A program made the position numbers and the translations under genes. A stretch of 64,000 bases of DNA. Source: Rheinheimera sp. 4Y26. Its GTDB lineage: Bacteria > Pseudomonadota > Gammaproteobacteria > Enterobacterales > Alteromonadaceae. The notes under the pieces were generated by a model, which was not told the origin of the DNA, ran no database searches, and saw only the letters and a list, made by a program, of their open reading frames with translations. The stretch's first letter is position 1, and each line of letters starts with the position of its first letter. Positions 1 through 64,000 of this stretch are shown in pieces. The stretch covers positions 1-64,000 of the forward strand of contig NZ_JAOBWS010000004.1 in the NCBI RefSeq assembly GCF_025245835.1. The letters are read 5' to 3'.

Positions 1-77
1 GCACAAAGCACAAAGCACAAAGCACAAAGCACAAAGCACAAAGCACAAAGCACAAAGCACAAAGCACAAAGCACAAA
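1..77. repeat. Heptanucleotide tandem repeat, at least 11 copies
   Basis: Eleven uninterrupted copies of GCACAAA run from the first base of the window to 77, so the true array may be longer. It lies about 110 bp upstream of the palindrome and start of the hydroxyproline operon. Perfect short repeats of this kind change length by slippage. Since the array is not inside a recognisable gene here, any effect would be on promoter spacing or on a gene off the left edge. Confidence 0.95.
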
Positions 78-187
78 CAGCCTGTGGTAGCGCGTTTTAT
101 TGCCTCGCATCCTTCAGCAATTTTTGCTGCTGGTGGTTTGGGTGTCCTGACTATTTTTTGGCAAAAGCCGTTTATTTCCCTTCAAAT

Positions 188-203
188 ATATTGTATACAA
201 TAT
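188..203. promoter_or_regulatory. Perfect 16-bp palindrome, candidate operator of the hydroxyproline operon
   Basis: ATATTGTATACAATAT is a perfect inverted repeat ending about 40 bp before the likely GTG start at 244. The TTGTATACAA core resembles operators of FCD-type GntR regulators, which often control amino acid and sugar acid catabolism. No GntR gene is in the window, so the regulator would be encoded elsewhere. The palindrome is seen directly; the family assignment is inference. Confidence 0.55.
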
Positions 204-243
204 TCTTATTCAATCGGAATCAGCTTTGTTACAGGACTTTTGT

Positions 244-1323
244 GTGTCAAAAAATGCATTTGCTTTATGGCAGCCGCCTTCAGACTGGCAGCAGATCAGT
301 TGTTTAGATTGTCATACCGGTGGCGAACCGCTGCGGATTGTGACCTCAGGTTTTCCAGCCCTTCACGGCGACACTGTGCTGGCACAGCGGCGTGACTGTC
401 AGCAACGCTTTGACCATTTACGCCGTGCCCTGATGTTTGAACCCAGAGGCCATGCCGATATGTATGGCTGTATTATTCTGCCGCCTGAACGCAGCGACAG
501 TGCTTTTGGGGTGTTGTTTTTGCACAACGAAGGCTACAGCACCATGTGTGGCCATGCCATGATAGCGCTGGCCAAAGTGGCGGTGGAAGCCGGTGTGGTG
601 CCAGCCGCTTATCCGATAACACGCTTTAAGGTGGATGCACCTTGCGGTCAGATCCAGCTGTATGCCGAACTGGCGCCGGCGGCTCAAAGCAAGTCGGATA
701 ACAACTATGCAGTGCAGCCCCAGGTGCAGCGCTGCTGGTTCGACAATGTGCCTTCATTTGTCCTGGCCGCCAATCAGCAAACGCAGGTACCCGGCATAGG
801 CGCTGTGCCTTATCAGCTGGCTTATGGCGGGGCTTTTTACGCTTATGTGGAGGCCCAGGCTATTGGCCTTGATTTGGATATCAGCAATCACAGGCAAATT
901 ATTCGTTACGGCGAGCTGATTAAGCAGCAGCTGCTGGCTGAAATCTCGGTGCAACATCCTTTTGCCGATGATTTGAGTTTGTTATATGGCGTGATTTTTA
1001 CCGCACCTTCGGCAAAAAACGGCGTAGCGCAGCGCAACGTTTGTGTATTTGCCGATGGCCAACTTGATCGCAGTCCAACCGGCAGTGGCGTGTCCGGACT
1101 TGCCGCTTTGTTGCATCAACAAGGCAAGCTGGAGCCGGGACAGAGCATCCGGATTGAAAGTATTGTCGGCTCCGAGTTTAGCGTGGTTATTCAATCACTT
1201 TGTAATTATGGCCCTTATCAGGCGGTGATCCCTCAGGTGGCCGGCACCGCTTATGTTACGGCAATTCAGAACTTTGTGTTTGACCCGGCTGACCCTGTTG
1301 CAGAAGGATTTATTTTCCGATGA
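244..1323 (+). CDS. trans-3-hydroxy-L-proline dehydratase (proline racemase family)
   Basis: The product is a 359-residue member of the proline racemase fold family. The first catalytic position is Cys102 in STMCGHAM. The second, where racemases and epimerases have Cys in SPCGTG, is Thr279 in DRSPTGSG. That Cys/Thr pair is the known signature of trans-3-hydroxy-L-proline dehydratase, which makes delta1-pyrroline-2-carboxylate. The GTG at 244 is preferred over the in-frame TTG at 226 because AGGA (233-236) lies seven bases upstream of it. The stop overlaps the next start as ATGA. The downstream reductase-like gene would complete conversion to L-proline. The activity assignment is from family knowledge; the residues are seen here. 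Confidence 0.85.
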   Translation: MSKNAFALWQPPSDWQQISCLDCHTGGEPLRIVTSGFPALHGDTVLAQRRDCQQRFDHLRRALMFEPRGHADMYGCIILPPERSDSAFGVLFLHNEGYSTMCGHAMIALAKVAVEAGVVPAAYPITRFKVDAPCGQIQLYAELAPAAQSKSDNNYAVQPQVQRCWFDNVPSFVLAANQQTQVPGIGAVPYQLAYGGAFYAYVEAQAIGLDLDISNHRQIIRYGELIKQQLLAEISVQHPFADDLSLLYGVIFTAPSAKNGVAQRNVCVFADGQLDRSPTGSGVSGLAALLHQQGKLEPGQSIRIESIVGSEFSVVIQSLCNYGPYQAVIPQVAGTAYVTAIQNFVFDPADPVAEGFIFR

Positions 1324-2525
1324 ACACCACTATTCCAATGAAAGCTGAGCCTGGCTTTACAAATCACAATGCAGATAACCGCACATACAGCAGCGCAGAC
1401 AAAGCTGCCGGCAAGATGAGCGCGCCGCAATTTGCGCAAAGGTTAAGCCGCTTTCGCTATCAGATGGTGCAGGCCGGTCAGGATGCGGCGCTTGTTTTTT
1501 CGCCGGTGAATTTGCGTTATTTATTTAATTACAGCGGTGAAGCGCTGATGGCCATTGTCAGCCCCTCAGCTGTGGTGCTGGTGACCGATTATCGTTTTAT
1601 CGCACAGGCAAGTCAGGAGGCGCCGGCAGAGCTTCAGTTGAAATGTTATTGCCGTGACCGTGACCGCGAAAGCCTGGCGCAGGTGATTGCAGCACATCTT
1701 TTGCAATTTAAAGCACGCCGGGTCTGGTTCGAAGACAGTGATATCAGTGTGCTGCAATGGCGAGCCATTTGTGAAGGCAACGGCCTGATTGAATTTAGTC
1801 CTTGTCCGCCGCATCTGGCGGCGCAGCGTATGGTGAAAGATGAATGGGAGGTGGTGCAGATTGAACAGGCTGCGGCCATTGCCGATCTGGCATTGGAGCG
1901 TGCTCTGCCGCTGTTGCAGGTGGGGGTCAGTGAGCGGGAATTTGCCACTGAGCTTGAATATCAGCTGAAAAAGGCCGGCGCTGAAGATTTTTCTTTTGCC
2001 ACTATTTTGGGTTTTGCCGAACGTTCCGCCTTACCTCATGCCTTGCCTGGTAGTAAAAGACTGAAAAAAGGCGACTTGATAGTGCTGGATTTTGGCGCTG
2101 TGGTAAATGGCTACCGCTCAGATATGACCCGAAGTTTTGTCTGCGGCAAAGCCAGCCCTTTGCAACAACAAATGTACAACGCTGTGTTTAACGCGCAGCG
2201 GGCTGCGCTTGACGCAGTGCGTGCCGGTATCAGCGGTGCTGCACTGAATAACATTGCCGCCGATGTGCTGGCCGCTTCGCCTTTTGCCAAAGATGCCGGG
2301 CCTGGTCTTGGTCATGGGGTGGGTTTGCAGCTGCACGAACAGCCTTTTCTCGGCCCTTTGTGCCGGCAGTTATTGCCGGAAAATGCCGTGATCACTATTG
2401 AACCCGGTATTTATATCACCGACTTTGGTGGCGTCCGGATTGAAGATGACGTGCTGGTAACCAAAGAAGGTTGCCGTATTTTAACCAAAGCCGCTAAACA
2501 ATTTGAATTGCCAGAGAGGTTGTAG
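1320..2525 (+). CDS. M24 family Xaa-Pro dipeptidase/aminopeptidase-like protein
   Basis: This 401-residue protein has a creatinase-like N-terminal domain (about residues 35-165) and a pita-bread metallopeptidase domain (about 180-395). The usual two-metal ligand set is visible: Asp in VLDFGAV, Asp in RSDMTRSF, His in GLGHGVGLQLHEQP, Glu in ITIEPGIY and Glu in VRIEDDVLV. Enzymes of this type cleave Xaa-Pro or Xaa-hydroxyproline bonds. The first 30 residues are hydrophilic and not obviously part of the fold. It is translationally coupled to the dehydratase and followed after two bases by the next gene, so it probably releases (hydroxy)proline from short peptides in the cytoplasm. Prolidase versus aminopeptidase P cannot be told apart from sequence alone. 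Confidence 0.85.
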   Translation: MNTTIPMKAEPGFTNHNADNRTYSSADKAAGKMSAPQFAQRLSRFRYQMVQAGQDAALVFSPVNLRYLFNYSGEALMAIVSPSAVVLVTDYRFIAQASQEAPAELQLKCYCRDRDRESLAQVIAAHLLQFKARRVWFEDSDISVLQWRAICEGNGLIEFSPCPPHLAAQRMVKDEWEVVQIEQAAAIADLALERALPLLQVGVSEREFATELEYQLKKAGAEDFSFATILGFAERSALPHALPGSKRLKKGDLIVLDFGAVVNGYRSDMTRSFVCGKASPLQQQMYNAVFNAQRAALDAVRAGISGAALNNIAADVLAASPFAKDAGPGLGHGVGLQLHEQPFLGPLCRQLLPENAVITIEPGIYITDFGGVRIEDDVLVTKEGCRILTKAAKQFELPERL

Positions 2526-2527
2526 CC

Positions 2528-3532
2528 ATGCTGATGCTCAATGGTGCGCAAGTCAGCGCGTTCCTCGATTACCCGTCGTTAATTCAGGCCTTGCATCGGG
2601 GTTTTGCTGCGGAATTTACCGCACCGCCGCGCCTGTTGTATCCACTGTCGGCAGGTCAGCACGACGCTTTTGCACTGTTGCCGGCCTGGAATGAACGTTA
2701 TCTCTGTGTCAAAGCTTTTACTTATTTGCCGCAAAACGCGGCCAAAGGCCGGTCGGTGTTGCATTCACAGCTGATGCTATTTGCGCGGGAAAGTGGTGAG
2801 CCACTCGCTTTTATCGACGGTGTAGCTGTGACCTGCGCCCGCACCGCAGCAGTGTCGGCACTGGCGGCCTTTCATCTGGCAAAACCTGATGCGAGCAGTT
2901 TGTTATTGCTGGGTACCGGCAATCTGGCGATGCCGCTGTTACGGGCACATCTGGCTATCAGGCCGCTTCGTCACATCACACTGTGGGGGCGAAATGCCGT
3001 CAAAGTGAAGGCGCTTTGCGAGCAGGCGATAGCAGAGCTGCTGCCGCTGTATCCTGACCTGCATATTCAGATTGCCGACGATGTGGAGAGCGCACAACAA
3101 ACACATCAGATCATTGTCAGTGCAACAGCTTCAGCAGAGCCATTGGTGTTTGGCGAGCTTGTTGCTGCCGGTACTCATGTCGATTTACTTGGCAATCACA
3201 ATGTGGATAAACGCGAATGTGACAGTGCTTTGGTGCAACAAGCGCGGGTTTTTGTCGATGATAAAAACAATGTGCTCAGAGAAGCCGGCGAGCTGTTGTT
3301 GCCGATAGCTGAAGGTTGTTTTACTGACAGCCAAATTCAGGGCGATTTGGCGGCCTTGTGCCGGGGCGGTGATTTACCTGTTGCGGGGCAAACCAGAACT
3401 CAGCTGCCGCCCGCACGGCTAAACCACAGTGACATTACCTTGTTTAAGTCGGTCGGCACTGCGCTCAGTGATTTGCTTTGTGCCGCTTTGGTCTATGAGC
3501 GCAAGCTCGCGAAGGAGCCGCAGAGCAGATGA
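2528..3532 (+). CDS. Ornithine cyclodeaminase/mu-crystallin family protein, likely pyrroline-2-carboxylate reductase
   Basis: The 334-residue product has the family's N-terminal substrate half (FIDGVAVTCARTAAVSALAA, residues about 97-116) followed by a Rossmann fold with LLLLGTGNLA at about 122-131. Members include ornithine cyclodeaminase, alanine dehydrogenase and delta1-pyrroline-2-carboxylate reductase. Placement directly after a trans-3-hydroxyproline dehydratase points to the reductase, which turns that enzyme's product into L-proline with NAD(P)H. GAGAGG upstream of the ATG serves as ribosome site, and the stop overlaps the next ATG. The family call is firm; the precise substrate is inferred from context. 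Confidence 0.8.
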   Translation: MLMLNGAQVSAFLDYPSLIQALHRGFAAEFTAPPRLLYPLSAGQHDAFALLPAWNERYLCVKAFTYLPQNAAKGRSVLHSQLMLFARESGEPLAFIDGVAVTCARTAAVSALAAFHLAKPDASSLLLLGTGNLAMPLLRAHLAIRPLRHITLWGRNAVKVKALCEQAIAELLPLYPDLHIQIADDVESAQQTHQIIVSATASAEPLVFGELVAAGTHVDLLGNHNVDKRECDSALVQQARVFVDDKNNVLREAGELLLPIAEGCFTDSQIQGDLAALCRGGDLPVAGQTRTQLPPARLNHSDITLFKSVGTALSDLLCAALVYERKLAKEPQSR

Positions 3533-5319
3533 GCATGTTGATATCAGAATCGACCACAGAGCCGGTTGCAGGCCAGCACCCGGCAGCACGCGCCGATGGG
3601 CCCGGCTCTGCTGCTGTGGCAAAGCGAAAAACCGCGCGCAGTGCTTTTCCGGCGGCTTTTTATCTGGCCAATGGTATGGAAATTTTTGAGCGGTTGGCCT
3701 GGTATGGTTTTTTTACCTTGTCGTCGTTATATCTGACCAGCCCGTTAAGTCAGGGCGGACTGGCTTTTAGTGAACAACAACGGGGATTTGTGCAGGGCAT
3801 GATCCCGTTTTTGCTGTATTTATTGCCGGTGCTGACCGGTGCCATGGCCGACAGATATGGCTACAGGCGCATGTTTTTATTGTCTTTTATGCTGATGACA
3901 CCGGGTTATTATCTGCTTGGTCAGGTGCAGGAATTCTGGACTTTTTTTGTGGTGTTTTTGCTCGTTGCACTTGGCGCCGCCTGTTTTAAACCTGTGGTGG
4001 TGGGCACAGTAGGGCGCACTACCGACAACAGCAACAGAGGCCTTGGCTTTGGTATTTTTTATACCATGGTCAATATTGGTGGTTTTATCGGGCCATTGGT
4101 TGCAGGTTATGTGCGCGCCATCAGCTGGGACTGGGTATTTGTGATGTCGGCGTTCTGGATCAGCCTGAACTTTATTCCGGCTTTACTCTGGTACAAAGAG
4201 CCAGCGCTGACAGATGTCGAAAAAGCAAACAAAACCAAAGATTTACCGCTACTGCAGGAAATTCAGCTGGTGCTGGGCAATGGCCGGCTGGCGATTATGG
4301 TGCTGCCGCTGTTGCTGCTGTTAATGTTCAGCAGTTTAACGGCGCTGGTTTTTTGGCAAATTGCTGCGATTGCCGGTTTGTGGGTCACGCTCAATGCAAG
4401 CTGGAGTCTGTTGCTGTCGGCTGCCAACATTAAGGCAACACGCTGGTATTCATCGCCGATGAAGGTCGGCAATAAAGCTTTTGTCTGGTATTTATTGATC
4501 CTGACCGGTTTCTGGACCATCTACAACCAGCTGTTTATTACAGTACCGCTTTTTATCCGCGACTTTGTTGATACCCGGGATTTGGTGCAGGCTATAGCGC
4601 AATTTGCGCCGTCCTGGCTGGATTATCTGGCGGTGGTGGATATCAAGCAGCTGGCGCAGCTGTTACCCGGCCTTGCTGATGCTTATCAGCAGCAAAGTCA
4701 GAGTCTTTTGCAAATCAGTCAGACTTTGCATCACTACAAAGTGCGGGTTCCCACCGAAGAGCTGGCGCCGGCACTGCAGGCACTGGCACAACAACAAACC
4801 GATGCCGCAAGCCTCGCCACAGCCTGGCAACAGCAGCACCGGCAGCTGAATCCGGAATATATTGTGAATCTCGGGTTTGCGCTGATAGTGCTTTTGCAAA
4901 TTGCCATCAGTTTGGCCATTGCACGGATGCCGGCGTTGCCTGTTCTGGTGGGCGGCACCCTGGTGCTAAGTGCCGGCTTATTTTGTTTTGGTGTCAGTGG
5001 TCTGTTGCCTGTTGGTGGTTTTGCGATAGCGGGTGCTGTGTTGTTATTTTCGCTTGGCGAAATGCTGGCATCGCCGAAAAGTCAGGAATATGTAGCAGCA
5101 ATTGCACCCGGCCATCAGACAGCTATGTATATGGGATATTATTTTGTGGCTATGGCGCTTGGTTATTTATTTGCCGGTTTATTGTCGGGCTGGGCTTATC
5201 AGTTGTTTGCGATAGAGCAGCAACAGCCAATGTTAATGTGGACTTTTTTTGCTTCATTGGGGCTTGTCACCTCATTGATGCTGTTTTGGTTGCATTATTC
5301 GGTGGCCAAAGCGCATTAA
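3529..5319 (+). CDS. POT-like major facilitator, probable peptide/proton symporter
   Basis: This 596-residue membrane protein begins with a roughly 45-residue hydrophilic leader, then NGMEIFERLAWYGFF, which resembles the TM1 ExxER-type motif of proton-dependent oligopeptide transporters. The next loop has ADRYGYRRMF, the MFS motif A. About 12 hydrophobic segments are visible. A long hydrophilic stretch of roughly 110 residues (about 345-455) interrupts the second half and is unusual for the family. It overlaps the reductase gene by four bases and closes the operon, which supports uptake of proline- or hydroxyproline-containing peptides for the M24 peptidase. Substrate is inference. Confidence 0.72.
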   Translation: MSMLISESTTEPVAGQHPAARADGPGSAAVAKRKTARSAFPAAFYLANGMEIFERLAWYGFFTLSSLYLTSPLSQGGLAFSEQQRGFVQGMIPFLLYLLPVLTGAMADRYGYRRMFLLSFMLMTPGYYLLGQVQEFWTFFVVFLLVALGAACFKPVVVGTVGRTTDNSNRGLGFGIFYTMVNIGGFIGPLVAGYVRAISWDWVFVMSAFWISLNFIPALLWYKEPALTDVEKANKTKDLPLLQEIQLVLGNGRLAIMVLPLLLLLMFSSLTALVFWQIAAIAGLWVTLNASWSLLLSAANIKATRWYSSPMKVGNKAFVWYLLILTGFWTIYNQLFITVPLFIRDFVDTRDLVQAIAQFAPSWLDYLAVVDIKQLAQLLPGLADAYQQQSQSLLQISQTLHHYKVRVPTEELAPALQALAQQQTDAASLATAWQQQHRQLNPEYIVNLGFALIVLLQIAISLAIARMPALPVLVGGTLVLSAGLFCFGVSGLLPVGGFAIAGAVLLFSLGEMLASPKSQEYVAAIAPGHQTAMYMGYYFVAMALGYLFAGLLSGWAYQLFAIEQQQPMLMWTFFASLGLVTSLMLFWLHYSVAKAH

Positions 5320-5358
5320 GTCACACAAGGATGTCGCCAAAGACAGTTACTCCAGACT

Positions 5359-5382
5359 GCGGCAATCAGCTTTGATTGCCGC
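5359..5382. terminator. Hairpin between convergent transporter and LysR genes
   Basis: GCGGCAATCA (5359-5368) and TGATTGCCGC (5373-5382) form a 10-bp stem with a 4-base loop. It overlaps the stop codon of the minus-strand LysR gene and lies 40 bp after the plus-strand transporter. There is no good T-run on either side, so termination would be weak. Confidence 0.45.
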
Positions 5383-6271
5383 TGCCGATTTTGCTTTGCA
5401 AATATTGCAGCACCAGTTTCAGGCCGGCTTTCATATGGGTGCGATGTGGATACACCAGATGAACGGGTAAAGGTTTTGGCATATAGTCGGGTAGCACAGG
5501 CACCAGCAAACCAGACTGCAACTCTTCTTCCACCTGATAGCGGGTAACAAACATCAGCCCCATGCCAGCCAGCACTGTGGGTTTGGCGGCTCTGTTGCTG
5601 TTGGTATAAAAAGGGCCGCTGGCCGGTACTTTGAGCACCTGGCCATCTTCCAGAAACTCCCAGCTGGTTTCCGGCCCGCCACTGCCGGTAGAGATACAGG
5701 CATGGTTGGAAAGATCCCGCGGATGCTGAGGCACACCCTGTGTTGCCAGATAAGCAGGGGATGCCACCAGCACTATCGGCAGATGGGTTAGTGGCCGGGC
5801 TATTAAACTGGAACTGGGTAATTTGCCAAAACGAATGGCCAAATCCACTTCATCAGCCACCAAATCAACCATTTTGTCATTGAGTTCAAGTTCTAACTGC
5901 AGTTTGGGATAGCGCTGTAACAACTCAGGGATCAGTGGTGCTATCACAGTGGAGCCATAAGTGACGGCCACACTAATGCGGATACTGCCAACAGGTTCAT
6001 CCCGAAGTTCAGCCAGATGATGCTCGGCCTGATCGGCCTGGCGCACCACCTGCTGACAATAAGCAAAAAAAGCCTGACCTTCACTGCTGAGTCTGAGCTG
6101 GCGGGTGGTTCTTTGTAATAAACGCACTGCCAGATGTTGTTCGAGCCGGGCTATGGCTTTACTGACAGCCCCTTTGGACATGCCAAGCGCAATAGAAGCC
6201 TGAGTAAAACTGCCACTTTCTACCACCCTGGCAAAAATGGCCATATCGCTGAGTCTTTGTAATAACGACAT
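5366..6271 (-). CDS. LysR family transcriptional regulator
   Basis: The 301-residue protein has an N-terminal winged helix-turn-helix (about residues 8-65, including GSFTQASIALGMSKGAVSKA) followed by a LysR effector domain (about 92-295). Its N-terminal type, with ARVVESGSFTQA, is common among LysR proteins that control small redox, quinone or efflux genes. It converges on the hydroxyproline operon and diverges from the small gene at 6430. A palindrome at 6326-6347 lies in the divergent intergenic region, where autoregulation and control of the small gene would be expected. The ligand is unknown. Confidence 0.9.
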   Translation of the reverse strand: MSLLQRLSDMAIFARVVESGSFTQASIALGMSKGAVSKAIARLEQHLAVRLLQRTTRQLRLSSEGQAFFAYCQQVVRQADQAEHHLAELRDEPVGSIRISVAVTYGSTVIAPLIPELLQRYPKLQLELELNDKMVDLVADEVDLAIRFGKLPSSSLIARPLTHLPIVLVASPAYLATQGVPQHPRDLSNHACISTGSGGPETSWEFLEDGQVLKVPASGPFYTNSNRAAKPTVLAGMGLMFVTRYQVEEELQSGLLVPVLPDYMPKPLPVHLVYPHRTHMKAGLKLVLQYLQSKIGSGNQS

Positions 6272-6325
6272 TGTAACCCCGTGTTAAACAGCAGCAGTGG
6301 ATGATACCAGTAAGATATCTGGCTA

Positions 6326-6347
6326 ATTGTTTCCTTTAGGAAACAAT
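6326..6347. promoter_or_regulatory. Candidate LysR operator, 10-bp inverted repeat
   Basis: The arms ATTGTTTCCT (6326-6335) and AGGAAACAAT (6338-6347) are perfect inverted repeats separated by two T bases. The site is 55 bp upstream of the LysR start and 83 bp upstream of the small gene at 6430, a usual place for LysR binding. The repeat is seen; the binding protein is inferred from position. Confidence 0.6.
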
Positions 6348-6429
6348 GTATCTCTGGCTTGCTGTCTAATCAAGGTAACAATAGCTACTTACAATACGCA
6401 GGTCGCAATCGGCAACAAGGAGCCTGGTG

Positions 6430-6567
6430 ATGTTTTTCCAAATTTTATTCAGAGTGTTTAAAGGAATGCTGGAAATGGACGGTGTGGTGCTGGATAAGTT
6501 GCCACCACAACCACAAGACAAAACAAGCTGCTGTGACAGCGCTTGTCAGGCCAAAGTTAAACCTTGA
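6430..6567 (+). CDS. Small 45-residue protein with CCDSAC motif, unknown function
   Basis: A 45-codon frame starts with ATG seven bases after a strong AAGGAG site (6417-6422) and ends at TGA 6565-6567. The first 16 residues are amphipathic or hydrophobic (MFFQILFRVFKGMLEM). A proline-rich hinge (LPPQPQ) follows, and the tail carries three cysteines in CCDSAC at 34-39. It could be a metal- or thiol-linked small protein near the membrane; I do not recognise the family. It is divergent from a LysR gene, which often regulates its neighbour. The start signal is strong, so I consider it a real gene, but expression is unproven. Confidence 0.55.
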   Translation: MFFQILFRVFKGMLEMDGVVLDKLPPQPQDKTSCCDSACQAKVKP

Positions 6568-6606
6568 TTTACAGTCTAATTAATACAGTTATTTTAACCT
6601 CAGGGC

Positions 6607-6633
6607 AAAACGCCGGTAGGATTGATACCGGCG
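6607..6633 (-). terminator. Rho-independent terminator of fructokinase gene
   Basis: Read on the minus strand, the stem formed by 6626-6633 and 6611-6618 (CGCCGGTA/TACCGGCG) is followed by TTTT. It lies about 55 bp after the stop of the minus-strand fructokinase gene. Confidence 0.7.
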
Positions 6634-6688
6634 TCTATGATGTCGAAATAGAGTGTGGCACTGCTGCCAAAACAATCAATCGCTAGAG

Positions 6689-7636
6689 TCAGACTTTACT
6701 CGGGTTGTAATTTTCCATCGCCTGATCAAGTTGTGCCAGAGTGGGCGGGTTACAGCCTTTGCTGGCAATATTTAAGCTTGCTGCCAGCATAGCCCGGGTT
6801 AAACATTGTTCCAGCTGCAAGGCATTACACCGTCTCGCGTCAGGTAAACCCAGCTTTAACAGTGCAGAGAGCAAATTGGCCCAAAAAGTGTCGCCAGCGC
6901 CCACTGTATCTACAAAGGGGGTTGCAGTTATCACGGGTAATCGAATCTGATGATTTTGCCAGAAAATCGTTGCGCCTTTATCGCCCTCAGTCAGCGCCAG
7001 CAGAGCGGCGGGTGCAGTTTGCCTGATTTCAGCGACAGCATCGGCTAGTGCCGTAGCGGCAAAAAGCAACGTCAAATCTTCGTCACTGGCTTTAATAAAA
7101 TCACTTTGTTGAATCATTTCAAGCACAAAGCTACGATAGGCCCTAGGGTCAGATACCGCGTTCAGACGCACATTAATGTCGAGTGCAATTTGAATACCGC
7201 GCGTTTTTGCCGCTGCAACCACCTGCCGGATGCGGGGGGCGTCTTCGCTTTCAAGCGCCAGTGAACCTAAATGCAGCAGCTGGCAAGTTGGCGGCAAAGC
7301 GGCTATTTGCCTGTCGGCACAGATGTCACGATCTGCGATGCCACTGCGGTATAAACTGTACTGAGGCTGCAGCTGCTCGTTGATACTGACCAGTGCCAGC
7401 GAGCTTGGACAGCTGCTGAAGCTATCCAGGCCGTAGGTAGCACCATGTTCACGCAGATAATCAGCAAACTGTCGGCCAAAGTTATCCTCTGACAAAGGTG
7501 AAATGTAACTGACCTGAATTTGTTGTCTGGCCGCCCCTATGGCGACATTAAAAGGCGAACCACCCAGACAGGCCCGGTATAAACCATTGGCGTCAGGCAA
7601 CAAGTCAACAACGTTTTCTCCAATTACAGCAAGCAT
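6689..7636 (-). CDS. scrK: Fructokinase, PfkB family
   Basis: The 315-residue sugar kinase shows the PfkB N-terminal signature GGSPFNVAIGAA and the C-terminal DTVGAGDTFWANLL, whose Asp in GAGD is the catalytic base. It should phosphorylate the fructose set free by sucrose phosphorolysis, feeding fructose 6-phosphate into central metabolism. The gene is divergent from the LacI regulator, and a LacI-type operator sits between them. Length is normal for the family. Other PfkB sugar kinases are possible by sequence, but the sucrose context makes fructose the best substrate. Confidence 0.85.
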   Translation of the reverse strand: MLAVIGENVVDLLPDANGLYRACLGGSPFNVAIGAARQQIQVSYISPLSEDNFGRQFADYLREHGATYGLDSFSSCPSSLALVSINEQLQPQYSLYRSGIADRDICADRQIAALPPTCQLLHLGSLALESEDAPRIRQVVAAAKTRGIQIALDINVRLNAVSDPRAYRSFVLEMIQQSDFIKASDEDLTLLFAATALADAVAEIRQTAPAALLALTEGDKGATIFWQNHQIRLPVITATPFVDTVGAGDTFWANLLSALLKLGLPDARRCNALQLEQCLTRAMLAASLNIASKGCNPPTLAQLDQAMENYNPSKV

Positions 7637-7702
7637 AGTAGTATCCTGTGACAGTCAGCTCAGCCAGAACCAGCGGTTGGCTATTGTTTAAAAATCATAT
7701 AA

Positions 7703-7716
7703 CTTAATCAATTAAG
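7703..7716. promoter_or_regulatory. LacI-type operator 1 (scrK/scrR divergent region)
   Basis: CTTAATCAATTAAG has 6-bp arms CTTAAT/ATTAAG around a CA centre. It matches the two stronger sites at 10314 and 11790 and lies 67 bp from scrK and 25 bp from the regulator start. The non-CG centre makes it the weakest of the three, perhaps suited to autoregulation. Confidence 0.7.
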
Positions 7717-7740
7717 ATGAAAGCCTGAAGTGACCGGGTC

Positions 7741-8760
7741 ATGAGTAAATTAACGCTGAAAAGTGTGGCAAAAACGCTGGGTGTGTCGACGGCCACCATT
7801 TCCAATGCCTTTAACAGGCCCGATCAGCTGTCTGTTGTGCTTAGAGAAAAAATACTCAGCGCTTGTGCCGAGCTTGGATATTTTGGCCCAAACAAAGCAG
7901 CCCAGTCGTTGCGTACCGGTAGTTCAGGCATTGTGGCTGTGATTTTATCTGACTCGCTGGAATATATGGTCAGCGACCCTGTTGCCAGTCAGTTTTTACG
8001 AGGGGTCACCCGAGAGCTGGAGCGGCATAAACTGCATTTATTATTGTTTTCCGGCAGCAGTGCAAACTTAGAGGCGATTAGTGATTTTGTCGATGGTTTT
8101 ATTTGTTATGGCGCACCACGCAATCTGGGACTGATTGAACAATTAATACGCAGCCCAAAGCGGGTGTTAAGCGTTGATTTTGATTTGCCCGGCCGGCCCT
8201 CCGTCAATATCGACAATGAGCAGGCGGCCTATCAAAGTGCGCTTGCGGTGTTAAAGCCCACAGACACTGTTGCCATTTTAGGTTTGCGGCTGATTGACGC
8301 CCAAGACAGTCGTCCCGTGCTGCAAGCTCCGATGTGGGACAACCAAAGTTCGATTGCCCACCGCAGGCTGGATGGATATTTGCGAGCCATGGCCGAGTGC
8401 GGTGTAACACTGCGGCCCGAATATCTCTGGCACTTGCCCGAAAGTAATCAGCATTATGGCCAGCTTGCTGCCAAAGCGGTGTTGGCATTAGAACCCAGAC
8501 CCACTGTGCTGCTGTGTATGAGTGATTTAATTGCACTCAGTGCCATGCGCGAAGCGTTACAACAAGGTATTGCGATCCCGGATCAGCTCAGAGTGGTTGG
8601 GTTTGATGGCATTGAAGAAACTTTACGCTATCACCCGACTTTGAGCACTGTCTGGCAGTTCAGCGATGCCAAGGGCCAGGCCGCGGTGCGGGCATTTTTG
8701 TCCGGTGATGATAGCCCCCAGCTGTTACCTTACGAGCTCAGGCTGGGGGAGAGCAGTTAA
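7741..8760 (+). CDS. scrR: LacI family transcriptional regulator of sucrose genes
   Basis: The 339-residue protein begins with the LacI helix-turn-helix (LTLKSVAKTLGVSTATISNAF, a stretch around residues 4-24) and hinge, followed by a periplasmic-binding-protein-like sensor domain with VDGFICYG and VVGFDGIEE motifs. It sits inside the sucrose locus, divergent from scrK. Three related palindromes stand before scrK/scrR, scrP/scrT and the TonB receptor, so it most likely represses all of them until sucrose or a derivative binds. The name is by context; the family is clear. The next gene, scrP, converges on it 38 bp downstream. Confidence 0.88.
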   Translation: MSKLTLKSVAKTLGVSTATISNAFNRPDQLSVVLREKILSACAELGYFGPNKAAQSLRTGSSGIVAVILSDSLEYMVSDPVASQFLRGVTRELERHKLHLLLFSGSSANLEAISDFVDGFICYGAPRNLGLIEQLIRSPKRVLSVDFDLPGRPSVNIDNEQAAYQSALAVLKPTDTVAILGLRLIDAQDSRPVLQAPMWDNQSSIAHRRLDGYLRAMAECGVTLRPEYLWHLPESNQHYGQLAAKAVLALEPRPTVLLCMSDLIALSAMREALQQGIAIPDQLRVVGFDGIEETLRYHPTLSTVWQFSDAKGQAAVRAFLSGDDSPQLLPYELRLGESS

Positions 8761-8797
8761 TTTGTGGGCAGGCTTTGCCACCGAGACAGCTGGCTTG

Positions 8798-10285
8798 TTA
8801 CGCCAGCAAATCGGCAAGGGGCAGTTGCTGTGGCGCTTGTCCCTGATGTTGCCAGGCGATCGTGGCCGTCATGTTATCCAGTGTCAGGCTTAAACTGGCC
8901 CGATGACCGCCGTGCTGCCAGTTCAGCTGATACAGGTCGGGCGCTAAAGTCTGGCTAAAGTCACCCTCAAAAGCTTTCAGGGTTCGGCGCAGTTTGATGA
9001 GTTTTATTAGAGCTTGCACCACTGGTTTTTGCAGTGCCTGCTGCAGGCTGGTCTCATCAAAATACGGCCTGTTAATGTCACGGCCAACCGCGGTTTGCTT
9101 TAACAGTGCAACGTCATTTTCCGCCGCCAGCAGTCCGCCATAATAAATCTGGCTGATGCCAGGGCAAAACAGCTGAATAGCGCGCGCCAGCAGATAGTGC
9201 TGATTGTTACGGCCCAGTGCATCATAAAAACTGCAATTGACCTGATACAAATCAACGTTATTGGCAGCATTGCCTGTTGCCAGTTTTGAGCTGCCGCAGC
9301 TGTTGTGATGGATTTTTTCGACCAGACTATCCAGCTCCGGATCGGTGAGAAGTCCGGGCTCGCCCTGATAATCGGCAGCGTCAACAATGCCAATGCCGTC
9401 ATGGGTGTCGAGCACGGTAATACAATTGCGTGGCGCTATATCAAGCCAGGTTTTTAATGCCTGAGCGTTGCCGCTGAAAATTGTATGCAATACCAGGGGG
9501 GGCAGCGCAAAGTCGTAGACCATGTCACAGCGTTTGGCGATTTCTATCTGCGTTTTATGGTAACCATGAATTTCAACCAGGCAGGTCATGCCACGCGCCT
9601 TGGCTTGTTTTGACAGTTTTTCAATAAATTCAAAGGTTTCAGGCAGCATAAAACAACTGCTGCCGGCTTTTTTAATGGCATAACCAGCCGCGTCCAACCG
9701 GATATATTTAACACCATGGTCGGTAAAACGCTGCAAAATGGCCTGCAGGTAAGCTTCACCCTGAGCGGAAGTTACATCGATATCAATCTGATTGGCGGTA
9801 AAAGTGGTCCAGAATGCTTTGGTGTCACCATTGGCTAAGCGAATATCGGTAAAGCAGGGGGTTGGCCTTGGCCGGTAAATGGCATCGAGCTGAGCCTGAT
9901 CCGGCTGCTGACCAAACACTTTGTCACGGGTTAAAAACAGTGGCCAGTAGGGGGAGCTTTCGCCTTGTTGCAGGACATCCAGAAATTGCGGTGACTGCGC
10001 CGACATATGATTAACAATCATATCCGCCATAATGGGGTAATCGGCCGCCAGACGTTCAATATCAGCCCAGCTACCTAAGCGGCTGTCCACTGCGGTATGG
10101 TCTGTCGGGTCAAAGCCTGCGTCTTCACCGTCAATAGGCGGGTAAAACGGCAGCAAATGCACAGCATCAAACAAGCCGGCCAGTTGCCCCTGAAGTAGCC
10201 TGTGTAAATCTGTTATTTTTCCGCCACTTAATCTATCAACATAGGTGATTAACTGGATCTGGTTGGTCTGTACAGCATGGGTCAT
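8798..10285 (-). CDS. scrP: Sucrose phosphorylase (GH13_18)
   Basis: The 495-residue enzyme closely resembles bifidobacterial sucrose phosphorylase: QLITYVDRL near the N-terminus, AGFDPTDHT, IYRPRP, nucleophile Asp198 in IRLDAAGY, acid/base Glu238 in CLVEIH and Asp296 in LDTHDG. It converts sucrose and phosphate to glucose 1-phosphate and fructose in the cytoplasm, saving ATP. The ATG at 10285 is chosen over a longer frame from 10360 because AGGAAG precedes it and the longer version would code through the operator at 10314-10327. It is divergent from the MFS permease. A 6'-phosphate-specific variant is possible but fits poorly with a non-PTS permease. Confidence 0.92.
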   Translation of the reverse strand: MTHAVQTNQIQLITYVDRLSGGKITDLHRLLQGQLAGLFDAVHLLPFYPPIDGEDAGFDPTDHTAVDSRLGSWADIERLAADYPIMADMIVNHMSAQSPQFLDVLQQGESSPYWPLFLTRDKVFGQQPDQAQLDAIYRPRPTPCFTDIRLANGDTKAFWTTFTANQIDIDVTSAQGEAYLQAILQRFTDHGVKYIRLDAAGYAIKKAGSSCFMLPETFEFIEKLSKQAKARGMTCLVEIHGYHKTQIEIAKRCDMVYDFALPPLVLHTIFSGNAQALKTWLDIAPRNCITVLDTHDGIGIVDAADYQGEPGLLTDPELDSLVEKIHHNSCGSSKLATGNAANNVDLYQVNCSFYDALGRNNQHYLLARAIQLFCPGISQIYYGGLLAAENDVALLKQTAVGRDINRPYFDETSLQQALQKPVVQALIKLIKLRRTLKAFEGDFSQTLAPDLYQLNWQHGGHRASLSLTLDNMTATIAWQHQGQAPQQLPLADLLA

Positions 10286-10313
10286 TGTGCGCTTCCTAAA
10301 AAAATATTTGCAT

Positions 10314-10327
10314 CTTAAACGATTAAG
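10314..10327. promoter_or_regulatory. LacI-type operator 2 (scrP/scrT divergent region)
   Basis: CTTAAACGATTAAG, extended by AT on both sides, has the central CG typical of LacI-family operators and is 29 bp upstream of scrP. The identical 14-mer occurs at 11790. Confidence 0.85.
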
Positions 10328-10463
10328 ATATAGCTTTAAGCCAGCACGCAACTTTGTCAAGCCCCGAGGGAATAATTACAGGGCGAAGGTACAAAGCACT
10401 GTCACCAGGCGTCTAAACCGGATGGGGAATGAAGGCCAGCCTGCTGTAACCACGGGGAATAAA

Positions 10464-11741
10464 ATGCAGACAAGTAAAACGCATGGGGTCGCTGTTTCTG
10501 CCGATGGCACCCTTGATGCAACACAACAGGCGACACAACAGGCGACAGAACAGATGCAGCGCCAGGTGCGCTGGATGACTTATCTGATGTTTTTTGTTTT
10601 TGCCATGACCACAGACGCAGTTGGCGTCATTATTCCTCAGGCCATGGCGCAATACCAACTGAGCTTATTTCAGGCCAGTGCTTTTCATTACGTTCCTATG
10701 GTGGCCATTGGCCTGGCCGGACTGTTCCTTGGGCGGCTGGCAGATAAATTGGGGCGCAAAAGTCTGATTATCGTGGGTCTGAGTTTGTATGCTGGCGCTT
10801 GTTATGCTTTTACTGCCGGCGACAATGCGCTGTTTTTTATCCTGCTGATGGGCATTTGTGGTTTGGCAATCGGCATCTTTAAAACGGCTGCTTTGGCCCT
10901 TATCGGCGATATCAGCCCTGACAGCTTAAGCCACACCAGAACCATGAATAAAGTGGAAGGTTTTTTTGCACTCGGCGCTATCGCAGGTCCTGCATTAGTG
11001 ACAGTAATGATTGCTGCTTCAATACACTGGAAACAGTTATATCTGGTTGCCGGCTTGTTGTGCACTGTACTGGTCATTATGGCGGCCAGATTGCCATATC
11101 CGCCTTATCAGGCCGCTGCCGAACAGGTTTCGCTGCGTCAGTCACTGGCTTTATTAAAAGATCGCTACGCACTGGGTTTTTCCCTGGCCATTGCACTTTA
11201 TGTGGGCTGTGAAGTGGCTATTTTTGTCTGGTTGCCGACTCTGCTGGCCGATTATCAAGGCAGTTTTGCTGTTGTTGCGACGCATGCCATCACGCTGTTT
11301 TTTATGCTTCGTGCCGCCGGGCGTTTTGTCGCCGGACTTATCCTGCAACATTTTTGCTGGAGCAGTGTGATGGCAAGCTGCACCCTGGCCATCTTTGCCT
11401 GTTTTTTCTTTAGTATGCTCGGCGGTAAAGCGGTTGCACTTTGGTTAATGCCGCTGTCCGGTCTTTTTATGTCAATGATTTACCCCACGTTAAATTCCAA
11501 AGGCATCAGCTGTTTTGGCCGTCAGCAACACGGTGCTGTTGCCGGTTTGATCCTGGCATTTACTGCCTTATCAGCAGCGCTGGCACCTGCGCTGATGGCG
11601 CTTATCGGAGATTTAGCGGCCGATGTCAGTGCCGGTTTTTATCTTGCCACTGTTTTTTCGGCATTGCTTGCGGCGGCCATGCTTTACAACTACCTGGCAC
11701 AACCGGCCAAACGCCGGCTCGATTACCGCCGGCAATCATAA
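10464..11741 (+). CDS. scrT: MFS sugar permease, probable sucrose importer
   Basis: The 425-residue transporter has about 12 hydrophobic segments and an MFS motif A (GRLADKLGRKS) after the second. The start at 10464 (ATG preceded by GGGGAA) is chosen over a frame that extends to 10245, since that extension runs through the divergent promoter region and the scrP start; an ATG at 10422 is an alternative. Its position between scrP and the TonB receptor, behind a LacI-type site, implies inner-membrane sucrose uptake. Substrate is inferred. The 35 or so residues before TM1 contain an ATQQATQQATE repeat. Confidence 0.8.
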   Translation: MQTSKTHGVAVSADGTLDATQQATQQATEQMQRQVRWMTYLMFFVFAMTTDAVGVIIPQAMAQYQLSLFQASAFHYVPMVAIGLAGLFLGRLADKLGRKSLIIVGLSLYAGACYAFTAGDNALFFILLMGICGLAIGIFKTAALALIGDISPDSLSHTRTMNKVEGFFALGAIAGPALVTVMIAASIHWKQLYLVAGLLCTVLVIMAARLPYPPYQAAAEQVSLRQSLALLKDRYALGFSLAIALYVGCEVAIFVWLPTLLADYQGSFAVVATHAITLFFMLRAAGRFVAGLILQHFCWSSVMASCTLAIFACFFFSMLGGKAVALWLMPLSGLFMSMIYPTLNSKGISCFGRQQHGAVAGLILAFTALSAALAPALMALIGDLAADVSAGFYLATVFSALLAAAMLYNYLAQPAKRRLDYRRQS

Positions 11742-11789
11742 CCTGATACCTAAAATGATAAGTCAGATCGATGTTGTCGGTTTAATAGA

Positions 11790-11803
11790 CTTAAACGATT
11801 AAG
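11790..11803. promoter_or_regulatory. LacI-type operator 3 (upstream of TonB-dependent receptor)
   Basis: The same CTTAAACGATTAAG 14-mer as at 10314, here flanked by A and T to give a 16-bp near-palindrome, lies 60 bp before the receptor start. Confidence 0.85.
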
Positions 11804-11862
11804 TTTTTAATAAAAGAGCTGTCCAGTCAAAGAGATAGCACAATCAACACGGGAGCTAGACG

Positions 11863-14304
11863 ATGAAAATACAACAGATAAAACCTGCTTATCTTGCGCT
11901 GGCGGTCAGCCTGGCCCTGGGCAGTGGTTATGCACAGGCACAACAGAATGAGTCAAAGGCACAGCCTGCCGATGACAGTAAAACTCAGTCTGAGCCTGCA
12001 GCCGGTGCAGGCCTTGATTTTGAGCGTATTGTGGTGACAGGCGCTGTTGCCCGTAAACAAACTGTGATGCAATCAAGCGTCTCGGTCAGCACTTTAACGC
12101 CCACTGATATTGAAGTGGCAACCCCACGCAGCACGGCGGAGATTTTCCGTATGTTGCCTGGCGTGCGCAGTGAATCGACCGGCGGTGAAGGCAATGCCAA
12201 TATTGCCGTGCGCGGTTTACCTGTTGCATCGGGCGGTGCCAAGTTCTTAGCACTGCAGGAAGATGGTTTGCCTGTACTGCAATTTGGCGATATCGCCTTT
12301 GGGAATGCCGATATCTTTTTGCGATCTGACGCCACCTTAGCCCGTCTGGATGTGATCCGGGGTGGGTCAGCCAGCACAGCCGCCAGCAATTCACCCGGCG
12401 GTATTATTAATTTTGTCAGTAAAACCGGTGAAAACGAAGGCGGCAGTATCGCCTTAACCAATGGCCTGAATTACGACACTTTGCGCACCGACTTTGAATA
12501 TGGTGGTGATATCAATGCAGAAACCCGCTTTCATATCGGTGGTTTTGTCCGGCAGGGCGAAGGTGTAAGGGATCCGGGTTATCAGGGCGAAAGCGGTTAT
12601 CAGCTCAAAGCCAACCTGACCCGCGAATTTGACAGCGGTTATGTACGGTTATATCTGAAACACCTGAACGACAAAGCCGCCAGTTACATGCCAATGCCGA
12701 TGCTGGCGGATGGCAGCTCGGTTGCCGGTTTTGATGCAAAGCGTGACACTTTACAGTCGGCCTATTTAACCCAAACTGTGCGCCTTAACGGCGATAATCA
12801 AATATCCCGCGGTGATGTGCGTGACGGTATGAACCCACAGGTGAACAGTGTGGGTGCTGAAGCTGTGTTTGAGTTGCCGGAAGGCTGGACCATGGAAAAC
12901 CGCTTTCGTTTAAGCGATATCAGCGGCAATTTTATCACCCTGTTCCCGGCAGAAGTTGGCGATAGTCAACAAATGGCAAACAGTATTGCAGGCGCTGGGG
13001 CAGCACTGAGTTACGCTGTGGGGCCAAATGCGGGTCAGGCCTATAACGCAAAAAATGCCATGCGTATTCATACTTTTGATGTTGAGCTCAATGACTTTGG
13101 TTCTATCGTCAATGATCTGAAATTGTCCCGCAGCTTTGGCGATGTGGATGTTAACCTTGGGTATTATGTTGCCGACCAGAACATCAGTATGTCCTGGTTG
13201 TGGAACAGTTATCTGATGGCACTCAAAGGGGACAATGCTGAGCTTTTGAATGTGACTGCTGCCGATGGCACCGCGTTTTCCGAACAAGGTTTAGTCGCTT
13301 ATGGCGTGCCCTATTGGGGCAATTGTTGTCAGCGTAATTACGATACCAGCTACAGCATAAAAGCGCCTTATGCCGGTTTGAGCTGGGCTTTTGGCAGCTT
13401 GTCACTGGACGCCAGTGTGCGTCGTGATAATGGTGATGCGTCCGGCACTTATGCTGGCGCTGCACAAAGTGCACGGGATATGAATAACGACGGCGTAATC
13501 AGCCGTGTTGAGCAAAGTGTGTCCGGTATCAATCTGGCCCAGCCAAACCTGGTCAACTATAGCTGGGGTTATAACTCCTATTCCGCCGGCGCCAACTATC
13601 AGCTTGAGACAGACTGGGCGCTGTTTGCCCGTGTCAGTCAGGGTGGCCGTGCCAATGCGGATCGTTTGTTATTCGGCAAGGTAAATGCCGATGGCAGCGT
13701 GGCCAAAGAAGATGCCGTTGATGAAGTGACTCAGTATGAATTTGGCAGTAAAAGCCGTCATGGTGATTTAAATCTGTTTGCGACGGCCTTTTACGCCGAA
13801 ACCGAAGAGCAGAATTTTGAAGCGACCAGCCAGCGCTTTTTTGATCGGGTTTATCAGGCGCAAGGCCTGGAGCTGGAGAGCAGCTACCGCTTAGGTGATT
13901 TGGAACTGCGCGGCTCTGTCACGCTGACCGATGCCGAAATCAGCAAAGATGCGTTAAATCCGGAGCTGGTCGGTAATAAACCACGGCGCCAGGCGGATCT
14001 GTTGTATAGCCTGCTGGCCCGTTATTACCTGGAAAAAGCCCAGCTGGGATTCAGCATTATTGGCAGCAGTGACGCTTATGCGCAGGATAATAACGACCTG
14101 AAGTTCAGTGGTTATGCGCAGGTCAACGCCTTTGCCAGCTACAATTTGGCGCAAAACCTTGATCTGTCAGTGAATATTAACAACCTCTTTGACAAAGTTG
14201 GTTTAACCGAAGCAGAAGAGGGCTCAGTGCCGGCCAACGGTATTATCCGTGCCCGTACTATTAATGGCCGTACCGCCTCACTGGGTTTGAAGTATCAGTT
14301 TTAA
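11863..14304 (+). CDS. TonB-dependent outer-membrane receptor, probable sucrose uptake
   Basis: The 813-residue protein starts with a Sec signal (AYLALAVSLALGSGYAQAQ, cleavage near residue 27). A TonB box-like ERIVVTG follows, then a plug domain (about 60-190, with MLPGVRSESTGG and IRGGSASTAASNSPGGIINF) and a beta-barrel ending in LGLKYQF with the terminal Phe expected for BamA-dependent insertion. TonB receptors of this group import oligosaccharides, and the operator and neighbours point to sucrose. It seems to be transcribed alone, from a promoter near operator 3 to the terminator at 14324. Substrate is inferred; the family is certain. Confidence 0.88.
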   Translation: MKIQQIKPAYLALAVSLALGSGYAQAQQNESKAQPADDSKTQSEPAAGAGLDFERIVVTGAVARKQTVMQSSVSVSTLTPTDIEVATPRSTAEIFRMLPGVRSESTGGEGNANIAVRGLPVASGGAKFLALQEDGLPVLQFGDIAFGNADIFLRSDATLARLDVIRGGSASTAASNSPGGIINFVSKTGENEGGSIALTNGLNYDTLRTDFEYGGDINAETRFHIGGFVRQGEGVRDPGYQGESGYQLKANLTREFDSGYVRLYLKHLNDKAASYMPMPMLADGSSVAGFDAKRDTLQSAYLTQTVRLNGDNQISRGDVRDGMNPQVNSVGAEAVFELPEGWTMENRFRLSDISGNFITLFPAEVGDSQQMANSIAGAGAALSYAVGPNAGQAYNAKNAMRIHTFDVELNDFGSIVNDLKLSRSFGDVDVNLGYYVADQNISMSWLWNSYLMALKGDNAELLNVTAADGTAFSEQGLVAYGVPYWGNCCQRNYDTSYSIKAPYAGLSWAFGSLSLDASVRRDNGDASGTYAGAAQSARDMNNDGVISRVEQSVSGINLAQPNLVNYSWGYNSYSAGANYQLETDWALFARVSQGGRANADRLLFGKVNADGSVAKEDAVDEVTQYEFGSKSRHGDLNLFATAFYAETEEQNFEATSQRFFDRVYQAQGLELESSYRLGDLELRGSVTLTDAEISKDALNPELVGNKPRRQADLLYSLLARYYLEKAQLGFSIIGSSDAYAQDNNDLKFSGYAQVNAFASYNLAQNLDLSVNINNLFDKVGLTEAEEGSVPANGIIRARTINGRTASLGLKYQF

Positions 14305-14323
14305 GTCTGTAAGTTTTAATTAA

Positions 14324-14353
14324 AAATACCCCGCACTGGCGGGGTATTTTTTT
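14324..14353 (+). terminator. Terminator of the TonB receptor gene
   Basis: A GC-rich stem (ATACCCCGC paired with GCGGGGTAT around an ACTG loop) is followed by a run of seven T, about 20 bp after the stop codon. Confidence 0.9.
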
Positions 14354-14764
14354 AACTGGCGAGCAAGTATGAAGAGTTAGCATCTGCATCCAACGGATAT
14401 TTGCATTTAATTTCCCACCTCATTACAACCTGTCCTCACCACCTGTTGCAGGTGAATCACACCACCACGTTTATGCAAAGTACCACTTCGTCGAAAAGTG
14501 GCTTTGTACCAGGAGTTGCCATGAGTTTGTGATGCAGTTAACGTCCGCTTTGACCTTAAAGCGGACATTGCTAAGACCGAATGAACCGCAGCTCTCGAAA
14601 GATTCGAAACATTAAAACATTGCCAACAGGTTAACAATACGTGCATTATTCAGCTCAATTTTTAGTTGATAATCAATATATAAAGTATCAGTACGACGGA
14701 TGCACACCGTTTAAAACCGGTGAATCTTGGTTGCAAATGTTGGTATGACGACCCTACCTACTGC
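14354..14764. other. Non-coding stretch with a 9-bp hairpin
   Basis: No convincing gene is seen. GTCCGCTTT (14543-14551) and AAAGCGGAC (14558-14566) form a perfect 9-bp stem. A second, less perfect inverted repeat lies near 14480-14515. From about 14640 the composition turns AT-rich, and at 14746 a stop codon precedes the frame that enters the first toxin-module core. This stretch marks the left margin of the accessory segment. Confidence 0.5.
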
Positions 14765-14803
14765 ATGCATTTGGCAATGCAATTGGTAACTCGATAGTTT
14801 CGT
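14765..14803 (+). repeat. Toxin-module core sequence, copy 1
   Basis: ATGCATTTGGCAATGC and the following 23 bases encode (H)AFGNAIGNSIVSS in frame with the downstream reading frame. The same core recurs at 16482 and 18138. A stop at 14746-14748 and no start codon upstream show that this is a fragment of a formerly longer gene. Confidence 0.8.
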
Positions 14804-14805
14804 CA

Positions 14806-15930
14806 ATGATGCCAGCCACACCGCAGCAAGCGGAAAAGAAAGCAGAAGTTGCAGCAGAGCAAGCCAAACGCCGTGGAGCTTCACCGAGGCAAGTTGAAGC
14901 CATCAAGCTTGAAACTTACGCCCGAGAGCGGGGCGCTGTGGTTGAACCTGTCACGACCACTGCGGATGGTCGCAGTACCAGTGTGACATTACGCGGTGAA
15001 GAGCATACCGGCTTTAGGTTATCCAATGGCAAAGACACAGCGCTGATTGATTACAGTGCCGGTCTGGATGCGGTATCGGACTTCCTTGGCGACAGCCCGG
15101 CACGGGATTTAAGCATGCAGTATGCGGCACAAGTGATGACTATCCAGCAGAAATCCCAACAGGCATTTGACGATGGTTATAACCGTGGTTTTGTAAGTTC
15201 GGTACGTTCTGGAGTTAGAGCGCAGCAACAGCAACAACTGCAAACGTCACGTCAACTCGATGTAATTAACCAGCAGCGATACAATGAAACAAAGAATGCG
15301 ATGTCATTTGGCGAAAAGGTGACGATGGCTGGGTTTAAGCACGGTGATTTTATTTTAACTGCACACATTGATGCGTTTACATTGCTCACGGATCCAAATG
15401 CAATATTTAAACTCGAAGAACGTACTGATAAAGTGATTAGCCAAGGATATCTGGCTAAAGGAGAAGAGCTTTCTTATCGAATGGCAAAGGAGATTTATGA
15501 TAGAGGCCTTGACGATTTTGTCCTCAGAGTCGATGGTCGTGTAATTGGAACAGTAGGTCCGATGGTCACACCATTTCCATTAGATAGTTTAAAAGTTCAT
15601 GGAAGTGTAGGTACGAGCCCAGCTGGTCGAATTTTTGACGGCGATTATGATTTCCTAGAAGGTAATGGCACACTGAATCAGACAATACCGAGTGGTGCTG
15701 GTCTGCTTGATTCTACTATCATATATAGTAGGAATCAGTTAAATCACATCGCGTACTCGCAGCATTCTCCTAACGGAAAACCTTATCATATTGAATATAC
15801 TTACAATGATAACGATTTAATGTATGGTAGGAAGAATTATGCTCCTTGGAAACTTGATGTTGATCCTTCATATGCTGATTCATATGCGTCTTATCTAACT
15901 AAGTATCCAAGAAATAAGGGGTTAAAGTGA
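14806..15930 (+). CDS. Displaced polymorphic-toxin C-terminal module 1, unknown activity
   Basis: This 374-codon frame continues the AFGNAIGNSIVS core. Its first part (about residues 1-60) is Ala/Glu/Lys-rich linker-like sequence, the middle (60-200) is Gln-rich and probably helical, and the last 170 residues are AT-rich in codon use and Tyr/Asn/Asp-rich, ending in a region with IFDGDYDFLEG and HIEYTYNDNDLMYG. I recognise no catalytic domain. No ribosome site precedes the ATG pair at 14806, so it may be silent unless recombined behind a full-length gene. The stop overlaps the next gene (GTGA). The toxin role is inferred from architecture: shared core, divergent tip, overlapping small partner and repetition of the arrangement. 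Confidence 0.55.
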   Translation: MMPATPQQAEKKAEVAAEQAKRRGASPRQVEAIKLETYARERGAVVEPVTTTADGRSTSVTLRGEEHTGFRLSNGKDTALIDYSAGLDAVSDFLGDSPARDLSMQYAAQVMTIQQKSQQAFDDGYNRGFVSSVRSGVRAQQQQQLQTSRQLDVINQQRYNETKNAMSFGEKVTMAGFKHGDFILTAHIDAFTLLTDPNAIFKLEERTDKVISQGYLAKGEELSYRMAKEIYDRGLDDFVLRVDGRVIGTVGPMVTPFPLDSLKVHGSVGTSPAGRIFDGDYDFLEGNGTLNQTIPSGAGLLDSTIIYSRNQLNHIAYSQHSPNGKPYHIEYTYNDNDLMYGRKNYAPWKLDVDPSYADSYASYLTKYPRNKGLK

Positions 15931-16424
15931 TAAAGTGCGTCAAAATGCTCATTGCCATCGCTGGGATTTTATTTTTTTTGTTTGTTTTCTTTGAAGATGA
16001 AATTAGGCTTGGTTGGGGGTACGATATAAAATACCGAGGAACAGGTGAGTGGTTTGTAAGTCGGTATGATAAGGTTGTTGTCGAGCCAGCGTTGTTTGAT
16101 TATCAGATTTTGTCTGGTTACCTTGTAGCGATTGGTTTGCCAACTCAAGATATAGTTTGCAATCATAAACCTATGAGAGTGTATATCGATAGTCCTGTTT
16201 ATTATGTTTTGAAGCTGGATGAAACAATTTTAAAAAGTTTTCTAAATAAGTCTGACTTTGATAAAACGCTTGGTGATTTGTTACTTAGCAAAGATGTAAA
16301 TTTAAATTACTCATTGTTGGATGACTTATTTCGATATGGTCATAGGTTGGATAGTAGTTCAGATTATTCTGAATGTTTAGATGGCTATAACTTGAGTGGA
16401 AAACAAGTTGTTACCAGCAAATAG
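15927..16424 (+). CDS. Candidate immunity protein 1, one N-terminal membrane segment
   Basis: A 165-residue protein starts at a GTG overlapping the end of the putative toxin by four bases. Residues about 7-22 (MLIAIAGILFFLFVFF) are strongly hydrophobic, followed by an acidic soluble domain, so it would be an inner-membrane protein with its bulk in the periplasm or a secreted protein. Codon use is clearly more AT-rich than in the core genes. No family is recognised. Position directly behind a toxin-like tip and ahead of a terminator makes an immunity role likely. The membrane anchor suggests the toxin acts at or across the inner membrane. Confidence 0.5.
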   Translation: MIKCVKMLIAIAGILFFLFVFFEDEIRLGWGYDIKYRGTGEWFVSRYDKVVVEPALFDYQILSGYLVAIGLPTQDIVCNHKPMRVYIDSPVYYVLKLDETILKSFLNKSDFDKTLGDLLLSKDVNLNYSLLDDLFRYGHRLDSSSDYSECLDGYNLSGKQVVTSK

Positions 16425-16447
16425 CTATAAATAATAATTCTGGATAG

Positions 16448-16475
16448 AACAAAGCCCCTATACTGGGGCTTTGTT
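16448..16475 (+). terminator. Terminator closing toxin module 1
   Basis: AACAAAGCCCC and GGGGCTTTGTT flank a short loop, giving an 11-bp stem directly before core copy 2. The T-rich 3' arm fits intrinsic termination. A similar GCCCC/GGGGC hairpin with TTTGTT precedes core copy 3. Confidence 0.8.
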
Positions 16476-16481
16476 CTATCC

Positions 16482-16520
16482 GATGCTTTTGGCAATGCGT
16501 TGGGGAACTCGATTGTCTCC
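16482..16520 (+). repeat. Toxin-module core sequence, copy 2
   Basis: GATGCTTTTGGCAATGCG and the next 21 bases encode DAFGNALGNSIVS and match copy 1 closely at both DNA and protein level. The core begins six bases after the preceding terminator stem. Confidence 0.85.
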
Positions 16521-17615
16521 AAACTCAGCCAGCCGAAAGGTTACCAAATCGGTGATGAAATCACTGTCGATGGCCAAAAAGGTTATGTGGCTGGTGTGGA
16601 TGCCAATGGCGAGCCGACATCGATTAGTCATAGTGCGGACAATCTGCGAGTTGAGCGTGAACAGCTTGCAGAGTGGCGAATGCAAGACATGATACAGCAG
16701 CTTCCATCGAATGGTTTTGACCGTTTGAGGGGGGCTGATTCAGGATTTATTGTAAATGATGCTTCAAGAAAGCAGCGCTACGATACTTATTCGAATTCTT
16801 TAGAAAAACTTAAAGATTTTAATTCAAAACAGTTGCGAAAATTGATCAATGGAACGGCATCGATTGAAGATCGAACTATATTAGCCGGTGTCTTAACTGC
16901 CGGGCGAAGTGGCGACGAGCGCTACAGAGCATATCTTGAAAATGTTGATACTCAAATGCTTAACCAGTTATCTAAAGTTGACCGGTTTGAAGTCATGTTT
17001 GATATTTTCGCGACAGGTATCAATCCAAAAAGTACAGAGTTTGAAAAAATTAATGGTGTCTTATATCCATCTATGACGTTTACTGATGGCCCAATTATTG
17101 ATGCTTTATCTGGCACAGAGTCAATCGACTTCGTTAGGCAAAAGCTCTCAGTTGACCCATCCGTTTCACTAGAAAATGTCCGTGGAGCTTGGTTTGACTT
17201 CAGTTACCCTATCAAGCACACCAATCAATGGATGAATAATATGCTTGAAGCAATAGTATCAGGTGGCAATATGTTGGAAGCATATGATCCACGTGGTTAT
17301 AGGGCTATGAATAAAGCTGGTGAAAATTTCTTCGGCAATGTTGGTGGATGGTTTGAATCACGAATTAACTCAACATTGGGTGTGAATTCAAATTGGTCAC
17401 CTAATAATAATTTTGATTGGGATCAGCATTTTATTGGCAGCTACAGTGTTGAGAAAGCTTATATAACTTCAACCACTAGAATGCAAGTTAGAGCATCAAA
17501 TGCAACTTCGTGGAGCTCAATGACTCCATATTTTGCAAATAGTTATACAGATTCTGGCCCATTTAGAACTTTTATCTGGAATTACCATTGGAGCGAGGCT
17601 TTTAATGGCAAATAA
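16500..17615 (+). CDS. Displaced polymorphic-toxin C-terminal module 2, unknown activity
   Basis: The frame is open from before the DAFGNALGNSIVS core; the nearest usable start is TTG at 16500, giving 371 residues. After the core comes a small beta-rich segment (YQIGDEITVDGQKGYVAGVD), a helical region (about 50-190) and an aromatic, Asn/Ser-rich C-terminal part with GNVGGWFESRINSTLG and FDWDQHFIGSY. It shares no tip sequence with module 1. No ribosome site or promoter is evident and the previous module ends in a terminator, so it is probably an unexpressed or recombination-dependent tip. The toxin label is by architecture only; I recognise no catalytic family. Confidence 0.55.
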   Translation: MGNSIVSKLSQPKGYQIGDEITVDGQKGYVAGVDANGEPTSISHSADNLRVEREQLAEWRMQDMIQQLPSNGFDRLRGADSGFIVNDASRKQRYDTYSNSLEKLKDFNSKQLRKLINGTASIEDRTILAGVLTAGRSGDERYRAYLENVDTQMLNQLSKVDRFEVMFDIFATGINPKSTEFEKINGVLYPSMTFTDGPIIDALSGTESIDFVRQKLSVDPSVSLENVRGAWFDFSYPIKHTNQWMNNMLEAIVSGGNMLEAYDPRGYRAMNKAGENFFGNVGGWFESRINSTLGVNSNWSPNNNFDWDQHFIGSYSVEKAYITSTTRMQVRASNATSWSSMTPYFANSYTDSGPFRTFIWNYHWSEAFNGK

Positions 17616-18078
17616 TAAAATTATAGTATTTGGGACGTTGCTGGCATGTTCGTTGGCGGCTTCATTTTTATTAAATCTCAATATTTTTTCTAGGGCAGTT
17701 TCGGATTCGCTTGCAGAGAGTAAAAAAGATGGGGTAATCATTTACGGTATATACATAAGTGATTTTGGTGAGCAATTAACACTTCGTGAAGATGGATCGT
17801 ATACCTATCATAAAGTATTAGTTACTGGGGAGGACTACAAATTCTCTGGCCAGTTTTATTTTTCGGAAGAGGAAAATTTTGAAAGTGGAAAGTTAAACAA
17901 AGTAATTAAGTTTAAGGACTATGCAAGTACATTTGATGCCTGGAAGAACGATAAATCGGTACCGAAGGGTTCCACTTTCCATGTATTTTTTGGTACAACG
18001 GGCTCTGTTAAATTTTGCAATTATGGTGGTTTGCATGGTGATTACAATTGTTTTAGACCTGTCAAAGAGCTTCGATAA
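17605..18078 (+). CDS. Candidate immunity protein 2, signal-anchor type
   Basis: A 157-residue protein begins at ATG 17605 with GAGG six bases upstream, overlapping the putative toxin by 11 bp. Residues about 5-27 (IIVFGTLLACSLAASFLLNL) form a hydrophobic segment, then a predicted soluble domain with an FYFSEEENFESGK stretch. It resembles the module 1 partner in size, AT-rich codon use and topology but not in sequence. Function as an immunity protein is inferred from position. A longer frame from 17533 is rejected for lack of a ribosome site. Confidence 0.55.
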   Translation: MANNKIIVFGTLLACSLAASFLLNLNIFSRAVSDSLAESKKDGVIIYGIYISDFGEQLTLREDGSYTYHKVLVTGEDYKFSGQFYFSEEENFESGKLNKVIKFKDYASTFDAWKNDKSVPKGSTFHVFFGTTGSVKFCNYGGLHGDYNCFRPVKELR

Positions 18079-18102
18079 ATCAAGGCTGCATTAAATTGAT
18101 TG

Positions 18103-18132
18103 AGCCCCTTCGTTGAAACAGGGGCTTTGTTT
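18103..18132 (+). terminator. Terminator closing toxin module 2
   Basis: AGCCCC (18103-18108) pairs with GGGGCT (18121-18126), followed by TTGTTTTA. It has the same place relative to the next core copy as the terminator at 16448. Confidence 0.8.
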
Positions 18133-18137
18133 TACCC

Positions 18138-18183
18138 GATGCATTTGGCAATGCGTTGGGTAAACGGAAAAACGAATGTCTCC
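18138..18183 (+). pseudogene. Toxin-module core sequence, copy 3, without a module
   Basis: GATGCATTTGGCAATGCG opens the same core as copies 1 and 2. After DAFGNALG the frame is disrupted by extra bases and reads KRKNECLR then stop. The DNA rejoins the core consensus at TGTCTCC, so a small insertion of roughly seven bases broke it. No tip or partner gene follows. Confidence 0.75.
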
Positions 18184-18295
18184 GGTAAATTGAGGTGACG
18201 TTTTGCACCCAACGCAGCAGACGTTTTATTTGAGCGGTCCGGCAACGCTCCGCTTGTTTATTGCGAACATCAAATGGCGGGTAGAACCTGCAAAT

Positions 18296-18389
18296 TTCAG
18301 TTACAAAAAACCGACATCAAGCTGGCTTTTAAGTTGGCAGCTTGAGTCGCCCGGTTTTTTTGAGAGCGAACCGGCGACCTTCGGGTTAT
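18296..18389 (-). repeat. Degenerate tRNA-fMet/terminator repeat unit A
   Basis: On the minus strand this unit has sequence like the anticodon-loop-to-T-arm part of tRNA-fMet (plus-strand anchor CGACCTTCGGGTTAT), a CCCGG/TTTTTT-interrupted middle, and a copy of the tRNA terminator hairpin. No acceptor-stem pairing is possible, so it is not a functional tRNA. Confidence 0.75.
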
Positions 18390-18420
18390 CTGTTCGGCAT
18401 GTCTGTTGTCATTACCAAAT

Positions 18421-18513
18421 TTCAGATACAAAAAAACCGACATCAAGTCGGCCTTTAAGTTGGTTGCTGGAGTCGCCCGGTGTTTTAGACAGCGAACCGG
18501 CGATCTTCGGGTG
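18421..18513 (-). repeat. Degenerate tRNA-fMet/terminator repeat unit B
   Basis: Second copy of the same unit, 126 bp after unit A measured at the shared CCGACATCAAG. It is the most altered in the tRNA-like part (GATCTTCGGGTGG). Confidence 0.75.
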
Positions 18514-18535
18514 GTGAAGCAGTGAGCCTGAATTT

Positions 18536-18628
18536 TAGATACAAAAAAACCGACATCAAGTCGGCTTTTAAGTTGGTTGCTGGAGTCGCCCGGTTTTTTT
18601 GAGAGCGAACCGACGACCTTCGGGTTAT
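18536..18628 (-). repeat. Degenerate tRNA-fMet/terminator repeat unit C
   Basis: Third copy, closest in sequence to the intact gene in its GAACCGACGACCTTCGGGTTAT-like end, though the T-arm/acceptor region carries the same CCCGG/T-rich replacement as units A and B. Confidence 0.75.
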
Positions 18629-18673
18629 TTATTTCGAGTACCAAAGTACAGATACAACCCTGAATTTCAGATA

Positions 18674-18700
18674 CAAAAAAACCGACATCAAGTCGGCTTT
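18674..18700 (-). terminator. Terminator of the tRNA-fMet pair
   Basis: On the minus strand GCCGAC-TTGAT-GTCGGT is followed by seven T directly after the tRNA 3' end. The same hairpin is repeated in units A to C. Confidence 0.85.
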
Positions 18701-18705
18701 TAAGT

Positions 18706-18782
<77 letters not shown>

Positions 18783-18866
18783 TCCGAAAATTACATTTGA
18801 GCAGATAATGTAATTGTTCTACTGCAATGATTTTTATTGTCTGAACCTTGTTAAGTTTCAGCAAGT

Positions 18867-18943
<77 letters not shown>

Positions 18944-18961
18944 TCCGTCATTGCGGGGCGC

Positions 18962-18990
18962 ATCTTATGGTTTTTAACTGCTGATGGCAA
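18962..18990 (-). promoter_or_regulatory. Sigma-70 promoter of the tRNA-fMet genes
   Basis: On the minus strand TTGCCA (18985-18990) and TAAGAT (18962-18967) are separated by 17 bp and followed by the GC-rich discriminator GCGCCCCGC, typical of stringently controlled stable RNA promoters. Confidence 0.75.
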
Positions 18991-19137
18991 GTCACAATTT
19001 TGATTTAGCGGCTATTTTGCAACTGACTGCTGCTTTAATCGGCAATCTGCTGCTTTATTGGCTGATCCCAACTAAATTAGCCACCAAATGCAGCCGTGAA
19101 GCGCAAAAACGCACGGCGGATTTAACAAAGCTTCTGC

Positions 19138-19143
19138 TATAAT
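19138..19143 (+). promoter_or_regulatory. Minus-10 box upstream of rlmL
   Basis: TATAAT lies 30 bp before the rlmL start. No good minus-35 hexamer stands at the usual distance. Confidence 0.5.
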
Positions 19144-19172
19144 GCGCGCCAATTTGCCAAAAGGTAGTGTAT

Positions 19173-21293
19173 ATGCAGGAATTCTGGGCCTTAACCTCGA
19201 AAGGGGTTGAAGAAGTGTTAGCCACCGAAATTAAACAACATGGCGGTGAAGTTGTAAAACTGGGTTTGGGTATGGTGCGTTTTACCGCCACGACCGAAAC
19301 CGCCTATCGTTTGTGTTTATGGTCGCGGCTGGCCACCCGGATCATGCGCCAGATAGCAGCTGTGGCTATTGATGAACAAAGTGATGTTTATCAGGTCGCA
19401 AGCGCCATTGACTGGTCGCAGTATATGAAGGTGAACCAAAGCTTAGCGCTGGAGTGTGTGGGCAAACACCCAACTATCGATAACACCCAGTTTGGCGCTA
19501 TGCGCGTGAAAGATGCGATTTGCGACCAATTTCGCAATAAAACCGGCGAAAGACCCAATGTGGACAGGCTGGAGCCTGATGTCCGTTTTCAGCTGAGGAT
19601 GGAGCGCACCCATTTTTATTTTGCCCAGGATTTTTCCGGCCCTTCGTTACATCAGCGTGGTTACCGTAAAGAGCAGGGCGAAGCGCCTTTAAAAGAACAT
19701 CTGGCGGCAGCACTGCTTATTCGCTCCGGCTGGCAGTTTAACCAGCCGCTGCTCGACCCATTTTGTGGCTCCGGCACTTTATTAATTGAAGCGGCTTTAA
19801 TGGCCCGTAATCTGGCGCCTGGTTTAAAACGTCCGCATTTTGCATTTGAAAAACTGCAGGATTTTGACGCCTCTTTATGGCACCAGTTGCGTGCCGACGC
19901 TTTAGCGGCGCGCCGCGCTATTGAACCTGGTGTGCGTTTTATTGGTTTTGACCTGGATAGCCGCTCGCTGGAAAAAGCACGGCAAAATGCCAACAGAGCA
20001 GGGCTCAGTGATTTAATTGAGCTAAAACAAGGTGATGCCACCAGGCTTGAAGCTATTGAAGGCCTGACACCAGGTGTGATTGTGACCAACCCGCCTTATG
20101 GTGAGCGGTTAAGTGATTTACCTGCGCTTATTCCGGTGTATGCCGAATTTTCGCTTAGGTTAAAACAACATTTTGCCGGTTGGCGTTTGGCGGTTATCAC
20201 CTCCAACAGCGACTTATTGCGGGCGCTGAAATTATCCAAACTGAAAAACTATAAGTTTAACAACGGTCCGCTGGAATGTGACTTTAGCTTGTTTGATCTC
20301 ACCGAAAAACAGGTGCAGGTGAACAGTGCAGCGCCAGCGCAGTTTTTTGCCGAAAGTGATTCTTTTGCCAACAGACTAAAGAAAAACGTGAAGCAACTGG
20401 AAAAGTGGGCCAAACGCGAGAATATCAGCTGTTATCGTTTGTATGATGCTGATATTCCGGAATATAACGTCGCCGTTGACTGGTACGACGGTGAAGTGGT
20501 GATCCATGAATACGCAGCGCCCGCTAATGTTGATGAGCAGATAGCACAAAAACGTTTATTTGATATTGTGAATTTAACACCCAAGGTGCTGGGTATTCCG
20601 GCCGACAAAATGGTGCTGAAAGTTCGCGAAAAACAAAAAGGCAAAGAGCAGTACCAGGTGCTGGCCAAAGCCGGTCAGTACAAAGTGGTTAGCGAATATG
20701 GTGCTAAGTTCTGGGTGAACCTGCGTGATTATCTTGATACCGGTTTGTTTTTGGATCACCGCGTGACCCGTCGTGCTATTCAACAACAAAGTAAAAACAA
20801 AGCGGTGTTAAACCTGTTTGCCTACACCGGCACAGCCTCAGTGCATGCAGCCCTTGGTGGCGCTCGTAATGTCACCACTGTTGATATGTCTAACACTTAC
20901 CTCGACTGGGCCAAACGCAATTTTGAATTAAATCAGCTCAGTGGCAAACAGTATCAGTTTGTACAGGACAACGTGCTGGATTGGCTTAAAGGCTGTAAAA
21001 ACCAGTTTGATCTGATTTTTGTAGACCCACCCACTTTTTCCAACTCAAAACGGATGGAAGATACCTGGGATGTGCAACGTGACCATGTAAAACTTTTGAA
21101 TATGCTGACGACTTTGGTGGCGCCAGGCGGCAAGGTGATCTTCTCCAACAACAAACGCCGTTTTAAGCTGGACTACGACGCGCTACAACAAGCCGGCTGG
21201 CAGATCAAAGATATCTCCGCTGCCAGTTTGCCGGAAGATTTTAAACGTAATGTGCATATTCATGTTTGTTTTGAACTGACACGGGCAGCCTGA
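19173..21293 (+). CDS. rlmL: Bifunctional 23S rRNA methyltransferase RlmKL
   Basis: The 706-residue protein has a THUMP domain (about 45-155), a first methyltransferase domain with NPPYGERL that makes m2G2445, and a second with LNLFAYTGTASVHAALGGA and DPPTFSNSK that makes m7G2069. Length matches the E. coli fusion (702). The ATG at 19173 is chosen because AAGG (19161-19164) is eight bases upstream; an in-frame GTG at 19167 is too close to it. The stop overlaps the glutaredoxin-like start by one base, starting an operon with uup and the DUF3466 gene. Confidence 0.96.
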   Translation: MQEFWALTSKGVEEVLATEIKQHGGEVVKLGLGMVRFTATTETAYRLCLWSRLATRIMRQIAAVAIDEQSDVYQVASAIDWSQYMKVNQSLALECVGKHPTIDNTQFGAMRVKDAICDQFRNKTGERPNVDRLEPDVRFQLRMERTHFYFAQDFSGPSLHQRGYRKEQGEAPLKEHLAAALLIRSGWQFNQPLLDPFCGSGTLLIEAALMARNLAPGLKRPHFAFEKLQDFDASLWHQLRADALAARRAIEPGVRFIGFDLDSRSLEKARQNANRAGLSDLIELKQGDATRLEAIEGLTPGVIVTNPPYGERLSDLPALIPVYAEFSLRLKQHFAGWRLAVITSNSDLLRALKLSKLKNYKFNNGPLECDFSLFDLTEKQVQVNSAAPAQFFAESDSFANRLKKNVKQLEKWAKRENISCYRLYDADIPEYNVAVDWYDGEVVIHEYAAPANVDEQIAQKRLFDIVNLTPKVLGIPADKMVLKVREKQKGKEQYQVLAKAGQYKVVSEYGAKFWVNLRDYLDTGLFLDHRVTRRAIQQQSKNKAVLNLFAYTGTASVHAALGGARNVTTVDMSNTYLDWAKRNFELNQLSGKQYQFVQDNVLDWLKGCKNQFDLIFVDPPTFSNSKRMEDTWDVQRDHVKLLNMLTTLVAPGGKVIFSNNKRRFKLDYDALQQAGWQIKDISAASLPEDFKRNVHIHVCFELTRAA

Positions 21294-21529
21294 TGCAAGC
21301 AGTGACTTTATACAGCACCTGGGGCTGCCATTTGTGTGAAGAGGCCGAGGCGCTACTTAAGCAGGCCGCTGTCAATTTTCAGCTGGTTGATATAGTCGAC
21401 GACGAGCAGGCTTTTGCCACATTTCGGCTGCATATTCCGGTGGTTGCAATAGAACAACAATATTTGTACTGGCCTTTTGACCTGGATGCCCTGACGGCTT
21501 TTGTCAAAACTCACAGTAATAAAGGATAA
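21293..21529 (+). CDS. Glutaredoxin-family (DUF836-like) protein
   Basis: This 78-residue thioredoxin-fold protein has a CHLC redox motif at residues 13-16 (WGCHLCEEA), the cis-proline region HIPVVAI near 48-54, and a short C-terminal helix. Small proteins of this type in gammaproteobacteria are commonly found between rlmL and uup. The start overlaps the rlmL stop, indicating translational coupling, and uup starts four bases after its stop. The substrate is unknown. Confidence 0.85.
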   Translation: MQAVTLYSTWGCHLCEEAEALLKQAAVNFQLVDIVDDEQAFATFRLHIPVVAIEQQYLYWPFDLDALTAFVKTHSNKG

Positions 21530-21533
21530 GAGT

Positions 21534-23456
21534 GTGGAATTATTACGTTTTCAGCAAGCGAGTTTAGCTTTTGGCACCAACCCTGTGCTGGATAAAGTCG
21601 ACTTTAGTTTATTCGCCGGTGAGCGGGTGTGTTTAGTCGGCCGCAACGGTGCCGGTAAATCCACCATGCTGAAATTGCTGACCGGTCAGCAGAATCTAGA
21701 TGATGGCCAGATAGTTAAGCAAAACAATGTGTTATTAAGCCGCTTGGAGCAAGACCCGCCAGCACGGGTGGATGTAAAAATTGCCGATTTTATCCGTGAA
21801 GGCGCCGGTGATTTAGCGCAAAAGCTGCATGATTTTTATCAGTTATCTGACCATTTAAGCGAAGCAACAGATGCCCAGATGCACCATTTTGGCGAGTTAC
21901 AGGCCGAACTGGACGCCCGTGATGGCTGGCAGCTGGAAGCCCGTATTCTGCAACTGTGCGAACAGTTCGAAATGAACCCCGAAGCAACTTTGGCGTCACT
22001 TTCTGGCGGTTGGCTGCGTAAAGCGGCTTTAGCCCGTGCCTTGGTGGCAAAACCCAATATTCTGCTGCTCGATGAGCCGACTAACCATCTGGATGTGGCG
22101 GCTATTCAGTGGCTGGAGCAGTTTTTAATTAATTTTAGCGGCGCCATTATTTTTGTATCACACGACCGGGCTTTTATCCGCGCTGTGGCTACCCGCATTA
22201 TTGATTTAGACCGTGGCATTTTAACCTCACATCCTGGCAACTACGCTGAGTATCTGGAGCGTAAACAAAAAATGCTGGAAGTTGAGCAGTCGCATAACGC
22301 CTTGTTTGATAAAAAGCTGGCCGAAGAAGAAGTGTGGATCCGTCAGGGCATTAAAGCCCGCCGTACCCGTAATGAAGGCAGGGTGCGGGCGTTAAAAGAG
22401 CTGCGAAAAGAGCGGGCGGCCAGGGTTGAACAGTTGGGTAAAGTTGATTTTGCCATCGAGCAGGCGGCTAAATCAGGCAAGCTGGTGTTTGAAGGTAAAA
22501 AGCTGAATTTGTCCTTTGATGGCAAAAAAGTAATGGACGATCTGGATCTGTTACTGATGCGCGGTGACCGTGTTGCGTTAGTTGGGCCAAACGGTGTCGG
22601 TAAATCCAGCCTGATCAAAGTGTTACTGGACGAATATCAGGTGGAATCCGGTGAAGTCAAACGCGGCACCAATTTAGAAGTCGCCTATTTTGATCAACAC
22701 CGCATGGCGCTGGATTTAGACAAAACAGTGCAGGACAACGTGGCCGATGGCCGTCAGGAAATTACCCAAAACGGTAATACCCGTCATGTGCTGAGTTATT
22801 TGCAGGACTTTTTATTTGCGCCAGCACGCGCCCGTACCCCGGTGCGGGCTTTATCCGGTGGTGAAAAGAACCGTTTATTGCTGGCGCGGCTTTTTGCCAA
22901 ACCAAGCAATTTACTTATTCTCGACGAACCGACCAACGATCTGGACGTAGAAACGCTGGAACTGCTCGAAGACATTCTGGAGCAGTATCAGGGCACTGTG
23001 ATTCTGGTCAGCCACGACCGGGAATTTGTGAATAACACAGTCACCAGTTCTTTGTGGTTTGCCGGTGAAGGCAAAATTATTGATATTGCCGGCGACTATA
23101 ACGACGTAGTTGCCTATCAGCAGCGTTATCAGCAACAAACGAAAACAGTTGTCAAACCACAAGTTTCTGCTGAAATCAAAGCCGAACCTGTGGTACAAAC
23201 TGCAGCAGCAACTTCAGCATTAAATACCAAGAAGTTATCTTATAAAGAAAAACGCGAACTGGAATTATTGCCTGCTTTGATTGAAAGCCTGGATGCTGAA
23301 CTCAGCAGCCTGCAAAGCAAGGTCAATGATCCAGATTTTTTCCGGCAAAGCGCCGAAGCCACCACAGCTATATTGAACCAATTGCAGCAGACCGAGTCGA
23401 AGCTGGCGCACGCATACGAGCGTTGGGAACAATTAGAAGCATTAAACCAGCAGTAG
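21534..23456 (+). CDS. uup: ABC-F ATPase Uup
   Basis: This 640-residue ABC-F protein has two ATPase domains. The first has Walker A GRNGAGKST, signature LSGGW and Walker [13 protein letters not shown]; the second has GPNGVGKSS, LSGGEKNR and LLILDEPTNDLD. They are joined by a linker rich in charged residues (about 240-310) and followed by a C-terminal coiled coil (about 560-640) known in Uup to bind DNA. Uup acts on ribosomes or precise transposon excision. The GTG at 21534 is chosen, with AAGG eight bases upstream; upstream TTG codons lie inside the preceding gene. Confidence 0.93.
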   Translation: MELLRFQQASLAFGTNPVLDKVDFSLFAGERVCLVGRNGAGKSTMLKLLTGQQNLDDGQIVKQNNVLLSRLEQDPPARVDVKIADFIREGAGDLAQKLHDFYQLSDHLSEATDAQMHHFGELQAELDARDGWQLEARILQLCEQFEMNPEATLASLSGGWLRKAALARALVAKPNILLLDEPTNHLDVAAIQWLEQFLINFSGAIIFVSHDRAFIRAVATRIIDLDRGILTSHPGNYAEYLERKQKMLEVEQSHNALFDKKLAEEEVWIRQGIKARRTRNEGRVRALKELRKERAARVEQLGKVDFAIEQAAKSGKLVFEGKKLNLSFDGKKVMDDLDLLLMRGDRVALVGPNGVGKSSLIKVLLDEYQVESGEVKRGTNLEVAYFDQHRMALDLDKTVQDNVADGRQEITQNGNTRHVLSYLQDFLFAPARARTPVRALSGGEKNRLLLARLFAKPSNLLILDEPTNDLDVETLELLEDILEQYQGTVILVSHDREFVNNTVTSSLWFAGEGKIIDIAGDYNDVVAYQQRYQQQTKTVVKPQVSAEIKAEPVVQTAAATSALNTKKLSYKEKRELELLPALIESLDAELSSLQSKVNDPDFFRQSAEATTAILNQLQQTESKLAHAYERWEQLEALNQQ

Positions 23457-23468
23457 TAGGGGATTTGA

Positions 23469-25193
23469 ATGAAATTAACGCCTATTTTTTTCGCAATGTT
23501 ACCGGCTTTATCGGTATTTGCGACTCAGGCTGAAGTCTACCAGGTTGTTGAACTTGGTCCTGTCGACGGTTACAAATCAAGTTTTTCTTCGGCAATCAAT
23601 AACAGTAATCAGGCAGTGGGTACTATAACGGGTCAGTTTAATTTCCCTGTGGATTTAACTTATGTTGATTTTACCAACTCAGCCATTACCTCGGCCCTGA
23701 CTGCTGCTGAAATTGAAGAAGTCAAAAAAGGCAATATTAATGACAAGGCGCAAACGGCCCTGCTGAACTATCTGCAGGCTTCTGTCAATGACTATAAGGC
23801 ACAACGTTTTAGTGACGCTTTTGCCAGCCGTTTAGATAACAAACAACTGCTGAAATTAAGAGAAACAGCACCAGTTCAGACCAACTATGAATATCTGACC
23901 GATATCAATGATTTGGGGCAAATTGCAGGTTATGCCAGCGCGCCTTTTAGTGTACAGAGTTTTACCCCGGCAGTGACCGAAACAACACCCAACCCGGCGG
24001 CGCAGAGATTGTGGGTGCCGCAACCAGGTTATGTGTTGGGCACTGTCATGACCAATGGCGTGACTGAAACTTTGCCTCCACTTTATACCAATTATGGTGG
24101 TGGTTTCTCAGTAGCCCGGGCTATTAGTAACAATGGCAAAGTGGTGGGTTATGGTAGCGTTTCGATGACAGATGCCACCATCAGTGCCATCACTACCGCA
24201 TGTGTTGGTAAAACTGAACCTGTTGCGCTCTGTTATCACAGCATTGTCAGCAGTCCGCAGAGTATGGCTTATATTAATAACGGCCTGGCTTGGCAGTTGG
24301 ATGCCAATGGTAAACCGGCTGCTCCGGTACAGTTAGGTTACCTGGGTGATAAAAATACCGGCCTGGCCCATACCAGAACTGATTACCCGGCAGTGCAGTA
24401 CACGTCCATACCAAATGAAGTTAATGACGCTGGCCTGATTGTCGGCAGTTCTATTTACACCGACAGCACTGACATTCGTTTTAGCCCATTTAGCTTTCGC
24501 GATGAGATTTATACCGTCACTCAAGCCACTGTATTTAGCGGCTCTGAGGTGAAACCACTGCTTGATGCAAAAGAATGGGAATTCAGCAACGCTGTGGATG
24601 TGAATAATAAAAACATCATTGTCGGTGTGGCGCAGCAAAAGTGGTATACCTATGCCCAGTCGCGAACTGCACAAAAACTCTTTGTTTATGACTACAACAG
24701 TAAAACCGTGAGTTTCCCGAATGCATTGTTTGCAACAGCCAATACCATTCCGGAAGCGTTAAACGACAATAATCTGGTAGTAGGTACCACAGAGGCATAC
24801 ACTGAGCAGTCTTCTTCCCGCCGCAATGTGGCGTTTTTATACGACATCAGCACAGATAAATTTACCAACCTCAATACCATGCTCAAATGTGACGCCGGTT
24901 ATACACTAGTGTCAGCGATGGATATTAACGAAAAAAATGTGATTCTGGCCACAGCAGTCAAAGCTGTTGATAAAAAGGACAGTCAGGGCAATGTGGTCAA
25001 AGACAGTGCCGGCAATGTGGTGCGTGAAGAAGTTGCTGTAGCGGTGCAATTAAATCCGGTGGCTGGCGGGACTATCGACAACTGTAGTCCAGCCGAAGAT
25101 GCGGGTTACGAGCGTAAAGGCGGTAGCACAGGTATGGTGGCGTTATCTTTATTAGCGCTGGCAGGTCTTCTGCGCAGACGCGTGCTGCGTTAA
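23469..25193 (+). CDS. DUF3466 family secreted protein with GlyGly-CTERM-like tail
   Basis: The 574-residue protein has a signal peptide (cleavage after about residue 21, QAE) and a repetitive extracellular body. In the body, motifs of the form INNSNQAVG, INDLGQIAGYA, ISNNGKVVGYG and VNDAGLIVGSS recur, like the HAF/extracellular-repeat beta-propeller type. The tail GGSTGMVALSLLALAGLLRRR has the Gly-rich start, hydrophobic stretch and basic end of a GlyGly-CTERM sorting signal, processed by rhombosortase. It follows uup by 12 bp with an AGGGGA ribosome site, as in related genomes. Function is unknown. Confidence 0.85.
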   Translation: MKLTPIFFAMLPALSVFATQAEVYQVVELGPVDGYKSSFSSAINNSNQAVGTITGQFNFPVDLTYVDFTNSAITSALTAAEIEEVKKGNINDKAQTALLNYLQASVNDYKAQRFSDAFASRLDNKQLLKLRETAPVQTNYEYLTDINDLGQIAGYASAPFSVQSFTPAVTETTPNPAAQRLWVPQPGYVLGTVMTNGVTETLPPLYTNYGGGFSVARAISNNGKVVGYGSVSMTDATISAITTACVGKTEPVALCYHSIVSSPQSMAYINNGLAWQLDANGKPAAPVQLGYLGDKNTGLAHTRTDYPAVQYTSIPNEVNDAGLIVGSSIYTDSTDIRFSPFSFRDEIYTVTQATVFSGSEVKPLLDAKEWEFSNAVDVNNKNIIVGVAQQKWYTYAQSRTAQKLFVYDYNSKTVSFPNALFATANTIPEALNDNNLVVGTTEAYTEQSSSRRNVAFLYDISTDKFTNLNTMLKCDAGYTLVSAMDINEKNVILATAVKAVDKKDSQGNVVKDSAGNVVREEVAVAVQLNPVAGGTIDNCSPAEDAGYERKGGSTGMVALSLLALAGLLRRRVLR

Positions 25194-25689
25194 TGTTTTA
25201 ATTATCAGTGTATTAAGCTGTTTAATGCAGATTGGCGCCGGTTTTATGCCTGCGCCAATCTGCTGTTGATTAGCTGGGTTTGCCGATATTGCAGTTTTTA
25301 CTCTGTTATTACTCCATTCGCTGAATACGCCTCAAATTTTGCTTTCTGTTAAAGGCTAAAGCCTGAGCCGACGTCATGACATCACTCTTATGCTGCGCTG
25401 AGGCTGTTGTTTGCCAACCGCGATGTTGTGCCGGATTTTACCCGGGCTACCAGGGGGTTTTAGCGGACTCATTTTGCAAAATCAGAAAACGCCACTAAAA
25501 CAGAAAAAAAATTTAATTTTTTTTTCATCAAATTGTAATGAAGTTCAGCCGCTTATATTTTGTCAAGTTTTATTCCTGTTTTCTTTGGTTGAACCTTTCC
25601 GGTACTGGGGCTATCTATTAACTACAGGCTTATTTCAGGTGACTGAAAAAGTGCTGTGCTCCAATAATACAGTTGAGGAAGACTGCCGT
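25194..25689. other. Intergenic region with a 12-bp-stem hairpin, rmf leader
   Basis: GCAGATTGGCGC (25227-25238) and GCGCCAATCTGC (25252-25263) form a perfect 12-bp stem just after the DUF3466 gene, without a T-run. The rest is AT-rich (poly-A/T near 25500-25525) and probably holds the growth-phase promoter of rmf. No other gene is supported. Confidence 0.5.
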
Positions 25690-25872
25690 ATGAAAAGACA
25701 AAAACGTGATCGTCTGGAACGTGCTCATGCTCAAGGTTACCGTGCTGGTGTAACAGGCCGTTCTAAAGAAATTTGTCCGTATCAGAATTTAGATGCGCGC
25801 TCGCAATGGTTAGGGGGTTACCGCGAGGCGATGGAAGACCGTGGAGTGGGGCTCTTTAGTAAAGGCCAATAA
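25690..25872 (+). CDS. rmf: Ribosome modulation factor Rmf
   Basis: The 60-residue basic protein MKRQKRDRLERAHAQGYRAG continues with the conserved GRSKEICPY and SQWLGGYREAMEDR motifs of Rmf, which dimerises 70S ribosomes into inactive 100S particles in stationary phase. The ATG at 25690 is set by AGGAAG eight bases upstream; an open frame from 25411 is just the unbroken leader. Position before fabA is conserved in related bacteria. Confidence 0.95.
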   Translation: MKRQKRDRLERAHAQGYRAGVTGRSKEICPYQNLDARSQWLGGYREAMEDRGVGLFSKGQ

Positions 25873-25908
25873 TCTTATCCTTCCCGACGCCTGATGCGTC
25901 GCTCAACA

Positions 25909-25937
25909 CAAACCCCACTTCGGTGGGGTTTGTTGTT
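25909..25937 (+). terminator. Terminator of rmf with UUCG tetraloop
   Basis: CAAACCCCAC and GTGGGGTTTG form a perfect 10-bp stem closed by TTCG, followed by TTGTTTTT. Confidence 0.92.
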
Positions 25938-26026
25938 TTTGGCCTACTTCATTTGGACAGAACAGCGTCAGCTCTGACCGAATACCGAATAACAACCCGG
26001 CCGCTGTTTCTTAACGAAATTTAATC

Positions 26027-26060
26027 AACAACAAAGCCCGCAATAGCGGGCTTTGTTGTT
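26027..26060. terminator. Bidirectional terminator between rmf and fabA
   Basis: AACAACAAAGCCCGC pairs with GCGGGCTTTGTTGTT around a short loop. It ends 39 bp after the fabA stop on the minus strand. Confidence 0.8.
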
Positions 26061-26098
26061 GAAGCAACTTGCTGTTGTGGCTATCGAATAATGGCTAG

Positions 26099-26611
26099 TT
26101 AGAAGCTTGAGGTGTCCTGAAACAGGCCAACTTTTAACTCTTCTGCGGCGTAAATATCGCGGCCGTCGACACTGACCACACCGTCGCCAATCCCCATAAA
26201 GAGCTTACGTTTAATCACACGTTTCATATCGATGGTGTAGGTTACTTTTTTCGCTGTTGGCAAAATCTGACCGGTAAATTTCACTTCGCCCACACCCAGA
26301 GCACGTCCTTTACCCGGGCCTCCTGACCAACCTAAGAAAAAGCCCACCAGCTGCCACATGGCGTCTAAACCCAGGCAGCCAGGCATTACCGGATCACCCT
26401 GAAAATGGCAGCCAAAGAACCACAGATCAGTATTAATATCGAACTCAGCGACAATTTGCCCTTTGCCGTATTTACCACCTTCTTCTGAAATGTGCACGAT
26501 ACGGTCGATCATCAGCATATTGCCGATAGGGAGCTGACTGTTGCCAGGACCAAACAAACGGCCTTCGCCGCAAGCGATTAATTCTTCTTTTGTAAAGCTA
26601 TTCTGAGTCAT
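26099..26611 (-). CDS. fabA: 3-hydroxydecanoyl-ACP dehydratase/isomerase FabA
   Basis: The 170-residue hot-dog enzyme carries catalytic His69 ([14 protein letters not shown]) and Asp83 (GLDAMWQ). It dehydrates 3-hydroxydecanoyl-ACP and isomerises the product to cis-3-decenoyl-ACP, the branch point for unsaturated fatty acids. Length matches E. coli FabA (172). An 18-bp palindrome like the FabR box lies 36 bp upstream of the start, suggesting repression when unsaturated acyl thioesters are plentiful. Single-gene unit with a terminator at 26027. Confidence 0.96.
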
Positions 26612-26646
26612 GTATGTTAAGTCCGAAAAAAATTGCCGTTCACTTT

Positions 26647-26664
26647 AGCGAACAGCTGTAAGCT
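26647..26664. promoter_or_regulatory. Candidate FabR operator before fabA
   Basis: AGCGAACAGCTGTAAGCT matches the gammaproteobacterial FabR palindrome AGCGTACA-N2-TGTTAGCT at all but a few positions, with correct spacing. Binding is inferred from similarity and position. Confidence 0.65.
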
Positions 26665-26749
26665 AAACAAGTCCGATTTGTCACAATCACGACGTGCAGC
26701 ACAGCATTGTGGGTAATTTTGATGAAGATAGTGTGACGGGGAGCAGTGC

Positions 26750-27007
26750 ATGACAGAGCCGGCTAAAAAGACACTCAGCAACGCCGAAAAACAGCAGCGC
26801 TACCGGGAGCGGCAAAAGCAGTCCGGACGCAAGGAGCTCAGAGGTTATTTATCGCCTGAAGCCTTAGCCTGCTACGAAGAAATTCAGCAAAAAACCCAGT
26901 GGAATGATAGTTTGCTGCTTAGTAACGCTATCCGGCTGATGTATGCAGCTCATAAACTGGGGCAGGTTGGTCTGTTAAATGGCTGGTTGAACGATCATCA
27001 ACGCTAG
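26750..27007 (+). CDS. Small charged helical protein, unknown function
   Basis: The 85-residue protein has a basic N-terminal helix (NAEKQQRYRERQKQSGRKELRG) followed by YLSPEALACYEEIQQKT, which looks like the short strand and first helix of a ribbon-helix-helix-like fold, and a hydrophobic C-terminal helix. GGGGAG precedes the ATG. It is divergent from fabA. A DNA- or RNA-binding role is plausible from the fold impression only; I do not recognise a named family. Confidence 0.6.
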   Translation: MTEPAKKTLSNAEKQQRYRERQKQSGRKELRGYLSPEALACYEEIQQKTQWNDSLLLSNAIRLMYAAHKLGQVGLLNGWLNDHQR

Positions 27008-27068
27008 AATCATCAGCATTTATTGGCTGTTTTGGCAATGAAATGCGGTGACTTAACGCAACTTTGGG

Positions 27069-27098
27069 TTAACTCAAAGCTTTGCTTTGACGTATAAT
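27069..27098 (+). promoter_or_regulatory. Probable promoter of the T-fold gene
   Basis: TTAACT (27069-27074) and a consensus TATAAT (27093-27098) are 18 bp apart, 34 bp before the start at 27132. Confidence 0.55.
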
Positions 27099-27131
27099 GC
27101 CGGCAACTTTTTTTGTAGTGACAGGCCCAGC

Positions 27132-27986
27132 ATGATCTTATTTGTCCGCGATTTAACTGTGATTGATTTTTCCTACCTTTGTCAGCAGCGTGGCCTGCTT
27201 GGTGAAAGTTATATCGTAGATGTTGAGTTGCACGGTGAATTGAATGCCACTTCGATGGTGTTTGATTTTGGTCACGTCAAAAAAGTGATTAAAAAAGCTA
27301 TCGACAGCCTGGTTGATCACAAACTGGCGTATCCGGCCAGCGCAGATTGTCTGGTGCAACAGCAGCAGGGGGAAACCCATATTCTGCAGTGGCAAAGTGA
27401 GCGCGGTTTAATTCAGATTGCTTCCCCGGCAGAAGCTCATGTTGCTATTCCTGGTCATGCCATTCACGAACAAAGTGTCGCGCTCTTTTTAACGGAGCAA
27501 ATTACGCCTTTGTTGCCGGCCAATGTTACAGCGCTGAAATTTCAGCTCAGAACTGAGCGCAGTAACAGCTTTTATTATCACTACAGTCATGGTTTGAAAA
27601 AACACGACGGTAACTGCCAGCGTATTGCGCATGGCCACCGTTCGACCATTGAGATTTACCAAAATGGCATGCTTTCGCCCAGATTAAATAAGTACTGGAC
27701 AGAGCGTTGGCAGGACATTTATTTAGGCACCAGTGAAGACCTGGTTAAACCTGAACAGCTGCAATTTATTAAAGCCAATACGGAAGATCACAGTTTCCGT
27801 TATCAGGCACCACAAGGCTGGTTTGAAATCAGCTTGCCAAAAAACCATTGTGAAATAGTACCTTGTGATACCACTGTTGAATGCCTGGCTGATTATATCG
27901 CTGACCAGTTGCAGCAAATGGAGGCTGCCGACTACAAAGTTGTGGCGTACGAAGGAGTGGGCAAAGGCGCGATAGCCTTTAGCTAA
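27132..27986 (+). CDS. Tandem 6-pyruvoyl-tetrahydropterin synthase/QueD-like protein
   Basis: The 284-residue protein seems to contain two T-fold domains. The first (about 1-115) has FVRDLTVIDFSYL and VFDFGHVKKVIK; the second (about 140-275) has FQLRTERSNSFYYHYSH, GNCQRIAHGHRSTIEIYQNG and an ending with VVAYEGVGKGAIA. QueD-family enzymes act in queuosine or pterin synthesis with a His3 zinc site. Here a His-rich HYSHGLKK...CQRIAHGHR region is present in the second half while the first half lacks an obvious triad. It may be a one-active-site duplicate. The ATG at 27132 is chosen over an upstream frame that runs through the promoter. Confidence 0.7.
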   Translation: MILFVRDLTVIDFSYLCQQRGLLGESYIVDVELHGELNATSMVFDFGHVKKVIKKAIDSLVDHKLAYPASADCLVQQQQGETHILQWQSERGLIQIASPAEAHVAIPGHAIHEQSVALFLTEQITPLLPANVTALKFQLRTERSNSFYYHYSHGLKKHDGNCQRIAHGHRSTIEIYQNGMLSPRLNKYWTERWQDIYLGTSEDLVKPEQLQFIKANTEDHSFRYQAPQGWFEISLPKNHCEIVPCDTTVECLADYIADQLQQMEAADYKVVAYEGVGKGAIAFS

Positions 27987-28013
27987 CACCTGGTTGTTCG
28001 TCTGTTTTGCACC

Positions 28014-28044
28014 ATAACGCCGGCTCTGAGCCGGCGTTATGTTT
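28014..28044 (+). terminator. Terminator after the T-fold gene
   Basis: ATAACGCCGGCT and AGCCGGCGTTAT form a 12-bp stem with a 3-base loop, followed by GTTTTC. The minus-strand M61 gene ends 29 bp further on. Confidence 0.8.
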
Positions 28045-28068
28045 TCTTTAGTGCAACGCTGCTCTATT

Positions 28069-29898
28069 TCAGACGCCAGTTGTTTCCGGCTGGGTTTCAG
28101 GCCGAGTGTTTAACAGCGATGCCTGTTTTAGCCAATCTGACGCCAGAGTGTCGTTGTCAACTTCCAGCATGGCCACAACCTGTGGCGCTTCACAAACTTC
28201 CAGTTGCAGCTTTAACAACCGCTGTTGCCGGAACAGATGTAACTCTAAATGTGCGCCAAGCGGATGGCGGCTTAACATGGCCTGAAAGTTTTTGTCGTTG
28301 GCTTTTAGTCCGGCCACAGCAATCAGTAAATCGCCCGCCATCAGGCCTGCGGCTGATGCTGCTGAACCTTCCGCCACTGCGGTAATTTGCAAGCCCTCGT
28401 TACTGCTTTGGTATAAAGCGCCAAAGGCTCTGGGGGCGCCACCCTGAGCTTTACCGGATAAATCCTGCGGCGAGTGAGCGCCGCGCCAGTCAAGCTTCAC
28501 CCCGAGTTTTTGCAGTGAATCACCAAGCGGCAACACTTCAGGGTGTTCAACCCAACGGCGTACTTTTTCAGTGAGATCCGGGTTTTGACTATAAAGCAAA
28601 AGTTGCTGCCAGAAATCCTGCTCTTCACTGCCAAGACCCGATACCCCAAAGGCATGCCAGCACTGTTGCATTAATGCATCGAGGCTGAGTCCGGATGCCC
28701 TGAGCTCAGCATCGAGGCAAAGTGCCACCAGGCTACCTTTGGCGTAATAACTCACCACAGCGTTGATCGCATTTTCATCTTGCTGATAAAACTTGGTCCA
28801 GGCGCTGAAACTGCTTTCTGCCAGACTTTGTCTGCTGTTGCTGGGCGCGCGGCTAACCCGGCTGATGGTTTTTGCCAAAGTGGTCAGATATTGACTGGCG
28901 TCGGTAATACCGGCCCGCACCAGGGCTAAATCGTCGTAATAGGAGGTAAAACCTTCATATAACCATAGCTGTGAGGTGTATTGTTCGGCCTGCAGCTGAT
29001 ATTGCAGGAAGCTTGCAGGCTTAGCTCTTTTGACCCACCAGGTGTGGAAGTATTCATGCGAACACAAGGCGAGATAATTCTGATAGTCGTCGCTCAGTTC
29101 ATCCGGCTGCTGTGGATTGGGTAAATCGTATCTGCTTAACAACAACAAAGTGGAATTGTGGTGCTCGAGCCCACCATAACCGTTGTCGACCACCCAGTTT
29201 AAAAACCAATATTCGGTTAAGTCGGCTGGTAAAGCACCAAAAAGGGCAATTTGCTGGGCACAAACCGGTGCCAGGTCGCGCTTGACTCTGTCTAAATCGG
29301 CGAGCACTGCGCCAGCATATACCTGATAATGCCGCACACCCTCAAGGTCAAATGAGGTCATGGCAAGCTCGCCGAGCAACAGCGGGCTGTCAATCAGCTG
29401 TAAATAATTATCGGCCTGATATTCACCAAAACCTAAAAGTTCTGTGCCTTGTGCACGTTTTAAGCCGGTGGCACAGTGCCAGTCCGGTTTGCCTGATACC
29501 TTGGCCATCACCAGCTGATGCGGAAGTTCCGTTAAACCGGCCACAGCCAGGCAGCAGGCTGCCGGGTTCAGCACCGACACTTCGTCATTGATGTAACAGG
29601 CCCGCACCGACAAATCGTAAGCATAAACCCGGTAGCTGACCGTCACGGGCTTGGTATTATGCAAAAGCGTCCAGCTGTGTTTATCGTGGGTATGTATCTC
29701 TAGCTCGCCATGGCTGTCTTTGGCACGAATAGCCACCACATGTCTGGCAAAATTGCGGATCAGATAACTGCCCGGGATCCAGGCCGGCATGGTTAATAAC
29801 ACAGGGTCGGTGTTTGGTGGGGTAAAACTTAAAGTGACATCTAAATAATGTGCAGTGATATCAGCAATTGAAAAGTGGAAAGCAACCTTGTCCATCAC
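28069..29898 (-). CDS. M61 family metallopeptidase with PDZ domain
   Basis: The 609-residue protein has the beta-sandwich N-terminal domain of M61 ([18 protein letters not shown] near residues 38-55), a thermolysin-like catalytic domain with zinc motif [12 protein letters not shown] (about 277-288) and downstream Glu in [11 protein letters not shown], and a PDZ domain near 505-580 ([21 protein letters not shown]). Family members are glycyl aminopeptidases. No signal peptide is seen, so it is probably cytoplasmic. It is transcribed alone and is divergent from hinT. Confidence 0.92.
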
Positions 29899-29959
29899 TT
29901 ATACTCGGCCAACAATAAAAGTGCCAAGTATACCCAAAAGCATCATTGAAGGATCTGAA

Positions 29960-30310
29960 ATGGCTGAAGAAACAATTTTTAGTAAAATTATCCGCCGCGA
30001 AATTGCCACCGAGTTGTTATATCAGGATGAGCTGGTTACCGCCTTTCGCGATATTCATCCAAGAGCGCCAACTCATATTCTGATTGTGCCCAATGTGCTG
30101 ATCCCAACAGTCAACGATGTCGAGCCGCAGCATGAAGCCGCACTTGGCCGGATGTTTACTGTGGCGCGTAAACTGGCCGCTGATGCCGGCATCAGTGAAA
30201 AGGGTTACCGGCTTATTATGAACTGCAACAGTCACGGTGGTCAGGAGGTGTATCATATTCATATGCATCTGGTTGGCGGCCAGCCGCTGGGCCCTATGCT
30301 GGCGCGTTAA
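29960..30310 (+). CDS. hinT: HIT-family nucleotide hydrolase HinT
   Basis: This 116-residue purine nucleoside phosphoramidase has the HIT motif [11 protein letters not shown] (histidine triad) and the N-terminal [15 protein letters not shown] typical of HinT. AAGGA lies eight bases before the ATG at 29960; an open frame from 29855 overlaps the divergent gene and is not used. It hydrolyses AMP-lysine-type phosphoramidates. Confidence 0.94.
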
Positions 30311-30408
30311 ACACACCATTTTTTTATACCTGTTGAGGGCGCGGTTGGCTTTTATGAAAAAGCTCACTAAAATCCGCGCCTTTTGCGCTCTAGTTCAGAG
30401 GTATTCTC

Positions 30409-30807
30409 ATGTCTAATGATGCTCAGGTGGCGATTCGTACCGAATATGCCGTGACCCGTGTGACCAAAACAGTTTTTCCAGGCCGCACCAATCATCACAA
30501 TACCTTATTTGGTGGTGAAGCTCTGGCTTGGATGGATGAAGCTGCTTTTATTGCCGCCACCCGTTTTTGCCGTAAACCGCTGGTCACAGTGTCTTCAGAC
30601 CGGGTCGACTTTAAAGAATCTATTCCGGCAGGCACCATTATTGAGCTGGTGGCCAGAATTGAACATGTCGGGCGCACCAGTATCAGGGTGAATGTAGATA
30701 TTTTTGTTGAGAATATGTACAGCGACGACCAGCACAAAGCCATCTCCGGCACCTTTACTTTTGTGGCTTTAGGGCCGGACCGCAAACCAACGCCGGTACT
30801 GGGTTAA
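30409..30807 (+). CDS. Acyl-CoA thioesterase, hot-dog fold (YciA/BFIT-like)
   Basis: The 132-residue protein shows the single hot-dog domain of cytosolic acyl-CoA thioesterases, with PGRTNHHNTLFGGEALAWMDE, in which Asn and Asp (NTLFGG...WMDEAA) are catalytic, and VSSDRVDFKESIPAG. It hydrolyses short or medium acyl-CoA. It lies 100 bp after hinT and may share its transcript. The exact chain preference is not readable from sequence. Confidence 0.88.
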   Translation: MSNDAQVAIRTEYAVTRVTKTVFPGRTNHHNTLFGGEALAWMDEAAFIAATRFCRKPLVTVSSDRVDFKESIPAGTIIELVARIEHVGRTSIRVNVDIFVENMYSDDQHKAISGTFTFVALGPDRKPTPVLG

Positions 30808-30885
30808 TCAGCCTCTTGTAGTTTGTCAGGCTCGGCGTTAAAGTGGTTTGACCAATCAAAACGACCTTAATCAAGAGCCTGCATA

Positions 30886-31353
30886 ATGAAAACAATAGAG
30901 CAATGGCTGGCAGAGTATGCCGAGAGTCATCAAAACCCCATCAATAAAAAGATTCACTTTCTGGCAGTACCGCTGATTTATCTCACCGTCTTTGGTTTGC
31001 TGTGGCAAATTCCCATGCCACTTGCAGGTTTTGCCGAACAACAAATCAACTGGCCTTTGTTAATTTGTTTGCCTGTGCTTGGTTTTTATTTCAGTTTGTC
31101 TTTTGCCATTGGCGTGGGGATGACCATTTTCAGTGCAGCAATTGTGCTGTTTTTACGCTGGTTTGAATCGGCGGTGATGGTGGATGTATGGCTGGCTTCT
31201 TTAGTTCTTTTTGTGCTGATGTGGATATTGCAGTTTATCGGTCATCATATCGAAGGCAAAAAGCCCTCGTTTTTTAAAGATCTGCAATTTCTGCTGATAG
31301 GCCCAGCCTGGATTTTAGCTTTTGTGCTGCGCCGTTTTGGCATCCGTTATTAA
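30886..31353 (+). CDS. DUF962/Mpo1-like membrane protein
   Basis: The 155-residue protein has the family start (EQWLAEYAESHQNPINKKIHFLAVPLIY) with conserved His residues, then about four hydrophobic segments and a HHIEGKKPSFFKDLQFLLIGPAW block. The yeast homologue Mpo1 is a 2-hydroxy fatty acid dioxygenase in phytosphingosine breakdown; the bacterial role is unknown. The His positions that would bind iron are retained. Monocistronic by position. Confidence 0.85.
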   Translation: MKTIEQWLAEYAESHQNPINKKIHFLAVPLIYLTVFGLLWQIPMPLAGFAEQQINWPLLICLPVLGFYFSLSFAIGVGMTIFSAAIVLFLRWFESAVMVDVWLASLVLFVLMWILQFIGHHIEGKKPSFFKDLQFLLIGPAWILAFVLRRFGIRY

Positions 31354-31399
31354 ATTTCTGCTTGCCCCAACTTTTCATTCTGGCTGTTAGAACCTTAGT

Positions 31400-31448
31400 T
31401 CCCGCTTCGCCTGCTGCAACTTACGCTGTTGCATGCGACGAAGCGGGA
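31400..31448. repeat. Two-tier palindromic element
   Basis: Outer arms CCCGCTTCG (31401-31409) and CGAAGCGGG (31439-31447) enclose inner arms TGCAAC (31415-31420) and GTTGCA (31428-31433). It may be a REP-like mobile palindrome or an mRNA-end structure of the DUF962 gene; there is no T-run. Confidence 0.55.
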
Positions 31449-31490
31449 TCCGTCTGAGTTTAATGTTTAAGGCCTACAGCGCTTCTTTGA

Positions 31491-31496
31491 TATAAT
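31491..31496 (+). promoter_or_regulatory. Minus-10 box of the two-component operon
   Basis: Consensus TATAAT lies 42 bp before the TTG start of the kinase. No strong minus-35 is visible. Confidence 0.5.
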
Positions 31497-31537
31497 CCGG
31501 CTTGTTCTGTTTTTCCTGTCAGCGCTGAGTATTTAGT

Positions 31538-32617
31538 TTGCACAAAATTTTTGAAGACCGTCACCGCCAGTTTTGGATCCTGCATACCCTAGGCTGGCTT
31601 GGTTTTGCCGTGGTCGGTTATCTGGGCTCATTATTCCAGGAAATGCGTGAAGCCTACATCTTTGTTGTGGCGCTGGATGCTTATGCCGGTTGGCTGCTGT
31701 CTATTCCGATGCGTTATGCCTATCAGCGCATCTGGCACTGGGCTCCCTGGAAAATGGTGTTATCTATTCTGGCCATGGCTTTTGTACTGTCCTGCATCTG
31801 GACTGTGGTGAAGAATTTTAATTATTGGGAAATTTACCGCCATGGCTACCGGCCGGATGACTGGATCCAGTATTTCCGCCAAACCTCAGTTGGTTTTTAT
31901 GTGATGCTCAGCTGGAGTGGTTTGTATTTTGGGATCCGTTATTACCAAACCTTGCAGCTGGAAAAACAAAAACTGCTGACAGCGTCGAATAAAGCCCACG
32001 AAGCGCAGCTGAAAATGCTGCGGTATCAGCTTAATCCGCATTTTTTATTTAATACGCTGAACGCAGTGTCAACGCTGGTGCTGATCAACGAAGCAGAAAC
32101 GGCAAACAAAATGCTGAGCCGGCTCAGTGATTTTTTACGCTATTCACTTTATAAAGACCCTATCAATAAGGTTGCGCTGGCGCAGGAAATTTACGCCGCT
32201 AATTTGTATCTGGAAATCGAAAAAGTCCGGTTTTCCGAGCGCCTCAGTATTGAATTTGATATTGCCGAAAATACCCAGCAGGCGCTGGTGCCAAGCCTGA
32301 TTTTGCAGCCTCTGGTTGAAAATGCCATTAAATATGCGGTGGCAAGACAAAGTAGTGGTGGACTGATCAGCATTAAGGCACGTAAGTTTGGTCATGATTT
32401 ATTAATTGAAGTTGCCGATAACGGCCCTGGTATGCCCGAGCAACCCGACACAGCGCCTGATGGGGGTGGTGTCGGTCTGGTCAATACCCGTGAACGGCTG
32501 GCAGCTTTGTATGATAAAAACTTTTCGCTGGTGCTGACACCAAATCAGCCTAAAGGCGTAAAAGTGAATATCCGGATCCCGTTTGAGGTGGAACATAACG
32601 ATGAAAAACTTGCTTAA
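31538..32617 (+). CDS. LytS-type sensor histidine kinase
   Basis: The 359-residue protein has four hydrophobic segments in the first 135 residues, then a His_kinase domain with LKMLRYQLNPHFLFNTLNA (phospho-accepting His in NPHFLFN) and an ATPase domain with LVENAIKYAV and GVGLVNTRERL. It starts at TTG 31538: the frame is closed by a stop only four codons upstream, and the conserved RHRQFWILHTLGW would be lost with any later ATG. No separate sensor domain is present, so the signal is probably membrane-borne. It overlaps the response regulator by 17 bp. Confidence 0.9.
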   Translation: MHKIFEDRHRQFWILHTLGWLGFAVVGYLGSLFQEMREAYIFVVALDAYAGWLLSIPMRYAYQRIWHWAPWKMVLSILAMAFVLSCIWTVVKNFNYWEIYRHGYRPDDWIQYFRQTSVGFYVMLSWSGLYFGIRYYQTLQLEKQKLLTASNKAHEAQLKMLRYQLNPHFLFNTLNAVSTLVLINEAETANKMLSRLSDFLRYSLYKDPINKVALAQEIYAANLYLEIEKVRFSERLSIEFDIAENTQQALVPSLILQPLVENAIKYAVARQSSGGLISIKARKFGHDLLIEVADNGPGMPEQPDTAPDGGGVGLVNTRERLAALYDKNFSLVLTPNQPKGVKVNIRIPFEVEHNDEKLA

Positions 32618-33428
32618 AGTCGTAGTTGTAGATGATGAGCCCCTGGCCCGCAAAGGTATGCTGATGCGCCTGGCCGCTTTTGCCGAGCTGCAGGTGGTGG
32701 CTGAGTGTAATAACGGTTTATCTGCAGTTGAAGCAATCCGCGACTTAGCGCCGGATGTGGTGTTCCTGGATGTTGAAATGCCGGAGCTGGATGGTTTTGG
32801 TGTGTTAAAAATGCTGCAACAGCAAAACATTGAGCTGCCTTATATTATTTTTGTCACTGCTTTTGATCAGTACGCGTTAAACGCCTTTGAAGTCAGTGCG
32901 GTCGATTATGTGTTAAAGCCGGTAGAAGGCGAGCGTCTGGCGGCAGCAGTGGAAAAACTGCTGAAAGTCGTAGAAGCTAAAGACGATCATAAACATAAAG
33001 GTCAGCTGGCGCAGGCTGTGGCCAAACTGACTGGCGAAGATGCCACAGAAATACTGCAGCGTCTGGATCAGGAAGAGCCGGTGATGAACGACCGTTTCCC
33101 TGAAGCCATCAGCATTAAAGACAGTGGTGAAATTACCCGGGTGCCGGTACTCAATATCGATTGGGTGGACGCTGCCGGCGATTATATGTGTATTCACACC
33201 AAAGACGGCCAGACCCATATTTTACGCCGCACTATGAAAGAGCTGGAGCAGGAGTTAGACCCACGCCAGTTTGTGCGGGTGCATCGTTCGGCCATTGTGA
33301 ATGTGAACACTATTGCCAAGTTACAGATGCTGGCTAATGGCGAGCACCAGTTAATGCTGACCAATGGCCAGGCGGTAAAAGTTAGCCGCAGCTATAAAGA
33401 CAGGGTCAAAACTGTATTTAGCGCCTGA
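32601..33428 (+). CDS. LytTR-type response regulator
   Basis: The 275-residue partner of the upstream kinase has a receiver domain (VVVVDDEPLAR, phospho-acceptor Asp in VVFLDVEMPELDG, Lys in YVLKPVEGERL) and a C-terminal LytTR DNA-binding domain (about 170-272) with VHRSAIVNVN and SRSYKDRVK. The ATG at 32601 is inside the kinase 3' end, so translation is coupled. Targets are unknown; none of the neighbours suggests one. A terminator follows. Confidence 0.93.
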   Translation: MKNLLKVVVVDDEPLARKGMLMRLAAFAELQVVAECNNGLSAVEAIRDLAPDVVFLDVEMPELDGFGVLKMLQQQNIELPYIIFVTAFDQYALNAFEVSAVDYVLKPVEGERLAAAVEKLLKVVEAKDDHKHKGQLAQAVAKLTGEDATEILQRLDQEEPVMNDRFPEAISIKDSGEITRVPVLNIDWVDAAGDYMCIHTKDGQTHILRRTMKELEQELDPRQFVRVHRSAIVNVNTIAKLQMLANGEHQLMLTNGQAVKVSRSYKDRVKTVFSA

Positions 33429-33484
33429 AAAAAGGGAGTAGATAACCTGCGGTAGCTGGTGGCTGATGCGGCCGCTACAGAGGA

Positions 33485-33510
33485 AAAAACCGGCTTTGAT
33501 GCCGGTTTTT
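33485..33510 (+). terminator. Terminator of the two-component operon
   Basis: AAAACCGGC and GCCGGTTTT form a stem with loop TTTGAT, followed by a long T-run, 60 bp after the regulator stop. Confidence 0.9.
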
Positions 33511-33642
33511 TTATTGCTTTTTTTATTTTAATCTTTGGCAGGGTAAAGCGCTGATATAAGCTATTGCATTGATATTATTGTGTTTTTACCTGGCCAAAGA
33601 GGTGTTTTTAGCTGCATCCGAAACGAACTACAGAAACAGCAA

Positions 33643-33662
33643 CAAAAGCCTACCGGCTTTAA
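33643..33662 (-). terminator. Terminator overlapping the pfkA stop codon
   Basis: On the minus strand AAAGCC-GGTA-GGCTTT is followed by TGTTGC; the stem begins at the TAA of pfkA. Confidence 0.6.
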
Positions 33663-34669
33663 CTTTGGGGTTCGCTTTGTTGCAGCATGCGCTGTTGCCA
33701 TTGTAATAAATACGGATCGGCCCGTTTCTTTTTGTCACCGGTCAGTACCAGCGGATATAACACTGCCTGCCCAGCCTGTTCGCCCGCCATCATCATATGG
33801 GCATTGCCTTCAAGCAGTTGTTCAATGGCAAAGGCGCCAAGTTTGGTGGCTAAAATCCGGTCTGAACCCACCGGTCTGCCGCCACGTTGTAAGTGACCTA
33901 ACACACAGGCGCGGCATTCAGTGCCGGAGCGGGCGGTTATTTCTGCCGCCAATGCCAGGGCGCCGGCCGGATACATAGTTTCTGCCATCACTATGATGTA
34001 ACTGCCTGCGCCAAAATCCCGCTTTAGCCGACTGATGTCCTGTAATAAATCATCAAGGTCAACTTTATCACCATATTCAGGACAGATAATTTGTTCGGCA
34101 CCACCGGCAATGCCAGCGGCAAGTGCCAGATAACCGGTATGGCGGCCCATCACTTCCACTAAAAATGTGCGTTCAAAGGCATCGGCGGTGTCACGGATTT
34201 TGTCGATGGCATCCAGTGCGGTATCGAGCGCAGTGGCAAAACCAATGGTAAAGTCGGTGCCATCCACATCATTGTCGATGGTGCCGGGAATACCAACAAT
34301 CTGACCACGATAAAACGCCGAAATGGCCTGACAACCGCGGAAACTGCCATCACCACCAATGACGATCAGCGCATCAATACAGAGCTGATGCAAAATATCG
34401 GCTGCCTGCGCTGCGCCGTCAGGTTGTTGCAGCTGTTTACAGCGTGCACTTTTCAAAATGGTGCCCCCCAGCTGGATAATATGCAGCACATCGGCTTTTT
34501 CCAGCCTGATGTAGTCCTGTTGATAAATGCCATTAAAACCATGGCGAAAACCTATCACTTCAACGCCGGCAGCTTCGGCACTCAGCACCACGGCTCTTAA
34601 TGCTGCATTCATACCGGGAGCGTCGCCGCCTGAAGTTAAAATGCCGATCCGTTTTATGTTTTGTGTCAT
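33659..34669 (-). CDS. pfkA: 6-phosphofructokinase, ATP-type
   Basis: The 336-residue PfkA-family enzyme has GILTSGGDAPGMNAALRAVV, the nucleotide-site GGDGSFRG with Gly rather than the second Asp of PPi-dependent enzymes, and GIPGTIDNDV, again Gly where PPi enzymes have Lys. These features predict ATP as donor. VMGRHTGYLAL marks the substrate site. The ATG at 34669 is preceded by GGAG; a frame from 34714 is not preferred. Its presence next to Entner-Doudoroff genes means this organism can run both routes of hexose catabolism. Confidence 0.93.
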   Translation of the reverse strand: MTQNIKRIGILTSGGDAPGMNAALRAVVLSAEAAGVEVIGFRHGFNGIYQQDYIRLEKADVLHIIQLGGTILKSARCKQLQQPDGAAQAADILHQLCIDALIVIGGDGSFRGCQAISAFYRGQIVGIPGTIDNDVDGTDFTIGFATALDTALDAIDKIRDTADAFERTFLVEVMGRHTGYLALAAGIAGGAEQIICPEYGDKVDLDDLLQDISRLKRDFGAGSYIIVMAETMYPAGALALAAEITARSGTECRACVLGHLQRGGRPVGSDRILATKLGAFAIEQLLEGNAHMMMAGEQAGQAVLYPLVLTGDKKKRADPYLLQWQQRMLQQSEPQS

Positions 34670-34901
34670 ATATTGCTCCAAAATGGGTGGGCAAAAGTGC
34701 TTGGTGATAAACAAGCATAGCTATTGATTATGCACCTATGTCAGCACAAGGTTATTGATGCAACACAAAAATCAGCAAGAAGTTAGTTAAGTTGTGTTTC
34801 AGCGCAAAGGCAGCGGCTTTGACGAAAAAGCCGCGACAGCACAGCAAAAAACAGCGAAAATAGCGCTCCTGCAGTTGTACCTGAATTCTTAGGATTAAGT
34901 T

Positions 34902-35849
34902 ATGCATCAAGCATCGGGCAAAAGCCTGACCGGTTTTATTCTTGCGCTGACCACCGCAGTGTTATGGGGCATGTTACCCATAGCACTAAAAGTTGTGCTG
35001 ACAGAACTTTCCGCCAATACCATTACCTGGGTGCGCTTTTTAGTGGCGGCCATTTTTGTGGTGCTGGTGCTGTGGAAACAACAGAATTTACCTAAGCTTG
35101 GCAAACTCAAAGGCAAAGCGCGCACCCTGATGCTGATCGCTGTTGCCGGTTTGTTGTCCAATTACATTTTATATTTGATGGGGCTTAATTTGTTGACCGC
35201 CGAGACGGCACAGGTGGTGATTCAGCTGGCGCCGTTTTTGATGATGCTGGGTGGTATTTTTATTTTCCGCGAACGTTTGTTGTTATGGCAAAAAATTGGT
35301 GCAGCCACTTTAGTTGCCGGTTTATTGTTGTTTTTTAATGACAGATTGTTGTTATTAGTTACAGAGCTTGGCCAGGACAGCTTTGGTATTTTGCTGGTGA
35401 TCATCGCGGCTTTTACCTGGGCTGCTTATGCCTTAGCGCAAAAACAGTTATTGATGCACTTTAATTCCCAACAAATTATGGCCTTTATTTATGTGGCTGG
35501 CGCTTTGTGCTTTTTACCTGTCATTGATATTGCGCCCGTGTTTGAGTTGTCGTTATTACACTGGGCTTTGTTGTTGTTTTGTTGTTTAAATACCATAGTG
35601 GCCTACGGCGCTTTTGCTGAAGCGCTGGAACACTGGGAAGCGTCGAAAGTCAGTGCAGTGCTGGCAATTACACCTTTGTTAACCATTTTATTTGCCAATT
35701 TGGCCGCCTGGTTATGGCCGGAGGCACCTAAACCTGAGGCACTGAATTTGCTGGCGGTATTGGGTGCAGTGCTGGTGGTATTTGGCTCTGCAGTCACAGC
35801 GCTGGCACCGGTGTTAAAACAGTGGCGGCAGGACAGGGCAGCGGCATAA
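34902..35849 (+). CDS. EamA/DMT superfamily transporter
   Basis: The 315-residue protein has about ten hydrophobic segments in two EamA repeats (about 10-145 and 160-300), with TTAVLWGMLPIALK at the first repeat start and FTWAAYALAQKQLL at the second. Such transporters export amino acids or other metabolites. AGGA is nine bases upstream of the ATG. Convergent with pyk over a shared terminator. Substrate unknown. Confidence 0.88.
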   Translation: MHQASGKSLTGFILALTTAVLWGMLPIALKVVLTELSANTITWVRFLVAAIFVVLVLWKQQNLPKLGKLKGKARTLMLIAVAGLLSNYILYLMGLNLLTAETAQVVIQLAPFLMMLGGIFIFRERLLLWQKIGAATLVAGLLLFFNDRLLLLVTELGQDSFGILLVIIAAFTWAAYALAQKQLLMHFNSQQIMAFIYVAGALCFLPVIDIAPVFELSLLHWALLLFCCLNTIVAYGAFAEALEHWEASKVSAVLAITPLLTILFANLAAWLWPEAPKPEALNLLAVLGAVLVVFGSAVTALAPVLKQWRQDRAAA

Positions 35850-35927
35850 CCGACTTAGCATTTTCTCTCCCTGGTTGTTGTTGTCTGGCGAAACCGGCAA
35901 AGTAAAGTGCACAATTTGCAGCTGAAA

Positions 35928-35955
35928 AAAAACCACCGCAAGCGGTGGTTTTTTA
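35928..35955. terminator. Bidirectional terminator between EamA gene and pyk
   Basis: AAAAAACCACCG and CGGTGGTTTTTT pair around CAAG; T-runs follow on both strands. Confidence 0.88.
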
Positions 35956-35971
35956 CTATCAACAGTTGGTG

Positions 35972-37408
35972 TTATTTAACAGTTACTATTTTACAGGTGT
36001 TGGACGCACCTACGGTTTCCATTACATCGCCATGGGTTAAAATCACCAGATCACCGGTTTTTAAGCCCGCTGCTTTTTTCACGGCGGCAACTGCATCATC
36101 GGCCAGGTGATCGTTACTGATGCCGTGGCTGTCAAAAAACACCGGGTAAACACCACGGTAAAGTGCCATTTTATTCAGCGTTTTTACATGGCGCGATAAG
36201 GCATAAATAGCGTGCGCTGAGGTGATACGCGACATCAGCTTGGCGGTATAACCAGACTCAGTTAACGCAATAATGGCCTTGATGCCATCTAAATGATTGG
36301 CGGCATACATGGCCGACAGCGCAATAGTTTCGCTGATTTCAGTAAAAGTAACGTCCATCCGGTGTTTGGATGACAACACTTTTGGATGTTTTTCCGCACC
36401 ATCACAAACCCGGCCCATGGCTTTTACGGTTTCAGTTGGATATTTACCGGCCGCAGTTTCTGCCGATAACATCACAGCGTCAGTACCATCTAACACAGCG
36501 TTGGCCACGTCCATCACTTCAGCACGGGTTGGCATCGGGCTTTCAATCATCGATTCCATCATCTGAGTTGCGGTGATCACCACACGGTTCAGCTGACGGG
36601 AGCGGGCGATAATACGTTTTTGCTGGCCAACCAGCTCAGCGTCACCAATTTCTACACCCAAATCACCACGCGCCACCATCACTGCGTCAGAGGCGCGGAT
36701 AATGTCGTCCAAAGTAGCGTCATCAGCCACAGCCTCAGCTCGCTCGACTTTAGAGACGATTAAAGCTTCTGAGCCGGCATCACGCGCCAGCTGGCGTGCC
36801 AGACGCAAATCATCACCACAACGCGGAAAAGATACCGCCAGATAATCCACGTCAATTTTTGACGCCAGCGCGATATCTGCTTTGTCTTTGTCGGTGAGAG
36901 CCGGTGCCGACAAACCACCGCCTAACCTGTTAATACCTTTGTTGTTGGATAACTTACCTGCCACTGATACTTTGGTCAGAATGCGGCTACCTTGTACTTT
37001 ATCAACAATCAGCTGAATACGACCGTCGTCTAATAACAACACGTCTGCAGGGCGTACATCACCTGGCAGCTCTTTATAGTCGATACCAACCTGAGTTTCA
37101 TCGCCCAAACCTTTGCCAAGTTCGGCATCCAATACAAAGTCCTGACCTTCAGTTAGTTCTACACTGCCATTTTTAAAGGTGGAAACGCGGATTTTCGGGC
37201 CTTGTAAGTCACCTAAGATGGCAACATGGGCGTTGGTGGCGGCTGCAGCGGCACGAACCATCCGGGCACGCTGAATATGATCATCGGCACTGCCGTGCGA
37301 AAAGTTAAAACGAAAGACGGTGGCGCCTGCCAGGATCAGTTTTTCAATGGCGGCCTGGGTATTGGTGGCCGGGCCTAAGGTGGCAACTATTTTGGTTCTT
37401 CTTGGCAT
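35972..37408 (-). CDS. pykA: Pyruvate kinase
   Basis: The 478-residue enzyme starts [16 protein letters not shown] and contains the N-terminal substrate region FRFNFSHGS, the active-site motif [13 protein letters not shown] and [11 protein letters not shown], and a C-terminal allosteric domain. Length fits the PykA type. The ATG at 37408 (AGGAG upstream) is used instead of an ATG nine codons earlier. A perfect HexR-type palindrome at 37475-37489 lies between it and hexR, so pyruvate kinase is probably coordinated with Entner-Doudoroff flux. Confidence 0.94.
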
Positions 37409-37474
37409 GTGCTGCTCCTGCCTGTTGATGTGCATGCCCGCCAGTGGACCCTGGCGGTGATGCTGACAGTGTAA

Positions 37475-37489
37475 TGTAATTTAATTACA
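37475..37489. promoter_or_regulatory. HexR-type site upstream of pyk
   Basis: TGTAATTTAATTACA is identical to the site before zwf and fits the known HexR consensus TGTAATWNNATTACA. It is 67 bp upstream of the pyk start. Confidence 0.85.
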
Positions 37490-37551
37490 GAATATAGCGT
37501 GAATTTGGAGAAAACTTACAGGTAGGCGCAGTTGCCTGCGCCAGAGACCGG

Positions 37552-38403
37552 TTAAAAATCTTTCTTTTCAAAACGGGAACCGCGCAAACTGTCTTTTACT
37601 TTCTTTAAGTTTTCACGGAATTTTGTGCCGCGGCGTAAGGTAAAACCTGTGGCCAGAATATCAATCAGCACCAGCTGCGCTACGCGTGACGCCATCGGCA
37701 TATACATATCAGTGTCTTCCGGAACATCCAGTGACAACACCAAAGTACATTCTTTGGCAAGCGGGCTGTCATAAGCGGTAATGCCTATCACAGTGGCGTC
37801 GTTCTCGCGTGCGATAGCGGCAATATCACAAAGGTTTTTGGTGCGGCCAGTGTGGGAAATACACACCACTACATCACCTTCGCTGCTGTTAATAGCGCTC
37901 ATACGCTGCATCACGATGTCGTCAAAACATACCACGGGCACATTAAAACGGAAAAATTTGTTCTGGGCGTCATGGGCAACCGAAGCGGATGCTCCCAGGC
38001 CAAAAAAGGAGATCTTTTTCGCCTGGGTTAACACATCAACAGCACGGTTAATGGTATTAATATCAACGTTTTGGCGCGCAGCATCCAATGCTGCCATGGT
38101 CGATTCAAAAATTTTGGCTGTGTAAGCCTCAGGGCCGTCGTCTTCTTCGACATGACGGTTTACATAAGGCGTACCGTTGGCCAGGCTTTGTGCCAGATGC
38201 AGTTTAAAATCCGGAAAACCTTTGGTATCCAGCCGGCGGCAAAAGCGGTTGACGGTAGGTTCAGACACATCGGCCATTTTAGCCAAAGCCGCAATACTGC
38301 TATGAATAGTGGTTTGCGGATTGGCCAGAATGACATCTGCAACTTTACGCTCTGATTTACTGAAGCTGTTGACACTATTTACGATTTTTTCCAGCACATT
38401 CAT
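37552..38403 (-). CDS. hexR: HexR, RpiR-family transcription factor
   Basis: The 283-residue regulator has an N-terminal HTH_6 domain (about 1-77, SIAALAKMADVSEPTVNRFCRR) and a C-terminal SIS sugar-phosphate isomerase-like domain (about 125-255, with FFGLGASASVAHDA and VVVCISHTGRT). HexR senses 2-keto-3-deoxy-6-phosphogluconate and controls Entner-Doudoroff and glycolytic genes. It is divergent from zwf-pgl-edd-glk-eda with HexR boxes in the intergenic space and before pyk. Identification is by sequence similarity and context together. Confidence 0.94.
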   Translation of the reverse strand: MNVLEKIVNSVNSFSKSERKVADVILANPQTTIHSSIAALAKMADVSEPTVNRFCRRLDTKGFPDFKLHLAQSLANGTPYVNRHVEEDDGPEAYTAKIFESTMAALDAARQNVDINTINRAVDVLTQAKKISFFGLGASASVAHDAQNKFFRFNVPVVCFDDIVMQRMSAINSSEGDVVVCISHTGRTKNLCDIAAIARENDATVIGITAYDSPLAKECTLVLSLDVPEDTDMYMPMASRVAQLVLIDILATGFTLRRGTKFRENLKKVKDSLRGSRFEKKDF

Positions 38404-38451
38404 CCGATATTTCCTGCTCTGACACAGACCCTGGCGGCCCTGGATTGATTT

Positions 38452-38466
38452 TGTAATTAATTTTGT
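38452..38466. promoter_or_regulatory. Weak HexR-like half site near hexR
   Basis: TGTAATTAATTTTGT has one perfect half site and a poor second half, 49 bp upstream of hexR. It could allow weak autoregulation. Confidence 0.35.
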
Positions 38467-38573
38467 AGCCCAACCGGGGCAGTAACAACAAAAGTGATAA
38501 ACTTACAACGAATTTAATGATACATCGTAAAGACTGCCTTAAGATATAGGCTACGTCAAAACTTTAAGGAAGT

Positions 38574-38588
38574 TGTAATTTAATTACA
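38574..38588. promoter_or_regulatory. HexR-type site upstream of zwf
   Basis: TGTAATTTAATTACA, flanked by T and A to make a 17-bp palindrome, lies 83 bp before the zwf start and is identical to the pyk site. Confidence 0.88.
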
Positions 38589-38670
38589 ACTTATCCGGTT
38601 TACAACCGCCAGACACTTCGCTAGTATGCGGTTAAGTGTTGTAAAATTACATCTAATCAAGGGTCAGCGC

Positions 38671-40143
38671 ATGACAACAGCAGCACACTCGAATAAAGCC
38701 TGTGATCTTATTCTGTTCGGCACCAAAGGGGATTTAGCCCGTCGTAAACTTTTACCTGCTTTGTATCAGCTGGAAATGGCTGGACTTTTACATGCAGACA
38801 GCCGGATCACCGGTGTTGCCCGCGACGCGCTGACGCTGGATGCTTATATTGAAGTTGTTGAAACTAACTTACAGAAATTTGTAAAAGAGCCGCTGGTGCC
38901 TGAGGTTTGGGCAAGGTTAAAAGCCAAACTGCAATATGTACAAATTGATTTGTCGCAAGAGCAGGATTACATCAAGTTAAAAGCCGTGACCGACATTAAA
39001 AGCCGCATTCCGGTCAGTTATTTTGCCACCGCGCCTTCGTTATTTGGCCATATCTGTAAAGGCCTGGATTCCGCCGGTTTGTCCAAACAACCATCCCGCG
39101 TAGTGCTGGAAAAACCCATTGGTCATTGCCTTGAGTCGTCCAAAGTGATTAATGACGAAGTGGCCAAGTATTTTAAAGAATCGCAGATTTACCGCATTGA
39201 CCATTACCTTGGTAAAGAAACAGTGCTGAACCTGCTGGCGTTGCGTTTTGCCAATGCCATTTTTGCCTCAAACTGGGACCACAACGCTATTGATCATGTG
39301 CAGATTTCCGTGGCCGAAGAAGTAGGTGTGGAAGGGCGCTGGGGTTATTACGACGACGCCGGTCAAATGCGCGACATGGTGCAAAACCACTTATTACAGG
39401 TGCTGTCTTTAATTGCGATGGAACCGCCAGCCAGTCTGGATGCTGACAGTATCCGCGACGAAAAATTAAAAGTACTAAAAGCGCTGCGGCCAATTAACTT
39501 GCAAAACGTGCAGGAAAAAACGGTGCGCGGGCAATACAGCGCTGGTTTTGTTGGCGGCAAAGCCGTGCCTGGTTATCTGGAAGAAGAAGACGCCAGACCG
39601 AACAGCAAAACCGAAACTTTTGTCGCTATTAAAGTGGATATCGACAACTGGCGCTGGGCCGGTGTGCCGTTTTACCTGCGTACCGGTAAACGGATGCCAA
39701 ATAAAGTGTCAGAAGTGGTGATTTGTTTTAAACCTCAGCCACACAATATTTTCCATGAAACTTATAAACAGCTGCCGGCCAATAAACTCATTATCCGTTT
39801 GCAGCCGGACGAAGGCGTGGAAATTCAGATCATGAATAAAATTCCTGGCCTTGGCGAAACCATGCAGTTGCAACAAAGCAAACTGGATTTAAGTTTTGAC
39901 GAAACCTTTAAAGCCCAGCGGATTGCCGATGCTTACGAGCGTTTGTTGCTCGAAGCTATGCTGGGCAATCAATACCTCTTTGTCCGTCGTGATGAAGTGG
40001 AACAAGCCTGGAAATGGGTGGACGGAATTCTGGACGCCTGGCGTGTCAATAACGAACCACCAAAATCTTATCAGGCCGGAACCTGGGGCCCTGTTGCTGC
40101 TATCTCATTATTAGCCCGCGATGACAGAAACTGGGACGAATAA
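38671..40143 (+). CDS. zwf: Glucose-6-phosphate dehydrogenase
   Basis: The 490-residue enzyme has the N-terminal nucleotide motif LILFGTKGDLARRKLLPALY (the usual GxxGDLA) and the active-site RIDHYLGKETVLNLLALRFAN. E. coli Zwf is 491 residues. The ATG at 38671 (AAGGG upstream) is chosen over one at 38626. It is the first gene of the Entner-Doudoroff operon and makes 6-phosphogluconolactone and NADPH. Confidence 0.96.
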   Translation: MTTAAHSNKACDLILFGTKGDLARRKLLPALYQLEMAGLLHADSRITGVARDALTLDAYIEVVETNLQKFVKEPLVPEVWARLKAKLQYVQIDLSQEQDYIKLKAVTDIKSRIPVSYFATAPSLFGHICKGLDSAGLSKQPSRVVLEKPIGHCLESSKVINDEVAKYFKESQIYRIDHYLGKETVLNLLALRFANAIFASNWDHNAIDHVQISVAEEVGVEGRWGYYDDAGQMRDMVQNHLLQVLSLIAMEPPASLDADSIRDEKLKVLKALRPINLQNVQEKTVRGQYSAGFVGGKAVPGYLEEEDARPNSKTETFVAIKVDIDNWRWAGVPFYLRTGKRMPNKVSEVVICFKPQPHNIFHETYKQLPANKLIIRLQPDEGVEIQIMNKIPGLGETMQLQQSKLDLSFDETFKAQRIADAYERLLLEAMLGNQYLFVRRDEVEQAWKWVDGILDAWRVNNEPPKSYQAGTWGPVAAISLLARDDRNWDE

Positions 40144-40144
40144 G

Positions 40145-40834
40145 ATGCAGCTGAATACTTTTACCAGTTCAGATGAGCTGAACCAACAATTTGCCAGGCG
40201 CCTTGTTGCCATTTTGTCGGATGCCATTGCCAATCGCGGCCATGCTTATTTAGTGGTGTCGGGTGGACGTACGCCACAGGCATTGTTTCAGCAGTTAAGT
40301 CAGGCTGAACTTGATTGGTCGAAAGTGACCATTACGTTAGCCGACGACAGATTTTTGCCGGATAGCGAAGCTGACAGTAATGAGCGGCTGGTGAAAGCCA
40401 GTTTGTTGCAACACAAGGCTGCAAAAGCAAGTTTTATCAGTTTGTACGCGCCTTTTGATCAAGCCGAGCAGGCTGTGCCGGAGCTTTTAACTAGAGTTGC
40501 TGATTTACCCACTTTTGATGCCGTGATTCTGGGCATGGGTGAAGATGGCCATACAGCGTCGTTATTCCCGTGCAGTAAAGAAGTACAAAAGGGAATGGCA
40601 GCAGATGCACCGGCGCTTCTGGCGGTGAATCCGACAACAGCGCCTTATCAGCGTATCTCTTTTAGTAAAACAAGATTACTTAACAGCCGTTTTTTGTTTT
40701 TGCACCTGGTGGGCGAGTCCAAGCTCAGAGTGCTGGAACAAGCCATGGCCAGCCGCGACGAATTGGCGATGCCAATCCGCGCTTTTTTACACCACACTGA
40801 TCCGGACATATCAGTGATGTTCGCAGCCAAGTAG
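40145..40834 (+). CDS. pgl: 6-phosphogluconolactonase
   Basis: The 229-residue enzyme of the SOL/DevB type has [15 protein letters not shown] near the N-terminus, ADDRFLP and the [15 protein letters not shown] signature. It hydrolyses the lactone made by Zwf. The ATG at 40145, one base after the zwf stop, gives the usual length; an ATG at 40121 inside zwf would add eight residues. Confidence 0.94.
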
Positions 40835-40842
40835 AGGTCAAC

Positions 40843-42675
40843 ATGCATCCGGTTATCCAGCAAGTTACAGACAGGATCATCGCCCGCAGTGAAAAATCAC
40901 GGGCGATTTATCTGAGCCGAATTGAACAGGCCCGTGCCAAAGGTCCACACCGGGGAGCCCTGGCTTGTGGCAATCTGGCGCATGGTTTTGCCGCCTGTAA
41001 CAAACAGGAAAAAGCGGATTTACGCAGTCTGACCAAAGCCAATATCGGCATTATTTCCAGCTACAACGACATGTTGTCGGCGCATCAGCCTTATGAAACT
41101 TATCCGGCTTTAATTAAAGAAGCGGTGGCGCAGGTTGGTTCAGTGGCGCAGTTTGCCGGTGGTGTGCCTGCCATGTGTGATGGTGTGACCCAGGGGCAGC
41201 CTGGTATGGAGCTGAGTTTATTAAGCCGCGACATTATTGCCATGTCGGCTGCTGTTGGCCTGTCACACAATATGTTTGACGGCGGTTTAATGCTGGGTAT
41301 TTGCGACAAGATTGTGCCGGGTTTGTTAATGGCGGCACTAAGTTTTGGCCATCTGCCTTTTGTATTTGTACCTGCAGGTCCAATGCCATCCGGTATTCCA
41401 AACAAAGAAAAGGCGCGGGTGCGTCAGCTGTTTGCCGAAGGCAAAGTAGGCAAAGAAGAGCTGCTGGAATCAGAATCAGCCTCTTACCACAGCGCCGGCA
41501 CCTGTACTTTTTATGGCACAGCAAACTCTAATCAGCTGGTGGTGGAAATGATGGGTCTGCATTTACCAGGCTCTTCTTTTGTCAATCCAGGCACGCCACT
41601 TCGGGATGAGCTGACCAAAGCTGCGGCCCGTCAGGTTACCCGTTTAACAGATTTAGGCGCGGACTATATGCCGATCGGTCATATTGTCGATGCCAAAGCT
41701 GTAGTAAACGGTATTGTGGGTTTATTGGCTACAGGTGGTTCAACCAACCACACCATGCACCTGGTGGCTGTAGCACGCTCTGCCGGTTTTATTGTGAACT
41801 GGGACGATTTTGCTGATTTATCCAATGCCACGCCTTTACTTACCAAAATTTATCCAAACGGTCAGGCTGATATCAACCACTTCCAGCAAGCCGGTGGTAT
41901 GGCTTATCTGATGAAAGAGCTGCTGGACGCAGGACTACTGCATGAAGATGTCAACACAGTTGCCGGTTTTGGTCTGCGCCGTTACACCCAGGTGCCGGTA
42001 TTACAGGACGGTCAGCTGGTCTGGGTTGATGGCCCAAGTGCCTCTTCTGATGAAACTGTACTGACGTCTGCCGCTAAACCATTTAAAGATCATGGTGGTT
42101 TACAGGTGCTGTCGGGCAACGTTGGCCGAGGTGTTATTAAAACCTCGGCGCTGCGCCCGGGTACTGAAGTGGTGAAAGCGCCTGCAGTGGTGTTTTCCAG
42201 TCAGCACGAACTGGACGCTGCTTTTAAAGCCGGCGAGTTAGATAAAGATTGTATTGTTGTAGTGCGTTTTCAGGGGCCAAAAGCCTGTGGTATGCCAGAG
42301 CTGCATAAACTGACACCGCCGCTTGGGGTGTTGCAGGACCGTGGCTATCACGTGGCGCTGGTTACAGACGGTCGGATGTCAGGTGCATCAGGCAAGGTAC
42401 CTGCTGCTATTCATGTGACGCCTGAGGCCATTGAAGGCGGCATGATCGCCAAAATTCAGACCGGCGATATGATGCTGGTCGACGGTGAAACCGGTGTATT
42501 GCAGCTGTTGGTGTCAGACGAAGAGCTGGCCAAACGTGAATTTGCCACCCGCGATATGTCGGACAGTTATTACGGTATGGGCCGGGAGATTTTCGGTGGT
42601 CTGCGTACCGTGCTGACAGGCGCAGAGCAGGGCGCTTGCAGCCTCTTTACTACTGAGGAACATCTGCATGGTTAA
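40843..42675 (+). CDS. edd: 6-phosphogluconate dehydratase
   Basis: The 610-residue IlvD/Edd family dehydratase has Cys ligands for the iron-sulfur cluster in [16 protein letters not shown] and in [14 protein letters not shown], and a C-terminal [16 protein letters not shown]. It makes KDPG from 6-phosphogluconate. GAGG precedes the ATG. It ends 8 bp inside glk, so the two are translationally coupled. Confidence 0.96.
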
Positions 42676-43630
42676 TTTTGCCATTGTCGCTGATATTGGC
42701 GGCACCAATGCCCGTTTTAGCCGGGTGAATTTGTCCACGCTGGAACTTGACCATGTAGTGGTGTACCCCTGCGCCGATTTTGCCAGCCTGACCCTGGCGC
42801 TCAGTTATTACCAGAGCACCCAGCAGTTACAGGATATTGCCCATGTGGCTGTGGCTATTGCTTGTCCGGTCAATGGCGACCTGGTGAAAATGACCAATTT
42901 TCACTGGCAATTCTCCATCAGCCAGATTAAAGCTGAGTTGGAACTTGCTGAATTTATTGTGTTAAACGACTTTACCGCAGTGGCCATGTCGCTGCCTGCG
43001 CTCAAAGACAACGAAAAAATTAAGTTTGGTGCAGGGGAAAGTGATGCCAATAAGCCTATGGCTGTTCTTGGCGCCGGCACCGGCCTTGGGGTTGGGCATT
43101 TAATTCCGACCGCTCATGGTTATATTCCGTTACCGGGTGAAGGTGGTCATACCGACTGGACAGCACAAAACGAGCAGGAATGGTTTATTCAGCGTTATCT
43201 CGCTGCTCATTATGGTCATGTGTCGCCAGAGCGGCTGTTATCTGGCCCTGGCATTGAAAGTTTGTATCTGGCCATTGCCGCTTACCGTGGTTTAACGGTT
43301 GAGCCAATGTCAGCCGCCGACATCAGCACCCATGCGCTTAATAACAGCAACGAACTTTGTGCTGCGGTTATAGAGCAGTTTTTTGCAAGTTTAGGCGCAT
43401 TAGCCGGCGATTTAGCGCTGACGCTCAGCACCTTTGGTGGTGTGTATGTGGCCGGTGGCATAGTGCCCAAGTTATTACCTTTGCTGGAGCAGAGCGAGTT
43501 TCGCACCCGTTTTGAAGCAAAAGGCCGTTTTACCGACTTTAACCGGCGCATTGCCACTTATGTCGTCACTGCAGAGCAACCGGGTTTGCTGGGCTGCGCT
43601 GTCTACTTAAAACAAATTCTGGCGAGTTAA
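42668..43630 (+). CDS. glk: Glucokinase
   Basis: The 320-residue Glk-family kinase has the phosphate-1 motif [11 protein letters not shown], catalytic Asp in [12 protein letters not shown], and [14 protein letters not shown]. It feeds glucose 6-phosphate to Zwf. Start overlaps edd by 8 bp and eda follows after four bases. Confidence 0.95.
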
Positions 43631-43634
43631 GCTT

Positions 43635-44288
43635 ATGTCTTTTCAAAATTGGCAATTACAACCTGACACCCTGTTTGCACAAGGACCTGTGGTACCGGTC
43701 ATTGTGATTAAAGATCTCGCCACCGCTGTGCCTCTGGCCAAAGCTTTATTGGCCGGTGGTATTAAAGTTCTGGAAGTGACTTTACGCACCCCTGTTGCGC
43801 TGGAAGCCATCAGCCTGTTAGCCAAAGAAGTACCGGACGCTATTGTGGGCGCCGGCACTGTCACCACGCCTGAGCAACTGCAAAAAGTAATTGAAGCCGG
43901 TGCCAAATTTGCCATCAGCCCGGGGCTGACCCGCGAATTACTGGCCGCAGGTAAAGAAGCACCTATTCCGCTGATCCCTGGCATTGCTTCTATTTCTGAA
44001 TTGATGGAAGGTACAGGTTTAGGATATACCCATTTTAAATTTTTCCCGGCAGAAGCGGCCGGCGGTGTGAAAACTTTAAAGTCGATTCATGGGCCGTTTT
44101 CAGATATCCGCTTTTGCCCGACCGGCGGCATTAACGAGAAAAATTTCCTGGAATACCTGGCATTACCAAACGTGCTTTGTGTCGGCGGCTCCTGGATAGT
44201 GCCGGATGATGCTATTGTGGCTGGCGACTGGCAACGTATTACCGACTTATGTCTGGACGCTGTGGCCAAAGCCGGCGCTGTTGCCTGA
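43635..44288 (+). CDS. eda: KDPG/KHG aldolase
   Basis: The 217-residue class I aldolase has catalytic Glu in VLEVTLRTP, the Schiff-base Lys in [13 protein letters not shown] and PTGGI. It splits KDPG into pyruvate and glyceraldehyde 3-phosphate. It is the last enzyme gene of the operon, with a terminator at 44349. Confidence 0.96.
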
Positions 44289-44302
44289 AGAGTTATTTTG
44301 TC

Positions 44303-44461
44303 ATGGATAAACAATGCGGCTGTTGTGGCCTGCATTGTTGTAATGGAGAACCCGGTTGTTGGAAGCCGGGTTTTTCTGTTTTAAGAGAGCGCTTATTTGT
44401 CGTCCGATTTTGCCAGATACAAAGGTTTATCACGTTGTTGTGTCACTGCAATCATGGCTAA
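44303..44461 (+). CDS. Possible short Cys-rich peptide after eda
   Basis: A 52-codon frame opens 14 bp after eda with MDKQCGCCGLHCCNGEPGCW, six Cys in the first 20 residues and two more later. GAAGAG lies about ten bases upstream. The frame runs through the eda terminator hairpin and then antisense into the 3' end of the MocR-type gene, which argues against a full-length product. It may be chance or a small metal-binding peptide. Confidence 0.2.
   Translation: MDKQCGCCGLHCCNGEPGCWKPGFSVLRERLFVVRFCQIQRFITLLCHCNHG
44349..44376 (+). terminator. Terminator of the zwf-eda operon
   Basis: AACCCGG (44349-44355) and CCGGGTT (44366-44372) form a stem followed by TTTTT, 60 bp after eda. Confidence 0.82.
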
Positions 44462-45853
44462 AGCGGTGTCCAGCGCCGGCCAGAGTTTGGCGTTGAGGCA
44501 CTGGGTTACATTCACCCGCATAAAATTGTCCGCATCCTGCTGCAGGCTAAAATGACTGCCTGGCGCCAGAATAATATGCTGGCGTTCTAAAAGTTCGGTG
44601 AGTTTTTTCGCGCTGACGCCCGCTGGCAACATCAGCCATAACAAATAGCCGCCATCCGGCTGGTGCCAGGGCCTGAAACCACGTTTGACAAATTGACGGC
44701 TGACCTGCGACATGGCGTCCTGCAGTTTTTTGCGCAGTGACTCCAGATGGCGACGATAAGCGCCACCGGTCAGAATTTGATACACAATACGCTCTACAGT
44801 TTGGGAGCTGGAACTGCCGGTGATGAGTTTTAAGTCCGTTAACGAAGCGATTTGCTCCGGGCTGGCGACGATATAACCCACCCGCAAATCAGCTGAAATG
44901 GTTTTTGACAAACTGCCCAAATAAATGCCGCTGCGAAGACCCGTCAAACTGGAATAGCGCAAACTGCTGTGCAGCTCAAAATCGGCATAAATATCATCTT
45001 CTATCAGCAGGCACTGATGTTCTTTTAAAAGCTCCAGTACAGCAAAAGCCTTTTGTGGGCTAACACAGGTGCCCACCGGATTCGACAGCACTGAATTGGT
45101 AATATAGGCTCTGGGTTTTTCTGTTTGCAACAGCGTTGTCATGGCCTGCAGATCCGGGCCGTCTTTGCAGCGCGGCAAGGGCACCACCTTTAAATGGTAC
45201 AGCCTGAGCATGGCAAAAAAATTATAAAAGCCGGGGTCATCCACCAGCACCGCATCACCGGGTTTTAAATACAGCCGTAAACATAAATCCAGCGCATGGG
45301 TGGCGCTGGAGGTTAATAAAATTTGTTGTGGTTCGGTTGGAATATTCAGTTTAGCCAGATGCTCCGCCAGATAACGGCGCAGCGCAATATTGCCCTGCGC
45401 CGGACCGTAGTCAGTGAGGGATTGCCCCTGACGAGCCACTTCGCGCATTGCCTGACGAATGGCATCTGTCGGCAGCCATTCCGGTGTTAACCAGCCAGCT
45501 GCTGGTTTAATGACGGCCGACTCACGTTGCAACGTCTGGCGCATCAAAGCAACTTCATCCGCCAATAAACTCTGACCGGCCTGAGCTTCAGACAACAGCG
45601 CCACCGGCTGGCTTTTGGCGACATAAACGCCGCTACCTGGGCGGCTAACCACCAGCGACTGTGCCGCCAGTCGTTCGTACAGCTCTGCCACTGTGAACTT
45701 ACTGACTTCAAGCCTGGTTGCCAGCTGGCGAATGGAAGGTAGTTTCATGCCCGCAGGCCAAAGCCCGCTGCTGATAGCGTTTTGCGATTGTTGCAATAAT
45801 TGTTTTGACCAGGGTTCCGAGCTGCTTTTGTCCAGCTGCAGTTGAATTGTCAT
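44393..45853 (-). CDS. MocR-type GntR/aminotransferase regulator
   Basis: The 486-residue protein fuses a GntR winged helix (about 5-75; MKLPSIRQLATRLEVSKFTVAELYERL) to a fold-type I PLP aminotransferase domain (about 105-470). The PLP Lys is in YLGSLSKTISADLRVGY, with VLVDDPGFYNFFAMLR and IEDDIYADFEL. MocR regulators control PLP, GABA or transport genes. Start ATG 45853 has AGGAAT upstream. It is divergent from an EamA transporter gene, a common MocR pairing, suggesting it regulates that transporter. Confidence 0.9.
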   Translation of the reverse strand: MTIQLQLDKSSSEPWSKQLLQQSQNAISSGLWPAGMKLPSIRQLATRLEVSKFTVAELYERLAAQSLVVSRPGSGVYVAKSQPVALLSEAQAGQSLLADEVALMRQTLQRESAVIKPAAGWLTPEWLPTDAIRQAMREVARQGQSLTDYGPAQGNIALRRYLAEHLAKLNIPTEPQQILLTSSATHALDLCLRLYLKPGDAVLVDDPGFYNFFAMLRLYHLKVVPLPRCKDGPDLQAMTTLLQTEKPRAYITNSVLSNPVGTCVSPQKAFAVLELLKEHQCLLIEDDIYADFELHSSLRYSSLTGLRSGIYLGSLSKTISADLRVGYIVASPEQIASLTDLKLITGSSSSQTVERIVYQILTGGAYRRHLESLRKKLQDAMSQVSRQFVKRGFRPWHQPDGGYLLWLMLPAGVSAKKLTELLERQHIILAPGSHFSLQQDADNFMRVNVTQCLNAKLWPALDTALAMIAVTQQRDKPLYLAKSDDK

Positions 45854-46001
45854 GGTTATTATTCCTATACAGTTTGGCCGAATAGCTGCCAACTGTCCTG
45901 ATTGTCTGGTGCTTTTGTATTTTATAGTAGCGGCTCTGGTGGTGTTGTAAAGCGATGTTGTCCCCTGATGTTGCAGAGCAGGCGTTGTGCTTTTGTTGCC
46001 T

Positions 46002-46057
46002 TGCTCATGTGCTCATGTGCTCATGTGCTCATGTGCTCATGTGCTCATGTGCTGGTG
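46002..46057. repeat. Octanucleotide tandem repeat TGCTCATG
   Basis: Six perfect copies (46002-46049) and one degenerate copy (TGCTGGTG) lie between the divergent MocR and EamA genes. Eight is not a multiple of three, so copy changes would shift any frame reading through them, or change promoter spacing. Confidence 0.95.
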
Positions 46058-46119
46058 TGCCGTTTTGCCTTGTTGGGGGCTGCGCTAAAAGCGTTTCACC
46101 GCCACACACCACCTTTGAG

Positions 46120-46179
46120 TGAATCAGTGCCTGAATCAGTGCCTGGATCAGTGCGTGAATCGTTAAGTGGATCAGTGCA
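46120..46179. repeat. Imperfect 12-bp tandem repeat, five copies
   Basis: Five 12-bp units of consensus TGAATCAGTGCC lie directly before the ribosome site of the EamA gene. Units 1 and 2 are identical and the others differ at one to several positions. Confidence 0.9.
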
Positions 46180-46189
46180 GGAGCAAATT

Positions 46190-47155
46190 ATGGCAAAGCT
46201 AAACACCCTTCAGGCCACAGCGCTCAATACGGACGCAGTAAGCAATATCGATGCAGCACTTAACACCGATGCAGCAAGTGCCAAGCTGTTATCGGCTCGC
46301 CGGCAATATTGGCAAGGGCTGGCCTGGGGCATGCTGGGCGTATTGATGTTTTCCGGTGGCATTCCGGCAACCAAACTGGCGGTTGCCGAGTTGCCTTCCA
46401 TTTTTGTTGGCGCAGGACGGGCGCTGGTGGCGGCGCTGCTCAGTTTGTTGTTATTGCTGCTGCTGAATCAACCGCTGCCCAAACGCCAGCACTGGAATGG
46501 TCTGCTGGTGGTGGCTTTTGGTGCTGTATTTGCGTATCCGGTGTTATCAGCCATTGCCATGCAAACTGTGGATGCCAGTCATGGCACCCTGGTCAGCAGC
46601 ATTATGCCGCTTTTTACCGCTATTTTTGGTGCCTGGCTCAGTGGTCAGTGGCCCAGAGCAGGTTTTTGGTTGTCGGCTTTGGCCGGTACTGCAGCTGTCA
46701 TGTTGTATGCATCGGCACAAGCGCAGGGCAGTCTGGCATCCGGCGACCTCTGGTTATTATTGGCTTGTTTTTGTTGTGGTTTGAGTTATGCCAAAGGCGC
46801 TTTATTAGCGCGGCAGATGGGCAGCTGGCAGGTGATCTGCTGGGCTTTGGTGTTGTCATTGCCGATTTTGCTGCCCCTGTGTTGGTATACCAGGCCTGAG
46901 CAGCTGAATGTCAGTGCACAAGGCTGGTTTGGTTTTGCTTATCTATCGGTATTTAGCATGTTTCTGGGTTTTTTTGCCTGGTATAAGGGGCTTGCCATGG
47001 GCGGTGTGGCGCAAATCAGTCAGCTACAGCTGCTCACCCCATTTTTGGCGTTCAGCGCTGCCGCGCTCTGGCTTGGCGAAAGTATCAGTGCGCTGGAGTG
47101 GGCGCTGGCGGTTTTTGTGGTGGCGGCCATTGCAGTGGGTCGCAAACTAGCCTGA
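46190..47155 (+). CDS. EamA/DMT superfamily transporter with repeat-bearing leader
   Basis: From ATG 46190 (AGGAG at 46179-46183) the protein has 321 residues. There is a 30-residue hydrophilic leader with an ALNTDAVSNIDAALNTDAAS repeat, then about ten hydrophobic segments in two EamA repeats (MLGVLMFSGGIPATKL; LLACFCCGLSYAKGALLARQ). The frame is also open back to 45902 through the octanucleotide array, but that part has a low-complexity CSCAHVLMCSCAHV reading and no ribosome site. Substrate unknown; it is divergent from a MocR regulator, suggesting an amine or amino acid. Confidence 0.82.
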   Translation: MAKLNTLQATALNTDAVSNIDAALNTDAASAKLLSARRQYWQGLAWGMLGVLMFSGGIPATKLAVAELPSIFVGAGRALVAALLSLLLLLLLNQPLPKRQHWNGLLVVAFGAVFAYPVLSAIAMQTVDASHGTLVSSIMPLFTAIFGAWLSGQWPRAGFWLSALAGTAAVMLYASAQAQGSLASGDLWLLLACFCCGLSYAKGALLARQMGSWQVICWALVLSLPILLPLCWYTRPEQLNVSAQGWFGFAYLSVFSMFLGFFAWYKGLAMGGVAQISQLQLLTPFLAFSAAALWLGESISALEWALAVFVVAAIAVGRKLA

Positions 47156-47285
47156 GGCGGTTATGCTGAGCATTTTACCGGCGCCTTTAACGGGAGCGGG
47201 CAGGCGCCTGCACGCTGGCTGAATGGACAGAACAGTGCAACTGATGACAATTGGGTGAATTTTGCGCAAAACCGGCGCTATTGTT

Positions 47286-47314
47286 TTGTAATTTCTGGCC
47301 AAAAAGCGTATAGT
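47286..47314 (+). promoter_or_regulatory. Sigma-70 promoter of ybiT
   Basis: TTGTAA (47286-47291) and TATAGT (47309-47314) are exactly 17 bp apart, giving a leader of about 100 nt before the GTG start at 47421. Confidence 0.7.
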
Positions 47315-47420
47315 GGCGCGCCTTTTTTAAGGGCATCTGTTGGGTTTGAACAGTTCAACCCAAGCCATTTTTACCACGCTGCAGTTTGTACCTCAGCACC
47401 AAAGCCAGGCGAAATAATCC

Positions 47421-49016
47421 GTGATAGCTACCGCAAATATTACTATGCAATTTGGCGCTAAGCCGCTGTTTGAAAACATCTCCATCAAGTTTGGTTCAGG
47501 TAACCGTTATGGCCTGATTGGCGCCAACGGTTGCGGTAAATCTACTTTTATGAAGATTTTAAGCCGCGAGCTGGAACCCAGTGCCGGTAACGTGATGGTT
47601 GAGCCAAATATGCGTGTGGCCAAGCTGCATCAGGATCAGTTTGCTTTTGAACAATACAGTGTCATTGACACTGTGATCATGGGGCATGCGGAACTGTGGC
47701 AAGTTAAAGCTGAACGGGATCGTATTTATTCCAGCCCGGAAATGAGCGAAGAAGACGGCATGATAGTGGCCGACTTAGAAGTTGCTTTTGGTGAAATGGA
47801 TGGTTACACCGCCGAATCCCGTGCCGGTGAACTGTTATTAGGTGTGGGTATTCCACTGGAGCAGCATTTTGGCCCTATGTCGGCTGTAGCGCCAGGCTGG
47901 AAACTGCGGGTATTACTGGCGCAGGTGCTGTTTGCCAATCCGGATATTATGTTGCTGGACGAACCGACCAACAACTTAGACATTCACACCATCCACTGGC
48001 TGGAAGATGTGTTGTCTGAGCGCAACTGCACCATGATTATTATTTCGCACGACCGTCACTTTTTAAACTCGGTCTGTACCCACATGGCCGATTTGGACTA
48101 CGGTGAGCTGCGGGTTTATCCTGGCAACTATGATGAATATATGTTTGCGGCCACTCAGGCGCGCGAGCGTTTATTGGCCGACAATGCCAAGAAAAAAGCA
48201 CAAATTGCTGAGCTGCAGACTTTCGTCAGCCGCTTCTCTGCCAATGCTTCTAAAGCGCGTCAGGCTACTTCACGTGCTAAACAAATTGACAAAATTCAGT
48301 TAGAAGAAGTCAAAGCATCGAGCCGCGTCAACCCCTTTATCCGTTTTGAGCAGCAAAAGCAGCTGTACCGGATGGCGTTAGAAGTTGAAGGTTTAAACAA
48401 GAGTTTTGGCGATCTGCATTTATTAAAAAACCTCAGCCTGAATATCGAAGTGGGCGAAAAGGTGGCCATTCTGGGTACCAACGGTATTGGTAAATCGACC
48501 TTGTTAAAATGTCTGGTAGGTGATTTAACGCCCGAAGCCGGCACTGTGAAATGGTCAGAAAACTGCAATATCGGTTATTACGCTCAGGATCATGAATACG
48601 AATTTGCTGAAGACATGACGGTATTTGACTGGATGGCGCAGCATAAACAGCCGTCAGACGATGAGCAGGCGGTACGTGGTATTTTAGGCCGTTTGTTGTT
48701 CTCTCAGGATGACATCAAGAAAAAAGTCAAAGTGTTATCCGGTGGTGAAAAAGGCCGGATGTTATTTGGCAAGCTGATGTTGCAAAGACCCAATATCCTG
48801 GTGATGGACGAACCAACCAACCATTTGGATATGGAATCTATTGAGTCACTCAATATGGCGCTGGAGATGTACAAAGGTACCCTGATTTTTGTCAGTCACG
48901 ACCGCGAATTTGTATCTTCACTGGCCACCCGTATTATCGAAATTACTGACAAAGATACCCGCAACTTTGTGGGCTCTTATGATGATTATCTGGCGCAGAC
49001 TTTAGCCCAGGGTTAA
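47421..49016 (+). CDS. ybiT: ABC-F ATPase YbiT
   Basis: The 531-residue ABC-F protein closely matches E. coli YbiT (530): [16 protein letters not shown], Walker [10 protein letters not shown] and GTNGIGKST, Walker [13 protein letters not shown] and [12 protein letters not shown], and the linker with [20 protein letters not shown]. It binds the ribosomal E site and modulates translation. Start is GTG 47421. A terminator follows. The family assignment is very secure. Confidence 0.95.
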
Positions 49017-49041
49017 TAGTTAACGCGCTGATGTAAAATTA

Positions 49042-49069
49042 AAAAAAAGCTGCTTTGGCAGCTTTTTTT
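49042..49069 (+). terminator. Terminator of ybiT
   Basis: AAAGCTGC-TTTG-GCAGCTTT with flanking A- and T-runs lies 25 bp after the stop and may also serve the minus-strand gene at 49077. Confidence 0.88.
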
Positions 49070-49076
49070 ATGCGTT

Positions 49077-49577
49077 TTAATCGTCGCCGAGGCCAGAGTT
49101 TTTGCCCTGATGTGAAATCCGGTCTATCACTATGACTGCGGCCAGCAATTGGGCTGTCCATTCGGGGGCATAAATTTCCACGCCATAGGTATCAGACCAG
49201 CTAAACCAGGCTTTGGACACAGAAGCCAATAACCGGCCTTGCTGGCGAATTTGATATTCGTGTTGCCATAAATTACCGCTGATTTCGAGCTCACCCGCAG
49301 GGCCATACACGCTAAAACGGGAGGTCCAGAAGGGCCAAAAGCGTTTTTTAATCAGCCACTCGCTGCCGTCGGCACATAACAAACGGCAGGCTGGCAATAA
49401 AGTTAAATATTTACGTTTAATTTTCAGAAGCTCGCGCCCCCGCATGTCGTACAGTGTCTGACTGCTGGAAATACTAAACAGCTTGCCTTTGGCCTGCAGC
49501 ACCACGGTGCCACGTTCATCCTGAATATCAAAACTGTCGGTCAGGCTGAATATTTTTTGCCGGATCTGGTATTTCAT
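49077..49577 (-). CDS. LURP-one-related protein
   Basis: The 166-residue all-beta protein starts MKYQIRQKIFSLTDSFDIQD and contains GTVVLQAKGKLFSISSSQTLYD, matching the YxjI/LURP-one (Tubby-like) family. No signal peptide is present. AAGGAG is seven bases upstream of ATG 49577; a frame from 49604 is rejected. Function is unknown; the fold is related to membrane-tethered phospholipid-binding proteins. Confidence 0.82.
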   Translation of the reverse strand: MKYQIRQKIFSLTDSFDIQDERGTVVLQAKGKLFSISSSQTLYDMRGRELLKIKRKYLTLLPACRLLCADGSEWLIKKRFWPFWTSRFSVYGPAGELEISGNLWQHEYQIRQQGRLLASVSKAWFSWSDTYGVEIYAPEWTAQLLAAVIVIDRISHQGKNSGLGDD

Positions 49578-49767
49578 CACGTCTCCTTGCGCGTTTTTTT
49601 GCACAATAAATCAATTAACATAAATAAGAAAGACAGGACGCACGCTGCAGGCTGGCCAGCCGTTGCCGTAAAAGTCTGTTGTTTTGCCCCAGTCTGCTTT
49701 GAAGCCGTGGCTTTTTTCCGCTAAGGTAAGCCTGTGATTTTTTTATATAAACTTCAGGGTGATCAGG

Positions 49768-50235
49768 ATGAAAATTAATATTGGTATCGAAGAGCAAGAC
49801 CGTAAAGCCATAGCCGCAGGTTTAGCTGTGCTGCTGGCAGACACTTATACCTTGTATTTAAAAACCCATAATTACCACTGGAACGTAACAGGGCCGATGT
49901 TTCAGGCGCTGCACACTTTATTTGAAACCCAATATACCGAACTGGCGCTGGCGGTAGATTTAATTGCTGAACGTATTCGCGCTCTGGGGGAATTTGCCCC
50001 TGGCTCTTATAAAGAATTTGCCAAACTGACCAGCATTAAAGAAGCCGACGGCCATCTAACTGCTGAAGAGATGATTAAAGATTTAGTCAAAGGTCAGGAA
50101 GCTATTGCTAAAACAGCCCGCTCTATTGTGCCGGTTGCTGATAAAGCCTCTGATGAGCCAACTTTAGATTTATTAACCCAGCGTATGCAGGCGCATGAAA
50201 AAAATGCCTGGATGCTCAGAAGTTTGGTCAGCTAA
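49768..50235 (+). CDS. dps: Dps-like ferritin (DNA protection during starvation)
   Basis: The 155-residue ferritin-like protein has the Dps ferroxidase ligands at the dimer interface: His in HNYHWNVTG, His in [11 protein letters not shown] and Asp/Glu in [10 protein letters not shown]. It should store iron and detoxify peroxide. ATG 49768 follows AGGG by eight bases. The short N-terminus lacks the lysine tail that binds DNA in E. coli Dps, so DNA binding is uncertain. Confidence 0.9.
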
Positions 50236-50252
50236 GCCTCTGTGCCCGGTGA

Positions 50253-50280
50253 AAAGGACTTCAGTTGAAGTCCTTTTTTT
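50253..50280 (+). terminator. Terminator of the Dps gene
   Basis: AAAGGACTTC-AGTT-GAAGTCCTTT followed by a T-run, 17 bp after the stop. Confidence 0.9.
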
Positions 50281-50576
50281 ATGAAGGTGGTTTTGAAAGG
50301 TTGCTCAGCGCGCTGTTGCAATCTGTTCGGACTGTGGCGCAGCGGATATCCGGAACACTTTTCCTGCTCAAGCTGGCGCTGCTTTAGTTGCAAGCAAAAA
50401 CGTCACTAGCTGCTTAGCTGCTTGATTGGTTCGCTGATTAGCTACGTGATGAGTGGTGTGAAGGCGATAGCGGTAAAGTTGCGGATAAATATTTTATATC
50501 CGGCTGAATTTAGTCTTTTTTTGCCCGATGCCTTGGCATAGGATGGAGTTTCGATGTTGAGCTCCAGGGGAGACTT
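50281..50576. other. Intergenic region before the chemoreceptor pair
   Basis: No gene is seen in these 296 bp. A small inverted repeat (CGGATA...TATCCG, about 50481-50502) lies close to the AT-rich stretch expected for the promoter. Confidence 0.4.
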
Positions 50577-51662
50577 ATGATTTTTAACCGTGCGCTGAAA
50601 GAAGAAAACCAACAACTCAGGCAACAACTGAAAGAACTACAACAACAATATCAGGCCGAACAACAACAAAAAGACCATCAGCTGCAGCAATTGCATCAAG
50701 AGTTGCAGCAATTACAACAGCAACAGGCAAACCAGTCACAGTGGCAACAACAGTCTTTTGCCGGCGCCACAACACTTGCTATGGTGCAACAGACAGTCAA
50801 CCAGCTGGCAGAAAGTCTGATTGATGAAAGAACTGCACTTGCCAGGCTTGAAGATATTTTCGGCCAAACCCAAAGTGCCATCCGCACCTTAGAAACCCGC
50901 TCTGTGCATATTACCGACCACGCCAACCAGAGCGCACAAACTGCTGCTGTGCTGGATGGTACAGCCAGTGCTATCACAGCGCTTATTTCCAGTATTCAGG
51001 AAATTTCAGACCAAACCAACTTACTGGCGCTGAACGCCGCCATTGAAGCGGCCAGGGCAGGTGAAGCTGGCCGTGGTTTTGCCGTGGTGGCCGATGAAGT
51101 CCGTACTCTGGCTGGTAAAGCCAATGAAGCCAGTAAACAAATTGAAAACCTGATCCGTAAAGTTATTGAACAAACCAACAATATCAAGGCTATGGTGCAA
51201 CAGAGCCAGCAAAGCGCAGCCGATATTTCGGTGTCGAGCAGCCAGATTGATCAGGTGGTGAATGAAGTGATCAACCGCTCAGAGGCGATGAAAAAGCTTA
51301 TCCGCACCACCACCACCTTAACTTACCTCAATGGTCTGAAACTGGATTATTTAACTTTTAAAGCTGAGCTTTACCAGGCGCTGCAACAGCACAAAACTTT
51401 GCCGGTGTCGCAAGCGGAGCAAAAATTCCAGAGTTGGTGTGGCGCTGGTGGTTATGGCCATAAACATTATGGCCAGCTCGGTAGCTTTAAAAGCTTAGAA
51501 AGGCCACACCGTGCTATGCATGAAGCTGCGCGTGAAGCACATAAAGCTGCGCTTGAACACAACGAAACCAGAATGAACAGCACGCTGGCGGACGTTGAAT
51601 CGCAGTGTCTGCAGGTTGTTCAGGCCATCACACTGTTACAGCAGGATGTTGCTGCCGCCTGA
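50577..51662 (+). CDS. Soluble chemoreceptor with altered CZB domain
   Basis: The 361-residue cytoplasmic methyl-accepting protein has a Gln-rich coiled coil (about 5-60), a signalling hairpin tip ([22 protein letters not shown], a 22-residue conserved block near 142-163; [16 protein letters not shown]) and a C-terminal CZB-like domain (about 245-345). Of the four CZB zinc ligands, His311 and His315 (RPHRAMH) remain. The first His is Tyr258 and the Cys is Gln282, while a new Cys288 follows the conserved Trp. There is no membrane segment. GGGGAG precedes the ATG. It is a paralogue of the next gene, 95 bp downstream. Confidence 0.9.
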
Positions 51663-51756
51663 AAACCTGCGTTTGATCTAAGACAAAAGTCGTGTTCAAT
51701 ATCTGATGCAAACTGGCCTAACATAGCATGTCAGGCCAGTGTGCACAGAGGTTTAA

Positions 51757-52857
51757 ATGTTTTTCCGCAAGAAGTTACATCAAGAAATCAACCAACTGCA
51801 GCAGCAACTGGTGGAACACAAGCAGCAAGCAATTGCAGAACAACAGCGGCAGCAGCAAGATCTGGTTTTACACAAACACCAGCTTGATGAACAAAAGCAA
51901 CTCTATATCCAGCAACAGCAACTATGTAGCTGTATGTTAAGTGGCAATGTGCTGTTGAGCGCCATCCGCCAGGATCTGGCCGATAATGCAACAACACTGG
52001 CAACAGAGCATCAGTCGTTACAGCAGCTTGACCAATTGTTTCAGCACACAAAATCAGCAGTGGCTGAACTCGACAGCAGGGCGCAGCAAATTACCCGGGA
52101 TGCCGCACAAAGCGCTCAGGTGGCAGCCGTACTTGATGGCACAGCGGGTGCTATTAACCAACTGATTTCCAGTATTCAGGAAATATCTGATCAAACGAAT
52201 TTACTGGCCCTCAATGCAGCAATTGAAGCCGCGAGAGCAGGTGAAGCAGGGCGTGGTTTTGCCGTAGTGGCGGATGAAGTCCGCACACTGGCAGGCAAGG
52301 CGCATCAGGCCAGCAGCCAAATTGAACAACTTATCCGGCAGGTGATGGATCAAACCAGCAACATCCGCCAGATGGTGGCACAAAGTCAACAAAGTGCCGA
52401 TGCAGTGGCATCAAGCTCGCTTCAGATAGATAACGTGGTCAATCAGGTTATTCAGAGTTCTGACCATATGCAAAAAGTGATTGCTGGCTCCGCCACTATT
52501 GCCTTTTTAAACACTGTGAAACTTGATCATGCCGTCTGGAAAACACAAGTCTACAATCTTCTGCAACAACAGAGTTATCAACAAACTCTGACAACCCATA
52601 CAGAATGCCGGTTAGGTCAGTGGTATTTTCAGGGGGAAGGTGCCCGTTTATACGGTAATTTACCTGCTTTTAAGCGACTGGACGGGCCGCACCAGGCAGT
52701 ACACAAAGCAGGTCAGGCCGCATTGGAAGCGGCTTTGCGGGGCGATTTCCCGGGCCTGAGCCAGGCACTCCAGCTGATGGAGCAAAGCAGCATGCAAGTG
52801 ACAAACGCACTGACAGCTTTACAACAGGATGTCATTTTTAATGAGCGGCAACATTGA
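51757..52857 (+). CDS. Soluble chemoreceptor with intact CZB zinc-binding domain
   Basis: The 366-residue protein is built like its upstream paralogue: coiled coil (about 5-55), signalling tip ([19 protein letters not shown]), and a C-terminal CZB domain with all four ligands, His258 (VKLDHAVWK), Cys284 (TECRLGQWY), His312 and His316 (GPHQAVH). CZB domains bind zinc and react with hypochlorite in studied receptors. Cys58 and Cys60 in the N-terminal part are extra. AGAGG lies upstream of the ATG. The pair could form mixed receptors with opposite zinc sensitivity. Confidence 0.92.
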
Positions 52858-52918
52858 GCTGACTGGCAAATCAGCGGGATAAAGCCTTCAGTGAGCTAAA
52901 GCCGGGTTCACGCGCAAT

Positions 52919-52948
52919 ACCGGCGTTTTCATCAGCCAAAACGCCGGC
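52919..52948. other. Hairpin between chemoreceptor and S41 peptidase genes
   Basis: CCGGCGTTTT (52920-52929) and AAAACGCCGG (52938-52947) form a 10-bp stem in the convergent gap. No T-run follows the stem on either strand, so it may only stabilise mRNA ends. Confidence 0.5.
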
Positions 52949-52970
52949 AACTTACCACATAACTTCAGCT

Positions 52971-54539
52971 TCAGAGCGCTGTCAGCACCTTAGCAAGCAA
53001 GGCTTGGGTGGACCAATCCAGCTGGTGATAAGCAAGATCCGGGCGGTAATAAACGCCTTTCTCCCTTGGCCTGTTCACATACATTTTGTTGGGGATCACC
53101 ACCTTGGCAAGACCAGAAGGCAGTGGCTCAAATCGAACATCCATATAAGTCGAATCAGAACTGCTTTCGGTACCAAGCAGTCGGGTGTTGTTAAAGAGTT
53201 TAAAGATATCAATGGCATCCAGACAGGCGCTGGCACATTGGCCTGGTACTATCACATAAACCGGGGTTTTAATCTGCTGTGGCAGCTCTGTTGCTGCTGC
53301 GGTCGCTGCAGCAAGGTCCGTTTCATCTGCTTCCACAAAAAATGGCCGCTGCGCTTTTAGCGCTTGTGCCATGCCCTGACCAACCTGGCTGATCCAGGGT
53401 AACAATGACTCCTGTCCTTGTGATTGCATCACGCCATACAGCGATTTGACATAAGCGGTATTGCCGGCTGAGGCAAACCACCAGACTTCAGTGTTGGCAA
53501 ACAAAGCTGTGGCTTTTTGCTGAACCAGGTCTTTCCCCCATAACAAACCGGCAACCTGAAAACTCCAGTATGAGGAACCGCCCTCATTACGGCGCAAGTC
53601 CAGCACTATGGCTTTGGCCTGTTGCAGCCTGGCTTTTTGTTGGTTAAGGCTGCTGAATAACGATTCGTATTGACTGATTTCAGCTTTGGACGGGTTAAAA
53701 GTCGGCATGGCAATCCAGGCCACTTCCGCTGTGTTGTTTTGCTGTTCAGCATCTGCGACGGCGGTATTTTTGCCGGCGGTTCCTGCCTGATGCCAGTACA
53801 GACCAACATCCAGTGGGTCACCATCATAAGCCGCCTGGGCATAAGGCTGCACTGCGTCTGGCCGCTCAGTCCAGCTCAGTGGTAGTTTCTGTATACTTCC
53901 GTCCGCGCTTTTAAAATCACAGTGCGCAAGTGGCGGGGTAAAAGGGTTGCCATCGTCGGTAAAGAGACTACCGCCAGAAGCCCACCAATGGCCGGGTTGG
54001 TCGACCTGACCTGAATATTGAAACACACGCTGCCGGATAAGAGTTTCAACCGTCACGCCATCACAGGCCACAATTTGCATGCCTTTGTTAAGCGCAGGTA
54101 TCGCGCTGTGATACACCCATAAAGCATCACCGCGCCACACCGCAATAAAACCTGGCCAACGCCTTTTGGGGCGAACTTCATCGGGTAAGCTGGCAAAAGC
54201 ACCGGCATGTCCGTCCTGTAGTGTGGTACTAAATCGTGCTATTGCAGCTTCATAGGCCATAGCACTGTCGACAAAAGGCAGCAGCGCCATGGCATTTTTT
54301 TGCGCTTGTTGCAGCAAAGCCGGAAAACCCGGATCCATAGGGTTGGCCATGCCGGGGTGATTGTCTGCCGTAAGCTGATAAGCGGCGGCAATATCTTGTT
54401 TTGCTGCCAGCGCCCAGTCTTTGGCGGTGGCAGGCAATGCTGGTGCAGCTGCGTTCGCAAGCAGCGGCGATGCTGCCATAAGCATCAGACCGCAGCCAAG
54501 GGTGGCAACGGCTTTTGGCAAAAACATCGTGAAGTTCAT
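52971..54539 (-). CDS. Secreted S41-family peptidase-like protein
   Basis: The 522-residue protein has a signal peptide (hydrophobic segment about 8-27, cleavage after ANA near 30) and an S41 protease domain. IVLDLRRNEGGSS (about 320) and the nucleophile region PGQCASACLDAI (about 435) are visible, with Ser in CASAC as likely nucleophile. A PDZ-like stretch (GMQIVACDGVTVETLI) lies near 155-170. It would act in the periplasm or outside. Single gene; substrates unknown. Confidence 0.82.
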   Translation of the reverse strand: MNFTMFLPKAVATLGCGLMLMAASPLLANAAAPALPATAKDWALAAKQDIAAAYQLTADNHPGMANPMDPGFPALLQQAQKNAMALLPFVDSAMAYEAAIARFSTTLQDGHAGAFASLPDEVRPKRRWPGFIAVWRGDALWVYHSAIPALNKGMQIVACDGVTVETLIRQRVFQYSGQVDQPGHWWASGGSLFTDDGNPFTPPLAHCDFKSADGSIQKLPLSWTERPDAVQPYAQAAYDGDPLDVGLYWHQAGTAGKNTAVADAEQQNNTAEVAWIAMPTFNPSKAEISQYESLFSSLNQQKARLQQAKAIVLDLRRNEGGSSYWSFQVAGLLWGKDLVQQKATALFANTEVWWFASAGNTAYVKSLYGVMQSQGQESLLPWISQVGQGMAQALKAQRPFFVEADETDLAAATAAATELPQQIKTPVYVIVPGQCASACLDAIDIFKLFNNTRLLGTESSSDSTYMDVRFEPLPSGLAKVVIPNKMYVNRPREKGVYYRPDLAYHQLDWSTQALLAKVLTAL

Positions 54540-54677
54540 CTTAAGTGCTCGTTATTTTATTGTTAACTTTTTAAAATACTAACTGAAACAATAAGATGTG
54601 AGCAATCAACACTTGAGTTTTCTCTGACAGCAGTTTTATCCGGCAGCAGAGGGTGTGATGCTACTGCAGCCGCAGGG

Positions 54678-55319
54678 TTAAGGCTGTTTTACCCTGATGC
54701 TGTGGATCAGCACCGGCGTTTGGGGTCTGTGAAAGGCAACAGCTTTGCCCCCGGGATTATCCAGCCATTTTTCCGTTACTTTCACTGCGGCTATTTTATC
54801 CAGCACGGCTTCGCCTTCGATGAGCTGGCCAAAATGGCTGTATTTGCCGTCTAAATGGGCACGCCGTGTCAAACAAATATAAAACTCTGTGCTGCCACTA
54901 TTGGGATCTTCATCCCTTGCCATGCCCAGGCTGCCTTTGATTTGTGGTTTATCGGGCGAGAATTCAGCGTCCAGCTGATATTTTTTATGGTCAGGGTGCA
55001 AATCGTCATTGATACCGGCCTGAATGACATGGCCTTTCACCACACGGTAAAATTCTTTGCCGTTATACCAGCCGCTTTTGGCCAGCTTGATAAATTGCGC
55101 CGTAGTTTTAGGGGTTATTTTGTCATCCAGTGCAAAAGTCATATCACCGAGATTAGTGCTGATCACCACTTGTGGTGACGACAGATGCACCTGTGGTGAC
55201 TGCACTTGGGGCGACGACAGAGCTTCCTGGGAAGACGACGCGGCCAGCTGGGGTGATGCTGCAAACAGCAGGGGGCTTATCAACAGTAATGGAAAAAAAC
55301 AAAGAAATTTTGGCAACAT
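54678..55319 (-). CDS. ppiA: Periplasmic cyclophilin-type peptidyl-prolyl isomerase
   Basis: The 213-residue protein has a signal peptide (FLCFFPLLLISPLLFAAS) followed by a short repeat-like linker (SSPQVQSPQVHLSSPQV, about 35-51) and a compact cyclophilin domain (about 50-210) with EFYRVVKGHVIQAG, GSLGMARDEDPNSGSTEFYI and FGQLIEGEAVLDKI. The usual Arg, Gln and Phe of the active site are visible. The linker is unusual for PpiA-type proteins. Gene symbol by similarity to the E. coli periplasmic enzyme. Confidence 0.88.
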   Translation of the reverse strand: MLPKFLCFFPLLLISPLLFAASPQLAASSSQEALSSPQVQSPQVHLSSPQVVISTNLGDMTFALDDKITPKTTAQFIKLAKSGWYNGKEFYRVVKGHVIQAGINDDLHPDHKKYQLDAEFSPDKPQIKGSLGMARDEDPNSGSTEFYICLTRRAHLDGKYSHFGQLIEGEAVLDKIAAVKVTEKWLDNPGGKAVAFHRPQTPVLIHSIRVKQP

Positions 55320-55409
55320 CTGATGGTCCTTGTTGCTGATTTTGCGTTGATTGTCTAAAAATCAGCCTAACAGGACAGAGCGCAGAATAACACCGGCAAG
55401 GAGATTTTT

Positions 55410-55466
55410 ATGCTGTCAGCGTTAAAGCAGCCCGCTAAGGCCGCTTTAACCTCACTTTGCTGTTAA
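55410..55466 (+). CDS. Possible 18-residue peptide with strong ribosome site
   Basis: AAGGAG (about 55399-55404) precedes an ATG that opens MLSALKQPAKAALTSLCC and a stop. The coding bases contain an inverted repeat, GTTAAAGC and GCTTTAAC, that could fold as a hairpin. It may be a leader peptide or chance; no downstream plus-strand gene exists to be controlled. Confidence 0.2.
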   Translation: MLSALKQPAKAALTSLCC

Positions 55467-55497
55467 TTTAACGGCAGAAGCATTGTCAGTTGCCGCA

Positions 55498-57828
55498 TTA
55501 AAGTTTTAATACCGAAGCCTGTTGCGCCACTTCCTCTGTCAGTTGCTGCTGTCTTTTCGCCTGCACACTTAAGCTGAACATGGCTTCGTCTGTGCTGCTT
55601 GCGCTGCTGCTGATATGGTCAAGCGCACTGCCAATGCCCTGACTGCGCGTGGTTTCGGCGACACTGAGCTGATAAACGGCAGCTGTGGCTTGGGCAATGC
55701 GGCTGACTGCATCAAGGCTGATGGCCAGGGCCTGATCGGCCGCTTCTGCACTTTTTAAACATAATGCAGTGCTTTGTTGTTCGTGCTGCAGGCCAGTATT
55801 GGTTTGTTGCACCGACAAACTGAGCTGGTTCAGCATCTGCTGAATTTCCAGTGTGGCCTGTTGCGTGCTGCCTGATAAGCGCCGAACTTCATCGGCCACC
55901 ACGGCAAACCCCCGGCCATGCTCACCGGCTCTGGCCGCTTCAATGGCGGCATTAAGCGCCAGCAAATTGGTTTGTTCAGCCACGCCTTTGATGGTATCGA
56001 GCACCTGCACTATGTTGGCGGCCGCTTGTTCCAGTGCCAGCATGCTGTCGCTGGAATTGCTGACCTGTGCTGATAACTGGCCGAGGCGTTGTTGCATTTC
56101 TTTGAGCTGCGCCATGCCGGCTGAAGACTGGCTTTCCGCTTCTGTTGCAGCCGAGCTGGCTTGTTGTAACTGTAGCTGCATACCCAAAAGTGCCTGCTGG
56201 CTTTGTCTGGCGTCCTGATGTAACTGTAATAACGCACTTTTTTGCGCAAAAACGGCCTGCTGACATTGGCCGCTGATTTCAAGCTGCGTTTTGGCCTGTT
56301 GCTGACTTTCTGCACCTGCACTCAGTAACTTCATCAGCACTTGCGACAAGTTGCTAAAAAGCTGATTCAGCGCATCGGCCATCGCCTGCAGTTCAGCGTC
56401 ACCGCGCCGTTCAAAATGGGTTTGCAGGTTATGTTCAGCTGCGGCCTGACTGATAGCACCGGCAAAATACTCCAGTGGCGCTGCCATACTGCGACCGATA
56501 CGCCAGGCCACAAATAACGACAACAGCGTTAACACAAATACGATAAGCACACTAAAAGCCAGGGTTTGCGATCTGAGATCATAAAGGAGGGCAAAAGCTT
56601 CGCTGCTGTCTTGCTGGGTTAATAACGCATAGGTGCTGTTGCCAATTTGCACTGGTTGATAATTAAGCAGCACCTCAACACCGCGGTAGTCCGTGGTTTC
56701 AGCCATGCCGGTTTTGCCGGCCAGCGCTGCCTGCACCTCTTTTGATGCCAGGGTGAGACGTCCGCTCAGGCCAAAGGCGCCTTGCTGCGCTGCAAGTTCA
56801 GGGTAGCGCTGTTTAAACTCTGTCGCTGAAGCCAGTTCAGGCCGAAGTGCCGTCACCAGCTTGCCATCAGGTGCTACCAGATAACTGTCTCCGCTTTGGC
56901 CTAAGCCAATTTGTTGCCAGTTTTGCTGTTGTGTCATTAAGGCGGTCAGTGCGCTGACCGGCAATTGCAGCACCAGCACCCCCTGAGTTTCCGGGTTAGC
57001 GCTCATCGGGCTTTGCACTTTGGCCAGTAAAAAAAGCACCGGCATCTGATAATAACCATCAAAAGCAGTGGGTTCGCTAATCAACCATTGTGGTTCTGTT
57101 GTGCTGGCGGCAGGCGTTTTCAGCAGGTTTTTTACTGCATCCGCCAGCGGGCTGGTGGCAAAAGCCCCGTCTTTGAGTGAACTGGCAAAAACCGGAGTTT
57201 TGTGTACTGAATACACCACATTCAGCTGTTTTGCGTCCACCAGATACAGCTCCTGTAAGCCATAACGGCGACTGACTTCGACAAAACTCTGATGAAATCT
57301 TTTGTGTTGCTGTGCATACACTGAGCCATCGGCGGCATCAATTAAACTGGAAAGATTGTCGGCCTCTGCCGGGTTCTGGCTGAAGTACCTGTGTTGTAAC
57401 AACAAAGTTTCAGTGCGGCTTTGGTTCAGCCATTTCGCAAAATCCGGAACAAAAGCCTGATTTTGCGCTGTGGCAAATGGCAGGTATTTTTGTTGATACC
57501 AGGCCGTTAATCCGGCTTTTAACGTGTCATCACCCGGATTACTGACTTCATAACGGTAAGAAGAAAAAGGCCGTTCCAGTGCATATAAAGCTTCCTGTGT
57601 CAGCCGGTTGGCGGCCAGGCTTAATAACAAATCACGCTGTGCATTCAGATACAAACCCAGTGCCTGCTCGCGGCCTCGTGCCACAGCGGTAAACTGTTCG
57701 CTGACACTGCCGGTCAGCGCCTGCTGCGCTTTATGCTGCGACAATGCCGTGGTGGCCAACACCGCCAGTACCACCGCTGACACTGTGGCCGCAGCCATCA
57801 CTGACATAAACTTTATTGCAATCTTCAT
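55498..57828 (-). CDS. Membrane methyl-accepting chemotaxis protein with large periplasmic sensor
   Basis: The 776-residue receptor has TM1 near 8-30, a periplasmic region of about 390 residues with dCache-like features ([18 protein letters not shown] near 312-329, and [20 protein letters not shown]), TM2 near 425-445 ([20 protein letters not shown]), a HAMP domain, and a signalling domain with [20 protein letters not shown] and [16 protein letters not shown]. The ligand is not predictable here. The gene stands alone and is divergent from the persulfide-dioxygenase-like gene. Confidence 0.93.
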
Positions 57829-58237
57829 ACAACCCCGGATTAACTATCGCAACAGATGCGGGGCAGCTTAAGAGCTTGGTATGACAACTTTATGACAAAA
57901 GCCATTTGGATGGCTGTGAGTTTTAAAGATTGGCGTGCTAAAGCGCGGTCAGGGAAGGTTTGCCGCGAGCGGCAGCCTTGGGACTTTATCTTGAGGCGTA
58001 GGGATAGTTTTATATTGGGGCTGTGCTGTACAACCTGGCTGTTGTCAGACAGGGGGCTCAGCAATAGCGATTGTTATGCAATATGGGTATATCCTTAGCT
58101 CTTTTTGTTATAAATTAACTTTGTTATAGTTGCGCCAGCATCAGCACAGCCGCAGGCGCGGCAAACAACATCTGGCTGCAGACATTATCAAAACGCCGCG
58201 CTATCAAATCAGACAGCGCCGGCACAGGAGAGCGACA
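57829..58237. other. Divergent promoter region with direct repeats
   Basis: No gene is seen in these 409 bp. Two direct copies of TTTGTTATA (58104-58112 and 58120-58128), 16 bp apart in register, lie 110 bp before the MBL-fold gene and could be a regulator site or overlap its promoter. Confidence 0.45.
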
Positions 58238-59101
58238 ATGGCGTTGAGCGTAAAAGAGTTTTTTGACAATGATTCAAACACTTATAGTTATGTTGTTTGG
58301 TGTGATCAGCGTCTGCAAGCCGCTATTATCGACCCTGTGCTGAATTTTGATGCTGCTTCCGGCCGCACCAGTGTTCAGGCGGCCGATGCGCTCATCGCAT
58401 TGGTGAAGGAGCTGGGACTGACGCTTTGTTATGTGCTGGAAACCCATGTGCATGCCGACCATTTATCGGCAGCACCTTATATCCGTCAGCAACTCGGCGG
58501 ACAAACCGGCATTGGCAGCCGCATTGATAAAGTGCAGCAGGTATTTGCCGGTATTTTTCATACTGAAGAAGGCTTTAAAACTGACGGCAGTCAGTTTGAT
58601 TTATTACTGGACGACGGTGCTGTATTGCCGCTTGGCGAGTTGCAGATCCGGGTGATCCATACCCCCGGCCATACACCAGCCTGCGTTTGTTATCAGATAG
58701 CGGATGCGGTTTTTGTTGGTGATACCTTATTTATGCCGGATTATGGCAGTGCCCGTTGTGATTTCCCGGGCGGCGACGCTGCGACTTTGTTCCGGTCAGT
58801 ACAAAAATTATTTGCTTTACCGGATGATACCCGGATGTTTTTATGTCACGACTATAAAGCCACCGGGCGCAATGAATTTAGTTTTCAAACCACAGTAGGC
58901 GCGCAAAAACAGCAGAATATTCATTTGCGCCAGGGTGTCAGTCAGCAGGAATTTGTGGCACTTCGCACAGCGCGCGATGCCACCCTCAGCATGCCAAAAC
59001 TGTTGTTGCCCTCGGTGCAGGTGAATATGAGAGCAGGGCAGTTACCTCCTGCTGAAGACAATGGTGTGGTGTATTTAAAACTGCCGCTGAATTTATTCTG
59101 A
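58238..59101 (+). CDS. MBL-fold persulfide dioxygenase-like protein
   Basis: The 287-residue protein has the metallo-beta-lactamase metal motif THVHADHLSAA, then HTPGHTPACVCY, FVGDTLFMPDYGSARCDFPGG and FLCHDYKATGR, as in ETHE1/Blh persulfide dioxygenases, with one iron site made by HxHxDH-type residues. These enzymes oxidise glutathione persulfide to sulfite. Start ATG 58238 has AGGAG eight bases upstream; an upstream frame from 58130 is rejected. No rhodanese domain is fused. It stands alone with an alpha/beta hydrolase 135 bp downstream. Confidence 0.86.
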   Translation: MALSVKEFFDNDSNTYSYVVWCDQRLQAAIIDPVLNFDAASGRTSVQAADALIALVKELGLTLCYVLETHVHADHLSAAPYIRQQLGGQTGIGSRIDKVQQVFAGIFHTEEGFKTDGSQFDLLLDDGAVLPLGELQIRVIHTPGHTPACVCYQIADAVFVGDTLFMPDYGSARCDFPGGDAATLFRSVQKLFALPDDTRMFLCHDYKATGRNEFSFQTTVGAQKQQNIHLRQGVSQQEFVALRTARDATLSMPKLLLPSVQVNMRAGQLPPAEDNGVVYLKLPLNLF

Positions 59102-59236
59102 GTACAAAAGCGAAGTAAATCAACACGACAGTCGGATACCGAACTCAAGACAGTCATATCAAGACGGTATTCGCAAAACAGTATTAGTAGGGCAAAATCA
59201 GCAAGACAAAATCACAGCAGTAAAGAAGGTGTAAGG

Positions 59237-59833
59237 ATGCGCAACAATCATCGTCAGCAGCTGCCACTGCTGGTGTGCAGTGATATTTTTGGCCTCACGC
59301 CGGCGTTACAGGCAATGTTTCGCCTCTGGCGCGGGCCTTTGTTGTGGTTATCGCCTTACCAGCAAAGCCATCAGTTTCAACATGACGAGCAGGCTTACCG
59401 CTATTTTCTGCAGCAAGGCGGGCTGGACAGCTACCGACAGAAGTTACAACAACTATTACAGAGCCATGCACAAAGCTCCTCAGCGCCCTTGCTGGCGGTT
59501 GGTTTTAGTGCAGGTGCTGCCGCGCTCTGGTGTGAGGCCGCTGATATTGAGCCAGGCCTGATTAAGCAGGCGTTTTGTTTTTATGGTGGGCAAATCCGTT
59601 TTTACCCAGAGCTGCAACCCAAGTGCCCAACGTCGATGATGTGGGCTAAAGAAAGCCATTTTGATGTGAAGGCGCTGGCACAAACTGTCGCCGCTACTGC
59701 CAATGTCAGCAGCAGCTTTTGCCAATATGGTCATGGTTTTATTAATCCAGCTTCAGCGCAGTATCACAAACAAGGCGCGGCTTTTTATCAGCGCTGGTTG
59801 CTGCAGCAGTTAACTTTGGCCTGCAATAGCTAA
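59237..59833 (+). CDS. Small alpha/beta hydrolase, dienelactone-hydrolase-like
   Basis: The 198-residue protein has the nucleophile elbow GFSAGAAALW (Ser near residue 90) and a C-terminal catalytic His in QYGHGFINP. An Asp/Glu acid in the expected place is not certain. It has no signal peptide. It resembles shortened dienelactone hydrolase-like proteins. AAGGTG precedes the ATG. Substrate is unknown. Confidence 0.7.
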   Translation: MRNNHRQQLPLLVCSDIFGLTPALQAMFRLWRGPLLWLSPYQQSHQFQHDEQAYRYFLQQGGLDSYRQKLQQLLQSHAQSSSAPLLAVGFSAGAAALWCEAADIEPGLIKQAFCFYGGQIRFYPELQPKCPTSMMWAKESHFDVKALAQTVAATANVSSSFCQYGHGFINPASAQYHKQGAAFYQRWLLQQLTLACNS

Positions 59834-60019
59834 AGCTGCGCATTAAAGGCAGGCCTTTGTTGTTATCTTTCAAATGTCGCTTTTGTCGGAGCGGGCATTT
59901 TTTCGGCAAATAGCCACAAAGCAAAGCCGTGGGACTTGTCGGCGTTAAAATTACAGGTAACACTGGTTATCAGATTGTTTTCACTTAGTATTCAGGCTGC
60001 TTTGAAAGGTGTTGTGTTG

Positions 60020-60709
60020 ATGCAGACAGAGTTACAGTTCCCGCAGCGTGGCGTTTTTGTAAGGCATTTTGCCCGCTATAAAAAGTCTAAAAACAACATC
60101 TGTACTGGCAGATGGTCCGGATGGCCCGCATGGCTAAGAGGGGCAAGAGGGCCAAGAGCGTCAAGTTGGCCTGGATGGATGAGCGCAGCAATGCTCGTGC
60201 TGCTCAGCGCCTGTAGTAGTGCACCAGCGCCGGTAGCCAAAGCGTCGCTGCCAGCAGAACCCTCTTTTCGAACTGCACCGGGGCCGGCGCCTTTTGTACA
60301 CCCGGTGCCGGGCGCCCGTATCAGCTCTGCTTTTGCCAAATATATCGTCAAAAGTCGCAACAGACGCCATCACGGTGTTGATTTTGCCGCACCTAAAGGT
60401 ACGCCTGTATATGCGGCAAGCTCAGGTGTGGTGCTCAACGCCGATATGGGCAGTATGAGTGATGCTTTTGGTATGGCGGTGCTGATTGAGCATGGTGATA
60501 AATTACAAAGCTTGTCGGCGCATTTATCCAGAATTGATGTTGAAATTGGCGACTTTGTGATGGCCGGTCAGCAAATTGGGCTGGTGGGCGCAACAGGCCG
60601 AGCCACAGGGCCACATTTACATTTTGAACTCTGGCGCAACGGCCATCCGCAGGACCCACTGCAGTATTTGCCGGCGGAGGCGCAGCGCCAGCGAATTAGT
60701 GCACCCTAA
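60020..60709 (+). CDS. M23 (LytM-type) peptidase, lipoprotein
   Basis: The C-terminal 140 residues form an M23 domain with zinc ligands in RHHGVDFAAPKGTPVYA and the HLHFELW motif, so it is probably an active peptidoglycan endopeptidase or, if dimer-regulating, an activator. A lipobox LSAC lies at about residue 62-65 counted from ATG 60020. The 60 residues before it are basic, Trp/Arg-rich and repetitive (WPAWLRGARGPRASSWPGW), much longer than a normal lipoprotein signal. The start is therefore uncertain: ATG 60179 would leave too short a signal. A terminator follows at 60731. Confidence 0.78.
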   Translation: MQTELQFPQRGVFVRHFARYKKSKNNICTGRWSGWPAWLRGARGPRASSWPGWMSAAMLVLLSACSSAPAPVAKASLPAEPSFRTAPGPAPFVHPVPGARISSAFAKYIVKSRNRRHHGVDFAAPKGTPVYAASSGVVLNADMGSMSDAFGMAVLIEHGDKLQSLSAHLSRIDVEIGDFVMAGQQIGLVGATGRATGPHLHFELWRNGHPQDPLQYLPAEAQRQRISAP

Positions 60710-60730
60710 TGTCGCTATTCAAATACAACA

Positions 60731-60756
60731 AAAAAAGCGCCCAAAGGCGCTTTTTT
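60731..60756. terminator. Bidirectional terminator between M23 and DUF1338 genes
   Basis: AAAAAAGCGCC-CAAA-GGCGCTTTTTT, usable on both strands, lies between two convergent genes. Confidence 0.9.
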
Positions 60757-60776
60757 ACTTTTAATCTAAAACACTG

Positions 60777-61580
60777 TTAACGGGCGTTAGTGCTTTCAAA
60801 AATCTTGTCGGCAGAAGCTGCCACAAAACCTGAGTATAAGCTACCGTCTGAAGTCGGGAAACGACGGGCAAATTCATAAAAACAGCTTGGGATCATGGCG
60901 TTGCCGTCAGTAAATTCCACCAGCGCTTCATCGGCCAGCGTTGATGATTGTTTTAACAATACATCTTTGCTGCCTTTAATTTCGCCACCTGAGGTATTCA
61001 GCGCAAAACCGGCGTTCTTCAGCGCCTGATTCACAGAATCCAAAGTTTCAAAGTTTTGTAACGCGTTCACCGACACTGTGAAGTGGTTGGCACGGAAGCC
61101 CCACACACTCATCCAGGCAGCGTATTCGCTTTCGGCCAGCAGAGTTTTGTAAGTGGTCTGATCAATAGCCCAGTGGCGGCCTGAATACAGGAAGTTATCT
61201 GCGGTTACAGCGGCCGGATCCATTTGAGCGACCAAGTCTTTGACGATTTTCTGTAACTGTTCCGAGCATTTTTCCAATAACAACTCAGAGATAAACACTT
61301 TCGGCTGGTTAGCGTCCGGGTGTTCATAGTGTTTGGCGTACAGTTTCTTCGACTCGAAGTGGTATTCACCTTTTTCAACATAACCCAGCGCCAGAAAGTG
61401 CGCTGCCAGTTTGTCCAGACCAATTTGTGGCAGGTTAAAGGTGCGCAGCGCGATATGATCGTTAATCACGTCGTTTTGCTGTGAAGAGCCGAGCAGAGCA
61501 TGAATTTTCTGCGCTGAAGGCGTGACCGTCAGATAGTTTTCCCACAGTTTGGCAAATAATTCATTCACATTGGTATGCAT
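60777..61580 (-). CDS. DUF1338 / HglS-like 2-oxo acid dioxygenase
   Basis: The 267-residue protein belongs to the DUF1338 family: NDHIALRTF, YAKHYEHPD, KVFISELL and GFRANHFTVSV supply His/Glu ligands for a non-haem iron. The related HglS converts 2-oxoadipate to 2-hydroxyglutarate. ATG 61580 has AGGAT upstream. It follows astD by 160 bp on the same strand, suggesting a link with arginine or lysine catabolism. The substrate is not proven. Confidence 0.8.
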   Translation of the reverse strand: MHTNVNELFAKLWENYLTVTPSAQKIHALLGSSQQNDVINDHIALRTFNLPQIGLDKLAAHFLALGYVEKGEYHFESKKLYAKHYEHPDANQPKVFISELLLEKCSEQLQKIVKDLVAQMDPAAVTADNFLYSGRHWAIDQTTYKTLLAESEYAAWMSVWGFRANHFTVSVNALQNFETLDSVNQALKNAGFALNTSGGEIKGSKDVLLKQSSTLADEALVEFTDGNAMIPSCFYEFARRFPTSDGSLYSGFVAASADKIFESTNAR

Positions 61581-61739
61581 GATAAATCCTATATTAAACA
61601 GCAATATGGCTACAATTTTTAAAAAGCGGGGCAGTGTAGCTGCCCCGCCTGGGTTTTGCTTTGATCCAGTTAAACTTTTGCGGTGGTTACTGGTTCAGTT
61701 GTTTGTTAAATCGCGTCGTTTACTCAATATAGTAATTTA

Positions 61740-64000
<2,261 letters not shown>

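Follow-up and report, generated by a model that had tools for sequence, protein, structure and literature searches.

Gene content and boundaries of the locus

The window, a stretch of 64,000 nucleotides from Rheinheimera sp. 4Y26 (contig NZ_JAOBWS010000004.1, positions 1 to 64,000), has a contig end as its left edge. It begins with a tandem array and a palindrome, followed by four open reading frames (ORFs) on one strand (Table 1). A convergent LysR gene (5366-6271) bounds this operon on the right. A promoter and terminator scan of positions 1-5400 gave a yield no higher than that of shuffled sequence.

Table 1. Features at the left end of the window
Feature	Position	Strand	Basis
(GCACAAA)11 heptanucleotide tandem array	1..77	.	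Left end of contig
Perfect 16-bp palindrome ATATTGTATACAATAT, predicted operator of the GntR/FCD regulator HypR	188..203	.	Genome count and conservation
Trans-3-hydroxyproline dehydratase (t3HypD), predicted	244..1323 (ORF opens TTG 226)	+	Pro_racemase, Cys102/Thr279, 6r76 match
M24 metallopeptidase (Xaa-Pro dipeptidase/aminopeptidase type, YpdF/PepQ-like)	1320..2525	+	M24 and Creatinase_N, PDB matches
OCD-family NAD(P)H reductase, predicted delta1-pyrroline-2-carboxylate reductase	2528..3532	+	Over NF004793 cut-off, 6t3e match
POT/PTR2-family transporter, predicted proton-coupled di/tripeptide importer	3529..5319	+	PTR2 profile, Foldseek, motifs

A preliminary description of this DNA had named four gene families, joined by 4-bp overlaps or a 2-bp gap. 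Pfam recovers all four families (Pro_racemase, 330 bits; M24, 202 bits, with Creatinase_N in the same ORF; the OCD family, OCD_Mu_crystall, 149 bits; MFS_1, 99 bits), and the sequence has the announced junctions, namely overlaps of 4 bp at 1320 and 3529 and a gap of 2 bp at 2528. The reductase had been listed ahead of the peptidase, but it is the M24 gene that precedes the OCD gene, so that the order is t3HypD, M24, OCD, POT. The dehydratase had been drawn from 226: the ORF does open there, but translation more probably starts at GTG 244, since an AGGA lies upstream of this codon and the frame of the nearest relative (locus L098) aligns from it.

The left neighbour can be proposed from another contig of the assembly, C2, which ends in an identical GCACAAA array. 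About 150 bp from that end, and facing away from it, lies a gene whose 320-residue product has an M9 domain (242 bits). Because the array is common to both contig ends, and because an M9-domain gene is divergent to the dehydratase operon in other Rheinheimera loci, the order here is most likely M9 gene, array, operator and operon.

Predicted functions of the encoded proteins

Alignment of the first enzyme agrees with the C/T type proposed in the preliminary description: numbered from GTG 244, Cys102 lies in MCGH and Thr279 in SPTGSG. The Cys/Thr pair is common to 33/33 homologues in the taxonomic family, and in the same alignment Cys/Cys takes its place in the genome's other family member and the homologues of that protein. 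For distant homologues, a regular-expression tally of these residues was relied on for the named Gammaproteobacteria only. The best PDB match by sequence is the trans-3-hydroxyproline dehydratase of Thermococcus litoralis (6r76, 389 bits), which the structural model (pLDDT 90) matches in fold with a TM-score of 0.91 and 49% identity. The human enzyme is the second-best solved relative by sequence; its residues Asp74, Tyr76, Cys104, Tyr241, Arg270 and Thr273, with reported roles in ligand binding or closure, correspond by motif to invariant columns of a 13-sequence alignment. The curated t3HypD equivalog model NF045511 is the top-scoring model, though under its cut-off (341 versus 540 bits), and NF047722 is also missed (189 versus 550 bits); the t3HypD label therefore rests on the residues and the T. 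litoralis structure. By sequence and fold the enzyme is placed in the trans-3-hydroxyproline dehydratase family, and the corresponding activity is predicted.

The genome encodes one further Pro_racemase protein, a 4-hydroxyproline (4-Hyp) epimerase scoring 575 bits against a curated cut-off of 376. Clustered with its gene are genes for a DHDPS-family protein and an aldehyde dehydrogenase, together with a divergent FAD oxidoreductase gene and one for a GntR/FCD regulator; this cluster is the classical 4-Hyp pathway. PutA is encoded elsewhere in the genome.

With 336 bits, the OCD protein exceeds the curated threshold of 322 bits in the delta1-pyrroline-2-carboxylate (Pyr2C) reductase model NF004793 and is related in sequence to the solved Pyr2C reductase of T. 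litoralis (6t3e); we predict the same function for it. In a different assignment, the operon would handle collagen-derived proline and 4-hydroxyproline peptides in general, its racemase-family enzyme being an alternative 4-hydroxyproline epimerase and ornithine cyclodeaminase the activity of its OCD protein. Published labels lean in this direction, as Leyn et al. 2016 include hypY, described as an alternative epimerase, and place COG2423 in ornithine use (PMC5343134), while a paper on the Colwellia bone microbiome calls the OCD gene P5C reductase/ornithine cyclodeaminase (PMC7883544); some genomes with the 4-Hyp route only also carry M24 and OCD genes without t3HypD. However, Thr replaces the second catalytic Cys in every one of the 33 family homologues, a separate C/C epimerase above its cut-off is present in the same genome, and the OCD protein exceeds the Pyr2C reductase threshold. 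We thus regard the epimerase assignment as improbable and keep the dehydratase and reductase labels.

For the M24 protein, the NCBIfam models PepQ and YpdF score best, both under cut-off, and the best PDB matches are proline dipeptidases. It has the Creatinase_N and M24 domains and the five metal ligands (D-D-H-E-E, read by eye from the alignment) that characterise M24B Xaa-Pro peptidases, and is predicted to be an Xaa-Pro peptidase of dipeptidase or aminopeptidase type.

The transporter scores 34 bits with the PTR2 profile (cut-off 27), and a Foldseek search of the PDB with its model (pLDDT 78) returned POT transporters as all of the top 45 matches. The ExxER (TM1) and FKP motifs are invariant in 12 relatives, and around residues 350-440 lies a conserved insert of some 90 residues, helical and predicted to be periplasmic. 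Profile, ExxER motif and fold place the protein in the POT family, and it is a predicted proton-coupled di/tripeptide importer, although the substrate is not readable from the sequence; it resembles solved peptide transporters weakly in sequence (57 bits).

A shared predicted operator and the distribution of the genes

The core of the palindrome, ATTGTATACAAT, occurs exactly four times in the 4.08-Mb genome: in the operon promoter (within 188-203), between the two divergent parts of the 4-Hyp cluster (the one with the GntR gene), 5' of an M9 collagenase gene (C28:72292) and 5' of a DUF885 peptidase gene (C5:50765). Near matches stand before three further genes, for another M9 collagenase, another DUF885 protein and a TonB-type receptor that has a carboxypeptidase-regulatory domain. 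A pattern search of the genome gave ten sites, versus one for the reversed control pattern. Three operator-like sites were excluded from the regulon, at C11:812741 (before an AraC-type gene), at C9:4987 and at position 9478 of the window (inside an ORF). The 10-bp core lies upstream of the dehydratase-containing unit in 27 of the 33 family loci, where 19 control palindromes of the same half-site composition have 0-1 upstream sites each; the promoter block is also conserved with three other Rheinheimera loci. The operon shares the palindrome, which we predict to be the operator of HypR, with the 4-Hyp cluster encoding the GntR regulator, as is expected of a member of a HypR regulon. This operator distribution, which lies beyond the four genes initially described, is the strongest evidence for the role proposed below.

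The nearest named records to the operon are from Rheinheimera. A gene-order check in related genomes, suggested in the preliminary description, finds the order t3HypD-M24-OCD in Rheinheimera, Colwellia, Shewanella, Pseudoalteromonas, Undibacterium, Roseateles and Pelomonas, the POT gene being the variable element. It comes last in Rheinheimera and, after a longer gap, in Undibacterium flavidum, and first in nine family loci and in Colwellia; no POT gene adjoins in Shewanella, Pseudoalteromonas, Roseateles, Pelomonas and two family loci, the last two having a TonB-type receptor upstream. Other genera have a second arrangement, POT-OCD-M24, often marked by the operator, in which OCD and M24 are only distantly related to those of the operon.

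Among 148 genomes, the POT orthologue is found together with t3HypD in 19/21 cases (p ~7e-13, related genomes being treated as independent); for the M24 orthologue and a proline-racemase-family gene of any kind, the count is 21/22 (p ~1e-10, kinship ignored). Both track proline-racemase-family genes even when they are non-adjacent. One may ask whether the peptidase and the transporter are nevertheless passengers, the enzyme pair using free 3-hydroxyproline and the POT-like protein moving something unrelated. Substrates vary in the wider POT/NPF family, and the weak similarity to solved peptide transporters would be compatible with this. However, different genera keep the four genes as a set, the POT orthologue goes with t3HypD also where the two lie apart, and the second arrangement, also HypR-marked, unites POT with only distantly related M24 and OCD proteins. 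We consider the passenger hypothesis very improbable, and take the peptidase and transporter as probable functional partners of the enzyme pair.

The M24 orthologue, often or sometimes with OCD, is also found in genomes having only the 4-hydroxyproline epimerase, which weakens the idea that its role is limited to 3-hydroxyproline (3-Hyp); its persistence there suggests that the peptidase probably serves hydroxyproline peptides in general. In some relatives without t3HypD, the M24 gene (sometimes with OCD) adjoins a GntR gene, with the operator between them in several. Since M24, sometimes with OCD, is kept without the dehydratase, the two are not tied to 3-hydroxyproline alone, and the range of the peptidase and transporter probably extends to hydroxyproline and proline peptides in general. 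In a tree of M24 proteins, those of the operons are separate from paralogues; this tree was set aside as evidence, because its groups were labelled by score against the window protein and the loci were sampled only near t3HypD.

Proposed role and comparison with known systems

In our opinion the operon is very probably a module of a collagen-utilisation regulon, serving peptide import, peptide cleavage and the conversion of trans-3-hydroxyproline to proline, under HypR control. From what is observed (gene content, family membership, catalytic residues, operator distribution and co-occurrence) we infer each of the enzymatic activities, the transport specificity, the regulator binding and the induction.

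Short collagen peptides, Gly-3Hyp-4Hyp among them, would be set free by secreted M9 collagenases. Clostridial M9 collagenases (ColH) trim Gly-X-Y tripeptides (PMC13284217); 3-hydroxyproline, reported to be abundant in invertebrate collagens, occurs in collagen as Gly-3Hyp-4Hyp (PMC9166765). The predicted TonB-dependent receptor and POT permease would carry collagen peptides into the cell, where the predicted M24 peptidase would cut Xaa-imino bonds. The C/T enzyme would then dehydrate free trans-3-hydroxyproline to pyrroline-2-carboxylate, and the OCD-family reductase would convert the latter to L-proline for PutA. 4-Hydroxyproline would be routed via the separate epimerase cluster, which encodes HypR, a GntR-family repressor; we predict that HypR binds the palindrome at 188-203 and regulates all these units. 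A di/tripeptide permease and an Xaa-imino peptidase are presumably what supplying 3-Hyp to the dehydratase and reductase needs. The preliminary description had proposed that import and cleavage of collagen-type peptides are combined with the conversion of trans-3-hydroxyproline to proline. This remains the best reading of the protein families, the shared operator and the co-occurrence, and we favour the chain from peptide to 3-Hyp to proline because the regulon, the gene order and the co-occurrence support it.

A narrower version has the POT and M24 proteins tuned to the protease-resistant Gly-3Hyp-4Hyp, a tripeptide fully resistant to plasma peptidases (PMC9166765), in a dedicated salvage of 3-hydroxyproline of which the POT helical insert would be one specialisation; we find this doubtful. 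If the broader collagen-peptide reading is true, an operon of permease, peptidase and 3-Hyp enzymes would explain how collagen-degrading bacteria recover 3-hydroxyproline.

The T. litoralis t3HypD and Pyr2C reductase form a similar pair, a C/T dehydratase and an OCD-family reductase making L-proline, and in Bacilli peptidases and OCD are found near t3HypDs (eLife 2014, PMC4113996). However, proline dehydrogenases are part of the T. litoralis cluster as described, and the Bacilli neighbourhoods have TRAP/ABC transport systems (PMC4113996), whereas the Rheinheimera operon has a POT permease and an M24 enzyme.

Related systems have been predicted or described in marine bacteria. Leyn et al. 2016 predicted HypR (GntR/FCD) hydroxyproline regulons in Alteromonadales, in which one predicted operator governs a 4-Hyp cluster with its GntR regulator, secreted collagenases and a TonB receptor, with OCD (COG2423), a YpdF-type peptidase and a di/tripeptide permease as members (PMC5343134). 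In that prediction OCD belongs with ornithine, and the second racemase-family gene is labelled an alternative 4-Hyp epimerase; in contrast, the Rheinheimera dehydratase and OCD protein fit a trans-3-Hyp route, in one operon with peptidase and permease. The 2021 Colwellia paper describes a collagen-utilisation cluster in Colwellia BB5, C. piezophila and C. psychrerythraea, with M9 collagenase, MFS transporter, YpdF aminopeptidase, OCD-type reductase, epimerase and hydroxyproline dipeptidase; the text consulted names no 3-hydroxyproline dehydratase (PMC7883544). The Colwellia loci examined here have the order POT-t3HypD-M24-OCD, whereas the Rheinheimera operon begins with the dehydratase and lies apart from the 4-Hyp cluster.

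The layout had at first been considered non-standard, but the same gene types stand together in the Alteromonadales regulons (PMC5343134) and in the Colwellia cluster (PMC7883544), so it is precedented. An operon that links permease and peptidase to the 3-Hyp enzymes also suggests re-examining how enzymes are labelled in published collagen clusters and HypR regulons. The system is largely predicted already in related marine bacteria, of which the Rheinheimera operon is a clear further example; what is new here is the consistent trans-3-Hyp assignment, together with the regulon evidence in Rheinheimera.

Repeats at the contig ends and inside the window

The assembly is broken at a (GCACAAA)n array, which also ends contig C2 (locus L189) and which, given the contig join that we infer, would lie between the operon and the divergent M9-domain gene. 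The length of this array could be variable, and the array could alter expression. Other repeats are present in the window: a unit of about 113 bp is repeated in tandem at 18291-18717 (3.5 copies), and short tandem repeats, with units of 8 and 12 bp, occupy 46002-46178.

Coordinates of the array, the transporter insert and genes in other loci
Feature	Location	Detail
(GCACAAA)n	window 1-77; L189 5582-5658	at least 11 copies
POT helical insert	window 3529-5319 (gene)	residues about 350-440, between predicted TM7 and TM8; ~90 residues
DUF885 proteins	L014 8008-9735; L017 8282-10306	
POT orthologue with distantly related OCD and M24 genes only	L072 3672-7632; L208 13837-17823; L213 8157-12343	operon

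Transporter insert and DUF885 proteins

The insert of the predicted peptide transporter (POT) is conserved in all 12 relatives aligned. Both DUF885 proteins have lipoprotein-like starts, with an operator-like site close to each start, which suggests that they may be involved in collagen-peptide breakdown.

Gene assemblies in relatives

Large clusters in relatives (loci L199, L200, L202 and L203) combine the 4-hydroxyproline pathway with a TonB receptor, M9 collagenases, a GntR regulator and the M24 gene, and some also contain the OCD gene. The tabulated operons represent a second way of assembling the same three functional classes (POT, OCD and M24).

Follow-up and report, generated by a model that had tools for sequence, protein, structure and literature searches.

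Two short tandem arrays lie between a MocR-family regulator gene and an EamA-family transporter gene in Rheinheimera sp. 4Y26, and their position leads to the question as to whether the number of repeat copies governs the transporter, or whether the arrays are of little consequence to the gene that they precede. We addressed this question in the 64,000-nucleotide stretch of DNA that carries the locus (hereafter the window), in the remainder of the genome and in the corresponding regions of other members of the genus.

Two arrays between divergent genes

The transporter, a protein of 321 amino acids, is encoded on the plus strand (46190-47155) and is preceded by an AGGAG site at 46179-46183. 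The regulator gene is divergent from it on the minus strand (44393-45853), and its product combines a GntR domain (PF00392) with an aminotransferase-like domain (PF00155), as is characteristic of the MocR family. Domain content and gene positions thus bear out the preliminary description of this DNA, which had placed the arrays between a divergent MocR regulator and an EamA transporter. The transporter is present in 21 of 22 genus genomes when that of the window is included (20 of the 21 others), and tblastn searches located a MocR gene divergent from and adjacent to it at all 21 loci. A comparative study of MocR regulons (PMC5320631) reports that operators commonly consist of direct and inverted repeats of a box, and that some of these regulons include transporters of the DMT superfamily.

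The 8-bp array occupies 46002-46053 of the plus strand as (TGCTCATG)6.5 with a 100% match, in agreement with the six perfect copies originally reported for the EamA leader. Its half copy belongs to a diverged seventh unit, TGCTGGTG (46050-46057). The perfect period-8 stretch measures 52 bp, whereas none longer than 20 bp arose when the window was simulated 100 times with an order-1 Markov model; its length is far above chance, and such an excess of head-to-tail copies is that of a bacterial simple-sequence repeat. An adjacent pair of exact TGCTCATG units occurs at a single site in the 4.08-Mb genome, namely this array, and in just one of the 22 genus genomes, the window's own, with none in the other 21.

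The 12-bp array (46120-46179, plus strand) consists of five imperfect units of the TGAATCAGTGCC type, as had also been noted, in the order TGAATCAGTGCC, TGAATCAGTGCC, TGGATCAGTGCG, TGAATCGTTAAG and TGGATCAGTGCA, and its final base is the first base of the AGGAG site. Perfect period-12 repetition extends over 27 bp at most in this array, and in none of the 100 simulated windows does it exceed 23 bp. When up to two mismatches are allowed, the unit is found in three of 21 regions: five times in the window, twice in the sister genome (G008), and once, with two mismatches, in G013 (L007).

In the sister, whose EamA protein is 96% identical, the segment that corresponds to the 8-bp array spans 12 bp between shared anchors (one unit, TGCTGATG), as opposed to 60 bp in the window, and that of the 12-bp array spans 32 bp (two units) as opposed to 68 bp. 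Expressed in units, the window has seven versus one of the former and five versus two of the latter, differences of exactly 48 and 36 bp. Since these correspond to exactly six and three units, the change is lineage-specific and occurred in whole units, as is the case for simple-sequence repeats among relatives, here between two species (G008 and that of the window) only. Such whole-unit differences fit slippage as the probable cause, and to this extent, between species only, they agree with the earlier proposal that the 8-bp array can change length in this way. As such arrays are absent from the other 19 regions, growth here would seem the likelier course than loss in the sister. In that case, one or two seed units within an enlarged 5' leader would have been multiplied by replication slippage to give each array. 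Among the literature on Rheinheimera tandem repeats, judged by title, no title deals with such arrays.

The putative promoter block and the probable transporter leader

The MocR-proximal part of the intergenic region is strongly conserved across the genus, with CTGT(A/C)C(A/T)G boxes and a TATA(C/G)TA element whose offsets hardly vary. In the window, conservation delineates an operator-like box at 45864-45873 (CCTATACAGT, represented by CCTGTACAGT in most genus loci), a second operator-like box on the plus strand at 45892-45906 (ACTGTCCTGATTGTC), near the expected -35 region, and a -10-like element of the transporter gene, TATAGTA, on the plus strand at 45923-45929. The first of these boxes differs by one base between the window and its sister. 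TATA(C/G)TA stands at offset 68-70 in 18 of the 21 genus regions and is missing from G021, G011 and G016 (L010, L020 and L022). A third box, CTGTCCAG, lies just 3' of the -10-like element in 11 of the 21 regions; it is unrecognisable in the window, where TTGTAAAGC stands in its place (45945-45953). Matches to CTGT(A/C/T)C(A/T)G number 67 over both strands of the 21 related regions, palindromic boxes being counted on both, against a mean of 0.8 and a largest value of 4 in 200 base-composition shuffles; one exact match is located in the window itself. The 12-bp unit was considered as a MocR operator and ruled out, as it is unlike CTGT(A/C)C(A/T)G, the form taken by the conserved boxes.

A consensus promoter scan of 45800-46300 returned zero plus-strand sites and missed the conserved -10-like element too; it is by conservation, therefore, that the promoter is placed. 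A further promoter inside the leader was rejected for want of a plus-strand consensus site, although this is the same scan that misses the conserved element. With transcription starting where the -10-like element suggests, the 5' leader would extend over 45935-46189 of the plus strand (approximately 255 nt). The 8-bp array begins 72 bp 3' of the -10-like element, and the boxes lie farther upstream. Since boxes and element all precede the arrays, the latter fall within this 5' leader, and changes in them should leave promoter and operator spacing as it is. The transporter is probably under the control of the divergent MocR regulator.

Start codons, picked by eye from their Shine-Dalgarno sites, follow the -10-like element at a distance of 32-46 nt in 15 of the 18 loci with this element, of 101 nt in G018, of 178 nt in the sister and of 260 nt in the window. 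By these distances, a long transporter leader is limited to the window's sub-clade. The leader was also considered as a dispersed repeat and rejected, there being no second copy in the genome. A structured RNA was likewise dismissed: two matches only were obtained, both to microRNA families and under the gathering score, and these could be a chance product of the repeat hairpin.

Long arrays at contig joints and in the clade

A heptamer array at 1-77 of the window had been taken to indicate that such repeats are a habit of this genome. This array (GCACAAA) is indeed present, but it coincides with the start of the contig and recurs at the end of contig C2 (131578-131661), with an overlap of 74 bases. 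As its 11 copies make up 77 bp, the length of end that the assembler leaves shared between contigs, the array's apparent length is an assembly limit. The heptamer is flanked by a gene of the M9-peptidase (collagenase) family on C2 and by one of the proline-racemase family (226-1323 of the window); the sister carries no array at this place. The assembly has 66 contig ends, 6 of them on masked contigs, and 6 of the 60 readable ends terminate in 6-8-bp arrays. Array joints link the end of C2 to the start of C28 (GCACAAA), the end of C18 to the start of C12 (AAATCTCA), and the end of C30 to the start of C22 (AAGCAG). Seven pairs of contig ends have 77 bases in common, read in the same direction, and end-to-start overlaps of 66-77 bases connect 15 contig pairs, the three array pairs (72-74 bases) among them. 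Since most overlapping joints are devoid of arrays, these account for only some of the breaks.

The sister has arrays at two of the three joint sites, which backs two of the pairings: its gap between tsaB and an SDR gene contains octamers, namely AAACCTTC and others related to it, and AAGCAG x10.3 stands 56 bp from the start of its PepSY gene. At the corresponding place, the SDR gene of G018 has a 9-bp array, CTGAAACTC x12.2. An array adjoins the SDR gene at 3 of 22 loci; for the PepSY gene, the figure is 2 of the 18 loci taken in. The survey covered the best 18 of 22 loci of one set and the best 8 of 22 of another, some of them cut at contig ends. Upstream of the SDR gene, the arrays are located at L138 1-85 and L144 15319-15395 (G000), L183 15604-15769 (G008) and L222 507-616 (G018), with units of 8, 8 and 9 bp, respectively, and they follow tsaB in G000 and G008. 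Compared in this manner, the SDR-gap site persists across three related species while its repeat unit turns over. The hexamer array (L188 1-83 and L216 1981-2057 in G000; L177 10684-10745 in G008) precedes a PepSY-TM gene by 56 bp in each of the two genomes, divergent to a TonB-receptor-plug gene. A 9-bp array, CCAGCAGCA x7.6, falls within an open frame of 610 aa that has no Pfam match (L149 16919-16986), and the window holds a tandem array with units of about 113 bp at 18291-18717 (3.5 copies, 79% match).

Counting arrays with a unit of 5-12 bp, at least three perfect copies and a length of at least 24 bp, we obtained 10 rows in 1,030,715 bases of this genome, 5 in 392,472 bases of the sister, 1 in 400,000 bases of G002, and 7 in 638,771 bases of 76 loci not titled Rheinheimera, many of them cyanobacterial. 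By array number, this genome is no richer than unrelated bacteria. Arrays of at least 50 bp are distributed differently, with 8 rows in this genome (five places, three of which occupy two contig ends each), 3 rows in the sister (two places), and none in G002 or the 76 unrelated loci. Since the sample of this genome is weighted to contig ends, its array density is not a fair average. On this limited, end-weighted sample, it seems that this small clade habitually forms long arrays, and the earlier idea thus holds for arrays of at least 50 bp, confined as they are to this genome and G008 among the four samples. We consider it rather improbable that these form a clade-wide set of fast-turning 6-9-bp arrays, held at fixed places just 5' of genes and with units replaceable between species, that would jointly serve as leader rheostats in a free-living bacterium. 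The genes in such a set would be the M9-peptidase-like gene, the PepSY-TM gene beside a TonB-type receptor, the EamA gene and those of the tsaB-SDR gap, several of them having exported, membrane or transport products.

Consequences of copy number for the transporter

The preliminary description suggested that slippage of the 8-bp array might alter the reading frame, if translation starts upstream, or the promoter geometry. In the former case, an extended transporter translated from ATG 45968 would be toggled on and off. The frame is indeed open from 45902 through the end of the transporter gene in the window genome, and this ATG is presently in frame; however, it has no Shine-Dalgarno site, its counterpart in the sister is out of frame and encounters a stop, and the intergenic lengths of the two differ by 82 bp, two single-base indels included, which is not a multiple of 3. 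The sister's transporter has a whole open frame of 348 codons against 315 matched, and among the upstream ATG and GTG codons (TTG left aside) only a GTG, at five codons' distance, leads into the gene without a stop. Hence, as far as this pair reveals, translation from an upstream start is not conserved. With its AGGAG site, ATG 46190 would stay the start whatever the copy number, and the 8-bp array holds ATGs in all three frames. Given the loss of the upstream frame in the sister, the start codon's own Shine-Dalgarno site and the ATGs in every frame, slippage should not switch the transporter, and we regard this explanation as very unlikely. The promoter geometry was the main idea of the preliminary description, and repeats in a divergent intergenic region that adjoins a regulator gene do call to mind nadA of Neisseria (PMC2791445) and sabA of Helicobacter (PMC4081817). 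Both have intergenic simple-sequence repeats near a regulated gene, as is the case here, but those repeats act on promoter elements or operators, while the present ones stand downstream of the putative promoter. It also favours such a switch that the conserved promoter is putative and went undetected by the consensus scan, but the boxes and -10-like element (45864-45929) lie at least 72 bp upstream of the array, and the third box of 11 of the 21 loci, unrecognisable in the window, is likewise upstream of the arrays' place. A spacing switch of this kind is thus highly doubtful. With the promoter placed by conservation, copy number appears to change neither frame nor promoter spacing, in contrast to what a phase-variable contingency locus would require. 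It is also exceedingly unlikely that the copy number of the 8-bp array is an assembly error: contig ends are identical over as many as 77 bases, and three of the joints fall within arrays, but this array is shorter (52 bp versus 77 bp), and 45950-46300 matches only itself in the genome.

The main rival, possible though on balance unlikely, is that the 8-bp copy number grades the mRNA level or translation of the transporter, by analogy with hmw1A (PMC8262952) and uspA2 (PMC4679880), in which repeats also lie between promoter and start codon. The former source reports that 7-bp repeats 3' of an active promoter of Haemophilus influenzae hmw1A lower the transcript as copies rise; the heptanucleotide repeats of hmw1A and hmw2A lie between active promoter and start codon, in the 5' UTR, as the 8-bp repeats would here. 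The hmw repeat, however, overlaps the -10 box of promoter P2, whereas 72 bp separate the present array from the -10-like element upstream of it; furthermore, these are adhesin genes with known copy-number variation that lowers expression, whereas the gene here is a transporter with variation known between species only. The latter source describes the AGAT repeats of Moraxella catarrhalis uspA2, also a tandem repeat within a 5' UTR, as having a 4-bp unit in 6-23 copies among strains and a demonstrated effect on expression, whereas the present arrays are known from sequence. The same source includes the TAACTGA heptamers of Beggiatoaceae and cyanobacteria, which, like those here, are short direct repeats in intergenic DNA, with many of them close to a start codon, and change mostly by whole units between two close relatives; in that case, though, one fixed unit is found at many genes, whereas here the unit differs from site to site.

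In support of a graded effect, the array segment (81 nt) is predicted to form a stem with itself and to fold more favourably than shuffled versions of it (z -4.64), and the predicted energy of the leader deepens with every 8-bp unit added, by which effects on mRNA stability or early elongation would be possible. The fold of the whole leader is unremarkable (z -0.94). The predicted cost of opening the ribosome site, however, stays within 7.55-8.92 kcal/mol when the 8-mer is present in 0 to 14 copies and within 7.5-10.2 kcal/mol when the 12-mer has 1, 2, 3, 4, 5 or 7 units, without a steady trend, which argues against copy-number control by masking of this site; effects at the mRNA level are unaffected by this argument. 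The leader of the sister has a predicted opening cost of 17.9 kcal/mol versus 7.6 kcal/mol in the window, and a predicted Shine-Dalgarno access of 0.00 versus about 0.5. As removal of 8-mers or 12-mers from the window leader fails to reproduce this closure, the fold weighs little; in these predictions, the sister's higher cost is not explained by copy number alone. Moreover, adjacent 8-bp units are missing in 21 of 22 genus genomes, though 21 of these 22 retain the regulator-transporter pair.

We consider it probable that the arrays are lineage-specific simple-sequence repeats, grown by slippage in an expanded EamA 5' leader, and most likely neutral or weakly tuning. Lying 3' of the conserved boxes and promoter and 5' of a self-sufficient ribosome-binding site, they should have little effect on promoter spacing, reading frame or ribosome-site access when their copy number changes, and any tuning of mRNA level or translation would be weak. 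Contrary to near-neutrality, the six perfect copies could mean that the array is maintained. The arrays are real and ordinary simple-sequence repeats, of seemingly recent origin, that may exert a mild leader effect on the gene. The relatives correct what a single sequence had suggested by placing the promoter upstream of the repeats, just as the contig ends expose the length of the heptamer array as an assembly limit. Should copy number tune the transporter, this locus would represent a leader rheostat outside the pathogens of the cited repeat studies.
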